Shown one piece after another: positions 1 to 64,000 of a stretch of DNA of 64,000 nt. A program made the translations under genes and the position numbers. Under the pieces are notes generated by a model. The model did not search any database. It was given only the letters and a program-made list of their open reading frames with translations, and was not told where the DNA came from. Origin of the DNA: Unio delphinus (lineage: Eukaryota; Mollusca; Bivalvia; Unionida; Unionidae). Within the stretch, counting starts at the first letter, position 1. The number at the start of each line of letters is the position of its first letter. The stretch spans positions 8,440,001 to 8,504,000 of the forward strand of contig JAQISU010001239.1 of NCBI GenBank assembly GCA_029339505.1, given 5' to 3'.

Positions 1-678
1 ATACTAGATAGATAGATAATTTAAATTATAGTGAAGCCGGCCACATCCCCATGGGCATTTATGCACCCAATGTGCATTAATTAATTTGGGCGTCATGTCA
101 AACCACTAAATAGTGGTTATTGACATGGATGTAAGCCCCTGAGTGGGTGGGAATGGATCCAACACACACCCACCCTATCAACCAATTGGTGAGCTTGTTA
201 CAAGCGGAGGTGCAATGGCACCAGATAATAGCAAGAGAAAAATAGTCTTCTCATATCGCTATGTTGATGGGCTCTGGACGAGGAAAAGGTGGAAAAAGTC
301 CCGGAGGTCGGCCAGCCGATGTCGTAGATATATGTCGTTTACGCCCTGGAACGCCCTAGCCATACTTATTTCAAATTCAGTCCAGTTTTACTAATGGACA
401 AAAATAATACCAATAACGTGTCAGCCACCAGTGCAATTGAGTTAAATTCTATAAGTTTTGAATTTTCCTAACACTTAACTTCGAATATTGCTAGTACATA
501 GTGTACATAATGTAAGTCCCTAAAAATTTTAAGCTAAAAATGTATATGCGACATATATAGTTGTGTCACTGTTAGGTTGGAATAGCTTGTAAATTTTGAG
601 GCGGTGTTTCGAGAAAATCGTATTAGATTTTCAAAAGAGCTTGTTCAAAGAGGATTCTCTAGCCAATTGAGAACCCTA
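1..678. other. No gene recognised
   Basis: I see no supportable gene here. Short open frames exist (for example 143-394 on the + strand) but carry no recognisable motif. A short frame opening at an ATG near position 393 and ending near 471 may be the worn start of a LINE ORF1, but this is a guess. Confidence 0.4.
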
Positions 679-1705
679 TTAACAAATAAATGGCAGTGAT
701 TGAAAGCCCTTAAAAGAGCTGGTACTCATCGTAAAAAAAGTACCACGCTTTTCCTCAGTCTTCACCAATTTGGCAGCAGTTCTCCCCTCCTCCCGTGTTG
801 TTCTTGGAAAATAAATTCCTTGGCGGGAGGCGATGAAGTTTGCTGCATCAATTAGGTGTTGTAGGGGTCGCTCCTCAAAGGCCTCGTAGTAGTGGTGGGT
901 GAGTATAGTAAGGGCGAATTGCCATTGCTGAAGTCTTGGTGGCGAAGTTTGCAGCGACCTGAAGCCTATGTAGGTTACTGCGGATAAAAACCCAGCTGCT
1001 TTTCCCTTATCCTTCAAGAATTGTTCCAGTCCTAGTTGGCTGCATAACCTCCCCATCAATTCCTCCTTTTTTTCTGGCATTTTCGCCGTTCTCACCGGTG
1101 TCTCCCATTTTTCCTTTGGGTGGTGGTGGTGGTGGTAATTTCCTCAAAATTTGTATCCATGTTTACTGCCAAACCTGACGGATGAGTGGGGGTGGGTGTT
1201 GATAACGTTATCACCCCTTTTTCCCCCTTCCCATTTCCTTTCTCTGTTGGGGGTGGTGGTGGTTGTGGTGATGGTTCTGTTACAGGTCCTATAATTGGTG
1301 ACGTGGTCATCTCCGCCTTCTCCCTTTCAAAGAAAATCACCTGTAGTTGTTGAGACAGCGCTGCTATCTGGTCTTGAAGTACCTTGCTGGAGCCCTCCTG
1401 TACAGCAGATTCCACTGTGGGAGTCTTGGGGCTCGGTTTTTCTTAAACTGCTTGTTGTGGGCTGGGTATGCTGTGGCCCGGTTCGGTTTCCCGCCACCGC
1501 CGTTGTCTGCCTCTATTACACCTGTACTTGGGTTACCCTCTGTAATCCTTATGTTTTTCTTCTTTATCCCATATTAGCAGCAGGGAAGTTCTTTTTCCTG
1601 CTGCTCTAAGGCTCCAATTTGTTGCCTCAAGCATTCCAATGCCAAATATTGCATTGAGGGCTTGCTGTGGGATGATTTCCATCGCTAGCGTGGTCAGTAG
1701 TGCCA
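679..1705 (-). pseudogene. Unrecognised frameshifted protein, possibly transposon ORF1/gag-like
   Basis: Two overlapping reverse-strand frames (1415-1092, then 1095-679) look like one reading frame broken by a frameshift. A further piece rich in Gln and Glu, with coiled-coil character, lies upstream to about 1705. The middle is proline-rich and then threonine-rich (CCACC runs). The last 138 residues are mostly helical and contain a Trp/His-rich segment (QQWQFALTILTHHYY). I do not recognise the family. A coiled coil, a low-complexity linker and a compact basic end would fit an ORF1 or gag protein of a retroelement, which also fits the LINE remnant immediately downstream. It could equally be an unrelated repeat. 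The function is unknown. Confidence 0.3.
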
Positions 1706-1729
1706 TGTTGCTTCTTGATTCGTTCGCTG

Positions 1730-3895
1730 CAGATGTCGTACGGGATACTAAATGACCTTCACGATCTGGGTCAAAAAGGCCGTCTGCCCTCTTTCATCTC
1801 AAATATTCTCTCCGACAGAGAATTCAAAGTACGAGTGGGCTCTATTTTATCCGTGATGCTATTTAATATCAAAATGAATAGCATCACCAAGTGTTTAGCC
1901 CCCGGTGTTGATTACTCATTATACATAGATGACCTTTTAATTTGTTATCGATCAAAGCACATACCTACAATTTAAAGTCAACTCCATTAAAATATCAACA
2001 ATGTCCAAAATTGGGCCAGTACTAACGTTTTTAAAGTTTCAAAATCGAAAACAATATGCATGCACTTCTGTCAGTTGCGACGATATCATGATGACCCTAA
2101 ACTCACGCTGAACGGAACACTTATTCCAGTGTGGAGGAAACAAAGTTTTTGGGTATTATCTTCGAGAGAAAACTGACCTTTATTCCACACATCAAGCATT
2201 TCGAAAGCCAAATGCTTGAAAGCTTTAGATCTACTTAAAGTAGTTGCACACACTGACTGGGGTGCTGATAAAAAAAGTCATCCTCAATTTGTATAGAACA
2301 TTTATCCGCTCCAAACTAGACTATCGATGCGTTGTTTATGGCTGAGCTAGGAAGTCGTATTTGAAAATGCTTGACACAATTGATCAACAGGGAATACGAC
2401 TCGCCCTGGGAGCATTTAAGACATCTCCATGTGAAAGCCTTCTCGTGGAAACAAATGAAGCACCTTAATGACATCGCAGAGAAATGCTTTCTGCACAGTA
2501 CGTTCTCAAATTAAGATCAAACACTCTGAACCCTGCTTTTGCAGCTGTTTTTCAACCGAAATACAAAACTGTATACGAAAACAAACCAAATGTCATGCCT
2601 TCATTTGGTATCAGAATATCATTCAGTCTTGACAATATCAAAATTAATCTCTCTACAGTTCCGAAAACATTTGTCCCGGAAACACCACCCTGGCTCCTCA
2701 AGCAACACAAAGTGCCTATTAGGCAAGTACACGATGGGACAAAAGCTGAAACAAACCCTTCCATCTTCCAGAACTCGTATCATGAACTCCTCACGGAATT
2801 TAAAAACTACATAAAAATTTATACTGATGGATCAAAGGATGAGGAAAAGGCTGCTGCAGCCTTCGCTAGTGGTAAATACATAACAAACGTTCGTTTGCCA
2901 AACGATGCGTCCATTTTTCCAGCAGAAATCAGAGCAATAGACCTTGCTTTACAATTATTTATTTAACGTATTTTAAATAGTATTATCTCCTGTGACTCAC
3001 TATCAGTGCTTCAGTCAATAAACAATTGAAAACAGGAGAACCCATTATTAACCAATCTCCTTGTCAAAAAAACCGAGGTTAGTATCTTGTACAATATAGA
3101 ATACTGTTGGTTACCTATCCATATTGGTATTAAAGGTAACGAAGAAGCAGATCGGGCTGCTAAAATGGCTCGATCCCAAGAACCATCTGATTTTAAATTA
3201 CCGTTTACTGCTTTAAAACCTCGTATAAAAAGTACCAACGCCAGAAATGGCAGGCATCATGGAATGATGCAGTGAATAACAAACTTCACGCCATCAAACC
3301 AACACTGGAAGAATAGACTCCTTCCTATAGAACTATCCGTAGGGAGGAGGTTGTCATTGCAAGAATCAGAAATTGTCATTCATACATAACCCACTCTCGC
3401 ATACTAAAAGGTGAAGATCCACCAGAGTGTCTTTCTTGCAATGAATCATTCACTGTTAAGCACTTTATGTCCGAGTGTTCCGACCTGCAACCTACGCATG
3501 ATAGCTATTATAATGTACATGACATGAAGAAATTTTTTAATACTGTACATATCACTTGTATTTTAGATTTCCTGAAGGAAGTAAATCTTTATTTTAAACT
3601 ATAACTTGTATGCCATTACTTAGAGCAGTTTTATCAAATGTAAATACCGCCTCTAATTTTCAACATCTTTTCGACTGTACTCGTCAACATCCACTATTTT
3701 CATCTCCCGTTGATTGGTAAGCTTCATATTTTACTGTTACTAACATATTACCATTTTATGTTGAATATTTGGTGTTTGATATCTCTGGTCGATATTAAAC
3801 CTCTTAGTATTTTTAAACGTCTATAAATACAACCGATTGTATGGTGCTAAATAGCCTAAAAGTGCTGGTGCGCCGTTAAAAAACAATCAATAAAT
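1730..3895 (+). pseudogene. LINE copy A: RT, RNase H and 3' end of a non-LTR retrotransposon
   Basis: This is a 5'-truncated, decayed copy of a jockey/Nimb-type LINE whose ORF2 ends in an RNase H domain. Reverse-transcriptase residues are readable from about 1733, including the catalytic-box region with YIDDLL near 1920. A piece of the fingers/palm before it is deleted relative to copy C. RNase H follows from about 2810: the first Asp in IYTDGSK, the Glu in AEIRAIDLAL, and the terminal GNEEADRAAK block near 3135. A Cys/His tail (about 3430-3480) and a 3' UTR with the phrase CTAAATAGCCTAAAAGTGCT end in an AATC-type tail at 3880-3905. Stops and shifts in every domain mean it is dead. Copies B (35.6 kb) and C (41.5-46.0 kb) are the same family. 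Confidence 0.85.
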
Positions 3896-4899
3896 CAATC
3901 AATCATACAGATATAATTTCCGTATCCTTGAACTACAAATGACACGGTGATGTATAACAGCACGTAATGATGTTATGTACTGTAAACTTGAGCTGATTGT
4001 ATACAAATTATATTATCGGGACTGCTGCGCAAAGTGACAATCAGGTTTAGAAGTGAATTTGGGTCTGACAATAATAGTATAATATTTAACGTAACCTCTT
4101 CTCTTACTTAATACATGCAACATTATTATTGCGAATAAGTTACACGTAAACTATACAACAGACTACAACATTGAATTATTCGACACAAGTCATAATTACG
4201 TCAAACGAACAAGATAAATATGTTATTAAAACAGTTTATATCCTATAATACAAGTAGAAACAATATTTAACTCACACCGTTATACCTGGAGATCGCGCGT
4301 CATAAACTGGACTGCTCATTGACACGACTATTCTAAAAGTGATGTTTTACTCTAATGATGATGTAATATATACACATGTCATATAGCCATATATTGCTTG
4401 TACGTTCAAGGTATATCGGTTTTTCCATAGTAAGCATTTTCTCGTGCAGCTTCAGATGAACCGAACTCATCATTTCAAAATAATAAACGATATACATAAA
4501 ACACCCTAGGGGACTGCTGTACACAGAACAAAACCTCAGTACTATTATTTAATCAAAAAAAGAACTAAATAAAAAATATATTCAATTCCGTGAAAAGTAG
4601 GATCTCATCATGCCATAGATATGCTGCAGCCATATATATAGTTTTGCATGCCGACAAATGAAGATACATATGTTCTAGTTGCATCAATTCTCAATGTTAT
4701 CATTTGTAGATGTAAAGCTACATATTGTGATTATTCCCAGATCCTGAGTTCGCCTAATTATCTCTAATTTCATCAGCAGAAGGTATATGCATGGAATGCC
4801 TGCCACATTATCAGGGACTTTGTCCTGCCATCATATACTTCTGCAGCACACGTGAAAATAGTACAGCTTCTTGGCATAGCGTCTGTACTTAGTCGATAG
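3896..4899. other. No gene recognised
   Basis: This is AT-rich sequence with no convincing coding frame on either strand. A 63-codon frame at 4333-4524 has no family features. Confidence 0.5.
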
Positions 4900-5860
4900 T
4901 TTACACGCTTACAACAAGGTGATCCATACATTGGTTTCGAAGACCTTCAATGGCGCTTACAGACGGATGCCTTTGCGCTCCCATATTTGTATATTTTGTC
5001 TGCCAATGGTCAAACTCGCTTTGGCAATTTTGGCGTTGATTTTATCATCCATGTGGACTGATCATGAAAGTGTACTGTCGTGGTGGGTAAATGTGTTAAC
5101 TGCCTGGATGGGTTGTCCATTCACTGTGATTGTAGACTCTTTGTAAGGTTTTCTGTATGTCTTGGTTGGTTTATTATTTATGTCGTCTGCATACTGGTTG
5201 TGAGACATGGTCCATACGGTGCTGAATATCAGACTCTAGTTAGGCATTTAGGGAACAGTTAGCGACAAATGGGATATCATGATAAGTCACTACCTGTACA
5301 TTTGTCTTTGCACGAGGTCTCGTCAGATCAAAGAGCTCGCCATGAGTCCTGAATTTTACATTGGTCTTAGCGTCATAGTCACAAAATACATCAGTGAACA
5401 TGCAGAGAAAATGACACAGCCTTGATGGACTCCATTGGTGACAACGATTGGTTCAGATGACTCACATCATCCACAGAGCAAACAATCATATCATTCTTAA
5501 AGTCTTATCATTGGATTTAATATCTCTGAACATCCAATATTTTCCATGATCTTCCAAAGGCTGATGCGACTGTGTCAACGGAGTTTCTAAGGTCGACGCA
5601 TATATTGTACAGGTTAAAGTTCCAATATAGGAATTTCTTCTTGAATTGATGAGCTCCAAACACCATGTCTGTTGTCCAGGGCCCATTCCGAAATTACACT
5701 GACACTTAGGTAAGAACACTCGAACGACGGCGATTGAGCATACGTCTTGAGAGTATTTGGCTGACTCTTGATAGCATGAATATTCCAAGATGGTTTTGGC
5801 AGAATTGTATATTGCATTTGTGTTGGTACAAGTAGATGGTGGAGATATCATTGTATTCCT
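4900..5860 (-). pseudogene. Reverse transcriptase fragment of a second LINE type
   Basis: Read on the - strand, the region from 5860 down to about 4900 carries scattered reverse-transcriptase landmarks in shifting frames. A segment resembling the ...LWKI...FGCP...QFH block lies at 5600-5500. A clear VTNGVHQGC motif (the usual GV.QGC box before the catalytic palm) lies near 5440. A tail resembling the thumb/connection region follows. The order and spacing fit RTE/jockey-like non-LTR retrotransposons and differ from the RNase H LINE of copies A-C. Many stops and indels are present. It lies antisense to copy A and immediately left of element 1, so it was probably part of the landing site. Confidence 0.6.
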
Positions 5861-6069
5861 ATGACATAATTCCGTGAGTCCATATTAACTGGAAGAGTTC
5901 AATTAGTTTTTGTGCATTGTGTATGCCTCCGAATGTAGCTGAGTTCACATTTAAAACGCGTAGTGGTGAGTTAGAAAATCACGTAGCAATTATTCCACAT
6001 ACATACTAAACATGTAAAGAGGCTCGACAACGTTTGAGAAATACGATTCCTGGAATCAAAATGGTGTTA

Positions 6070-6074
6070 CAAAA
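6070..6074. repeat. Possible target-site duplication, left
   Basis: The five bases CAAAA directly abut the outer end of the left inverted repeat. The same five abut the right end at 21867-21871. Polintons usually make 6-bp duplications, and CAAAA is low-complexity, so this is only suggestive. Confidence 0.45.
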
Positions 6075-6344
6075 AGCAGCAGTGGAAAAGAACCCTACAA
6101 CTTTTTCCGACAAAACTGATTGAAGCCTCAAAACGGAAAATAGAGCCTTCCTGCGAATCTCATATTTTAACCAAAAAAATAATAAGTCTCCATTTAGCAA
6201 ACGGAGACTTATCGATTTTTCAATCATTGGGGTCGCACCGATGTTGTCATCGCCCCCTCTGCTGCTACAGGTTAACAAAAATCATAAATGATTTTTCACA
6301 AGGGGTTTTACGATTTCAACCGAATATTTGATCAAGTCGGATAC
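6075..6344 (+). repeat. Left terminal inverted repeat of element 1
   Basis: The reverse complement of this stretch matches 21598-21866. Landmarks include the block with GCAGCAGAGGGGGCGATGAC and the hairpin AAAATCATTTATGATTTT. The inner ~40 bp correspond to the last codons of the packaging ATPase on the right side, so the left repeat carries a fragment of that gene. Similarity fades in the outermost 20 bp except for the terminal AGCAGCAG. Confidence 0.92.
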
Positions 6345-6427
6345 AAAAATCATTTAACATGAAAATCACTTATGATGAAAGTCCTTAGGACGGAAATCCT
6401 TTCAGGATCTCACAAACAGACTAATCG

Positions 6428-7728
6428 CTAACACTCGTCTTGTAGATCAATCAAATTTTTTGATTGGTCAGTGAGTCTAAAATTAATTCTCGTTAGCGAA
6501 TTATTATGGCATCGCATATAGACAGGATTAACTGGGTTTTCAATAATTAGGAATCCTGGAGGAGCTGTTGATGCAAACGAATAAAGAATATATCCTTGCT
6601 GTGCTTGATTTGATTGCTCTAGATTAATTTGATAGCTTCCTTCAATTGCATCACATACTAAATTGAGCGCAATCACTGCTGAAATATTTACATTGTGCGG
6701 GGCAATATGCCTACCGCCGCCATCTGGGTCATTATTATATTTGAGGATAATTGAATCTTGTACTTGTAATACCTTGATAACATTTCTAACATATTCTTTT
6801 AGTTTATCAGCGTTATATCCAGTAAACTTGAAATTATGTAGATCGGCTTCTGTGACATTGTAACCGTTTAGGAATCGTTGTTTATTGTTGCTGTTGTCAT
6901 TAATTATTGTTTGAATAATTAGTTCATTGATATATTCCATGTCAGATACAAGCTGATCTAATATTTCAACGAGTTTTCGCGATTTTGTTTGCCGTAGTTG
7001 TTCTAGTTGTGGTTCATGTAATTGATTAATTTCATTAAAATAACCAGTGATGTCAGTTAGCGTAAATGAAATAGTAATAGATGCGTCGGCTGTTCTTTTA
7101 ATGATAAAATCCCATTGCAATGTGTTTTTGTTGGTAAATATAAATCTATCGGCGATTTTTACTTTTCTTATATCAGATAAATCATCTCGATATACGGGAT
7201 TGATTTCATGATATGATTGCACGTTTGTGGTTAAGTCGGCGGTTCCGGGTGGTTTTTCAGGCCATCCTAACACTAATCTTAACGAGCTGTTATAGATATC
7301 CACGGCATACTCAGGGGAGTTTATTTCGATCGACGAAGAGAGCGTCGGTTCATGAACTTTAATAGCTATGCTTGATTCTTTTCCAGTGCTTGATTCTTTT
7401 CCAGTGATTGATTTTATTCTACGCTGAATTTCAGCATCGATTTGCTCAATTTGGTACGACCCAGCTGGTAACGAAATAACGTTCCAGTCTGGGGTGCCAT
7501 CGGGTTTATTCTTATATGAGAACACCAGTGCGTTATTCGGTTGCCGACTGCCAAATGCAACCGATCTGATATTAGGTCAGCTATGATATACTCGTAATTT
7601 TGCCAGCGCACTGGAATCGGAGAAGGGAAGTTCACTCCGAATTTCGGATCCGTTGATTTTATTGATATCATGCTTGTTCGTAACGGAGTGGTATTCTCAG
7701 CGATTCGTTGAAGCAGTTCGAGTGACAT
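6428..7728 (-). pseudogene. Fibre-like/minor structural protein, one frameshift
   Basis: This is a long protein (about 430 codons) encoded in two frames. The N-terminal part runs from the ATG at 7728 and the rest from about 7525 to the stop at 6428, so one indel lies near 7520-7530. The first third has LPAGSYQIEQI, a pattern seen in a Polinton structural protein of unknown role. The last third ends with beta-rich text including RINFRLTDQ. A tandem 18-bp repeat near 7370-7405 duplicates the residues TGKESS. Its start overlaps the end of the upstream membrane-protein gene by 32 bp, suggesting co-transcription. A decayed homologue sits in element 2 at 27.1-27.6 kb, with the shared phrases CDA..GSYQ and VY.....NN.LT. 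Fibre or minor capsid is the best guess; the family name is uncertain. Confidence 0.7.
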
Positions 7729-8219
7729 TATTGTTAACGCTGTCTTCAATTTCCAATTTCAACATCGCGGAGTTATACAACTGGGTCATCGTGGAAACTC
7801 CAGAATCGGATATGAACGAATTATCTATCGACAGCGAGATCAACTCGGATAATTTCGAGTACGCGTCAAATACCACCCGGTACAGAGCTGTATAATCGGC
7901 GAGTTTTTTCTGAGAACACGATGATAACCTTTTAGTTATCGCGGTGGCGATTGCCGCGATTGTTGTTGCCGCGGAGATAGCGATTGGAACTGGAATCGGA
8001 GCCATCATGGTCACCGTCGACAAAATAACCCCGGCGCTGGCCATCACACCGGACACCGAGTACACGGTGATGTCGATGATTGTTACGCTGCGTCGATATT
8101 TTTTTTTCACGATAGCGCTCAGAAAGTGATTTTAAGTTCGCGGAAAATTCTTTCACGGTATCATATCGATATCGATGCGATTGTGATACGTCTGGGGTTA
8201 TTGATTTCATCGATGTCAT
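7697..8219 (-). pseudogene. Membrane protein of Polinton type, frameshifted
   Basis: This is a protein of about 170 residues split by one indel in a run of eight T (about 8100-8107). The N-terminal part reads from the ATG at 8219 and contains a basic YREKK-like segment. The remainder starts KYRRS and has a long hydrophobic stretch of Ala, Ile, Val and Gly with Pro (two likely membrane helices, about 7985-8060), then a charged, helical C-terminus. A short basic head, a glycine/alanine-rich double hydrophobic segment and a helical tail are seen in Polinton proteins presumed to sit in membranes. A worn homologue lies at 31.7-31.9 kb in element 2. A CAATTGAAAA box lies about 22 bp upstream of the start. 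Confidence 0.65.
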
Positions 8220-8241
8220 TACTATTTTAAACCCGCTAATG

Positions 8242-8251
8242 TTTTCAATTG
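8242..8251 (-). promoter_or_regulatory. CAATTGAAAA box before the membrane-protein gene
   Basis: On the - strand this reads CAATTGAAAA, about 22 bp before the start at 8219. Variants occur at similar distance before three other genes of element 1, so it may be a shared promoter element. Confidence 0.4.
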
Positions 8252-8305
8252 TTCGCCGTTGTTAATGGGCCAGGGGCTGGCTAGGTGGAAGGGGAATTGT
8301 GGGGT

Positions 8306-8611
8306 CTATAAAGTAGTTTCAGTCGGAAAATTATCTACAAGTTCTGAACACCAGGTAATTTTTGCTCTAATGAGGGAGCTATCAACCGCGATGAAGCCAA
8401 AGGTTTGTCTGCGATCCTTGATAATTAACGTCGCGGTGCCACCAGAGTAGGTTTTATTACCGTCCACGATGATATTAAATTGACGGTCAGAGATCCACGT
8501 TAGCCTGTAGATACCATTGATCGCCGCTTCGGCCTCCTCCCAAATACCGACGGATAATGTATGATTACTGGTTTTTATCCAATCCATGATTCTATATCTG
8601 GCCGTATACAC
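8306..8611 (-). CDS. Hypothetical protein of element 1 (101 aa)
   Basis: This is an intact frame of 101 codons between the membrane-protein and repeat-protein genes. It is rich in Trp, Thr and beta-branched residues, with a central beta-like segment (RQFNIIVDGNKTYSGGTATL), and has no signal peptide or membrane segment. The pattern of short strands suggests a small beta-sandwich, possibly a virion decoration or fibre part, but I do not recognise the family. It keeps the gene polarity and spacing of its neighbours, which supports it as a real gene. Confidence 0.6.
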   Translation of the reverse strand: MYTARYRIMDWIKTSNHTLSVGIWEEAEAAINGIYRLTWISDRQFNIIVDGNKTYSGGTATLIIKDRRQTFGFIAVDSSLIRAKITWCSELVDNFPTETTL

Positions 8612-8662
8612 GATATTTTTAACGCCTGCGTGTGGATGCGGAATATTTACCTTTTTAAAATT

Positions 8663-10351
8663 TTATTTTAGTCTAAAAATATCATTGTGAATATCGAGAT
8701 AAGATGTCTTGATTTCGTCAGTATTCATTATCCTCACCACTTCCTTGTTTAAAAAGAATGAAATCAGAAGGTTTTTGATTCCAAGTCGTGCTTGTTCTTT
8801 AATATGTCGGTCGATGTCAGAAAATTTCATCGTCATATCTTGGGTTTTACTACCTTCAAAGAACTTATTAACAATTTCTCTGGTGGGCTTTTGTTCGTCA
8901 ATAGCGCTTTTAATTTCAGCGAGAGTCATGACATCCACAAGTGGGATTCCGAAAAACTTACCAACGACGTTGTTAATGGGTTTTTGTACCCTTTCAAAAT
9001 TTTCTTTTAGTTTAAGAATGTCATTGTAAATATCGAGATAATTTGCCTTGATTTCGGCAGCCGTCATTATCTCCCCCTTCTCCATGTTAATAAAGAATGG
9101 AATCAGAGCCCTTCTGATTTCAAGCTGTGTTTTGTCTTTAAAATACCGGTCGATGTAAGAAAATTTTGTCGTGATATACTGGGGGTTACTGCCCTCAAAG
9201 CTGCCCTCAAAGAACGTATTAACAATTTCGCTGGTGAGCTTTTGTTCGTCAATAGCTTTTTTAATTTCAGCGAGGGTCGGGCCTGTCAGAGATGTGGTTT
9301 CAGATTCACGTGTTTTTCCCAAAAAATTATCCACGATGGTATTAAGTGTTGCTTGTCTCACCATAAACATATTAATATCTTTGAGAGTAGTCATCGTAGA
9401 TGTAGTCGTGGCACCGAAGAAATTATTAGCGACGTAGGCATTGTGAGTATGCTTGCCAATAAAGTCGCTAATTTCAGCGAGGGTCGGGCCTGTTAGAGAT
9501 GTGGTTTCAGATTAACGTGTTCTCCCTAAAAAGTTATCCACGATGGTATTAAGTGTTGCCTGTCTCACCATAAACATATTAATATCGTTAAGAGTCATCG
9601 TAGATGTAGCCGGGACGCCGAAGAAATTATTAGCGACGTAGGCATTGTGAGTATGCCTGATAATAAACTCGCTAATTTCAGCGAGAGTCGAGTCTGCCAC
9701 AGGTGGGGATCCAAAAAACTTACTAGCGACATCGTTAGTGGGTTTTTGTACCTTTTCAAAATTTTCTATTAGTTTAGAAATATCCGTGTAAATATCGAGA
9801 TAATTTGCCTTGATTTCGGTAGCCGTCATTATCCTCCCCCTCTCGGTGTTAAAAAAGAATAAATTCAGAAGGTCTTTGATTTCAGCGAGAGTCATGCCAA
9901 GCACAAGCGGGTTTCCAAAGACTTTATGTACAACATTTTTGCGAAAAGTATTATAACCTCGTATATAATCATCCAGATCACGGCCGTGGGCGTCAATCGC
10001 GTCGGTGATCGTAGACACCAGTGCGCCTGGTTTAAATCGTCCGTCGCTGGAATACAGCGCAATAGAGTTTTCAGCGGCATCGCTCTGCTATATCAAAATG
10101 TCATCCGCGGATATATTACTGGTTTTAAGTCGTCCGCCGCTGGAATACAGCGTAATAGAGTTTTCAGTGGCATCTCTCTGCCGTATCAAAATGTCATCCG
10201 CGGATATATTACTGGATTTCAATTTACCCTGGCGATCTTGAAATACAACTATTTCGTTCGGGTCAACACTTGCTAAATTTAACGTCTCGGCGATTTCATC
10301 TTCAATTATTTTTTTTACATCCTCGATAGAACCCTCGGCTGGTTTCGACAT
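8663..10351 (-). pseudogene. Repeat protein of element 1 with MTLAEIK units, two nonsense codons
   Basis: One continuous reading frame runs from the ATG at 10351 (or an upstream non-ATG start at 10408) to the stop at 8663, about 560 codons, interrupted by TAG at 10090-10088 and TAA at 9514-9512. At least two repeat types are visible. One is a ~35-residue N-terminal repeat containing SSNISADDILI. The other is a longer unit with VV.KFFG.P, then MTLAEIK, then a helical block ending NYLDIYND. One unit near 9240-9680 is duplicated almost exactly, and the TAA replaces a Glu codon in one of the two copies. The protein is helical, acidic to neutral and without membrane segments. Function unknown. Length and repetition suggest a virion or tegument-like scaffold, but that is a guess. 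Confidence 0.65.
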
Positions 10352-10401
10352 TGACAGAGATCGTCCCCAAATATCAATCACTATTGTTAGCGCAACTTGT
10401 A

Positions 10402-10411
10402 TTTTCAATTT
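10402..10411 (-). promoter_or_regulatory. AAATTGAAAA box before the repeat-protein gene
   Basis: This is a variant of the CAATTGAAAA box, about 50 bp before the ATG at 10351. The spacing is longer than for the other copies, so support is weaker. Confidence 0.25.
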
Positions 10412-10479
10412 ATTGATTCTCTAAAATTAACTTGCAATTTCACACTCGTGTATTCATTTACAACCAGATGAGGTGGTTT

Positions 10480-10830
10480 CTATGACGATGAAATCTCCAC
10501 GAGGACATTTAATACTTCACGGCCGCATATTGGTGGATCATTTAATTGTTGTGTTGGCAGCGTGGAATAAAAATTCGGAATTGAGTGATTTGATATATAC
10601 CGCATAAACTCGCTCGGTGGGTCTAGCCCATATGAATCGAAATAAACAATCCCACGTGGATCAATCGCGTATGCAACCCAGTGAGTTCCCGATCCGTTAC
10701 TGTTATCAAGATTGATGATACCGGTTTCAACGCGTTTAGGTTTTCTCGGCAATTGATCTATCATAAAAACCCCTCTGAAGTTTTTTATCGCTAGTTTTTT
10801 AGCAGCATCAATTAAATCAAAATTGGACAT
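10480..10830 (-). CDS. Adenain-type cysteine protease (virion maturation)
   Basis: This resembles the adenovirus/Polinton cysteine protease that cleaves capsid precursors during maturation. I chose the ATG at 10830, which opens MSNFDLI, because such proteases start with a similar motif; the frame also stays open 66 bp further upstream. Catalytic positions are present in the right order: His in THWVAY, Asp in YFDSYG, Gln in TQQLND, and the nucleophile Cys in PPICG, with seven residues from Gln to Cys as in adenain. At 116 residues it is shorter than adenain (about 200) but close to minimal Polinton proteases. The C-terminus after ICG is short, so an end-truncation is possible. It follows the pX-like gene by 20 bp. 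The element 2 remnant at 29.9-30.2 kb has lost the His. Confidence 0.85.
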   Translation of the reverse strand: MSNFDLIDAAKKLAIKNFRGVFMIDQLPRKPKRVETGIINLDNSNGSGTHWVAYAIDPRGIVYFDSYGLDPPSEFMRYISNHSIPNFYSTLPTQQLNDPPICGREVLNVLVEISSS

Positions 10831-10850
10831 GGGAAGAATTGGGCTTTCAA

Positions 10851-11313
10851 CTAATAAACCGTTCCTGGGATTCTCAGACCCTTTCCGCTGTACCATGAAT
10901 ACGGGGTTCCTGGTAGTCTTAGACCCTTTCTCTTTTTTTAAATCCTTTCCCAGTTGCCTTTTTCAACGCCATCTCTGCCTCGGTACCAACGGCTCCCAAC
11001 GCCGCCGCTTTCGCCACCTCTGGGGCAGCCGCGGAAATCAATGCTGGTATTGGAGCTAACAATGGAAATATACCACCTGATTTTATCATGTTGGCGATTG
11101 CAGCCTTCGAAAATACAATTTGAACCCCTCGCTGTTTTTTAGCGCATCATTGAAATGTTTTATTTGACGATCCGTCAATGATATTTTATGTGTACCGCCG
11201 GACATCTGCGCTGGTTTCAACGTTATTGTGGTTTCACATTCTTTAGCGGATTTTGATCGCAATTTCTTGACCTGACCATCAGTCAGCTTGACACTAACAA
11301 CACTATATGGCAT
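10851..11313 (-). pseudogene. Small pX-like capsid/core protein, frameshifted
   Basis: The ATG at 11313 opens a basic, Thr-rich N-terminal domain (SVKLTDGQVKKL, later KISLTDRQI). A one-base shift at a T run near 11113 separates it from a glycine/alanine-rich membrane-like segment (GGIFPLLAPIPALI) and a basic tail that repeats GLR(L/I)PGT. The order (basic head with LT.-Q.KL motifs, GG-rich hydrophobic segment, basic tail) is that of the small adenovirus pX-like proteins of Polintons, thought to sit beneath the capsid and help condense DNA or disrupt membranes. The repeat in the tail comes from a ~60-bp tandem duplication (10860-10930). It lies between the capsid and protease genes, as expected for morphogenesis genes. 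Confidence 0.7.
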
Positions 11314-11335
11314 TTTATTGTAAAACTATTTATGC

Positions 11336-11344
11336 TTTCAATTG
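11336..11344 (-). promoter_or_regulatory. CAATTGAAA box before the pX-like gene
   Basis: This reads CAATTGAAA on the - strand, about 22 bp before the start at 11313. The spacing is like the copy before 8219. Confidence 0.4.
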
Positions 11345-11361
11345 ATCTAATTGTGAATCGT

Positions 11362-12805
11362 TTACATATTTTCCACTGATGCATCAATAAGTCTCAATCG
11401 TCCGCCAACGCCTTCAAGTAACATTGATTTATCACTGAGAATGACAGCAACCGCTCCATAATTAGCAATAGCGCCACGAAGGACATTAGCTCTGAAGTGT
11501 ATATCAACGACGGATTGCCTTGTTAACTCAAGATGCTCCAGCGAAAAGTAGTAGATCGGATACATGGCCTTAAAATCATATTGCGATATTTGCAAATCAG
11601 TATCAACATTTTGATCACGGCCCATATATGACAGCATATGATGGTACACGCGCGCAATATGGTTTTGACCGTAATTAAGTTGTATGTCTTTGGATGGTTC
11701 CTGCTGGCCATTTATTCTCAACGAGACGTCAGTAACTCATATGACTGAGTAATTGTGAATTCACTCTTGTCATATCTTGCAACGCAATAAATATATGACG
11801 TGGAGCTGAAACGCCTAAATGTGATGCCAATTTCCATGTAAATGTACCATTGATATTTGATTGCTTGACATGTGTTGTTGTTGTTAGCCAACGTAGCAAT
11901 GATTTGCCACCCGCGTCCATAAATGATAGTAGTCGCTGTTCTGTGGTAATTGATGGGGTCATTACTGGCATCCACAAGACCAATTTAGTTAAAACGACTT
12001 TACCAGTGTCAGCATCTGGATTTGCAAGATCCGCTGAAATTCTCCAGATTGCATCATCGTCACTACCCTTTTGCACGAGTACTACTGTATGCTTCGCTCC
12101 ATAAATAACTTTTCGTACATTTCTGCAGAATCCAAATATATGATGCAACGGAATCGCACATGAAAACGATCTACGTTGTCCTGCCAACATTGCTATTCGA
12201 GTTGCAGCTCCTAGATTGTACTTGGGATCAGTATTTTTAATCATATTCTCGACATCAACAGCAGCAGTGCCAGCATTATTATTTGGTCGTCGTACAAAAA
12301 ATTGAGTGGATCCAGCGGTGTTTTTATTACATTTTGCAAACATCATAGACTGACCTGCTGATCTTGTATAATCGTCAGAATATCTTGCTAACCCAATTAT
12401 TGTTGTAGCCACATCAACATCACGTTCTATAGACTCAATCTCTTTTCCGTCAATGAGATATCTTGCACTCTCAAATAGCGACATGATACCATTATTGACT
12501 AAGCCGACTTTGGCACCATCTGGATACGGTGCTGGTACAGCAGGAGTATCAGTAAGTTGTACAAGTTCTCCTTCTACTTCGATAAACGCTTCACACGGCA
12601 AAAAGTATTTACTGGTATCATGGACTTGAAGTTCAACTCGCGATCGTAGGTCGGGTTGTATTGCATGATAGGAATAAAATTGATAATCTCGGACGGAATC
12701 GTCTCTGCGCACTGGGGCTTCCATATCAAGCGCGGGATCAGCTGTTCGTTTAAACATTATATTATTCACACTAGTGTTTTCAATTGTGAAACTCTTTGTA
12801 ATCAT
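11362..12805 (-). pseudogene. Major capsid protein (double jelly-roll type), frameshifted
   Basis: This is the Polinton major capsid protein, about 480 codons, which would form the hexon-like shell. The start at 12805 overlaps the stop of the pVI-like gene by four bases (ATGA), a tight operon-like arrangement. N-terminal text is beta-rich with conserved phrases such as EAFIEVEGELV, then RYLIDGKEIES and CAIPLHHIFGF. A single-base shift near 11725-11735 moves the last 119 codons (starting RINGQQEP) into another frame. These carry the typical tail with YPIYYFSLEHLE. Capsid identity rests on this sequence style, gene position and the parallel remnant in element 2 (28.1-29.3 kb), which preserves the same blocks. 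No other break was seen. Confidence 0.85.
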
Positions 12806-13296
12806 CGTCGTTTTCGTTTTCGTTTCAAACCACTTCCTGCTATCGCGTTCATGATATCGCAATCTGTTACCGGCGAAGCCGTCAATGGCGACGGAGTCAC
12901 CGAAGCAGCCAACGACGCTAGTTTTTCTTCCACTGCGCTATTTATTGCTTTGCTGATTTTTGCAGGCATCACTGTCGTTGATGGCAGCACTGGTGGTTTC
13001 ACCACCGACTTCGTCGCTGTTGGTTTCTTTCGCACCAATGATGTTATTTTATCTTTCGCGGCAGAAAATGCCTTTCCGGCAAAATTTCCAACAGCGCTGA
13101 TTCCCTTATCACGAATTATATCAATGGCTTTCATTGATAATTGTTTAGCTAGCGGCGCTGTTTTTGGGGCTATTCTTGTAAATAACCCCGCGATGGTACT
13201 GCCGAGACCATATCCGTACCACGCGCGGTAAACAGGCAATCGTGAGTTCACCACGTAGACGCTTACGGGTTTATCATGGTTGTAGTGTATGATCAT
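12802..13296 (-). CDS. pVI/minor capsid-like protein
   Basis: This is an intact 164-codon gene directly upstream of the major capsid gene. It has a short beta-like head, a glycine-rich start of an amphipathic helix (YGYGLGSTIAGLF), a long helical Ala/Lys-rich body, a Pro/Thr/Val-rich linker and a strongly basic end (GSGLKRKRKRR) that could bind DNA or act as a nuclear import signal. Polintons and adenoviruses carry such a protein (pVI) inside the shell. It is cleaved by the viral protease and disrupts membranes at entry. The assignment is by position and composition, not by catalytic residues. A similar start (LGDAVCGLF) precedes the capsid remnant in element 2. Confidence 0.7.
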   Translation of the reverse strand: MIIHYNHDKPVSVYVVNSRLPVYRAWYGYGLGSTIAGLFTRIAPKTAPLAKQLSMKAIDIIRDKGISAVGNFAGKAFSAAKDKITSLVRKKPTATKSVVKPPVLPSTTVMPAKISKAINSAVEEKLASLAASVTPSPLTASPVTDCDIMNAIAGSGLKRKRKRR

Positions 13297-13316
13297 CTTG
13301 TTTTAAAACTAGTAGT

Positions 13317-13326
13317 TTTTCAATTA
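13317..13326 (-). promoter_or_regulatory. TAATTGAAAA box before the pVI-like gene
   Basis: This reads TAATTGAAAA on the - strand, 20 bp before the start at 13296, and overlaps the stop codon of the small gene upstream. Confidence 0.4.
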
Positions 13327-13472
13327 GTGAATTGCGAAGCCGCCATTGAAAACTCTTTGAGTAATCGCTTGCGATCAATCGCTAAAGCCATAGGATTTTC
13401 ATCATAACCATGAGCGTCTCTGTGATTTTCAACTAATTCAGCAATGAGTTCTCGATATACATCAATGTCCAT
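13320..13472 (-). CDS. Small hypothetical protein of element 1 (50 aa)
   Basis: This is a short intact frame with ATG at 13472 and stop at 13322-13320, charged and probably helical (starts MDIDVYRELIAEL, ends SMAASQFTN). It fills the gap between the coiled-coil gene and the pVI-like gene in the same orientation, 30 bp after the stop of the former. No family is recognised. It could be a real small virion protein or a detached tail of the neighbouring gene. Confidence 0.4.
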   Translation of the reverse strand: MDIDVYRELIAELVENHRDAHGYDENPMALAIDRKRLLKEFSMAASQFTN

Positions 13473-13502
13473 GATAATCGTCTACAGATATCAGCCGCTT
13501 CA

Positions 13503-14266
13503 TTAATTATCTCGAAGGAGTTGTTTCCGGCTCAAGTGGTTTCCAATCGAATATCCGCTAGCATTAACTTTTTTAGTTGTACCAGTTTTATCATACTCAT
13601 CAATTCCCTTTCTAAATTCTTTATATCCCAATTCTCTTTTATTTAGAAGTCCAATCCCCTTATTCGTTTTATACAACCAATCGGCCCATTCATCTCGGTT
13701 TATTCTACTGTTTTTATACTCGTCTTTTAAAAAGTCCTTTCTGGAATGAAAGCTTTGGGCGGCAAAATTACCAAAAACTTATAATGTTCGGGTTTTATTA
13801 ATTCAAATCGTTTGATTTGTGTTATAGCATTTTCAGTGAGTTTGTCAATAAAGGGAACACCTCTTGGGGTGACACCAACAGGTTGTGGTTCAGGTGCAGA
13901 ATCATCAATATCAGCTAATCGTTCATACTCGTGTTGGGTTTTTATATCACTGGATAGCTGTTGTATCCCTGCGCGTGTTTGTTCGGTCTCGGCTGCTATC
14001 TTTTCAAGCGTATCAAGCAGCGGCGCCTTTGTTGCTCGTTCTTTTTCAGGAATATCTCCGTATATCGCTGCTTCAGTTAACTTTTTCACATCTTTGGTCG
14101 CACTTGTTATCGGAGTAAACAGTTGTTCACTTGACACAGAAAAGTCAGTTTGCATTTGTTGTCGTTGTTGAAGTTTCTCGCGAAGTCTGTCTCGAACCGG
14201 TATAAACTTTTTAATTGCTACTAGCCGCTCTCGGGCTAATCTAGTTGTAAGCGATTCACCTACCAT
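13503..14266 (-). pseudogene. Coiled-coil protein of Polinton type, frameshifted
   Basis: The frame opens at 14266 with MVGESLTTRLARERL and is strongly helical and charged for about 120 residues (coiled coil, including KLQQRQQMQ and a TEQTRAGIQQL heptad-like block). It then has a Pro-rich joint and a globular C-terminus. An indel near 13735 puts the last ~75 codons in another frame, where segments such as NRDEWADWL and TNKGIG remain. The stop is at 13505-13503. A long N-terminal coiled coil with a conserved C-terminal domain is characteristic of one of the uncharacterised structural proteins common to animal Polintons. Its function is not known. It heads the leftward block of structural genes. 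Confidence 0.6.
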
Positions 14267-14285
14267 ATATTGTTTGTGAACAGAG

Positions 14286-14295
14286 TTTTCAAATG
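14286..14295 (-). promoter_or_regulatory. CATTTGAAAA box before the coiled-coil gene
   Basis: This is a one-mismatch version of the CAATTGAAAA box, 19 bp before the start at 14266. It lies in the 90-bp gap from which this gene and the + strand gene at 14357 diverge. Confidence 0.35.
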
Positions 14296-14356
14296 TGAAA
14301 CCCGGAGGGTTTCAACGTGAAGACTATATCACAATTAAAGGCCGAGTTATCAAATA

Positions 14357-14635
14357 ATGTACCATCAAGCTAAAGTATTCATCTCCGACAAGGTTAAACT
14401 GTACGACGCTATCCGCGAATGGTTCAGAAATAACATCGCTGGGGGTTTCAGAATTGTAATATCTGAGATCGGCGATGAACTATTTTTGTTAACCTCGCGG
14501 CAACAACAACAACTACGTAAAAATGGAGGCGTCGCGGTGATTACTTGCTACCACGACCAGATCATCCAGTACGCACATAACTGCATGAGCCAACCCAAAC
14601 TGTTGAGAATTCTTTCAGGAGAAAATCCTATGTAA
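14357..14635 (+). CDS. Small hypothetical protein of element 1 (92 aa)
   Basis: This is an intact + strand gene in an otherwise leftward block, diverging from the coiled-coil gene. The protein is compact, with alternating helix and strand (FRNNIAGGFRIVISEIGDEL, then LLTSRQQQQLRKNGG, then AVITCYHDQIIQYAH). It has no membrane segment or known motif. The pattern is reminiscent of a small regulatory or nucleic-acid-binding fold, but nothing identifies it. Being unbroken in an element where most genes are broken may be chance for a short gene. A weak CAATTAAAG sequence lies 16 bp upstream. It ends facing the gene at 14726. Confidence 0.55.
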   Translation: MYHQAKVFISDKVKLYDAIREWFRNNIAGGFRIVISEIGDELFLLTSRQQQQLRKNGGVAVITCYHDQIIQYAHNCMSQPKLLRILSGENPM

Positions 14636-14637
14636 CA

Positions 14638-14725
14638 AGTAAAGTGTTACAAAAAACGCTAAAAAAAAAATAAATTTTCAGTAAAAAATTTACTGAAAGT
14701 CTATTTTAAAGTAACGCCCACGTGG
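14638..14725. terminator. Convergent 3' ends with hairpin and AATAAA-like signals
   Basis: Two genes converge here. The 88-bp gap is A-rich and contains AAAATAAATTT followed by a short inverted repeat (TTTCAGTAAA-AAATTTACTGAAA). This could serve as a polyadenylation or termination signal for both, but it is a sequence-only guess. Confidence 0.35.
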
Positions 14726-15082
14726 TTAGGATACTGGTTTTTTCTCGTTTAATATTTTTCTAAGATCACGAACCTTAGAACTAATTTCAGTTCGTTTTTG
14801 ATACTCTTGGCCGAGCTTTTGACGTATTGCTTCAACTGTGCTAAATAGCGTTATAAATGCATTAATGTCGTTACCGTACAAACAGGCATTGATGGACTTT
14901 TGAATTCCTTTCACGAGCCTGTACATCTTAGGTAAAACATAACAACTCTTACTAGACTGATACTCAATGTCTTCATATTCTGAGGTAATCCTGTCGCAGT
15001 CGAGATCTTCAGATAATACTATCCCTCGATTCTGCAAATTTGAAATTTCAGCGATTATGGCATTTACATCTTGGATATCCAT
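14726..15082 (-). CDS. Hypothetical helical protein of element 1 (118 aa)
   Basis: This is an intact frame that starts MDIQDVNAIIAEIS and ends in a Lys/Glu-rich helix (EYQKRTEISSKVRDLRKIL). The whole protein looks helical, with a possible coiled coil over the last 40 residues and two Cys in the middle, and no membrane segment. No family is recognised. It lies at the outer end of the leftward gene block and borders a gene-free stretch. It could be an early or structural protein of the element. Confidence 0.5.
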   Translation of the reverse strand: MDIQDVNAIIAEISNLQNRGIVLSEDLDCDRITSEYEDIEYQSSKSCYVLPKMYRLVKGIQKSINACLYGNDINAFITLFSTVEAIRQKLGQEYQKRTEISSKVRDLRKILNEKKPVS

Positions 15083-15640
15083 ATTTTTATAGTATACTGT
15101 ATCTCTAATTTTAAAAAAAATGCTAATTAAATGTATAAATTATGAGCGGTTATTCATTCATGAGTCCCTTATTCAGGCCTTTGTGTCTTTGTTAGGGTCT
15201 TTCTTTGGGCCGGCAATCCATTCTGGCCTTGTGACCCTAACACCGTTTTTATTAGCCGGTAGCCCATTCTGTGCTACTCTTTGGGGTTCCTCATGTGAAT
15301 GTAGAGCTTTTTGCATCAATTTATACCATTTTTTTTTACACCCATTTACTTTGACAAACACATAATCTCCGGCGAGGGGTCTAGCTTAGCAAACACTGAA
15401 TTAGATCTCTCAGAAGGTATATGTTTGAATGGGTGTTCTTGTGACGTGGGCGTGGTCAAACCAAACCAACAATTGCAACCCATGAAATCAAATTCATGGT
15501 TGCATGAGTTGGAAAAAACCCAACCCACGCTACCAAAAATGTGATAGCATGAGTTGCAATGTTGGTTTGGTTGAGGGGTTCGCCCTCCCGCCCCCAAATT
15601 AATAGAAAAAAACATCTTTCGTTTAACCATCAAATAATGT
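15083..15640. other. Gene-free stretch, probably an inserted repeat
   Basis: No element gene is evident. The - strand between 15633 and 15173 stays open for long stretches but its text is low-complexity and Cys/His-rich by composition. Internal direct repeats of the CAACC/GGTTGG type and a tRNA-like head at its - strand upstream end (15719-15641) suggest a SINE-like or satellite-derived insertion in the - orientation. Confidence 0.35.
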
Positions 15641-15719
15641 ATTTGCTATGGGGACCGAACACGTAGTTGATAGACCTGTGTTTACAAGACAAACACGCTA
15701 CCGTTTAGACTACGGAACT
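15641..15719 (-). tRNA. tRNA-Thr(TGT)-like sequence, degenerate
   Basis: On the - strand, A-box-like (TAGTCTAAACGGTAGCG) and B-box-like (TGTTCGGTCCC) blocks have tRNA spacing. Between them is an anticodon-arm candidate with loop CTTGTAA, giving anticodon TGT, with one stem mismatch. The acceptor and T stems do not pair properly, so this is a pseudo-tRNA or the head of a tRNA-derived SINE, not a working gene. Confidence 0.35.
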
Positions 15720-15908
15720 GTCATACGAAATAGATTTTTTAATATATATATCTTCTGATTATACTTAACAATAAGAGATTTTTAAAATAGACAATTTTAC
15801 TGTATCCACAGAAATTTCATAGTATTTAGGAAATAAAATAAGTACACAAAAAAAATAATCTAACTGTTGTTTAAAATATCATGTCAATAGTATTCTGGGT
15901 TTTTTCAG

Positions 15909-16376
15909 TGACGCATGCATGCGTCAGTGTACCGATCAATATAAAACAGAAGTACGTTTGTACTGAAAGCCACGCATGCCTGCGTCAGTGAAATACCGAT
16001 CAATATAGAGGAGGCTAACAATATAACCTGACATGTATACTTAACAATAAGAGCGTTTTCACTGTATTTAAATGTAATATATAAAAATGCATACAGGAAA
16101 AAGGAAAATAAACTACTTTTACACACAGAAAAATACAACTCGCACGTAGAAGATAGTAATTGTACAGTCACGTACCCGCGTCAATGAAATACGATTGATT
16201 AGCAGTCTACATTTATAATGTGTGCACTGATATAATTATAAAGTATTTATCAGTCTATCTATCTGGTTTTAATAAGTTGTGAAAACATCAATTACGTAAC
16301 ACACAAGTCGATTCTAAAACAGCATGTAATTTCGATGTTATAAATATAAATCTCCACAGTCACGTGTCCGCGTCAA
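15909..16376. repeat. Four dispersed copies of a GC-rich palindromic motif
   Basis: An exact 18-bp palindrome TGACGCATGCATGCGTCA at 15909-15926 is followed by three diverged versions at 15971-15990, 16165-16186 and 16357-16376, all with an ACG...GCGTCA core. The first two are followed at near-equal distance by ACCGATCAATATA. They sit in the only large gene-free part of element 1 that is not near its ends. Such islands could be protein-binding sites, for replication or transcription, but nothing proves this. Confidence 0.55.
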
Positions 16377-16592
16377 ATAGCAGCATGGATTACATTTCAA
16401 TCATGCGACATAACTCTGTCATGCAACTTTATCACTGGATGATTTATCACTGGATGATTTATCTCCTTTGATATATGAAAATTGTATCCTGTGTGCTGTC
16501 TTTTTTGACAGAGCTGATTTCTGTATTCCTTCTGCAACAAATCGTATTGAAGACCTACAAATATCGAAATATCTACTGGCTTCATTTATTTA
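16377..16592. other. Intergenic, no gene recognised
   Basis: This is AT-rich sequence with a 14-bp tandem repeat (TCACTGGATGATTTA twice near 16435). No gene is seen. Confidence 0.4.
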
Positions 16593-16958
16593 TTAAAAGA
16601 TTCTCTCTTCATTATTTTCTAAATCAAATGATTTGACCCCCCTAGGGCGTTTTGAGTGCCTACAAGCGTTGCTTTTTAAAAGGTTATCGCGTTGCGAGAT
16701 GGATTGTAAATTTGAAGAATGGTTATCAATCTTAATGCCATTTTTATGATCGATAACAAAACCATCTTTGATTGGTCCATGAAATACTTCATAGATTATT
16801 ATGTGATTAAGATATTTCTTCTTCCCGGCACCAAACGTCAATCATCCCATATTATTTACCCGTCCAACCGGTTTCTTTAGTCTGCAATTTCTAACAACAC
16901 CATCATGGGATGCTTCATAATTGACAAGCACCGGATGGGGTCTGAAGTCTTGGCTCAT
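16593..16958 (-). pseudogene. NUMOD4-HNH homing endonuclease remnant
   Basis: The frame starts at ATG 16958 with an N-terminal NUMOD4-like segment (NYEASHDGVVRN) and continues into a compact HNH domain. That domain has the Asp-His pair of VIDHKNG and the Asn-rich helix NHSSNLQSISQRDNL, typical of group-I-intron or phage-type HNH homing enzymes that nick DNA. One in-frame TGA (16844-16842) interrupts it; all else is in frame to the stop at 16593. It is convergent to nothing and lies head-to-head with the polymerase-like remnant, whose N-terminal half is missing. Homing endonucleases commonly invade or flank polymerase genes, so this may mark an old intron or invasion. It was probably inactive or near-inactive when it decayed. 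Confidence 0.75.
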
Positions 16959-17099
16959 TTATATAATAATAATACTTGTCTAATTTATATCTGCTTTAAT
17001 TATAAGTCTATTAATGTAGTCTTGAGGGGTTTTGATGACTTTGTCATTGAACGGGTCATTGATTCGATTGTCATAGTAGCGTTTTAGTTGTCTGTATCG

Positions 17100-18412
17100 T
17101 TTGCCGCAACAATTGAGACATAATTGTTACTTCGCAGCACTGAAAACGACACGGATACGTTTGATCAGTTTCTAAGACCAAACGGTGAATTATACCGCAC
17201 TGAAGCATTTCACAACAAAATGAAAAAACAGCTAGTGGGTTTTTAACGGTGGGCGACGGAGTAGCCAGTGGCGAAGCCATAAATAATGAAATTGTCAACG
17301 ATGAACAATTATTGACAAACTGTTTTACAATCCCGTCGGTTGCAGCTCATTTTGCGAGAATCAAAAACGCATAGAAACCAACACGCGCAGAATTCTTGCC
17401 AGACATTGAGGCTAGTTGTTTAGAATTTAATCATGGCGGTTTATGAAATGGAGAGTGTACTGAGTATTTTAAACGATTTGGACACCCCGTACATGAAATG
17501 ACTCGTGTTGCAATTAATGGGCCGCTGCCTGATTTCGATTTAACTGGATTCGCTCGTGTAGTATCATTTGAATTCGCAGCAGGACTTCATCGCGCTTGTT
17601 ATATTTGGATTGGTAGACACATGTCTGAAAAGAAGTAGCTGCCAATAGCGCTATTACGATTCATGATTGATACAAAAATGTTAATTTCGCTGACGGTGAG
17701 TGAAGCAATTATATCATATCGGAAACAAACCAATGTCTGGTTACCAGAACCAGAAAGTCTTGATAGTATAATTGACGAATCCAGAAAACATATTGATGCC
17801 GACGAAAAATATATCATTGAGTGGTCCAAACGGGTATTTAATCAACGAAACAACGAAGCAAAAGATATCGGCAGAAGAATAATTGGAAAATTAACTCAGG
17901 GAGGGAAAAAATGTGACTACAAAAGATATTCTTCACGGTTGATTATAGATATCACCGAATATGACTTTGTAATCGCGGATTCAGTATCTAAAAATATATA
18001 TGTTGATCGTAAGGATGCTTTCTTGTCCGATGAAACAAAATTGGGTACAATTGTTACTTATAACGATGGACACAGTTATTCTTATACACATTTGAGGTCG
18101 TCTATGCTGGGTTATGCTTGTATTAATTTATTTTCAATGACAAAAAGATTTCCTGACACTGCGGTTAGAGTTGCCGTTGATTCATTTTACATTAAAAGCA
18201 AGTACAGTTGCGCAGTTGCTGAATTCACTAATTCGGATGAAAGTTGGGGATCATGGAGAATTAAAAAAGAAATGCTGCGTGATTATTATAAATCAGCAGA
18301 CGTTGAAATTAAAAGTAATTACTTACGCGGTGATCATTTATCAGAGCGTTCTAATGCACCACCGATATCCAATCCAATTTGTAGATATAAAACTGTTTAT
18401 TTAAACGGCTGA
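17100..18412 (+). pseudogene. Polymerase-like region of the polymerase-helicase-HNH protein
   Basis: A decayed frame leads into the helicase. From about 17100 to 17240 a piece in another frame (RPNGELYRTEAFHNKM) is followed by one frame running through TAG 17372, TGA 17444, TAG 17636 and TGA 18410. The clean segment at 17663-18412 has MIDTKMLISLTVSEAI near its start, NEAKDIGRRIIGKL in the middle, and LRSSMLGYACI followed by VRVAVDSFYI. That last phrase could be a variant of the D-(T)-D-S catalytic motif of family B polymerases, with the first Asp missing or replaced. The exonuclease half is absent and only the C-terminal half remains. It could instead be another nucleic-acid enzyme. The fusion to an SF1 helicase in the same frame is what makes polymerase the favoured reading. 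Confidence 0.5.
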
Positions 18413-19290
18413 GGCGGGTCGGGAAAAACGACTCGGGCGATTAAATTATATAGTGGGAAAAATCCTACGGATTTCACAAACATGATTGTGCTGACACCGA
18501 CCCATAGATTAGCGCGAGAGATAAAACAACGAAACGTTGAAGCTTGCACTTATCACAGTTTTTTTCGATACAACGGCGACAAATGGACCCCTGAACGAAT
18601 GGGTGAAACATTCATCCACGCGGATGAGATATGTAGGGTTTTGTTAGATGTATTAAAAATGTTTCTTGATTGGTTGCTGCAAAAGAATACAGCGATGATA
18701 ATGTGTGGAGATCATGGCCAACCACCACCATTTGTCGGCGGGGGTCCACATGATTGGTTAAAAGCGTTTGTTGACTATTATGAAGAAATCGATACCGACT
18801 ATAGGGCACTTGATGAACAATTACGCGAGGTCAAGAAATTAATTAGATTACAACCGGATAGAATCCAATGTGAAATAATCAGAGAAATAATTCCTGAAAC
18901 TCCAATGGAGGAATTTTGGGAAGCATGGAGACCAAACGATTTTGTAGTGGCAAGTAGAAAGATAGTCAGAGACACACTTCAGACAAAGTTGTTTAAGCTT
19001 CACAAAGAAAAATTCCCAATGCGCCCAGTGCCGCTGTGTTATAGACCCTATGATACACGGCGACAGAATATTGAAGTTGAAATTCCAGGACGTGTGACTT
19101 CGTCAGGACCCGAAAGACAAACACTAGTGTTAAATGATATTGTGCTGGTTGATATCAGTGTTGTCGAAGAATTGTTTTCGATGATGACACCACAATGGAT
19201 GATGCTAGCATCGTTGATGTTAAAATTATTGATAAAAAACTATCCAGTTACAAACAACAAGACAAAAAAAACCGAGAATTTGACATTGAT
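18413..19290 (+). pseudogene. SF1 helicase domain, C-terminal motifs missing
   Basis: Directly after the TGA at 18410 comes a Walker A motif (GGSGKTT), then motif Ia (MIVLTPTHRLAREI) and the SF1 motif III region (MIMCGDHGQPPPF), followed by YRALDEQLREVKKL and a DNA-binding middle part to about 19170. These identify a superfamily 1 (Pif1/RecD-like) helicase, which would unwind the element's DNA during replication. The Walker B region (FIHADEI) lacks the preceding hydrophobic strand, as if damaged by a small deletion. Motifs V and VI are not found: the frame degenerates near 19190 and the HNH domain begins almost at once, implying an internal deletion. The same frame continues from the polymerase-like part, so one multidomain protein is likely. 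Confidence 0.7.
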
Positions 19291-19485
19291 GCTGAATTAA
19301 TAATCACTTTGAAGCAACAACAGAATAATCACTGCGCGAGTTGCAATTGTATAATGCGTTGGCAGTATTCGGATAAAGATCCTCGCCAATTTACCGTAGA
19401 CAGAAAAAATAACAGTCTCGGTCATGTCAGAAACAATGTGATCTTGACTTGTCTTGAGTGCAACAGACGCAACGGCGCTAGTTAA
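19195..19485 (+). pseudogene. C-terminal HNH/zinc endonuclease domain
   Basis: This 96-codon piece is in another frame than the helicase. It holds two CxxC pairs (CASC and CLEC) around a TVDRKNNS...NNV core. That is an HNH nuclease fold stabilised by zinc, similar to recombination endonuclease VII-type domains. It was probably the last domain of the polymerase-helicase protein, now put out of frame by the lesion near 19190. Its role could be nicking at replication origins or resolving branched DNA. The stop overlaps the integrase stop (on the opposite strand) by eight bases, giving convergent ends. Confidence 0.7.
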
Positions 19486-20419
19486 GACCTTGCGGCGGCA
19501 ATTGAGTATCGTCAGGTATCACTTGTAGTTGTTTGCGTGTAAAACCCCGCTGAGTGGCAGTTGAATCCAATTTATAGATTGGAGGTCTACCAGTTGATCG
19601 TGTTATAGTAGATATGCTATGCGTAGTGACACTCCAAATAGGATCAGTAGCCCTTTTTTTACCACCTTCGAGTTCTCCTGGTTCATATAAATATCTCACA
19701 GTGACATTGCTGAGAATTGGCTGAGAAACACTATCCCGCTGTGGTTGTGGTATATACTTTTTTTTTATTGCGTTGTTAGGTTTCATAATGATTGCTCTGG
19801 TAATCTCGTTATTTAGCGCTGCAACTACCCCTGGTAACCTTTTGACCCATTCACGGGATCGCTTTTCTTGGATGAATTCTTTTGCGTATTGATATTCAAA
19901 TAACCGCTCAGCAAGAGTCCGATTAAATCGTTCTAAAATTGCCTGATCGCGATGTAGTGCAGTATGCCCCCGTCTAATGGTGACATTGTGATGTTTCATT
20001 GTAGATGCAACCACACCCTGAAATTCCTTGCCAGGATCAACTTGTAACAGATTTGGCCAGCGTAGCGGGCCTCGTCGATAAATCCTTTCAAATGCAGAAG
20101 CAACTTCAGGTGATGATTTTGTTTTTAGTGGTTCTGCTTGTTTGTATCGACTCGCAACATCAACTACGGTTAGCGCGTATTTGTAACCGTTGTCAAGTGG
20201 TAAAAACAATAAATCAGCTTGATGAACTTCATTGGGTCCGGTAACATCAAAATGCGAGAAATTGATTTGTTTAGGACGCGGTAGATAAATTTGTCATATA
20301 GCCTGTTTGGATAACCAATTAGCCGCAGTGGCCTTTTTCACTTTTGAGGCGTTGGCGAGTTTATTGATTGCAGCGTTACCCCTCCAGTATCCTTTTGGAG
20401 AATAATAAATAGATTCCAT
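19478..20419 (-). pseudogene. Retroviral-type (rve) integrase of the Polinton
   Basis: This is the DDE integrase that inserts the element. One frame of 313 codons runs from ATG 20419 with one in-frame TGA (20296-20294). The N-terminal part holds basic, helical text. The catalytic core has Asp in HQADLLFL, Asp in LQVDPGKEF and Glu in QAILERFNRTL, with proper order and a spacing typical of Polinton integrases. The C-terminal part contains Tyr/Arg-rich text ending near PPQGLN. No chromodomain is recognisable. It starts five bases after the PLA2 stop, so the two genes are probably co-transcribed. Except for the TGA the core would be intact. Confidence 0.88.
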
Positions 20420-20423
20420 ATTA

Positions 20424-20948
20424 TTAATTACCAGCGCCCATCATCAATTTGCCTTTCATAGCTGATTTTACCAACCACGAAGCCAATTTTTCTTTGAAAG
20501 ATTTATCAGGAATAGCATTTAACGCATGAATTAATTTCACATCCGCGAGATGCCTGTGTTGCAAATTGCTGCTTTTATATGCAACATCATGAGCATGACA
20601 CGCCTTATCAATGGCGTTTATCGGTTCTTCACCACGTTGAGGTTGATTTTGATCATCAAGTCTGATATCTAATCGTGTTTCGGGGCCACAGTTGCTATAT
20701 CCTGGAAGGTGCTTTTCTCCTGGATACTTTGCCCACGGCGTTCCAGGGAGTTTTACTAACTTGGCTGCGATATCACCTCCTCGTTTTTCTTAAAAACATC
20801 TCCGGATTTCATAGAAACAAATCTAAATTTTTTTTATACCACATGTTGCACATCTACCAGTAAGTGCAGATCTGTTATTGCTAGTTGTAATCGTCGTCAC
20901 ATCATTTGTGCTAGTACTCGTTTTACACTTCACACAATATAGATCCAT
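20424..20948 (-). pseudogene. Zinc ribbon-phospholipase A2 fusion, two stops
   Basis: One frame of 174 codons runs from ATG 20948 to TAA 20426-20424, broken by TAG (20825-20823) and TAA (20792-20790). Residues 5-37 hold a zinc ribbon (CVKC ... CATC). The C-terminal part is a parvovirus/Polinton-type PLA2: a Ca-binding loop-like GYSNCGPET, then ACHAHDVAY with the catalytic His-Asp pair, then HLADVKLI. PLA2 in such elements is thought to open endosomal membranes during entry. The short gene before the first stop could also stand alone as a 41-residue zinc ribbon. It sits divergently, six bases from the ATPase start, and just upstream of the integrase. Confidence 0.75.
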
Positions 20949-20953
20949 AATTT

Positions 20954-21625
20954 ATGTATAGAGATATGAATATAATTGATTTTGCAGCGACTAAAACACG
21001 AGAACCAGTTAAGCATCATGCAGCGCTACCAAACTCTATCCGCGCAATTATAATCAGGCCATCTGGATCCGGCAAGACGCAATTGCTGCTCAATTTAATA
21101 ATGAGATGGATGAAGTGGGATAAGTTGTATTTAGTTGCTCCTAGCGTAGATGATCAACGATGCTATGAAGTGTTAAAGGATTTTAACGAGAATGCATCAG
21201 AAATTAAAGGTGAGAACGTCATTGATTTTATAACTGATATGGACGAGGCACCATCCGTGGATGACCTTGATGGTAGCATTAATAATTTAGTCGTATACGA
21301 CGATGTGATGTTAGACAATCAAGAAAACCCAGCTAGAATATTTTCCCGAGGCAGGCATAAAAACACCGACGAGATATGTGTCAATCAACGCTACACTCAG
21401 ATTCCAAAAGTGATCAGAGATAACTGTAATATTCTTGCTGTATTCAACGGCTTTGATACACATACGCTACGAAATATTTGGCAGACATGGTGCTCTGATA
21501 TGGACTTCAATCAATTTCGAAATTTCTTTAGTCATGCTCAGTCGACCCCACACGGATTTATAACAATAAATTTACATGATCCTAGAACACGATATCGTGT
21601 CGGACTTGATCAAATATTCGGTTGA
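20954..21625 (+). CDS. FtsK/A32-type DNA-packaging ATPase
   Basis: This intact 223-codon gene is the only unbroken enzyme besides the protease. Walker A is RPSGSGKTQLLL, where the usual leading Gly is Arg (GPSGSGKT is expected). Walker B is NLVVYDDVML. A sensor-like segment RYTQIPKVIRDNCN follows. Together they identify the A32/FtsK-HerA-like packaging ATPase that pumps the genome into the capsid. Length is normal for Polintons. Its last ~10 codons lie within the right inverted repeat, so the left repeat carries a copy of them. The start is at ATG 20954; a second ATG nine bases later is possible. The Arg substitution may reduce activity, or may be tolerated. Confidence 0.88.
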   Translation: MYRDMNIIDFAATKTREPVKHHAALPNSIRAIIIRPSGSGKTQLLLNLIMRWMKWDKLYLVAPSVDDQRCYEVLKDFNENASEIKGENVIDFITDMDEAPSVDDLDGSINNLVVYDDVMLDNQENPARIFSRGRHKNTDEICVNQRYTQIPKVIRDNCNILAVFNGFDTHTLRNIWQTWCSDMDFNQFRNFFSHAQSTPHGFITINLHDPRTRYRVGLDQIFG

Positions 21626-21866
21626 AATAGTAAAAACCCTTGTGAAAAATCATTTATGATTTTTGTTAACCTGTAGCAGCAGAGGGGGCGATGACAACAT
21701 CGTTGCGACCCCGATGATTGAAAAATCGCTAAGTCACCGTTTACCAAATGGAGACTTATTTTTGTTTTGGTTAAAACATGAGATTCGTAGGAAGGCTCTA
21801 TTTTCCGTTTTGAGGATTCAATCAATTTTGTCGGAAAAAGTTGTAGGGTTCGCCTCCTCTGCTGCT
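21598..21866 (-). repeat. Right terminal inverted repeat of element 1
   Basis: Matches the reverse complement of 6075-6344 with about 20 differences over ~250 bp by eye. The outer end is CTGCTGCT, complementary to the left AGCAGCAG start. The inner part encodes the last codons of the packaging ATPase. Confidence 0.92.
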
Positions 21867-21871
21867 CAAAA
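21867..21871. repeat. Possible target-site duplication, right
   Basis: CAAAA follows the right inverted repeat and matches 6070-6074. It is weak on its own because it is short and A-rich. Confidence 0.45.
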
Positions 21872-22599
21872 CATTGGTCACCCTGGAGTTAAATCAAATA
21901 TTGTCTTAGTGTCCATTTGTTTATGCCACTAGACACGGATGGGTTACAAACTACTACATCGTGGATTCACAGTCGAGCCCGAGTAATCAAGAAGAGTAAA
22001 GACACCAGCTCCACCAATGATGACATTGACAAATTAAATAAACAAATTCTCTAAATGTTGGGGAAATACGTCAAAGCAAGATCGGACAGATTTTTTATAT
22101 ATGTACCCGACTCGAGGTATATATTTCTCGATATCAACCGTTTCGTGGTACTAATCACCAAAACCATTTCCGCCCAGGTCAGTGATAAACGTAAAGAATC
22201 TGGACTACCGTAGATCTGAATAAATACCTTTATCGGCGTTCTATCCTGATAGTAATAATCAGTATATGTCTCATAATACCAGTAACAACTGCCTAAACTC
22301 AAGTTTGGTGATATTAATATTGCCGTGCAAGTTACAAAAGCCACACTGAACAAATTTAACAAATTACCATGTATCTCTGTTACAGTGTACACTTGGGATG
22401 TAGACTTTTATCTGCTCCCATTATCCTCAAATGACATCATAGACGAGTCCAGTTTTAGTTGTTGCTGAGTGAAATATAAGCATCAGAATTGTTGTCGCTC
22501 TACGTTTTGATAAAGAATATTGCTCGGTTGCTCCACGTCACAGCAAGATACACGTAAAAGAACCATTCACGTAGACGTTGAATGCATGTCATTATGACG

Positions 22600-24480
22600 C
22601 AGCAACTGCTCACCAGCCATGACTTATACTATGGTGGAATCAGTGACAACCCACAGCTAATAATAATGCCAGAACCAGATAGAAACATTTTCAAATACAC
22701 CACCGTACAACGAAAGATGAAAGTGTCTTATGTAAACTATGCGAACTGAATATTTGAACATTCAGTAGAATGCTCTTGTTTCCAAGACGTCCAGCTATGC
22801 TTCCAATGTATTACAAGTCACTTAATGAATCACATTTGGGTCCTGTAATGTAGCAGTTAGGTGTGATGGACAAACAGTAACCAGTCCTTTATGGTGCTCA
22901 GAGCGCGAATGCTCTTATTACATTTTAGGTGTTTCTCAAATCGATCGAATATACCGCGAAATGAATTAAACAGAAGCTCTAATCACTAACATTGGTAATT
23001 ACAAAAGCACCATTTTTTTCCCGCGAGCATACATGATTATGACCCGCGATAACATTGGTGAGTTTTCTGAATCTGTGACATTTACTTCCACCGATGTTAA
23101 CGTCCGTGACCATTGGTAGGGGTTATTTACAAAGACCAAAAAAATCCCTATACTGCTGGATAACTTGGGTAGGTACCATGATCACTTGACAATGCAAGCA
23201 GTAACCATGTCATCAGGTTCACCGATATGTGTTATCTTGAACAATTCAATTACATTTAGGCAAAGCAAACAGATTCGTTAATCCTGAGTGCGGCCTTGAA
23301 ACAATCTAACAGCGTATAACTTTGTAATCACTTGCAAATATTGTTCAATTAGTGTTGACCTGTTAACGAGAAAAAGTATACATCCGTACGAGTACAAAAG
23401 CGAAGAGGACAGATGTTTCTAAAAATCAGTTGCGGCCAATCAAAGCGTTTTATTCATCGCTGTCACGCGGAGGTATCTCAGAAAAATAACACGAACACAC
23501 TAGCAATGCTTGGTCTTCATTTGAATGTGAAAACCCGAAACGACTATCAAAGTCTGTATTTGCGCACTAATGACATAATATTTGCTGTTGACTTGGATAA
23601 ATACCATGACAATGTCATGCACGTGTACAAGCTCGATTCGGTGCATTACTTCTTGTCAGGGGATATTGGTTGGGATTTTCTACTGTCCCAAACTAACATT
23701 GACCTAGAATCATATTTCAAGCCTTGTTATGGATTTCATTGGATTGAACCTGCGAATGTACAAAAACACATGCATGATCAAAACATTAACAGTGACCACG
23801 AAAATGCCTTTTGCAATTGACCTTGAATATATATCCCAAATATATACACGATACAAACATACATTATCTGCTACCATTATATGTGTTTTCAGTCCCTGTT
23901 ACTTGGTTTTACACATATCAGTGCGCGATTGTTAATGAATCTGGACGTAACAACACTGAGCGTGAGCTGTGAAACCAATGAATGTTGGATCTTCCGTGCT
24001 GGACTTATCAAAGCTGCTGACATACAATTTCTGCTATGACAAGATCAGACAGTTTAACCGGTATACCGACACTGACTCGTTGCTGATGCGACACGTTTGG
24101 TAAATGAATTTAATATCAGCTAGTATCCTAAAAAAACACTCGTTATGTAGCAACGCCAATGAAAAGGTTGTTCCAAAGTTCAATGACAAATGCTCTGGTA
24201 AACCATTTGAGGATAATATGAGACTCCGATAAATTATGTACTCTAATTTAGCCGAACTGCAAAGCGATCTCATCTCCAAGAACATTAAAAAGGCTAAAGG
24301 TGTTTAACGGGCGATTGTGCAAAAGGATATAAACACAAATGTACGTGGAATTTCTTCGAGTCCGACGTGAATTTGTACAGAAGGCAAATGTGATACAGTA
24401 CCAGAAACATCGCATGAGTGTTTACCAATGTACTAAAGTGAGTTTAATATCAAGCGTTATCAACACGTACGCGTTTTGCC
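22600..24480 (+). pseudogene. Protein-primed family B DNA polymerase, decayed
   Basis: Scattered in all three + frames are the landmarks of Polinton polymerase B. A RYHDHLTMQA segment (exonuclease Asp block) is near 23171 and PYEYKSEED near 23385. A clean 135-codon stretch (23413-23820) contains the exonuclease-proximal phrase TRNDYQSLYLRT. After it come pieces of the palm, YTDTDSLL at 24062-24085 (the catalytic Asp pair) and KKAKGV near 24285. The end is about 24480. Dozens of stops and indels are present. This enzyme would replicate the element from a terminal protein. Element 1 has no comparable gene. Confidence 0.8.
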
Positions 24481-27126
24481 ATCGTGCTGTTGTGAACCAG
24501 CTCAAGATGGATCGCAGATTACGTAATGCTCTAGTACATCAACACACCTTTTCGTGGAAGTTTCGTATGCGCTGAAACAACTTGTAAATAATATCTAAAA
24601 ACTGTCCTGCTAATAACATATGGTCCAACCTTTGACGATCCGAAAAGGTAACATGTTGGGGAAATCGTAAACGCGTTAACAGACAATACCGGGTCAGTAG
24701 CACAAAGGTTTCCACCTAACTCAGCAGCTGTATACGGAACAAAGTTGTTTCCAAGTGGTTGCAACAGTACATACTTTGAAATCATCTTCCGAGCAACAGA
24801 TACATTTGTTGTAGAATTGCATGTTCTGGTTGTAATCCCTTCATACATGTGACTTCATGGTTCAATTCTGAAATACGTACTACACGTACCTTAGGCGAAC
24901 TATTTTCAAACAATCCCATGAGGATCTTTTACGCACTTGCTACCCATTTCAAGCGGCTTCAGCTCTCGAATTCCCACGTTGGACTGGATGATATTTTAGA
25001 TAATTTCCGGCCTTGTTTGTCCAATTTAGCAATATAATTTACTTTCAATTAGTGTTTTTTGCTGAGTGTATTTTGTCAATCACTCAGCGCGATCATTCCT
25101 CCATTAACGATTCATTGGTCTCCAACACCTGGACAAAAAATCTCATTCAAGTCATGATAAAGATCCACGTCGGTGCGCGTTTGAGGCCGCTAGCGGAATT
25201 GTCAGACACAAACTGGACTTCCTCACCACACATCAAACACAAATGTTCGAAATCGCTGTTAGTCCAATATATGTCTGAATTCCAATTAGATTCACACTAC
25301 CTATTTTTGCGACATCATACACAGTATGGTATATTTATAGTACTGTATCCTCAAGATAAAAGCAAAGACGCAGATATTTTCACCGTTATGGTTATTCCAA
25401 ATAGGCAACACCTAACTAAATCGTCCAAGCTTGGTGAAGGAACCATATATCCACACCTTGTTGGTGCACATATTCTCGGATCTGCTGGACAATACTGAAT
25501 ATTGTTTTACGATGGATGAAGGATCGGTTGTACGTGTATGTGCCATCAGCTGATTAGCAGCCGTGTGCTGTTTTCAAAACTTTAAAAAAATGTTTTGATA
25601 AACGATAGTCGAATAGCGGTAAAAACGACACTGTTGGCATCATTTCCACCATCGATGAAGCACCCTCCATTGACGAAGATGTCATTCTTGAAAACATAGT
25701 CAATCACAAAGTCAACACAACAATATTTATTGGACTAAACGATACGCACATGCGCCTGAAGTTATCTGTAGCGCGTTGAGGGGTTGAGGAGTTGGATTTT
25801 TAGCGGATCACAAAAGATTCTAATCTATTTCGTAACATAGCTAAACACATAACGGATATCGAACTAGCTACCGACGCAACTGGAAAGACGATCACGCGTG
25901 TACTACATGTTAGCAATGGTAGACGTTAATTTGGTCATGACGAGGAAGTTAGGGACTTAATTACCAAGGTGCCAGACGTGCCGCCTGAGTACATATCAGA
26001 GATGCAAACACCGGTTCAATGTTTTAGAGAAGCAGCACGTGATGCAAACTTAAAAAATCCTGTTTATATTTATCGTAACAGATCTGGTAATTCGAAATAT
26101 TACATAATAAAATTATCAACAAAGATATGTGATAAAGACAAAATTAAAGAATGGCTTAGACTTATATTCTGGGAGTTTAATTGACAGACACAATGTACCG
26201 GCGATCTGTGGATACATTTTGCAGACACGATTAATGCATTTAGGAGCGGAGAGATTAAAGAAGGGGAACATAATGGGGAGATTTTATGCAAAGCTGGTAG
26301 CATCTGAACCTCACCAACATCAAGTTCCTAGAGACGCCAACTTTGACAACGAATATGTGATAATTGAACTGAAACAACGCCTGCAAGTGATAAAACGGCA
26401 AAAGCCTGTATTACCAAAAGAACAAGTACAAATGTGGATAGTACAACAACCTAGACCCAAACTTTACACAGATGAGTAATACAGACAGCGGATTGGCTAA
26501 CAAAACGGTGGTATCAGCAACAGCACAGACGTGCTTCACATGCGCCTCCACCAATACAAACGATAAAGGGCTACGATTTATCTGAGCTTGCATCAAAGCG
26601 AAAACACAAGCGTATAACACTTCTTTGAAGACGTACCAGCAAACGTTGCATAGAAAATACAACCAAACAAACACCATCCCGAGAACTTAAGTGAGGTTTT
26701 TAAACAAAAAGCCAAAACGAAAAAGAATGTTTTGGTTGACTGTGTGAATCTAATGACCCTGCAGAGCGATTTAAAACGCTCGCTAAGGCAGTCCATGCGG
26801 ATAACAACGAGAGCAACGTCACCAATGTAGCCACATCAATTTCTAAGCGATTGTTCACCGACGATCTCATTGATAGACACATTTATCGTGCGGTGATGCA
26901 TGCATTTGGTTTAGATATCTATGATGTATACAACACCGATTAGTAACGAAACCATACTTTAGTGTGACTTTTTCTGCATATGTTGCCGCTTGTGGATTGC
27001 GTACAGTTGATATCACACCTGTGTAGTTGTAAATTTGATACATTTTGACTACTAACTGATCACAAACGTTTTGTGGTCTGCCCGCAAACACTACATTTTC
27101 ACAAAATTGGAGAGCATCTTGGGATA
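24481..27126 (+). other. Decayed coding-like stretch of element 2, no family recognised
   Basis: Frames of 60-160 codons occur (25013-25498, 25969-26184, 26129-26479), with plausible protein composition but no motif I can name. A segment near 25650 (TIDEAPSIDED) faintly resembles the middle of the element 1 packaging ATPase, but no Walker motifs were found, so I do not assign it. Polinton genes such as the ATPase, integrase and coiled-coil protein could be hidden here. Confidence 0.35.
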
Positions 27127-27625
27127 TGGTAGAACTTCAAACAGGGTCGTACGACATTACCGCAAATAAAGATGAGATCCTACGAAAGGTTTTGGTGCTG
27201 AGTGGTAGAGACTTAAATTTATATACGTGATAACGAGCTCATTATCTCCATAATATTTAGCTAATATTGTTTAGTCGTTGTCGAGAACAGTTTCTTGTTG
27301 GCCAAACGATATTGCATAAAATGAACAATATTTGCATTTAGGAACTAAATGAACTGGATCTCATATCATACCAGATATAGGAGGATTATGTCAACAACAC
27401 AGGTCAATTTGCATGTGATGCTGTAAGTGGTAGTTATCAAAGCAGTCTTTAAACGACAGGGCTGATCTCTGAAGGGTACATATTTTCTGGGTTCAAACCA
27501 ACCGTGGAACCAGTAATCTCATATTACATAAGCTTTTAGCACCTGTGTATGTTCCATATAACAATAATCTATTGACGCATATTCATTTTTACCTTGTGGA
27601 TACAGAAGGGCACGCTGATTAAACG
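27127..27625 (+). pseudogene. Fibre-like structural protein remnant (element 2)
   Basis: The stretch opens with LQTGSYDITANKDEILRKV, which corresponds to the LPAGSYQIEQ block of the element 1 fibre-like protein. Later come CDAVSGSYQSSL, EGYIFSGFKPTVEP and, after a shift, YVPYNNNLLTHIHF, which match the C-terminal third of that protein in order and spacing. Several stops and shifts separate them. The middle part is largely lost. It lies upstream of the pVI-like and capsid remnants. Confidence 0.65.
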
Positions 27626-27734
27626 CGATATGAAAATGTGACATCACATTTGTACATTATATTTCTAACTACCATTTAAATATAATATTGACTATCGTGC
27701 GTGGACGAGATCAACTTTATTAACGCAGGAAAAC

Positions 27735-27900
27735 CCGTTTAAGCGACCAACTATGGAACTGTGCTTGGCGATGCTGTTTGTGGATTGTTCCCTGGCGCAT
27801 CAAACGTTCCAATGGGGGGCTCCGACATCGCCAGATACAGCATCCTCCAAACAAGATTTAAATGTGAGTCGTTAATAGCATCACATTTGTTCATGTGAAT
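27735..27900 (+). pseudogene. pVI-like remnant (element 2)
   Basis: A short frame with NYGTVLGDAVCGLFPG directly before the capsid remnant parallels the GYGLGSTIAGLF start of the element 1 pVI-like protein. The rest is too worn to follow. Position supports the call more than sequence. Confidence 0.4.
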
Positions 27901-28079
27901 CAGATGAAATAAACGGGATTGCGACGGTTCAATCACTTCGAGATTGACTATGGCAGTAGTTGTGCTAGCACTATCAAAAGCAATTAGGCTACTATCAACC
28001 CAAACCTATGTCGCCTGTGGTTAGTTCAAACATTTTGGAATCCGCATAACAACGATTGACAGATTCAGTATTTTTGCAA

Positions 28080-29270
28080 ACCTCGCAATGGAGAGTGAAT
28101 TACAAATGAGGACGAGAGTGGTATTTTTTAAAATCATTAATATACAAGTGAAAACTAATGTCTCACCATGCCGCAATTCAAATATATTTCTGATCTTTTA
28201 TTTGACGTGGGTTAAGCTGTTTTATTTGATCAACGTAAAAATGATTGTTGGTATTATTCATACCCGACTAAGGACGACGATCAATTTAAATTATAAGTGC
28301 CCAACACGTCTAGGTTTTACTTCCATATGAGGCTTTCTTGGATGTTGATGGAGAACTGCTACAGGGTGATGCCTATTATTATGGGCATGCCCGAGTTGGA
28401 TTCATCCACAGTTGAATCATGGCGTAGTTCAAAACAGCACGTTATCCTATCGATTAAAAGGAAATTGAACCATTTCCTAACACCACTGACGTAGCCACAG
28501 CCATTCGTGGACTTAGGATATATAGCGATGATAATACGAGAACAGATGGTTAAATAATGATGTTTGTTAAAGATAAAGTTAATTAGGTACATTAAAACCT
28601 TTACTATTGGAAACGTTAGAAACGCTGTAAAAGATTCACACACGTAACTGTAATTAGAGCCAATGCTAATTTCAATATTGTATTTGAACCGCGTCGATTG
28701 CAGCTCGTTGGAAATTCTTTGAGGTTTTCATGAGCGATTCCTCTTTTTCATATCTTTGGTTTTTTTCAGAGATGTTCGCAAAAACAACGCCGAAGATGCA
28801 ATGTGGGATACAGGTGGTGTTGCTAGAAATGTTCAGTGTTCAATACTGACGTTGTGTATGCCTACGTTGTCTCCTTCACTGACTACAGAATCACGTTGTC
28901 CTCGTATATGTAGTCGGGAACCACACCTAGCAAATGCTAGTGTGGTGGACAATTTACATAGCAAATAATGTCTTTTGACATCAAAGCATGTGTTTTTGGC
29001 ATTTCAAATTGTACATTGAGACGAAACAAATTATATTTTAGACATTGAGAATAACTGATTTCTTTTTCTTTGATTAAACGGTCATTAGGAAACTTTTGAA
29101 GACATTCGTCTGGACTATGCATAAGGTACTTCTTATAGTGCACGTGCATATCACAATATGTGGTAGTACATGGACAAGCATCAAAACGTTGACACGAATC
29201 TGCAAAATTTTCCAACCGGATTTTCCTTCGCTGTAGCTGATTTCTTACTTTTCAATGGAACACTACAATA
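28080..29270 (+). pseudogene. Major capsid protein remnant (element 2)
   Basis: Blocks collinear with the element 1 capsid protein can be read across frames: EAFLDVDGELLQ near 28329, RIYSDDNTR near 28507, AIPLFHIFGFF near 28730, LCMPTLSPSLTTES near 28850, and a C-terminal piece with SARAYHNMW and DKHQNVDTN near 29150. Spacing is like the capsid gene of element 1. Many stops and indels make it non-coding. A 92-codon frame on the opposite strand (28937-29215) is a shadow of this remnant. Confidence 0.75.
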
Positions 29271-29929
29271 TATTTAGGCAATCTGTTATTGACATGTATC
29301 TTCTGTTATTGGAAGGTGCTGGTGACCAAATGATGGCAATCGATGCTCCTTTGGAACAATTATAATTAATCTGCTATATATTTATCAATAATGTCAGATC
29401 AAGAAGTGATTTTCGGCTTTTGTAAAAATCAGTTAGAATAAGTACAATACACGCAATCAAGCACAAATGTGGATTCACACTGAAACTCAAACACAGCTCG
29501 CACAGCTTAAAGCAGCTAAATATGATTATCTAAGTGGCAGAATATCCAAGTCAGAGGTAAGGTAACACATATGCAAAAGACCGGAGGAATATTTCCACTC
29601 CTTTCAGCGATTCAGCGTTATTGGCGGAAGCAACGCAGCCTATTGAAAAGCTACAGAACTGCATCTGGGATTGCACTGAGAAAAGGCAATTGGTGGTGAC
29701 ATCGAACGAAAATGCCTTCGATTACCGCGAACGAGTCGTCGAGTTCCCATTAAAGGTATTCAATTACTCGATCGGAGAAAATCTTGCCGTTATACAATCT
29801 TGTTTACTCGCGAGGGCAAAAGCAAAAATAAACAACATTTTCTTTGGATGTCTATGCGAACTAAACTTGCATCGATTGTACCACTCACACTTTTAAACCA
29901 GCATTGCCAACCTGGATTTAACAGCAGGA

Positions 29930-30200
29930 CCTGCACTCCCTGGGTGGCATACCTGGTGACACCTCAGTATCGTTATTATTTTGACTTGTATGGACTTGCA
30001 CCACCAGTTGAGTCTGTTAATTATTTAAAGATGGACTGTTGACCTGAAAGACAACAAATTATTTTTTCCGATTATGACATACCAAAATCGGTTTGATGGA
30101 CTCATATGCGGTAATTTTGCTGATGAAGTGTTGCGTGCACTGGAGCGTGCACCAGTCCTACAAACAGTCATTCACATTAACGAACATTTAATATTATACA
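29930..30200 (+). pseudogene. Adenain-type protease remnant (element 2)
   Basis: A short frame has PWVAYLVTPQYRYYFDLYG, aligned with the His and Asp blocks of the element 1 protease. The catalytic His is Pro here. After a shift, a GLICGNFADEVLRAL segment near 30100 holds the nucleophile Cys position. Order and spacing fit. It follows the capsid remnant as in element 1. Confidence 0.65.
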
Positions 30201-30204
30201 GACG

Positions 30205-31330
30205 TTAACACTGACATGATATGTATCTAAACCAATTACCCACTTTATACGTTCTGTCTGAGTTCACTAGTCATGTTATGTTTAGTGTTGATGCAGGTGC
30301 GCTTATTATTTTTGAAGATCAAACTGCAGACATCTAATGATGCCATTCAAATATATCATTATCATGTTAAAATGTACTATCACAAAGAACTTGGCTAAGA
30401 TTACTGAAAACCATATACAGTGGCGTGTCTGTCGCGATTATGATGTTCGTGAATGCTAGAACAAATGAACACGTGGATAATAAAAATCGTTAATGTGCCA
30501 CTACGACCTCCACGCGTAGAAGCGTCTTAAACGCAATTATAAGATTTTGATCAAAGACGGAGAAGAAACTAATGTAAACATCATTGTAAACGATCGAATT
30601 ATCTCTTCCTTTCTGGTGTAATGACTTTTATTAAACTTGACTGATTCATCAACATCCACTCTGAATTGAGCAAGGCGTGGCCAACATTATAATCGCAAGC
30701 TTGAATCTATTATCATGAGAACTAAACCCCAGTAGTCGCTAACTAAGGCTTGCGTGAATTAGAAGGGAAAACAAGCTACTCCGACATCATTAGAAATTGG
30801 CGGGAAACTTGTATTCTGGGAATTACAAGGAGCTTTCGTGCAGGAAGTTTTTAAGGAACAGAGGAACTGTAGGAAACAGAGAGAATTACCCCAGTGCAGT
30901 TGGTCCGAATCTTCGGGCAGACAAAGTCAAAGGAAGAACGGCGGTAGAGGGAATTTGATTACCAGTCCAGATAAAGATCATGCAGATGAGAAGGAACACA
31001 GGACAGGAGGGAAATCTATCACACTAAGTCATTTGGTCGAGTGAAAGAGCAGTGATAGGGTTTCAATTTGAATTTCTTTGAGATATGACTGTTATTGGAT
31101 TATATTAAATTGTTATTATTTGAATTTCACATTTTGTTGTATTCATTAATTTAACTGTCAGGCACCGTTGACCGGAGGCTCAGAGCTTTGCATCTCTCTA
31201 TCACTACTTCATTGTCGGACAAAAACTAGCCAGGGTGGGTCTTCTGTAATTTAATTAATACTGGGAGCACCCCACCCCAACCTAATAAAAAGGGACACCT
31301 CGTCACTAACTGATAACAATTTTGTTTCAC
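30205..31330. other. No gene recognised
   Basis: This belongs to the decayed element 2 region by position. Short frames only, none with recognisable features. Near 31270-31310 an AATAAAAAGG-like and A-rich stretch precedes the small frame at 31341. Confidence 0.4.
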
Positions 31331-31340
31331 TTCTCGAAAA

Positions 31341-31469
31341 ATGGATAATAGCTTGATTGGTTCGGTTTTATCTGAAAAAGGAACTAGACCACCAGAACGA
31401 ACACTCGCCGAAGATCTGAATATTCCTGTTGAGGTATTGTATCATTTTATGACAACTTTACCCGTATAA
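31341..31469 (+). CDS. Short open frame (42 aa), unrecognised
   Basis: ATG at 31341, stop at 31467-31469. It begins MDNSLIGSVLSEKG and includes a charged, helix-like segment. It may be the worn start of an element 2 gene upstream of the membrane-protein remnant. No family is recognised, and at this length chance is possible. Confidence 0.25.
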   Translation: MDNSLIGSVLSEKGTRPPERTLAEDLNIPVEVLYHFMTTLPV

Positions 31470-31689
31470 AATGTAATTAGCTAGAAGTGCATGAGTGTAT
31501 TGCACCAGAACTTGACAAGTTCGCACAATGTCTGCCTGTTATACAATTGTACTATGTGATATAATTATTAAGATAAGAACTATGATGGATCCTCAATCTT
31601 ACGACAAAAAAGAATAATCGAAACAGAACAACAGATGCAAGATGAAATTACTAAGATAACCACGCTGATTGTGAAATAAAAACGCATGT

Positions 31690-31985
31690 ATTAGGTCGTA
31701 CATTCTATTTGGTTGTTGCTGCGGCAACAGCTGTTGGTCTTGGTGTGAATGAAATCACGGCAAAAATAACAATAGTAGGTGCTCCAATCGGAATATTTGT
31801 TGCAGCCATATCGATTGAGTCTCTGGTGGTGCTAGCAGATTAATTTCATTGCGAGTGAATTCACGAATACGTGTTTATTCAGAACTGCTTGGAGCGACAC
31901 AGACAATTTTCATTACGATCAGTGAACTTTATTTAAGGGTTATCTGGAGAGCATAATCAGTGCGGCTTAGTTTGAGCCTATGCTG
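31690..31985 (+). pseudogene. Membrane protein remnant (element 2)
   Basis: A hydrophobic Ala/Val/Ile/Gly stretch (AAATAVGLGVNEIT, then IVGAPIGIFVAAISIES) is followed after a frameshift by LISLRVNSRIRVYSEL and a helix ending ITISELY. This matches the double hydrophobic segment and following charged tail of the element 1 membrane protein (7697-8219) in layout. Two or three shifts separate the blocks. Confidence 0.55.
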
Positions 31986-31999
31986 GCAGAAGAGTAATT

Positions 32000-33416
32000 T
32001 TTTTATTTTAAATTACGAGCACAAATAAGAAACTGCGTGGACTTACAAACAATGCAAACGTCGAAGAAATGTGCTCAACATAACAGTTCCCAGCCTGGGT
32101 CCGACTGGTGGCTCAAAACTCTCTTATACAAATCTAATGCTGTCAACAAACAACTGGATGGGTAAAACTGGTAATCATCATCTCGTGTATATCAGGTCCC
32201 ATACCACGTGGCTACTTCGTCAGGTTTACCGCAAATCACTACACTACTATGCATTTCTAGTAGCTCCTCGCTGCTACTCAGCTTAGATACCGATAGCGCC
32301 TGCTGTCAAGCTGGCTAAGCAAAGGAATACTTTACAATGATCTCTATTTCACGACCAATACCTAAATTAGCAAAGACAGATGGGTTCTACAATACATATC
32401 TAAGGATATTAATTGGAATATACTACAATATTGCTAAACCCTAGGATACCATTGTTTTCTGTGGGTTTCACAGTAAATCAACTTTTTCAGAGACCACAGT
32501 TCTAATGTTTGGTGAAAAACAAATACCTTCAGTGTACATGTCACGCGCAGTCATAAAACGGAATCTTTAATTGAAATTTTAATGAGGAGAGAACCATCTA
32601 AGAGAGATAACTCAGCCAGAAATATGCAACTATTCTGAAGTAAAATATACAAGATCACTGATGTTTATTACATTATTGAAAGGCAATGAAAAAGAGAAAA
32701 TAAATGTTCTTAAATTATAAAGTAACTTAATCTTCCTGATATGTCATTCGAAATTTTATAAGTCTAACATCAAATATAATTCTTAGATAATGCAATAATT
32801 GCACCTAGCTTTGTTGTTTATTTCTTACCTTTAGTTCCACTCCTCTGGGCTTGCGCATTTGAGTGGTATGTTATGCCTCACGTGACTAGCAATGCAAGCG
32901 AGTTAGTACAAGTCAGATTTGCTGTGGTTTCCGCCCATATGTGAAGAAGTTAAACGTGCATTTTCTAAGGAGAATGACCATTTTTTTCGATTGTTTTGTT
33001 TGCAGGTAGGTCTCTGTGCAACGTGATTAAAGTTCTTAAGCACTTCTCAGCTGCTATTAATACCGGCTTATGCGGTTTTGACGAATTCCGATATTTGATA
33101 TTTTATGCCCTCTACACACTATAAATATAAAATGTATATAACGTCAAGTCGATAAAGTCAGAGGAAACTCTAATTAGGGAGACATATATAACATCCTTTT
33201 CATACAAGAATGTACCAGGTTTAAAATTGAAGCTTTACATGGACTGTTTAATAATTTATTAACAACATATGTCGAAGATTAGGCAGTCTCTACCTCAATT
33301 ATTTTTTAACGTTATCGCAATCTGTGTTGTTGAGAATGTGTATAGGACATACAAAAGCTTGTTGAACAATGCAATTTTTAAAAAAAAAATTTTAAATATA
33401 TAGGACCTAGGCATCA
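32000..33416. other. No gene recognised; upstream of the host gene
   Basis: AT-rich, no supportable coding frame. If the dynamin-like gene starts at 33417 this holds its promoter, but no clear TATA or initiator could be picked with confidence. Confidence 0.45.
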
Positions 33417-33632
33417 ATGGCAACTGGAGAGCATTTCACGTCTGACCAAGTGTTGAGAGAACTGGAAAATGCCGGTGATAACTGTGGGAAACTTTATCAA
33501 ATAATCACGAGATACAACCTCTGGAAAGAAGGAGATCCCGAACTACCAGGATCCATTGAGGAAATAAAACTATTTATTAAGAACGCTATAGATGATGAAG
33601 AAACGACTAAAAGAACAGGACTTCAAGAATTG
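33417..33632 (+). CDS. Host gene, exon 1: N-terminal region of a dynamin-like GTPase
   Basis: This is a 72-codon exon from ATG 33417 (MATGEHFTSDQVLREL), ending in phase 0 at a GTGAGA donor (33633). The protein is helical and acidic (GSIEEIKLFIKNAIDDEE) and may be a small helical adaptor domain before the GTPase. Whether 33417 is the true start is uncertain. It is linked to exon 2 by a 272-bp intron, with phases that match. The upstream exon, if any, was not found. Host genes of this type in invertebrates often encode helical N-terminal domains followed by a dynamin GTPase. Confidence 0.6.
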
Positions 33633-33904
33633 GTGAGATTTTATAAATCAGAATTACACAATGATCGCCCATTGTTTCCGCCATTTATTGTTATCTCGAT
33701 TATATAACCATACACGTATTTCGTAGCCATATAGATAAAGAAAATTAGAAAAAAATAGTACGAAGAGAAAATTAAAAATATTCAGTTCTTTTTTTAAAAG
33801 CTTATTCTAATCAGTATATTTCGTTGATGGAATGCAGGTTAAAAACATAATAATAAATATTTATAAAAAAACCACGAACAAATCAATTGTCATATGCATT
33901 TTAG

Positions 33905-34124
33905 AAAAAAAGGGTGGATACGATGATGACGCATCTGGCGCAAAAATGGAAACTTGAGATTCAGAGCAAAGTTTTTTACGACAATACCGTTGGAGTTCTG
34001 GAGTCGGACAAAGTAACCCAGTTTATGTTGTGCTTACTTGGCCTACTTTTTCCGAATCACATGGATAACTTAAGGAAAGCGTCTGCTGTACTTGAATCTG
34101 GAGAGGTTCGCATAATGATACTAG
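33905..34124 (+). CDS. Host gene, exon 2: leads into the GTPase P-loop
   Basis: Acceptor at ...TTTTAG (33904), donor GTGAGT at 34125. The exon reads in phase 0 from KKRVDTMMTH and ends in phase 1 with VRIMILG, whose last Gly is completed by exon 3. The helical middle (HMDNLRKASAVLESGEVRI) is typical of the segment before the P-loop in dynamin-like proteins. Both splice sites are canonical. The following intron would be 13.7 kb and contains LINE, Gypsy and purine-block insertions. Confidence 0.7.
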
Positions 34125-34129
34125 GTGAG

Positions 34130-35640
34130 TGTATATCTCTTTTTATTAATATTCTTTCATCTATTAACAACTGCTGTTTCATGTCTTACTTTGTACTAGT
34201 GTCACAGTATGCATTTGAGAGAAAGTAAGAGATAGAAAATGAAACAGGAATTAAAAGCTGACTGCAAAGCCTTTACTTCGAAATCCACAATATCCTTTGA
34301 GAACTCTGCGTGTGGTGATTAGCTATAACTACCACACAAATTCTTTATTTTAAACATTTTTGCGATTCAGAATGAATGTTTGTCATTACACAGGCAAATT
34401 GATCAGAAGCCCGTTTTTCAGCTTTCTGGTTCCTGTTGATAATCCTTTCCATCTAAATGCATGTACTCTAATCCACTTTTACGAATATTAACGGTATATT
34501 ATCTGCATAGTCAGTGAATTTTCTTGGCTTCCTTTCTAAAATGTATTTAGATTCACGACAGCATCTTTACATTTTGATGATAGTAAAGTATTTAGTTTCA
34601 TCCAAATGTAACCTTATTTTTCTAAAGTTATAAGTTAAGTTCTAAAGATTGTATTTTGAACGATTATGTGAAATGATTCAACGTTTCTAACATTTGAAAA
34701 AATGTCAACGATGGGATGAATGTCTACACGATATATTATCGTTGTTTACGATATTTTACTCCACTTTGTTTCAATTTATTTCGAGCAACATCTTGAACAC
34801 ATGCAAGTTAAATTCTTATCTTGACCACATGATAAAACTAAGCATAGCATTTATGAAATTGTTTTGTTAATAAGTACTTGTATGCAAACTGTTGCAAACG
34901 TGCAACATAGTTTTGGAAATCCATGTATAAATTTAATCACATATCAACATATTTAAAGAAGGCTCTGATATAATACATAAATCATTAGAAAATTTTAAAC
35001 AGACTATCAGCAAGTATTACTTGTCCGGTCAATCTCTGTTCAAGACCGTCAGCGGCATATAGGGATTAGCTAGGGTTCCACTCATTACTTGATGGATCCG
35101 TTTGCTAATTAAATAGTAAATTGTCAATACAATTTCTTAAGGGCCACAAATGTGTTCCTCATTTTGGAGCTCCTCATGAGGCAACCCTAAATATAGATGA
35201 TTCAAAAGTAAGAACAACTTTTAAAATTTAAAGAATTCGTGAAGAAAGGGTCTCCTTTAATATAACTTTCACTTTCATATGCACATAATCCTCCTGAAGA
35301 CCGTCTTTAGAACATGCTCTGAGAGGGTGAATAATACAAATTTATTTTTAAAATTCTAACTCAAAGATAATGGATTAGCTATTGGAATGAAGTATATACA
35401 ACAAGGGTGCTTACATCGAGTATAAAATGCTGTCTCCTTGTACCACTTGTATCTGCCCAATTAACTGCTCCGCATGAAGAATTTAATTTCAGAGAATATA
35501 GTCCATCGCAAAGGAGCAATTATTCATCCAAGAAGGTATTTACCTAACAGTACTCTATGTACGTTTTAATTAGTTCTGAAAACATTTGATTCCACCAAAG
35601 TATTTTTTGCGTTCGTACATTGTATACCCATCAAATGTAT
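34130..35640. other. Intronic sequence, no gene recognised
   Basis: AT-rich, no coding features. It lies in the long intron between exons 2 and 3 of the GTPase gene. Confidence 0.5.
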
Positions 35641-35649
35641 CATCTAATT

Positions 35650-36315
35650 TCTCTAAAAGACGTGAGAAAAGTGGCAGACGTTATGGGATGATGCAGTCAT
35701 CAACAAACTTCATGTCATCAAACCAACCCTGGGAGAATGGACTCCTTCCTACAGAACTATCCGTAGGGAGGGGGTAATCATTGCAAGAATCAGAATTGGT
35801 CATTCATACATAACCCACTTCCACATACTGAAAGGTGTAGATCCACCAGAGTGCGTTTAAAGCAATGATCCATTCACTGTTAAGCACTTTATGACCGAGT
35901 GTTCCGACCTGCAACCTACGCGTGATAAGTACTATAATGTACATGACATGAAGGACCTTTTTGATACTATACCTCTCACTTGTATTTTATATTTTTTGAA
36001 GGAAGGAAATCTTTATTTTAAACTATAACTTGTATGCCATCATCTAGAGCATTTTTATCTAATGCAAATACCGCCTCTAATTTTCAACATATTTTCATCA
36101 ACATGCACCATTTACATCTCCTGTTGATTGGGAAGCTTCATATTTTACTGTTACCAACATCTTACCATTTTATATTTAACTAGTTTGGTGTTTATATCGC
36201 TGGCCGATATTAAACTTTTCTTATTTTCAAAGATGTATAAATACAACCTATTTTATGGCGCTAAATAGCCTAAAAGTGCTTTTGCGCCGTTAAAAATCAA
36301 TTAAACAAACAAACA
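35650..36315 (+). pseudogene. LINE copy B: 3' end of the RNase H LINE
   Basis: This corresponds to the last ~650 bp of copy A. The ORF2 C-terminus is readable from about 35675 (WQTLWDDAV, then SYRTIRREGVIIARIRIGHS and CSDLQPTRDKYYN), followed by the 3' UTR with CTAAATAGCCTAAAAGTGCT and an AAAC tail at 36300-36320. It is a typical 5'-truncated insertion, in sense orientation inside the GTPase intron. Confidence 0.85.
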
Positions 36316-36319
36316 AACA

Positions 36320-39300
36320 AAACTTTTGATTCATGTATTTCCAATAAAGAAATTCTAACTAGGATAGATGAATTCAACATAAAACTAGATACAATCTTGG
36401 TGTCAAGCCAGCTTGCCCCTTTCAAATTCTACTCAATAATCATCGATATTGTGTTATAAAAATTACACCACATCAGCACATACGGGATCTAGTTGGAAGA
36501 CCTTGATTGATGTTACTGTATTGGTCTTGAGTGGATCCTATCAACAACTGTTAACTGTGAAATACATGTACACAAGACTGCGCACAGTGACAGAAGAGCA
36601 TACGCAGCGGATTTGGTCTTAAATATACATTTCCTTGTTTAATATCTAGTGAATGTAAAACGTCTGATAGGAAAAGCTAAACACATAGTTTTCCTTCAAT
36701 CATAGAATTTAGCTTATCCCAAAACGTATGTATGCAATGATGCTGTGATGTATATTATAACCCATGAAAGTAGTCACAAACAACGTATTTGATTGGCTCA
36801 CAGAATGTCATGTGTCAGGGAATAAAATATTTTGTCTCCCTCAAGTGATTATTTTTCCTTGTCTTGTTTTATTTTGTTTAATATAACTAACGATATATTG
36901 CACATTTTAGGCATAAATATAAAGATGTTAACCCGCGGTAAGTCACGCCGCCCTCTTAGAACATGACCAGCTTTAGGTGGACAAATTTTAATATCTGCCT
37001 CCTAGTAAGGACAATATATTTTATTATAATGCGAACATGGACTTAACATGTATGTGTTTCAGTTTATTTACGTGCTCCAGGTATTTTGAGGCATACTGTA
37101 TCGTCATATGGTTTGTGAGACAACATAGCGTGAAAGCTCTACCAAGTTTGCAGTCTACTTTTGAGTCGCATGTTTTATCCGTTCGTATCCAATTCTACTT
37201 TTTCTATTATATTCGTTCCGAAGATAAATGATTAATTCCGACAAAGCACAATAAACTAAGATTTTTGGTAAGCCAAAGTAAGCCAAGATTTGAAATGGTG
37301 TTACGTAATCAAAGTTCAAATTCAGACTCTCCTCCATTCAGCATTGTGCACAGCCCAGTAATTATTAAAATACCATCCAATACAGACTAAACATATTTTA
37401 TCAGGACATTGTACTGCAATAAAAAATGCTTATTGGAATGCAAGGTAACAACCTAAAAACAAATATGAAGTAAGAATTTGTTCAATTAATGGAAAACAAA
37501 CGCCTATTATGTAGGGTCACTGTTTTACTTGTACAGTCAGAACCAATTTTAAGCGTCCATCTGTTGAAAGTGAGAACACTGAGCGCTGAAGAGAGGTAAT
37601 TGCTTAATACAGATTCCTTTAATCATTAATGTTTTCTTTTTTTAACTTTGTTAAACTGACGGTTTAACACAGACTATTGTGCAATGCATGTGACCTTAAA
37701 GCATTTCTACAAAACATTTTCATGACAAATTTCTTGTAGGTAATATATTATTTAATAATCGTTCATTCTGATTGATATGATGTTCATATCTATCTCCAAT
37801 TGTAATCTCTTAGCATTAATGTACGTAGAAGAAAATTTAGGAAATAAAGATGCTTTTTTGAAAACTTATCACTTGTCATGTAGAACGGCTATTATGAATG
37901 TCCTAAATGTAACTAAAATAATACTTGGATCACTTAGAATGTCTGAATGGTACTTACCTATCTTTCTGGTTCCTAGACTATAGTTTGTCGTTGTTTCCGT
38001 ATGAATAAGAATATCAGTCATGCGAAACAATTTAAGATTAATTATTATAAATTTGATAAAAACTGTTCGATTGAAACCTTGTTTAATATGTTCTGACTGT
38101 TATAATCGTGGATGAGGCATTCTTGAGACTGTTGATGTCTCTTCATCAACATATATACTAGCTTTATACCGCGGGCATCGTGAGAATACTTAATTATTAA
38201 TTTTATTAGTCACATTTCATTATTTCTCAAATGCAACGTCATCCCATACTGGAACTATATGTGCACGACATATAGTTTTTACCTTTATAAAAGTGGTCGC
38301 ACAATAAGATAAACAAAGAAACAAAATACGAAATTTTCCTTCAGTAGTCCTTGCATATATAACTATGAATACAAAGGGTTCAAATAACTTGTAATGTAAC
38401 AAATTGTGTCTATAAAAGCTTTATTCTATGAAGCACACTCCACATATTAATTTATAGAACTAGTAGAGGAAATATTACAGGATATATGGTTTAAACGTGA
38501 ATAATAGTGTAGCCTATATTCAGTGTTGAAATGAATCCTTTTGTTTATATGTTTGCTCAAAAATGTCATCTCGGTGGGATGGTACGAACGTATCAAATTT
38601 GTTTAAAGGATTTGTATGATGAGACTGAACATTAACAAGGATTCTATGTTAGATTAACGAAACAAAGTGAAGCAAGTACTATCCGTATACATGTAGGTTT
38701 AACCAGTCAGGCTGACCTACTTGTCATGTGAGAACGTAATGGCGAGTTAGAAAATATTTCGTGTTTGATTTGATAACCGAAATACGCAATCTATATCACA
38801 TGAGAGATACGCACCGTACATTAAGGATCCGCTTATACAATTTCAGCTACATGTAGTGATGGATTCCAACACGTATCATCTGAGGTCGGGTGATACTTAA
38901 CAGCCACACTCCTGCATTATAGTGTGCAAAGTGTTTAACATTTACCATATCCAACCACACACCCATTTCATTGTATTGACGCTACTAAGAAATTATTGAT
39001 TGTATCAACGATACTTTAGAATTGTCCAGGAAAAGTAACAATCTTCAATTTATGCAGCATTATTACACCTTTAAACTTAAAACACCCGCACAATGAGATC
39101 CAAATTAGCACATATCACCTTCAATTTATTTCTACCGGGTACTGGGGGTAGGGGAAAGGAGATAAAGAGAGATAGGCACTACGTGAACATAAAGAAGTGT
39201 GCTTCAATGATTGGGCGGGTTTGAAAATCACTTATTAGTATGCAGTGTAGGAAATTTGTAGCTTTTACAGGACATTTGGAAAGCTGACATATTGATCTTT

Positions 39301-40679
39301 ATATATATATATTTACATTGCTTGTTGGATATAATGCATATAATATAATTTCAAGAAGTCGTTTAAGTTTGAGTGCGAATCAATCATATTTGAGAAATAA
39401 AGACGGATGTATTTTACTAATAAAGTGATCAGTTCGTACAGTATTTTGAATTTATTTATTACTCAACCTTATGCGGGAATCAAATTGCCTGAATACTAGC
39501 CTAATTGTAATATCACAGAAAATATTAAATATTTTGTTTTCTCCGCCTAGATGAGACCTACCGATTTAATAAAGAGGTTTAAAAGATTTTGTATGATTGA
39601 TTATTCGTGTACGTATTCGAAAAGTCTTGATACATAGTATAATCAGAACAGACGGCATAACGTGATACATTTACCAATAATATATTAAAACTTGCAAAAC
39701 GAGAAATTATGTAGGAGAGTAAGTGGAAAACATCGCTTGAGATTATTCGATATTAACGTCAAAGGCATGTTAATGAAGTCAGTTCACTATTTTATAATAA
39801 TAATAATGTAATTTATATCGATCCGAGCTTGGAAAATGTTTTATCTGCACTGATTACTCGTCTGTTTGTTCTGGGTCTAACGATGAGATTGTTTAAATAA
39901 CAGAGCTTGACCTTAGATTACAAATCACGATCACGGGTGGAAAAGGTATGATGGAGTTTAGGGCTGTACTGTCTGGTACTATGGCCTAGATTATGAAGTG
40001 ATTATTTCTATACCACTATATAAAACACCAATACAGGGACAGACGATACAAACAGATTTCATTTAAACACAAAACTTTACTCTTATGCAAACACAATTAT
40101 CGAAATCACATTTGCTCGCGTTACTTATTGGTGTCACGTTTATTGATTGAAATTTTAGATAATTTATGGTAGGAGTTTGGGCCTACGTGACTATTTTCAT
40201 TTTCAATCAACTATATATTACGTTGCTAATTTGTGTCTATGATTGCAGGTTATATATTAAGATTTATTATTATTGGTTGGTAACCTTTGTTAATTGGTTG
40301 GAGATTAGGATATTTGTTTTCCCGTCCAAAATTGATGGTATACCTGCTGTTTGTCATGACATTTACTGTCATGACATTTACTAGTTTTAGTAATTTACCT
40401 GAACTTATAAAGAACTTTGTATGTTCAGGAAATGACCTTTTAAAACTTTTTTATATAGGGGAAAAAAGATAAAAATGTTGCATTCCTACTTTAACTTCTG
40501 ATTAGTATAATAAGTATTTTAGATATATTCAATTTAAATTATGGAAAATAATGTTATCATAATTATTCGCTGGATTTAGCGAAAGTCTGGAATATATGAT
40601 TGTGATACATCAAGAGATTTTAAATGCATCAACATTGTTCCAGGCTGATGGTATACAAGCACTTTCAAGAGTAAAGGTC
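36320..40679. other. Intronic sequence, no gene recognised
   Basis: About 4.3 kb without recognisable genes. Only short frames are present, with no motifs. A short tandem TGTCATGACATTTAC repeat occurs near 40360. I see nothing else supportable. Confidence 0.5.
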
Positions 40680-41465
40680 ATTCGGAACATCACTCGAATT
40701 CATTCGGAATGCTCGATACGTTTGGACTTGAAACAGGAAATTATATTAATTTAACAGAATTGCAGTTACAAACCAAAATCGAATTAGAATTAAAGACGCT
40801 TCATAGGAAAATTATGCAAATGCAGAGATAGAAAAATAAAATAGAGAGACTGAGAGAGAAATGCAAAGAAGAAATGAAAATGTAACTTAGATTAAAATTA
40901 TTAGAACTGACAAACGGGATGAATACCTTCTTTTAAACACAAGTTCAGGTTTTGATCTGACCAGACAAATTAGATTAGTAACCCCTTTACAAACAAATAG
41001 AATATAAATAAGTAGATCAATATGTTCGTCATTTTAAGAAAATTGCTGAAAGCTTGAAATAACCTCGAGATTATTGATATTTATTAATACAAAGTGTACT
41101 TATTCGCAAAGCTCGAGAAGTCTACACTTCACTGTTGTTACAACATCGTCGTAATTCTGACGTGATTAAGCAATGTATCTGGAAGGGTTACGAGTTTCTA
41201 CCTAAGGAAAATCGGTAAAGGTTTAGCATCTGTAAAAAACAAATTGGACAGCCCCATATTGAATTTACAAAGGAAAAATAACAAATATGTGATAGGCGGT
41301 GCTCAGAAAAGAAGGTTGATCAAGATTACGATAACCTCAGGCAGCTCATATTAGCTGGTGAGTTCAACAGCCTCGTCCATATTGACGTCAAGACCTGCCT
41401 TAAGGGTCTAAATATCGAAACGTTCGAATTTTGCTGATCGAATGCTGACGATTATTTCTTGATTC
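40680..41465 (+). pseudogene. Gypsy-type retrotransposon gag fragment
   Basis: Across frames, gag-like text appears in order: a Glu/Lys-rich helix (ELQLQTKIELELK), FDLTRQIRLVTP, KAREVYTSLLLQHRRN, VIKQCIWKGYEFLPKENR, and DYDNLRQLILAGEF. This is the SCAN-like gag domain seen in animal Ty3/Gypsy elements, with YE.LP followed by an R/F block. Multiple stops make it non-coding. No reverse transcriptase or LTR was seen nearby. LINE copy C begins immediately downstream. Confidence 0.7.
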
Positions 41466-42279
41466 GCAAACTTTGCTTTGTCTATTAGTCTTTCTCACAT
41501 CAAGGGTTTACCCCCTGCGGGTTCGGGGATGTAGAATTGGCCTCACGTGCCTCCCTACGTGTCGTAAGAGGCGACTAAGTTGAGGCAACCTGATTGCCGT
41601 GGGATGCGACTCGTGTCGGGACAGGAAAGGATCATGGTAGTTGAGCGGAGGCATTTCCTATGCAATACACTGCTTTGGCCTCTACTTTTCCTTGACGGAT
41701 GGTCGGGATGGGCCCGGTCTCCATAAATCGGCTGGTGAGGCCGAGTCTTAGGAAGTCTTTATTAACTTGCTCACCTTTTATATCGTTCTTGCATCACTCT
41801 AGATACCACCATTGCATTTACATTCTATACCTTTCGCTTTCCCTTTTCGAAGTTTAGAAGACTTCCTAGTGTCTTAACGGTGGCTTAACGGGTTAACCTG
41901 GAAGTAATTTTACCGATGCTACAATGTGACTTCGCGGGTTAATCAAAGGTAATTTGTGTATCCCCTCGTTGGGCTCCATAGTGGGCGGGGAGCGTGGGTG
42001 CAAATATTTTTTTTTATAAAAAACAGACAATTCCCTAAAAGCAAAAGAAATGAATCAAAACGCTATCCGACTCTTGTGACAAATCATGTAGTGTGGAGTC
42101 ATTCCCACGCTTCATGGTTTTACAGTCAAACGAGGCGGCAGCACCAATTACATCACGGTCTCCTTTTGTAATTAAGGAAACGCTAATGGGTTCGATAGGC
42201 ACACCAAAAGTGTCAAATTATTGAAATCTGGTTGCTTTCTTGTAGTGTGTGAGCGAAAGGGTCAAACAGACAGAATATC

Positions 42280-42880
42280 TATAGAAAATAAAAACATTCT
42301 TTGATATTCCAGTGACATCATTCGCACGCACTTCACTTAATACGTTCAAAGACGTGATGCGCTGTCGTGACATGGATGGAGTCAACGACACGGTTATCAT
42401 CGAGGGGATGAAAAATGAAGGTGTCACTTCAGTACGTAGAATACGTATTAAACGTAATAACAATCTGCAGGACGCCAAAACATTTGTGCTCACCTTCAAC
42501 AAACCAACAATACCCAAAGTGGTCAAAGATGGGTTTTGAGAAGTGCAGGTCGAGATTTATATTCCAAACCCCTTTCGATGCTATAAGTGTCAAACATATG
42601 GCCATCACGATGACCGATATTCAAAAGTCAAAATATGTGGCCCATGTGGAGACAATTGTAATCAGGAATCTGATTGTTGTTACTATGCATTGTGTCAACT
42701 GCCGCAAAGAACATCACACGAATTTCAAGGTTTGTGATACTTGGAAAATGGTAAAGGAGATTCAGAGGGTAAAGTTCACATCAAATATTTTCTATCCAGC
42801 CAGAAAACTTGTCCAGGCAAAAACATCATTTTCTGGCCCATCCTTCTCCACTTACGTGAAACACGTCACTGAAACCACGA
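42280..42880 (+). pseudogene. LINE ORF1 (nucleic-acid-binding, zinc knuckles)
   Basis: ORF1 protein of copy C. Frames shift between 42312-42539 and 42543-42737. The latter carries the Cys/His clusters CYKCQTYGHHDDR and CGPCGDNCN with CYYALC, the CCHC knuckles of jockey-type ORF1 proteins that bind RNA. Upstream text (RTSLNTFKDVMRCR) resembles the RNA-recognition part. It overlaps the start of the in-frame 144-bp tandem duplication. Confidence 0.7.
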
Positions 42881-43145
42881 TGTAAAAACAAGTGCTAATA
42901 TCCCACATTACCAGCCAAAGAAAACACAAAATCTACACAAACAACTTTTAAGAACACCCCACCACCAAAATCACCAAGCAATGAACATAAATAACAAGCA
43001 AGAATCACAGTCGGATATACCCGATGTAAAAACAAGTGCTAATATCCCACATTACCAGCCAAAGAAAACACAAAATCTACACAAACAACTTTCAAGAACA
43101 CCCCACCACCAAAATCACCAAGCAATGAACATAAATAACAAGCAA
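42879..43145 (+). repeat. Tandem duplication, period 144 bp, in LINE copy C
   Basis: Two near-identical copies of a unit that begins GATGTAAAAACAAGTGC at 42879 and again at 43023. The period equals 48 codons, so the reading frame of ORF1 would be kept. The second copy differs at one or two positions over ~120 bp, so the duplication is relatively recent or was kept by the source element. Confidence 0.85.
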
Positions 43146-46010
43146 ATAAGCCTCAAAAAGGGCCATATGATCCCATCAAATTCTAAAACAGGTTTAGAGA
43201 CATTGAGAGACATTGAGAACATCGATGCTTAAGAAACTGCTCTACGTACTCATGGCTGCTCAAAACCTACTAACAAAAACTACTTCCCCGTACTTCCTCC
43301 AGACCAATAACTACACAAATTGCCTCCGCCAATGGTCTAACCTAGCTTTACAATCTCCAACTTAATCGTATAATGAAGAACACTATCATACAATGGAACT
43401 GTCGAAGATTTAAAGCTAACTACAATACAACCTTGAAAATATCGGCTCTTAAACTGATGATGCAATTCCACAAAGGAATATAAATAAGGCCGACTGGTCT
43501 ACGTTTGAAACACTCTGTAAAACTAGAGGAAAACTTAAAACAGGATACATTATTCAACGTTGATAATCCTATACAACATTTTACTAAGATTCTAATCGAG
43601 ATTCCAACCAAAGAATATAACGATGCCATGAGACAACGCGGTGAAGCATTTAAAAAATTCATTAATCGTCCAACGCCCGAATATTTAAGCAAATATCGCA
43701 TTACCCGGGCTAAAGCTCGCCGCATAATCAAAGAAAGCAAACGTGCATCATAGATGAATTATATTTCTTCTTTAAACTCTCGTTCTTTAATTCAAGACGT
43801 TTCGAACACTATTCGAAAAATAAATGGAAAGAGAAAAAACTATTCGTTCCGGAAACCTGAAAGCAAACAATAACAATTTTAGTTCGCAACGTGAAAATGG
43901 CAAATATTCTTGCAGACAGTTTCTCTAAAACAAATTCTCATTATCTAATTTTTCAGAAGCCTTCCGAAGATTAAAAAAATCAAACAGAAAAGTCATGTTT
44001 AAAATTCACATCCAACCACTGTGCAAGCTATAACCAGCTGTATTCACTATAGGAAAAATATAGGAGCTTTTGGAGGCTTTGGACAACCCCTATGTTACAT
44101 CCGTTGGGCCATATGAAGTATGTTACCAGTTCTTAAAACACCTCCCATAATCATCCCTAACATCTCTTCTGAACATTTTGAATGATGTATGGATTGCTGG
44201 TAATGTACCTAAGAGTTTAAAAAGAAGCAAAAGTATTACCAGTTCCCAAACCAGGTAAATATATCGGACATCCTAACAGCTATCGACCCATTGCACTAAC
44301 AAGCTGTGTGTGCAAAACAATGGACCGAATGATTAATACTCGGCTAGTATGGTACATGGAAAGCAACAATTTAATATCACCTTTCAAAAGTGGCCTCGTT
44401 CTGTTTGTAGTACCAGTGATCGTCTGGTTAGACTGGAAACATGTATTCGCGATGCATTTATCAAGAAGGAACATTTAGTAGCAGTTTTGTTTTATTTAAA
44501 ATAGACCTATGACACAACATGGAAGTACGGGATACTAAATGACCTGCACGATCTGGGTCTAAAAGGCTGTCTGCCCTCTTTCATATCAACTTTTCTCTCA
44601 GGGAAGTGAAAGTACGAGTGGGTTCTACCTTCTCATATACACCAGCAAGAGATGGGTGTGCCCCAAGGCAGTATTTTATATGTGACGCTATTTAATATCA
44701 AAATCAATAGCATCACAAATTGTTTGGCTCCCTGTGAGGATTGTTCCATATATATGATAATTTGTAATATGTTATAGATCAAAGCACATGCATATAATTG
44801 AAAGAGAACAGCAACAAAATAATAACAAGATCCAAAATTGGGCTAGTACTAACGGTTTCACATTTTAAAACTCGAAAACAGTATGCATGCATCTCTGTCA
44901 GTTACCAAGACATCATGATGACCCTAAACTCACGCTGTACGGAAACCTATTCCAGTTGTTGATGAAACAAAAATGTTGGGTAATATCTTCGACAATAAAC
45001 TGACTTTTATCTGAATTTTATTCCACACATCAAGAATTAGTAAGCTAAATGCTTGAAATCTTTAGATCTACTTAAAGTAATTGCGCACACTGACAGGGGT
45101 GCTGATAAAAAAAATACACGTCATCTTCTAATAGTATAGAACATTGATCCACTCCAAACTAGGCTATGGTTGCGTTATTTATGGTTCAGCTAGGAAGTCA
45201 TATTTGAAAATAATTGGCACAATTCATATTCAGGGAATAAGGCTCGCTCTGGGAGCATCTAAGACATCTCCATGCCTTCTCGCGGAAGCGAATGAACCAC
45301 TTTTATCACAAGGTAGAAAAATGCTTTCTGCACAATACGCTCTCAAATTAAGATAAAACCATCTCAACCCTGCATTTCGGATGTTTTTCAACCCAAATAC
45401 AAAACGTTATACGTAAACAAACCAAATGCCATACCTACATTTGGTAGCAGAATATCATTCAGCCTTGACAGTAACAAAATTGATCTCTCTACAGTTCAGA
45501 AAACGTTTGCCTCGGAAACACCACCCTGGATTCGTAAACAACCCAAAGTGATTTTTACGTTACACGATGGGAATAAAATATGCGACAAACCCTTCTATCT
45601 TCCAGAATTCTTATCATGAACTCCTCACCGAATTTAGAAACTACATTAGAATTTATACTGATGGATCAAAAGATAAGGAAACGGCTGCTGCAGCCTTTGT
45701 TAGTGGCAAACACATAACAAAAGTTATTTTGCCAAATGAAGCGTTAATTTTGTCAGCAGACATCAGAGCAATAGCCCTTGCTCTGAAATGTGTCGAAAAG
45801 AAACATATTTTAAACAGCATTATCTTCTGTGACTCACTATCAGTGCTTTAGTCACTAAACAATAGAAAACTCGAGGCCAATTATTAATCAATCTCCTCGT
45901 CAAAATACTGAGTTGAGTTTTTTTTCATTAATATATTATACTGTTGGTTACCTAGCCATATTGGTATTAAAGATAATGAAGAAGCAGATCGCGCTTATAC
46001 AATGGCTCTA

Positions 46011-46385
46011 TCGTCCTTATATGATGTACAAACTTCTTCATATTAAGGAGCAAAATCAGAACTTGTGCAGACGCAAAGTTGTCAAGCAGTCTTTTGACAA
46101 AGGTAGGTTGGTCGATTTAAACATCTTTGCTCCACGATGATATGCTTATAGGAAATACATAGTCTGCCGTTTTGAATTATGACGTTGCCACATCCAGTTT
46201 TTATTTTGCAGTTTCCAATACCAAACCATGTTTATATGTCGTTTTGCAACATGAACTAGATAGCAATTTACATAATCTATGAGTTTAATTTGAATCTTGA
46301 TTAACAAAATTAGACATTCATGAAATGTAACTATTATATTAGCATCAAAACAGGAGCTGAAAACAGTCATTTTTCAATAACAATA
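46011..46385. other. No gene recognised
   Basis: Short sequence between the broken LINE and the purine block. Frames on both strands are short and featureless. Confidence 0.4.
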
Positions 46386-46386
46386 T

Positions 46387-46388
<2 letters not shown>

Positions 46389-46422
<34 letters not shown>

Positions 46423-47220
46423 AGAGGTGGAGAGGAGGAGATAGAGGGGGAGAAAGAGAGCGAGAGGGACAGAGAGAGAGAGAGGGAGAAGGATAGAGGG
46501 ATAAGGGGGAGAGAGAGAAGGGGAGAGGGGTGAGAAAGGGGGGAGAAAGGGAAAGAGAGGGAGAGAGAGGGAGCGAGAGAGAGAGGGAGAGATGGAGAGA
46601 GTGAGGGAGAGTGGGAGAGGGGGATAGAGAGGAGAAGAGAGAGAGAGAGAGAGGAAGAGGGAGAGGGAGAGCGGGAGAGGGAGAGAAGGAAAGGGAGAGG
46701 AAGAAGTAGAGAGGGAGAGAGGAGAGGGAGAGAGGAGAGGGAGAGGGGGAGAGGGGGAGAGAGAGGGGGAGAGATGTGGAGAGGATGAGAGAGAGGGGGA
46801 GAAAGAGAGGGAGAGGGACAAAGAGAGAGAGAGAGGGAGAAGGAAAGAGGGATAAGGGGGAGAGAGAGAGGGGGAGAGGGGAAGAGAGGGGTAGAGAGAG
46901 GGAGAGAGAGGGAGAGAGAGAGGGAGAGAGATGGAGAGAGAGGGGGACAGGTGGAGAGGAGGAGAGGGGGAGAGAGAAGAGAAGAGAGGGGAAGAGTGAG
47001 AGTAAGAAGGAGAGGGAGAGCGGGAGAGGGAGAGGGAGAGCGGGAGAGGGAGAGGGAGAGAGGGAAAGGGAAAGGGAGAGGAAGAGGGAGAGAGGGAGAG
47101 AGGAGAGGGAGAGGGGGAGAGAAAGGGGAGAGAGGGGAGAGAGAGGAGGAAAGAGAGAGGGGAGAGTAGGGATGGGAGAGGGGGAGAGGTAGAGAGGGAG
47201 GGGGGAGATAGAGATGGGAA
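46389..47220. repeat. Purine block: degenerate GA/GGA minisatellite, ~830 bp
   Basis: Almost pure A/G on the + strand (GAGAG, GGGAGA and GGAGAGGGAG units). The long frames on either strand (Arg/Glu-rich on +, Ser/Leu/Pro-rich on -) are products of the repeat, not genes. Such mirror-repeat tracts can form triplex DNA. Confidence 0.95.
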
Positions 47221-47817
47221 GAGGAATGAATTGAGGATATTCAGGTTATAAAACTAAAGAACGTTTATCGTTTCAATATCGCAATTGTGACAAATTATGA
47301 TAGAAACTACCCTTTCGCAACATCCAGATATCATTCAATAGATATAATGTTTTTCATTTTGCATCATAGGAAAACACTTTTCTTTATCAATCAATATCAA
47401 CACGTGTCTGTTTGTTGTATATAGACATTTCGCATATACGACTAATTTTTAACGCTTTACAGAAATGGAAAGACGCTTGTTTTGAGTTTACCAGAAATGT
47501 TATAACCTTTACGAGTTCCAACCAAATTTCATTTTGTCTGCATCCTCATAAATCATTGCGTAGTTTAATCCTGGCAAACCGTAAATTATGATTATTGACA
47601 TTTGTCTAGATAATGAATAAAATATAAATATATGATTTTGTTTCTTCAAATATGAATCATCGAAGTGGGTTACAATGTTGCATATAATTAGTTGTACGTT
47701 TAAAGACAGATTGTTCTGTAGCAATCGTAAGAATACAGAAATTGGTCACAGTAGTAAGGGTCCAGTATTTCAATGGCTTAAACATTCAGAAGTTGTGTCA
47801 CGTCTTTTTTCCTACAG
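47221..47817. other. Intronic sequence before exon 3
   Basis: No gene. It ends in a pyrimidine-rich TTTTTTCCTACAG acceptor. Confidence 0.5.
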
Positions 47818-47962
47818 GTGAGATATGTGCAGGAAAAAGTACGATTCTAAACCTATTGATGGGAGACAACTACCTGGCTGTAGATCACGGGCCATGCACA
47901 AATGTGATTTGCGAGCTGAAAGATAGCGAAAGTAGATGCGCTACAATTCATTACAAAGAAAG
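47818..47962 (+). CDS. Host gene, exon 3: P-loop exon of a dynamin-family GTPase
   Basis: A 145-bp exon between a TTTTTTCCTACAG acceptor and an AG/GTATGA donor. With the last base of exon 2 it encodes the G1/P-loop GEICAGKSTILNLLMG, followed by the G2 Thr in GPCTNVICEL. Dynamin-like GTPases have this order (P-loop, ~20 residues, then the G2 Thr). The exon ends in phase 2. The product would bind GTP and probably act in membrane remodelling or innate responses, as such proteins do in animals, but its exact subfamily cannot be told. Confidence comes from the motif together with exact splice-phase fit. Confidence 0.8.
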
Positions 47963-48728
47963 GTATGAAAGAGAGGAAAGGGTATCGAATAAGATAATAC
48001 ACAGCAAGGGTAAATCTTGAAGAATCATTTATTTACCAGCGCGGTTATGTATAGTTCCATAATTAATATAGCAAATCTGCAATGTTTATGGTACAAAATT
48101 GTTACATTTCGATTAAGAGGAAGTGCTAAAAACAATAGTTTCAGATTTCACTTCAGTTCCTACATCCACTTAGAGAAACAGTCACAACTATCATAAAGTC
48201 ATCCTCCAAGAACCGTGGATGACCTTTATAGCATTAAGGTTTCATGGTGTTATAAGATGCCAAGGTCACGACAATGTCAGTGACTGCATTATGGATACAT
48301 TCCACCATAAGCAATCAATATATACAAGGAAATCAAATATCTCATATACATATAAATCATCCCAGATATATCCCAAAAGAAACATCGTTTTTACGTTTTG
48401 ACTCGTGTCCAACTTGCTAGTGGATGCGAAGGTAACAGTAAAGTTACTAAGTACAGTAGGGATCAAATCGTGTTTTCAACTACCGTCAAGAGTATTTTGT
48501 TTTCTGAATAGTCTTGTGAGTGAAAACTTGTGTTGTCATGGTGGTACGCTCGTCGTTGCATGTCAGGGTCATGGTGAGGCCAATACAAACATAGTTGCTG
48601 AAAGAAACAAATCTAAAAGGAGACATCCACTCAATATGGTTACATAATATGGTAACATTATCTACCAATATACGATTTAAATATGACACAATGATTGTGA
48701 ACAGATTGTCACTACACTACATGCAGAG

Positions 48729-48782
<54 letters not shown>

Positions 48783-49170
48783 GTAAGCTAAAATCTATCT
48801 CATTGGATTGTCATAATACTATACAGTTGTAACAGACTACTGGTGTAAATAATGTATCTCACCTTATTTTTCGTCCATACTTAGTTCTATGCATCTTGTT
48901 TAGGAGCAGGAACATGTCAAGTTACCCACTAGATTACAAAACGAAGTCTTGCTGTTATTCTGTTTCACGCCATTGGTTTGTATAAAATGCATGGCGGCTT
49001 GTATAATTGATGGAGGAATAACCATGGATAACCTAGAGAAGAATCCCCACCCACGCAAAGCTACTCGCAGGCTTTCTCACGCTCCCACATTAGCTGAGCT
49101 AAGAATATAAACCATGCAGAATAGCTTCGATGGCATTGATCGTGAATGGTGAGCCCTTTAAACCTAAAAT
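47963..49170. other. Intronic sequence; AAT microsatellite at 48729-48780
   Basis: No gene recognised. A pure (AAT)n run of about 17 units lies at 48729-48780. Confidence 0.5.
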
Positions 49171-49272
<102 letters not shown>

Positions 49273-49572
49273 CCAATGGCTATTGCATTTTAGTGTGTCC
49301 GTGTTATATGCTTCATCACGTTTGATTCATATTAACCGGTTCTTTCATTTGTAAAAATAAGGACACGCATTTCATCAAGGATGTGACATGTGATGACAGG
49401 TAACGAAATTTGTGTACAGTCTTCTCAATACTTGATGCAATTAATTTGTATATACTGTAAAACACCTCAAAACCTAAAAGCCATGGGATCCAGAGGTTGT
49501 ATTCGGTTTGAAAAGTCTTTGATTGCTGGGATTATGCAGATGTGAAGAAAGTCTCTTCGTTGGCGCTAATGG

Positions 49573-49575
<3 letters not shown>

Positions 49576-49631
<56 letters not shown>

Positions 49632-49640
49632 GAGAGAGTA
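49576..49640. repeat. (GA)n microsatellite
   Basis: A simple GA run with one interruption. Confidence 0.95.
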
Positions 49641-49789
49641 AAGTGCACAAAAAATCTAAGACAGTTATCGTTATCTTTTATTTTAAATAGATGCATTTAA
49701 TGAAGAAATAGCTGAACATTATAGGCTCCTACCGATGATCATATCCTGTCACATGAATAAATGCATTTGTTCCATAAAGAAATATTGTT

Positions 49790-49945
49790 CCAGTCATGCT
49801 ACATGTCTGCGGCATGATGCCCCAGTGCTAGACATCACTATAAACTGCCTCACTGCAGACATCGTAGCGATATGACTGAAAAATTGTTAAAGCTACGTTA
49901 AAAATCCTAATCAAACAAACAAAACAAACAAACAAACAAATATTG
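49790..49945 (+). repeat. 3' end of a SINE or LINE with AAAC tail
   Basis: A unique-looking head (GATGCCCCAGTGCTAGACATC) leads into CTACGTTAAAAATCCTAATC and an (AAAC)n tail. The tail form is that of the retroposons in this window, so this is probably a truncated insertion. The family was not identified. Confidence 0.45.
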
Positions 49946-50689
49946 TTTTCGTCACAAGAAGCATCTATCAAATGAGATAAGTTACTAAGGTACTTGTATA
50001 ACTCAACTGAAAGTCAGTTGGAATTACGATAGATACTCCACATTGTTTAGATAATATGTATTATTCATAGTGTTCACAGTTCAAGAACCAAGCTCGAAGT
50101 GGACATGTATTGTCCGGTGTTTATTACATTGTTGTTTTTTTTAAACAAATATGGCCTGTGTTAAAGACTCCATCACTTGTGAATAGCGAAATTACGGAAA
50201 CCCTTAGCAATCACAAAGTTTTCTAATCCTTTCTATAAGTCCTAAAATTACAGGGTGTGTCATATCACCTCAATACAAATTAAATTCTCGGCATCATATC
50301 CAGGACTACCAAAACAGTAGAATACACAAGAGAAAGAAATATTTTCATCTGCTAAAAAGTAGCTGATAAATTTAGACCTGGAACTTAAAAAAATATATGA
50401 ATGATGATTAATTAGATAAATGCTCTGCTAATTATTCTAATTATTCGTCTGATTATCCAGGTTGTTCTGAGATTGACTATCGTAAGATGATCTTTAGAAT
50501 TCTTCGTAATAAGGGTGCTTTTAGTAAGGGTGATCCAGACCTTCGAATGTTCACTGCAAAAATATATAAACTAATAGCAAAACAGAAATAAATTGATCCA
50601 TCGACAGTATCACTTTCTAAAGCACCTACTAAAGAAAATCTCAACAAAAAACAGTCTCTTTAACAAGCGCAGTTTTCAAATATGTTCTA

Positions 50690-51115
50690 AAGCGCTGTCC
50701 GTTACGGATCACTGCCATCTCACCTCTGTCTGCGTGGGTTCGAGTTTAAGATTCGGTTAATGTAGTTAAGTGAGAAAGTTTCCCAGTAGCTTCTCGTGGG
50801 TCGGTGGTTCTTTCCGGGGTTTTCCGGGTTCTTCCTCCACCACTAATACTGGCCTCCATGCAGAGGCGTAGCGATGATATTTTGCGCCCGGGGACAAACT
50901 ATAAAATTGGCGCCCCAGCGATCTTGTGACAGATTTATTACCCTTGTTTTCTTATTATAATGTAACGTTGCAAGCCTCATTTTGGCGCCCCTGTACCTTG
51001 GCGCCAGGGGACATATGTACGCACCCGCCCCCCCCCCCCCCCCCTCGCTACGCCTCTGCCTCCATGTATAGCCTATATTTGCTGAAAAATGGCTTTAAAC
51101 CATAAAAAACAAACA
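50690..51115 (+). repeat. SINE interrupted by a MITE
   Basis: The left part carries a tRNA-like B-box (GGGTTCGAGTTTAAG), the centre has TTCCTCCACCACTAATACTGG, and after the inserted MITE the tail continues with GTATAGCC and an AAAC-like A-rich end. This arrangement resembles the tRNA-derived SINEs common in molluscs and other invertebrates. Family name not assigned. Confidence 0.6.
50861..51058. mobile_element. hAT-type MITE, 198 bp
   Basis: Inverted termini CAGAGGCGTAGCGA and its complement. A perfect 8-bp target duplication CCTCCATG lies on both sides (50853-50860 and 51059-51066). The 8-bp duplication and CAG start fit hAT transposons. An internal poly-C run of ~20 bases lies near the right end. 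It interrupts the surrounding SINE. Confidence 0.9.
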
Positions 51116-51219
51116 AAACGAAAAGTTTACCTCTAAAATTAATAAAAAAATGACATAAACAGGCAAACATGCAGATATTACTGCAAATGGATTTCCACAA
51201 CGTAGAAAATAGGCAAGTC
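51116..51219. other. Junction within the decayed coding block
   Basis: A-rich flank after the SINE; no gene. Confidence 0.3.
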
Positions 51220-52869
51220 CTAGATATATTGATTCCTGGTGGAGTGAGGATGAATGGATTAAATATATTGATCTCGTCATAAGTGGTATTGATTATATTA
51301 GTGATAATGACAAACATTTTAAGCAATTTAAACGTGCCGTGAATCAAAGAAAATCTGAAGAGGAAGAAGAATTGTATGATTCAGGAGAATCTTTTAGAAA
51401 TGGTTTCTGTTCAATAAAGTTGTCTTATTCCTTATGTTAGCAGCATTCTTTCTGACATAAATAGATTCGAAAATTCTGATTGGAGGAAAATGTGCTTAAA
51501 ATAAGTCTGTAGAAATTGTTTAAAGAAGCAACTGATATTTGGCAACAATTATTTGCAGGCGGCGCCATGGACATTAATGTGTATCGGTATCTCATCAATT
51601 AAATTGCTGATGACTATCACAGTGAATAAATAAATATTTAACAAAAAAGATGATTATACATAATGCTCAACGTTGACCGATTATGGTCAGAGTGATAAAT
51701 TCGCGATTAACTACTTAAAAGGCGATCTACAGTGATGGACTTGATGATGTTGTTCAGGGTTTATTTAGAAGGATATCTCCAAAAGCAATGCCGATTGCAA
51801 AGCAACTGAGAATGAACACCATTGACGTTTTTCATGGTAAAAGACCCTGATGTTATTAGAAATGTTAGCGGTAAAGCGTTTTCAGCAATCCAGGATAGTT
51901 TAGCACGATTACTATGACAAAAACCTCAACCAGTAAAATTACCAAGCACTGAAGTTATACCCACAACTGTTGGTAAAGTAATAAATCAAACTGCAAATCA
52001 GAACCTAGCTGAGTTGACTGGTGAAGCAGAAAAAAAGCTATTATTCTGATAGCAGGAAGTCGTCTTCGCATTAGACGATAACAAAATTACTCTGATGAAT
52101 TAAAACAACTAATTATTGAAACAACACAACCTTAAGGTTAAATCAGATATTGAATATATCAACTGAACATTTTATGAACAAGTAATATTTGATAAATCAG
52201 AAGATAATTGGTATTCAGAAGGTTTTAGGAAACACTATAATTTGTTTTAAAAATACGATAAAAGAAGAGCATTTTTAAAAGTAGTAAAAATAACTGATAA
52301 ACAATTACCAACATTTGTAATACCATCACTTGCACACAAAAATTAACTAGAGAAATCACTCAACAATCATGGAGACAAATAAACCCACCAACAGGTGTTC
52401 TCAAACATAACTCTGATCGTTACGGTTAATGTCGTCATATTGTCCCAGGAATTGTAAATATAACATCATTTATTGCAGCCAATATGTGATGTAACTGATG
52501 CAAGCTTTCAAGCAAATTTTGAAGACTCAAAATCAAGCTCAGCAAGGATATACTCTATATACATTTACTCCGAGGGATACCTCGTGAGGGCTTTATACAC
52601 AGAGAGGAGGTACTTGACAATGCCATCAGAACACTATTTACACTGCCTCAGTCGCTGCAGAATAATTTAGTATTGACATAATCATTGATGAATACGGCAC
52701 ATAAATAATTAAATTTACTGCAGCGAGAACGTGTTATTATGATAATGTGTGATAGAGATCAGGTTCGGAATTATGCGAATGCCTTAATTGATATCAATTG
52801 GTTTTAAAAAATCTAATTCTTCAGACTAATGGGTATTTTGATACTCAAAATAATAACAATATCATCGAA

Positions 52870-54900
52870 ACAAAATGTATAATAATAATTTCATAAACAA
52901 ATTTATATGTGTAACATAATTTATTTTTTCTGCTGATTTGTTGTTATTTTTAGGGTTTCATCATCATCAGTCTCTTGAGCTAGTGTGATCGTTGAGGTTC
53001 TGTGCTGCCATGATAATAATAATAGTACTAAAACCTAATGGAAGTCAATCAGATTCAATGATTTTTGAAGGGTCAAACCTCACGAGATTTTCTAATTGAG
53101 TTTTTGATAAATTATCGCACAACACAATCTGATATTTGTATCCAATGCTTGATTGATTTTCAGTAGATGTATAAGGAAAAATTAGAAAAATATAAATAAT
53201 AAAAAAACTATTAGAGAATCGCTTGAGGTTTGACCGTTCAACAATTTGCAAATCGACTGATTGTCTATTGACAAATTGACTAAATTGCTTCTTGCAGAGA
53301 CAGACTTTGTTTTCATTTCAAAATTGTAAACGAATACCCTTGACAAATTCAGGGCAGATAAAAGAATATAGTAAACACAAATATATTAATTCATTTCCGA
53401 AATATATTTATTCTGATTCAAGGCTGAAAGACCACTAGCTACTTTCACTAATGAATTTATCACTGCTTTGGTTTTCACGATCTGATATAATCTTTTTAGT
53501 TGTCTTACCCGTGTATTGAATAGTATTGTTTGTTTTGAATCGTGAGATAATTTGGATCTATTTATGTGGATTGCTAGTGCTCTATATTTATGTACACAAT
53601 ATTCCACACAATATTCACTAGTGTTTCATAGTTTTGCTGTTAGTATATGTCGTTCGTCGCATACATGTATGATATATTTGGTCGACTGTACTCGAGTGGG
53701 AGTCATATTCTATTTTGTTTGTATTTCACCCGACTCGAGTTAGATCGCCTCTAAGTATTTCAGAAAGAATTTGTTTCTCTTCAAGGGTATATTCTAAAGG
53801 GTGGATGGCGTAGCAATTCGAAAGACACACAAGTATTAAAAACAAATTAACTACACTCTCTTTACTAGCGCATATATTTTTGTTGTGATTGTGTCCCTCC
53901 AAGGGGTTGTTTTTCCAGACTCTTTCACGGGCCTCTTCACTTTGTGCAGCGCAATGTGATGTAGCCCCAGGACGTCCTAATCCCATAAATCCCCTTTAAG
54001 GTCCCTGTCACTCCCCCTTTATAACGTTCTCATATTTGTAATCCTTATTCTATTTAGTGTCTCCCAATTACAATAATTTGTCAACATGCCTTCATAGTTT
54101 CTATTATATAGCTTGTAACTTAATATAACACATGTGTATTAAAATCACCATCTAAATACAGGATAATTTAGTGTTTGTACTTTCCTTTTTTCCTTAACTT
54201 CTCTCTTTTCACATAGTATCATTGTATGAAAAAATGACATTTTTGCATAGTGGACATTTTGGCGGAAGTCTGATCATTTGCCGTCTCACTGTTGGCTTGT
54301 TGTGGTCATGATAGCTTGGAACCTAATTAACAATTATACACAAAACTTGCATAAGCATACATCTTACATAGCAATGTTTTACAATCATTCAAAACATAGG
54401 TTCATTTGAATAAGTTTTTTTTTACTTTAGTGACTTTGTATTTTCTTTCTACATAATTCTGACACTGTAAATATGATAGACGCTATACTACCCACATATA
54501 GACTAGAATTTGGACACTTCCCCTAAACAAACAAATGAACCAACCTCTCAACTATGCCAAATGTTTACCAATTTAAAGCTTGATTTTATCAGCTCTTCAC
54601 TTGCAACCGTAATATCTTGGATTTGTTTGAACACAAAATATTTTGTAAGCATTGGAACTGAAACCAAATACAACATACATATCAAATGTAGATCTCTATC
54701 TCAACCAGGTAACTTCTCCATACCAATATTTAGTCAATGTCACTTAATTGGTACGTTTGAGATACCTGTAAATTCCGCTGCTCATTCGTTTATTAAAATT
54801 AGTTTTAGAGCCCAGTTCACATACACCCAAACACCCAACCAAGTAGGTACATGTCGACAAGGGTTACCTAACCACACAAACAATTTGCATAATGGATACA
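52870..54900. other. No gene recognised
   Basis: AT-rich sequence. A - strand frame at 53726-53986 (GLGRPGATSHCAAQ...) looks like a piece of a repeat, but I cannot place it. Inverted ACTCGAGT copies near 53690 and 53735 may belong to a small MITE. Confidence 0.35.
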
Positions 54901-54908
54901 TATTAGGG

Positions 54909-55095
54909 CAGAGGTTCTCAACCTGTGGGTTGCGACCCCGTCAGGGATCGAACAACGATTTGCCAGGGGTCGCTTACGACCATCGGAAATATACATTTTT
55001 ACAGTTATGAACGAAAATAATTTTACGGTTGGGTCGCCACAACATTTGGAATTGCATTAAAAGGGTCGCGGCACTAGAATGGCTGAGAACCGCTG
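54909..55095. mobile_element. SPIN-like hAT MITE, 187 bp
   Basis: Starts CAGAGGTTCTCAACCTGTGG and ends with the near-complement (GAGAACCGCTG), with GGGTCGC near both ends and AACGAAAATAATTTTA inside. A perfect 8-bp target duplication TATTAGGG flanks it (54901-54908 and 55096-55103). Termini and internal text resemble the non-autonomous elements of the SPIN (Space Invaders) hAT family, known for horizontal transfer among animals. Confidence 0.85.
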
Positions 55096-55103
55096 TATTA
55101 GGG

Positions 55104-55770
55104 GAAGTAGTTCAGCTATGTCAGAAACTTGATAACTGATATGATGTTCGAATATGAGTAATATCTGTATTTTGATCCATTTGTTAGTCGCATCCTGTGA
55201 TCATTAGTTTTGTTGCATCTATATTAATCAAATTAACCATCATTGAATAAACTGAATGTAATCGTAATACTATATTTTACTTCCACTAGGTAACTATTAT
55301 ATATTATATACCTGGTTAGGCTGGCATGGTTTGTCTCTTTGCAACTTCCATTACCTCAGAATTAATCCTATACACCGGTCTTGCACTGACAACTAGTCCA
55401 AATGTATTCCTGTTGGTGAGGGGAATCATGATGATGAGTAAACGCATAACTTATGCCATTGTTCTGCACGTATATTTAAAGAGATCGTAACAAAAATGCA
55501 ATATACTCAGATTGCAAAGGTTTAAAAAAAATTTATACACGTGTCAAAAGGTTAAGCTGATTTGCCTACCCCGCCCCATTTGTTCGCATGGAAGCAATTA
55601 TATCTAAATCATGGTACCTACTTCCGATCTTAACAACTTCATTTTAGGGGCATATAAACATTGTACATGAGAGTAACTGGACAAACCACATTTATTTAAC
55701 TTCTCTATCCTTTAGAATTTATTAAAAGTTTGACTACAAAAACTGTTATCAAAGACATATTACTGAGTTT
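55104..55770. other. No gene recognised
   Basis: AT-rich, featureless. Confidence 0.4.
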
Positions 55771-56083
55771 TATGAAAAAACACCCAGGTATATGTAATAG
55801 TCTCTTGTGATTCCGACAGTGAATTCATTTAAAATTCACGATACGTTCCTATGATATATGAATATAATACCATTTCCTGTTGAATTAACCCATGTCGCAA
55901 TCTCCTTCTTAATTGCTTTCTCAGTATTATAATGAAAAAACACCCAGGTATATGTGAAAGTCTCTTGTGATTCAAATATTGAATTCATTTGAAATTCACG
56001 ATACGTTCAGATGATATATGAATATAATACCATATCCTGTTGAATTAGCCCATGTCGAAATCTCCTTCCTAATCGCTTTCTCA

Positions 56084-56090
<7 letters not shown>
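55771..56090 (+). repeat. Tandem duplication, period 160 bp
   Basis: The unit beginning ATGAAAAAACACCCAGG occurs at 55771 and 55931, two copies with moderate divergence, running into the TA/GA microsatellite. Confidence 0.85.
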
Positions 56091-56166
<76 letters not shown>

Positions 56167-56230
56167 GACAGACAGAGACAGACAGACAGAAACAAACAGA
56201 CAGAGAGACAGAGTTAGAGAGACACAGAGA
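56088..56230. repeat. (TA)n-(GA)n compound microsatellite
   Basis: TA run to about 56125, then GA/GACA-rich sequence. Frames through it are spurious. Confidence 0.95.
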
Positions 56231-56265
56231 GTTAAACTTCTCGTAACATCTTATCTCATTCGAAG

Positions 56266-56440
56266 GCTTAAAATGAATCCCAAAAATGTTCCACTTACAA
56301 CTGATCCGAATACCGACGATTGGAAGAGAGTTAGAAACTACATTACATCTGGTTTTGACGGTGAACAGCGTCAACAAAGTGGCAAAGGGAAGCCGAACAT
56401 AGACAAGGTTGTCATCTTCTGGCCAGTTTTGCGCATGAAC
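56266..56440 (+). CDS. Host gene, probable exon 4
   Basis: A candidate exon with acceptor CGAAG/G at 56265 and a good GTGAGT donor at 56441. It joins exon 3 in phase 2 without a stop and continues the protein with helical, charged text and IDKVVIFWPVLRMN. A hydrophobic strand followed by WP just before the DxxG (G3) region is a hallmark of dynamin-like GTPases in this position, which supports the link. The G3 exon itself was not found downstream: a candidate at 56528-56588 does not contain it. The acceptor is not ideal. Confidence is moderate. Confidence 0.5.
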
Positions 56441-56529
56441 GTGAGTATTAGCTTTTTGTTTGACTACATTTCTGTTGTTTCCGATACGCTTGCTACTGCA
56501 TTATTAAAAGTAATGTTTACATTATAGGT

Positions 56530-57639
56530 CCTGCAAGAGGATTGTAGTCAAGGCCCACCTGACAGTTCTAAAAGCAGAAACGTTAAAGGTACCGTAAAGA
56601 GAGATTCATCCTTAACAATAAATGCTATATTTCAATTATTTAATAACTTGACGAAGTACAGTTGTATATATCACATTCCATTTTAAAGGTTAAATAAGTA
56701 TGTCATTTTCATTCAGATAAGTATCAATACATTAGTTTGTATTCCAATTTGCAAATGAATTGATGAAATAATTATGTTAAAAAAACAAAAGGCAAAATCT
56801 AAAGTTTTTACATTTAATACGTTATTAACACGTGATACTTCTCCTTTTAATACATAACCCGATCACATTTTGGGGAAGATGATTCTCGAATCCAGCATTC
56901 ACGGAGAGAAGAAAATGTGTCTCTGCCGTCTAGATTTCATATAAACGAAGGTAAAAGATCTGATCACATTTCTTTCGCGTGCTTTCCGTTACCAGGGTTA
57001 TGTTTTCACTAACATTAGACACATAGTAATGTACGCTTCTCACATAATATTTGACAAGGCTGTTGTTACTTTAAAGACTTTTTGTCTTCTTGCACAGATT
57101 AAAGACGGATCTGACTGCATGACTTGGTAAAGCATTTATAAGGCTTTCTTTTCGGAAAATAACTAGCCAAAATGTGCTTATCCACATTAAAAGCTCACCT
57201 TGCCTTGAATCTGTGCTTTCGACACGTCAGCCATTGCTGTTTGAATGCAGTGTAAAACAGTATGGAAGCAGGTGTCACAATAATTGACTGTTCAACTCGT
57301 CTTGCCACCTGCACATATTTTCAGGCAGAAAAAGGTTTAGCCTCTAAATAGATACGATCGCCGCAAAATATGAGGCAGGATATTGTTCCAGTTGTAGGCG
57401 GCAATACAATCCTCAGTTCCGAAGGCACTTTCAAATAGGGACACTAAATAAGGTTTCTACTTCTACAAGTCTCTTGTATTATCATCAACCTTACCCACTT
57501 CACTATCGATTACCCATCCCATGAGTTACTTGCGCTTATGATAAGGCAGCAATTGTATAGAACGGGATCTGATTATTACTCAACAAGCGGCCGATGGAGA
57601 TTGTTTGCAAACGTAATTCTCTGTTGATTTACTTTAGGT
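56530..57639. other. No gene firmly recognised
   Basis: A possible further exon at 56528-56588 has acceptor TTATAG and donor AAG/GTACCG but no dynamin motif, so it is not claimed. Otherwise non-coding. Confidence 0.35.
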
Positions 57640-58250
57640 TGTTTCTGTTACCCAAAGCCAACCATAATCTCAGGCCACTCAAAATTGTCGACCTACTCAA
57701 CCAGTACATAGCCGCGGCAGGATCAGTCATACCTTTGGGTATAAAGGATCCAGTTTACAACACGTTATGACGAATGGGACATATCATTATACCTTTACAT
57801 ATTCACATCCCATGCAAAATCTGCTACCGTAGTTTCCAAAAAACTATTCACCATTTTCGTACTCTCTAATTCGGTCTTAAAATCAACCTAAAGGCTTTTA
57901 CCAGAACCATCAAAAGTGTCATCTCTCTATTCCAATCAACTTTGTCAGCAAAGGCGACGACTATATACATCACCAAAAGCAACTGGTAAGTTTAATCGTT
58001 GGTCAAAGGCAAAACAATCTTCTTCCCCGTTTAAGATACTTAGGGTTTCTGATCAATTGTGACAAATCGGATCTCATTCAAACGAAGTATTGTTCGCATT
58101 CCTGAATCATCTGCAGGGCTCTCAGATCAGATCAGAATTCCGACATGGAAATGATCTTGGTCAGAGAGGTTTTGCAACGCATCGTGCTATTCAGCTTGGC
58201 GTCAGATTTTATTTTTCTCCATGGCTTCTGTTGTTGTTTTGCATGTAGGT
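57640..58250 (+). pseudogene. Possible reverse-transcriptase fragment (DIRS/Gypsy-like)
   Basis: Across frames, PRLRYLGFLINCDKSDL near 58035 resembles the LG..IN..KS box of DIRS- or Gypsy-type reverse transcriptases. Upstream text (LRPLKIVDLLNQYIAAAG) is coding-like. The rest is too worn for assignment, and other retroelements are possible. Confidence 0.3.
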
Positions 58251-60714
58251 CTGTTAGCTCAATATCTTACTTTTCCAGTCGTGTAAATAAACAAGCATGA
58301 TGTCGTAAACGATAGTGTATGTCCTTCGTCAATGACACAACATAATAATAGTTTATAGTGGTAATTCCAATAGAAAACCCAACCAGAAATTACGATCTGC
58401 ATGGACGCTAGCTGGTACAGTTGACTAACCCAAATATTGTCTATTTTCAACATAAACAGTGACAAATGGGATCCAGAAGAGTTAATCGTTCCTCAAGAAC
58501 ACAGAACTGAAGAACACATTTAAATCGTTTAATTTCTAGACGAATAGATATTTGATGGAAAAAGTAATCGTGGTGGCATATATATTCAAGAATACGTACC
58601 TGATCACATTATTTTTAAACCCTCCCACAAATGCGAATATTCTAAGCGAAGTGTTTTTCAAGTAAAACCAATATTATAAAAACGTAGCCACCTAACAGGA
58701 GAATGAAGAAGGTGGTATGGTAGAGGTTGGGTAAACTTTATTACCTTCGTCTATAAGAAATGCAGAGGGCAAAAGCAATGTTTTATTTCTTCTATGATTG
58801 CTGGGTTGGAGAGTTGGCTGACAAAAGTCACTAATGTAAATGGTATTGGGTAAGTATTATCGGAGAAACGTAATTTAATAATGGTAGTGATCGGATGAGA
58901 GGGCATACATTGTAAGAGCTTTTTGAACTGAAGCTGATTTAACGAGTATTAAACATACATTATGTATTAGATTGTACACCTAATACGCTCATGAACTCGA
59001 CCTTCACCTTACAATTCTTACAGATAAACATGTTGGTTTTTAAAAAAATTAAATCTGAAAATGTATTTTACGCAGATCTTTGATACATTTATTAGGGGTC
59101 TGAAGGATACATATCCTTTTCATTCTAGGTATTGTATTTGTAATGCATGGCAGATGAATTAACCCTTAGCTTATTAATAAATACGATTTAAATCTAAATA
59201 TGGTAAAATGTGTGTATTATTTGCGTATTGAATGTAAATTAATCTTTTATTGAATGATAGTCTTTCCAGTATTGCCTCTTAAAATGTTTTGCCTGCGTGT
59301 CCTCTCCTTCAGTAGAATAAATGATGTACACTTTATCTTCTGGTATTTGACACCACATGCTACTATAAATGTGATGCTCTTTGTCACTATATTCCATGAC
59401 TTATTGCTGGATACATTACATTTTCATCTCGCCCCCAATTTACCATCGTCGAAAACTTGAACCTTTTAATTATAACATTTGCTATTGATACTTTTCTATT
59501 CCATCTATGCAGCTAATAACAGTCAACGAAAACTACGCGATAACACATACAATGATCTGCTTACAAGTGTGAAAATGTCAGCAAAGTATTTCCATTGTCA
59601 TAGAAAAATTGATTATATATAGCAGTAACAATTCTGTTTAAATTTAATCAGATCTTGTAATCTTGAACTCATTATTTGGTGCAGCTTTAAAGCTTGTGAA
59701 TCTTTATATTCGAATATTTTCACAGGATTGCAACAAAATGACTAAGGCAGGGAATAATATATTGTTTAATAACGTCGGACAATCTATTCAATCGAGTCTT
59801 TAATTCACCACTGCAACCTGACCGAAAGCAAATTAGTTGCTTTTGCATTAGCAAATACACTATAGTTTAAAGTTTTAATTACGGGCTCACTTACACTTGT
59901 CAGTTTCAAATTGCTGGTTCTGAGATGTCACTTGTTTGAAAGAAGAATAAAAGGTCACCAAAAATATTGTTACTCACCCCTTACGACGAATACATCCTTC
60001 CCATGAAATAATCTGAATAGGTCCTCTAAAACATTTTCATGATACTACGTGTCTGACGCATTCTCTTTATTCAACAAATTTGTAGATTTAATTAAAGCTA
60101 AATAATTATAGGCCAGACGTTTTTGTCCTACAACATTAACGAAAGAATTTGCACCAGTTTGTACTTCATGCAAATTTGACTTGACATATGATTTAAGAAA
60201 ATTTTAGTCAACATTACCACAGTCATGCATGTGACAGAACATGAATATATCAAATCAGTTCGATATTAAACCCTTTGATCAATAGATTGTAGTCTAAATT
60301 AGTGAGATTTCTTACCGACAAAAATGTTTTTTAAGGTGACGGAAAACAAATTAAGTGCATATTTTGCAATAATATTTTATTATAATAAAGAACAATTTTA
60401 TTTAGCATGAATAAGATTCTGATGGAAATTTTACAAACGTAATTATGTAATATGAATTGGGATATTGGCATTTGAATGAAAAATGTAGTCTAATTGTTCC
60501 CGCAGATACTACTTTTAATCCATTTTGCATGAACTGTTGCAAACGCAGGACGTTAGCTGTTCTTCACCAACCTAATCTCTAATCTGAAAGAGTTGTTGAA
60601 CTTAAGATTTTGCCAAGATTTTATTAGTACTGAGAGAACAATCACGTTTCGGCATTTTGACATGAAGTTACCAAAAGAGTTAAGAGCTTCCCTTAAATAT
60701 TCAATTGAAAAAAA
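58251..60714. other. No gene recognised
   Basis: AT-rich non-coding sequence. Short frames only, e.g. 59254-59460, without motifs. Confidence 0.45.
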
Positions 60715-60805
60715 ATGAAAAACACAATAACAACAAATACAATAACAACAAGCACAATAACAAGAAGGACAATAACAAAAAACACAATAACAACAAACAA
60801 GACAA
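60715..60805. repeat. Minisatellite of ACAATAACAACAA-like units
   Basis: About six variants of an (A/G)ACACAATAACAA unit. Confidence 0.85.
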
Positions 60806-61816
60806 AATAGATGAACACCTAAACTAGTCTGTCTGGTAAATGCATGTTTTGTCCCTTATCTCCTTTTAATCTCACCTCCACCATAAATGTCGGCCGACTT
60901 TTAATCAAGGACTCACATACCGTCATAAACCGCATTTGAACCTTTTATTGTTTATCACATCTCAATAAATATTACAACGATACAACAATACTGTAACTAG
61001 TTGACATATCGATGCTTAGACATTTAGTTATTGTGTACAACAATCGAGTAACTTAGTACGTATCATTGCACTGGTAGTCTCATTGGTGCAATGAGTTCGG
61101 TCCTCAGTAGACTTATTGTAACTGGTTTCTTAAATGTTTATATAGAACATGACAACAGTAATAACTTTTCAAACCTTTTAAAGTCATTAAAGTTCAATAA
61201 GATTTCTTTCAACTATAAAATGGTATGTGCAGTAGACTGCCTCTAATACGCTTTATAGCCTCATGTCTAACCATATCAATGCAAAGTCTCAGTTAATCGA
61301 CTAATGTTTGACAACTGATGTCTGGAACAATTATTCTGTATGCTAGATAAATATTCATATTGGTATAAAGAAATGAAACGGCAGATAATAAAGCCAAAGC
61401 TAACAGTTTCACTAGTCTCCAGTCTCCAAAAGTAGGATACCAGACACTGACTTCAAATTTTTAGATATTGAATACTTCAGCATATTAGTCGTAAATATCA
61501 AACTATGTGGAATGAAAGCTAACTGTATCAGATTAAATATTCTATTGGAGAGGGCATCGCATTCGTAAAGAACAAATCGCTGTGACGAGGTGGAACACAT
61601 TACCTGGCTCATGCATGCAACCTGAAGGGTGAACATATACCAGAGTGCAATACCATGCCAGTATTCGCACTGGCAATTCCTGTAAAGTGCTTAGACTGTT
61701 ATTCATTGAGACAAAATTATTTTGTATTTTAACTTTTACTGTATGGATAAATGTCATACTAATGTACGAAAATCGTGGACTTGTAATGGAATGCACTTTT
61801 ATCAAACATTTTAAGG

Positions 61817-61817
<1 letters not shown>
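60806..61817. other. No gene recognised
   Basis: Short frames at 61412-61805 lack motifs. No RNA gene seen. Confidence 0.4.

Positions 61818-61870
<53 letters not shown>
61818..61870. repeat. (TA)n microsatellite
   Basis: A pure TA run. A direct repeat TTTATTTGGGAGATTTTCTA lies just beyond at 61947 and 62007. Confidence 0.9.
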
Positions 61871-61872
<2 letters not shown>

Positions 61873-63007
61873 GAATAATTATGTACACATTTTACATAAT
61901 TTTAATATCTTTTTTATGTATATCTTATTTAGCATGCTTAATTACATTTATTTGGGAGATTTTCTATACCTTTATAGATTTATTTATTTGATTTATTTAT
62001 TTGATTTATTTGGGAGATTTTCTATACCTAAATCTTTGCGCAAGTTGTTGTTTCCATTTTGTGGATTTTGCCTTTTAGTTGGCACCGTATGGCCACTACT
62101 GTAATAAGGTGCCATTAAATGTCACTACCCCTACCAGATGTTTTTTTTGAATCCTGCAAAAGGTGATATAGAGAATGTTAGTTTTCTTTAACCAAGAATC
62201 ACATGAATGCCAGAATTATTTTACATATATGGCATTGTTCAACCTGCATAAGCCTTGAAATACATTTTCAAGGAACTTGTTATTTGATTTTCCCGACGAC
62301 ATATTTTTAACATACAGTATTCCTTGTATGCTATCTCCATGTGGCCAAGCCAAGTTAATACGATGACAATGGTACAAGGAGGGGTCTTATAATTGAATAT
62401 CACTAGATCTAAGTAGAGCCTCCTAGTTTATGTTAAAACAGGGCAAGTGCTTTTCGTATGATTAAAGGCTCTCTCAACAATATTTTATTAACAAGATTAC
62501 AAAACTGCAATAGCGGAATCACGCATGTTCACGAAATGCAATTTCTATGTTTTTTGGGGAACTCTAAATATTTTTCAATGCATATCTTTTGAATGGAAAT
62601 TGTTGTTATTAGGAGGCGGTTTTAATCGAAAGGACGTAAACCAAATTTGCCAAGCTAATCAACTAATGTATATTCTATGTTGTATTTTCTCGCTCACGAA
62701 AATGTCGAAGATTCGTCTGAAAGAACGGCTGCACTGGAAGGAATAGAGACAAAGGTAACACTTTGTTAACATTGCGTATCCCAGATATATCCTACTGTTG
62801 ATGTGATGTATGTATTCTAAATACATTTTTGTATTATAACTAAAGGAACTACTTGCTTTGTTTATGCTATAGCTGCATTTTCACACGGAGTCTTCAATAC
62901 CGAGGTATTATAACAATTCCTATAATCGTCTTGTAGATTTTCACTTCCTTAACAGCTGTCATATATCCAGTGGTTGATAACACCCACACACACAGACCCT
63001 GCCCCCA
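61871..63007. other. No gene recognised
   Basis: AT-rich. A candidate exon-like stretch ends at an AAAG/GTAACA donor near 62757, but no motif supports it. Confidence 0.35.
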
Positions 63008-63330
<323 letters not shown>

Positions 63331-63616
63331 GATCGTTTTTAGATACAGGCGATCTAGCTCCGCTTGTGTAGGTAAATACCAAATAGGTTGTCATTTTATC
63401 ATCGGATTTAAAAACGATTACAGCATGATATGCACAATTGTGAAATAATAGTTCAAGTAGAACTATTTAATATTAATAATAAACGTTTTATTTAATTTAA
63501 AAAAATGCAATATATGTTTGACTGAATTGACTGTAATGTTCTCTATGTTTTGTAATTGCCTTTGACTAGGAGTCCAAGACGGTTAGATATCTTTAACGAA
63601 AACTAGTTTGGGTGAC

Positions 63617-63620
<4 letters not shown>

Positions 63621-63707
<87 letters not shown>
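63621..63707. repeat. (CT)n-(TA)n microsatellite
   Basis: CT run to about 63681 then TA run. Frames through it are spurious. Confidence 0.95.
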
Positions 63708-64000
63708 CGAGCAGTAAATCGATCACTATTATATGTATATGCCCTAAAAAGGGTGAAGCACACTAACTATAATGCCCACTTATCAATCTGCCGGCCTGTT
63801 ACCAACTTCGTTTTTGTATCATAAATCCATCATCTACAGTAACCAAACTTTACTTGTAAGGAAAAAACATATCAATTTCAGGGTCATATTGACATATTAC
63901 ACATGACAAGAGTTATCCATTTCGGACAGTTACCCAATTTTGTCGAAGTCCTGCACTTGACGGAAGGATGAATTCTATCGATACAGTTTGAAAATCTCCA

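Follow-up and report, generated by a model that had tools for sequence, protein, structure and literature searches.

The block at positions 17145 to 19485 of the window (the whole stretch of DNA analysed, 64,000 nucleotides of a Unio delphinus contig) is best read as a decayed replicase gene that encodes a pPolB-S1H fusion and belongs to a Polinton-type lineage present in high copy number. The probability given to this reading is about 0.9. The encoded protein would comprise, in this order, an N-terminal region, a protein-primed-type family-B palm, apparently devoid of an exonuclease, a Pif1/RecD2/Dda-like SF1B helicase and, at the C-terminus, an HNH nuclease.

The fusion gene and its decay in the window

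Homology to the fusion starts at about 17145, and the following parts succeed one another on the forward strand:

17145..17371, +, N-terminal remnant of the fusion gene, split between two frames (17145-17228; from 17240), located by tblastn
17375..17635, +, start of the putative palm domain, from tblastn alignments to P0020, P0023 and P0040; in-frame stops at 17444 and 17636
17639..18409, +, later part of the putative family-B palm, with IIGK resembling motif B and VAVDS as motif C; in-frame stop at 18410
18413..19297, +, SF1B helicase, with Walker A GGSGKTT and CGDHGQPPP; the frame is not kept to the end
19153..19485, +, HNH nuclease domain at the C-terminus, in a different frame from the helicase; PHROG endonuclease VII/HNH, best 2e-9

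Between 17204 and 19300 (699 codons), frame 2 of this strand contains five stops, at 17372, 17444, 17636, 18410 and 19298, against 29-76 in each of the other five frames. The preliminary description had pointed to a VDS motif, GGSGKTT, CGDHGQPPP and an out-of-frame HNH, and all of them are present, with VAVDS at 18170-18184, GGSGKTT at 18413-18433 and CGDHGQPPP at 18704-18730 of frame 2. It had also described the polymerase and the helicase as joined in one frame; frame 2 is indeed shared by both, but in the window copy they are joined only across stop codons. With P0023 as query, tblastn gave 46% identity at 17145-17228 and 44% over 17240-18604.

Most of the N-terminal part found in other copies is missing from the window copy, the motif A block of its relatives is gone just after 17444, and in the helicase four residues are lacking ahead of the Walker B "DE". 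Taking into account these losses, the in-frame stops and the displaced frame of the HNH, the window copy is, to judge from its sequence, dead and not functional. The same genome holds copies with longer open frames. In some of them palm and helicase, or palm, helicase and HNH, lie within one open frame, and in L021 a single open frame extends from motif C through the HNH.

Limits and gene content of element 1

The block belongs to element 1, which comprises:

6075..6344, +, left terminal inverted repeat, 270 nt, 93% complementary to 21597-21866
10483..10962, -, adenovirus-type cysteine protease, a weak match (Peptidase_C5 0.0096, under the curated cut-off)
11365..12937, -, double jelly-roll capsid protein (PF21738 7.8e-10)
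16596..16841, -, HNH_3 homing-type endonuclease, a gene of its own upstream of the fusion gene (PF13392 2.2e-12)
19478..20293, -, RVE integrase (Pfam rve 3.4e-5, below the curated cut-off)
20427..20789, -, phospholipase A2-like (PLA2) domain (PF08398 2.7e-10)
20951..21625, +, A32-type packaging ATPase (Pox_A32 9e-8)
21597..21866, -, right terminal inverted repeat, pairing with 6075-6344

A database search returned 60 homologs of the capsid protein. The protease was matched in L019 and L029, which are the sampled genome copies reaching that far, and the integrase of copy L016 scored better than that of the window (rve 8.5e-6). The integrase and HNH frames meet tail to tail, with an 8-bp overlap at 19478-19485. 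No target-site duplication was seen by eye in the flanks of element 1, the copy being old and its exact repeat ends unsure.

Element 1 has the RVE integrase, double jelly-roll MCP, A32-type ATPase and terminal inverted repeats of a Polinton in the strict sense. No stand-alone standard pPolB (exonuclease plus palm) was found in it, and for this reason its sequence places it as Polinton-type and not as a Polinton in that strict sense. No polymerase family was matched among the frames of element 1 scanned, a set that did not include every short frame, and the PF03175 profile had no place on the contig of the window among 75 scored of 3467 candidates. Between 6.4 and 11.3 kb, most of the element is taken up by other long frames, and a 3-kb polymerase would hardly fit there.

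At 8648-9924 of the window, among the minus-strand genes of element 1, segments of 51-292 bp recur with 77-90% identity and are read as an internally repeated protein. Outside element 1, a second, decayed double jelly-roll capsid gene (28177-29362, +; 29-42% identical in pieces to P0123) was found, and therefore the window contains a second, degraded Polinton-type element. A helicase-like match at 24262-24405, with a best E value of 0.001 among 122 queries and the conserved WDE missing, was discarded as chance. At 46345-47253, long spurious frames are opened by an extended GA-rich simple repeat whose GC skew is extreme.

Copies of the block across the genome

A genome-wide search with the fusion protein gave at least 133 matches, 81-100% identical, in the 2.505-Gb assembly; this is a lower bound, as scoring covered 133 out of 48,679 first-look candidates. 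The sample ran from row 2 to row 116 in steps of six, giving 20 of the 133 matches with 10 kb each, and pieces of the window were compared with these 20 stretches by tblastn (E 1e-4).

Palm and helicase were present in all 20 stretches, the HNH, the downstream integrase and PLA2 in 19 each, the upstream HNH_3 gene in 18 and the upstream capsid gene in 17. The block is thus placed between capsid and integrase genes in the copies as it is in the window. L011 is without HNH, integrase and PLA2 after the block, L014 and L022 are without HNH_3, and L017, L022 and L025 are without a capsid match, the capsid matches of L019 and L026 being short. Where the genes are present their order is constant, except for pieces of a neighbouring element in L011 and L022. 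Right ends were checked in six stretches, and in five of them the ATPase and the element 1 repeat appear in the expected orientation, L032 showing neither.

The same gene order in the 20 sampled copies, the repeat and ATPase at five of six right ends and the tail-to-tail overlap of HNH and integrase support the view that the block has been the replication module of a Polinton-type lineage from the outset and did not arrive by nested insertion; that it might be original had been considered in the preliminary description. Relatives in which matching repeats enclose the fusion together with a capsid gene of Polinton type, which that description had named as a way of checking this, do exist (17 of 20 for the capsid, five of six for the repeat). 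Same-lineage copies lacking the block and showing a clean empty site, which a nested insertion would call for, were seen in none of the 20, all chosen for holding the block; since these were selected by their helicase, copies lacking the block would escape notice.

A co-resident lineage with a standard polymerase

The PF03175 profile search returned 150 matches at the 75 scored candidates of 3467. The standard pPolB frames are mostly of 1361-1362 aa, carry a DTDS motif in the palm and are followed by a frame that we take to be BIR-like. Among the matches listed, no PF03175 place coincides with a fusion place, and the nearest pair on the same contig is about 0.5 Mb apart. As the integrase and ATPase of the one standard-pPolB element examined are only 28% and 24% identical to those of element 1, this lineage is separate from that of the fusion.

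L036 and L040-L043 represent a young standard-pPolB lineage, with three copies 99% identical over 3.1 kb. In L040, a decayed capsid gene and protease, about 60% identical to those of element 1, adjoin the standard pPolB. An exchange of modules at this place was considered and rejected: the capsid gene (1092-2528, 60% identical to element 1) is outside the standard element, and it belongs to another, decayed element, because the sequence shared with two other copies starts at about L040:3412.

The polymerase, helicase and nuclease parts

According to the preliminary description, element 1 had no protein-primed polymerase B, which would have been exchanged for another module. The absence is not correct and the exchange finds no support, since the polymerase part is a derived palm of the protein-primed family-B type, in whose relatives motif A and the second Asp of motif C are retained; it is a derived protein-primed polymerase B, and not the absence of one. 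Chance does not explain the resemblances: with the palm piece as query, database proteins are matched down to 3.2e-110, the helicase region is matched by P0012 at 1e-162, and a pattern search found motif C followed by Walker A in one frame in 59 of 122 homologs. In the 20 alignment rows with letters at motif C, its first Asp is replaced by Ala (17), Thr (2) or Ser (1) and the second is kept in all; in alignment A4 the motif A Asp is kept in all seven rows that have a letter at its position, and 15 of 20 genome copies show the motif A pattern.

Structure prediction assigns palm and helicase folds to the homologs. The palm model matches the Mavirus pPolB (E 5.9e-5), and its structural match to phi29 begins at phi29 residue 233, with low whole-model TM-scores to phi29 (0.26-0.28). 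The models thus place a protein-primed-type family-B palm N-terminal to the helicase. No exonuclease family was matched in the 858-aa frame of L016, residues 1-160 of the model being of low confidence. No Pfam polymerase family was matched in any window piece or in this 858-aa frame, and no solved polymerase (PDB) matched the palm by sequence. The N-terminal region, where Tlr1-like helicases carry terminal-protein-like and vOTU domains, gave no Pfam match in L016; it contains a stretch, IDHNEHAW, common to other copies.

As for the helicase, the frame starting at 18482 matches Pfam AAA_19 (1.5e-5), and the region aligns with homolog P0012 at 1e-162 (85% over 225 residues). The predicted model of homolog P0016 resembles RecD2, Dda and Pif1, identifying the helicase C-terminal to the palm as an SF1 helicase of Pif1/RecD type; no transpoviron protein was among the best 50 viral structures listed for the helicase model. 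Among phage families, the HNH (19153-19482) matches those of endonuclease VII/HNH, with a best value of 2e-9. It also aligns with the C-terminal end of P0017, a homolog of the fusion (residues 560-647; 51%, 1e-22), and no Pfam HNH family was matched by this domain.

Relatives in other organisms

Named matches of the fusion among animals are from the bivalve Sinanodonta woodiana, which is the nearest named one, and the sea slug Elysia marginata, and among mycorrhizal fungi from Paraglomus, Racocetra and Gigaspora. Matches in Candidatus Thiodiazotropha MAGs, two of them named after host clams, are likely to be clam DNA. A helicase tree was built with 44 rows, the window and 43 of 97 matches, namely those covering at least about 150 residues. 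In it a group with support 100/99 unites the window with P0012, P0014, Sinanodonta and P0015; the rows of Elysia and Thiodiazotropha belong to a different set, and Paraglomus is on a long branch. The capsid search also led to Sinanodonta (60% over 62% of the query). These affinities point to a bivalve as the probable host.

No relative was confirmed in the viral_contigs collection with the fusion pieces, their alignments or the capsid protein. The genome_contigs collection gave a single one, L001, a decayed piece of the fusion gene from a MAG assigned to Candidatus Diapherotrites archaeon, which is probably misbinned eukaryotic contamination. Phage records gave one match, to the helicase only, and Rfam nothing at gathering thresholds.

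Proposed workings and alternative readings

The following workings are proposed for intact copies. A protein primer would start DNA synthesis at the ends of the linear genome bounded by terminal inverted repeats. The palm would then extend the new strand while the fused helicase runs on the displaced strand, opening the duplex. SF1B helicases of the Pif1/RecD2/Dda-like type move 5' to 3'. The copied element would be inserted by the RVE integrase, and the HNH domain could be a homing-type passenger or a replication nickase. The helicase may also compensate for the apparently lost exonuclease, as proposed in PMC11071308.

The proposed role of the palm would fail if it were a dead relic in the whole lineage, the protein acting only as a helicase-nuclease and DNA synthesis being left to the host or to a co-resident standard pPolB. 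The missing first catalytic Asp of motif C agrees with this, the standard lineage (75 scored places) could supply a polymerase in trans, and the authors of PMC11071308 had themselves earlier judged such palms inactive. However, the motif A Asp (7 of 7), the motif A pattern (15 of 20 copies) and the second Asp of motif C (20 of 20) have been retained, and active enzymes without the same Asp are listed in that paper. We regard a dead palm as unlikely.

Much less probable is that a separate mobile element became nested in a Polinton that formerly had a standard polymerase B. The ragged left border of the window copy, with its frame change and N-terminal loss, could be taken for the edge of an insertion; another lineage of the genome does have a standard pPolB, in L011 the block is followed by no HNH, integrase or PLA2, and a capsid match is absent from three of 20 stretches. 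These points are outweighed by the constant position and order of palm and helicase in all 20 sampled copies, 19 of them with the integrase downstream, by the little room left at 6.4-11.3 kb for a 3-kb polymerase, and by the distant integrase (28%) and ATPase (24%) of the standard-pPolB element examined. It is slightly less credible still that the polymerase-like part represents a new polymerase with no relation to family B, as might be thought from the lack of Pfam polymerase matches and of solved polymerases matching by sequence.

With even odds, we propose that animals, and bivalves most of all, harbour a large, unnamed Polinton-type lineage with a pPolB-SF1 helicase-HNH replicase, in more than 100 copies beside a separate standard-pPolB lineage, whose replicase has kin in arbuscular mycorrhizal fungi. 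If true, the fungal kin would call for the module either to have passed from one kingdom to another or to be of very ancient common descent. The fusion extends towards animals a replicase design known from protists. The presence of both lineages in one genome would allow a side-by-side test of whether a fused helicase offsets a lost exonuclease. Moreover, the statement that no polymerase was found in a Polinton-type element can mean that a reshaped polymerase was missed by profile searches, as PMC10120064 suspected in protist elements too.

Comparison with known systems

The preliminary description did not know such an element as a described type, but the architecture has been reported: in PMC11071308, the Tlr1-like helicase of PLVs, Tlr1 and transpovirons consists of a pPolB palm, S1H and a C-terminal HNH or GIY-YIG, the first Asp of motif C being missing and the palm predicted to be active. 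This paper cites a 2016 publication for the pPolB-S1H fusion. Related arrangements include SF1-GIY-YIG fusions and HNH units N-terminally fused to helicases in cryptophyte PLVs (PMC12220804), and helicases joined to a domain of unknown kind in elements where no polymerase could be detected (PMC10120064). The literature surveyed places the pPolB-SF1 helicase fusion in protist elements, PLVs and transpovirons, and in this partial survey, which did not include the founding paper of 2016, none was found in an animal element. HelPol (PMC11071296), likened by its authors to PolBc and Pol-delta, was dropped as an identity for the fusion.

By its architecture and motifs, the fusion would be of the Tlr1-like helicase kind described from PLVs, Tlr1 and transpovirons. 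It shares with these the pPolB-type palm, the C-terminal SF1 helicase, the C-terminal nuclease and the missing first Asp of motif C. In contrast to these systems, it occurs here in high copy and with an animal-type Polinton gene set that includes PLA2 and a weak adenovirus-type protease match. Tlr1 of Tetrahymena is a palm-helicase-GIY-YIG protein (PMC12721341) of an element reported to lack the protease (PMC4028283), whereas an HNH and the weak protease match are found here. Possible novelties are its range of animal hosts, its high copy number, its association with an animal-type gene set and the presence of a standard lineage beside it.

The remaining systems are more distant. Standard Polinton/Maverick elements (adintovirus) likewise have terminal inverted repeats, an RVE integrase, an A32-type ATPase and a double jelly-roll capsid protein, but their pPolB has an exonuclease and a palm with DTDS, and no fused helicase. 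In the OmPLV of the dinoflagellate Oxyrrhis marina, an SF1 helicase is also joined to a protein-primed polymerase B, although in the reverse order, with the helicase first, whereas in our fusion the polymerase precedes the helicase; the OmPLV protein keeps the exonuclease, and its element has a tyrosine recombinase, an RVE integrase not being detected (PMC12721341). The Mavirus pPolB, whose exonuclease is mostly lost, resembles the fusion in its palm and in the missing first Asp of motif C, but it has no fused SF1 helicase, and a separate gene encodes an SF3 helicase (PMC11071308).
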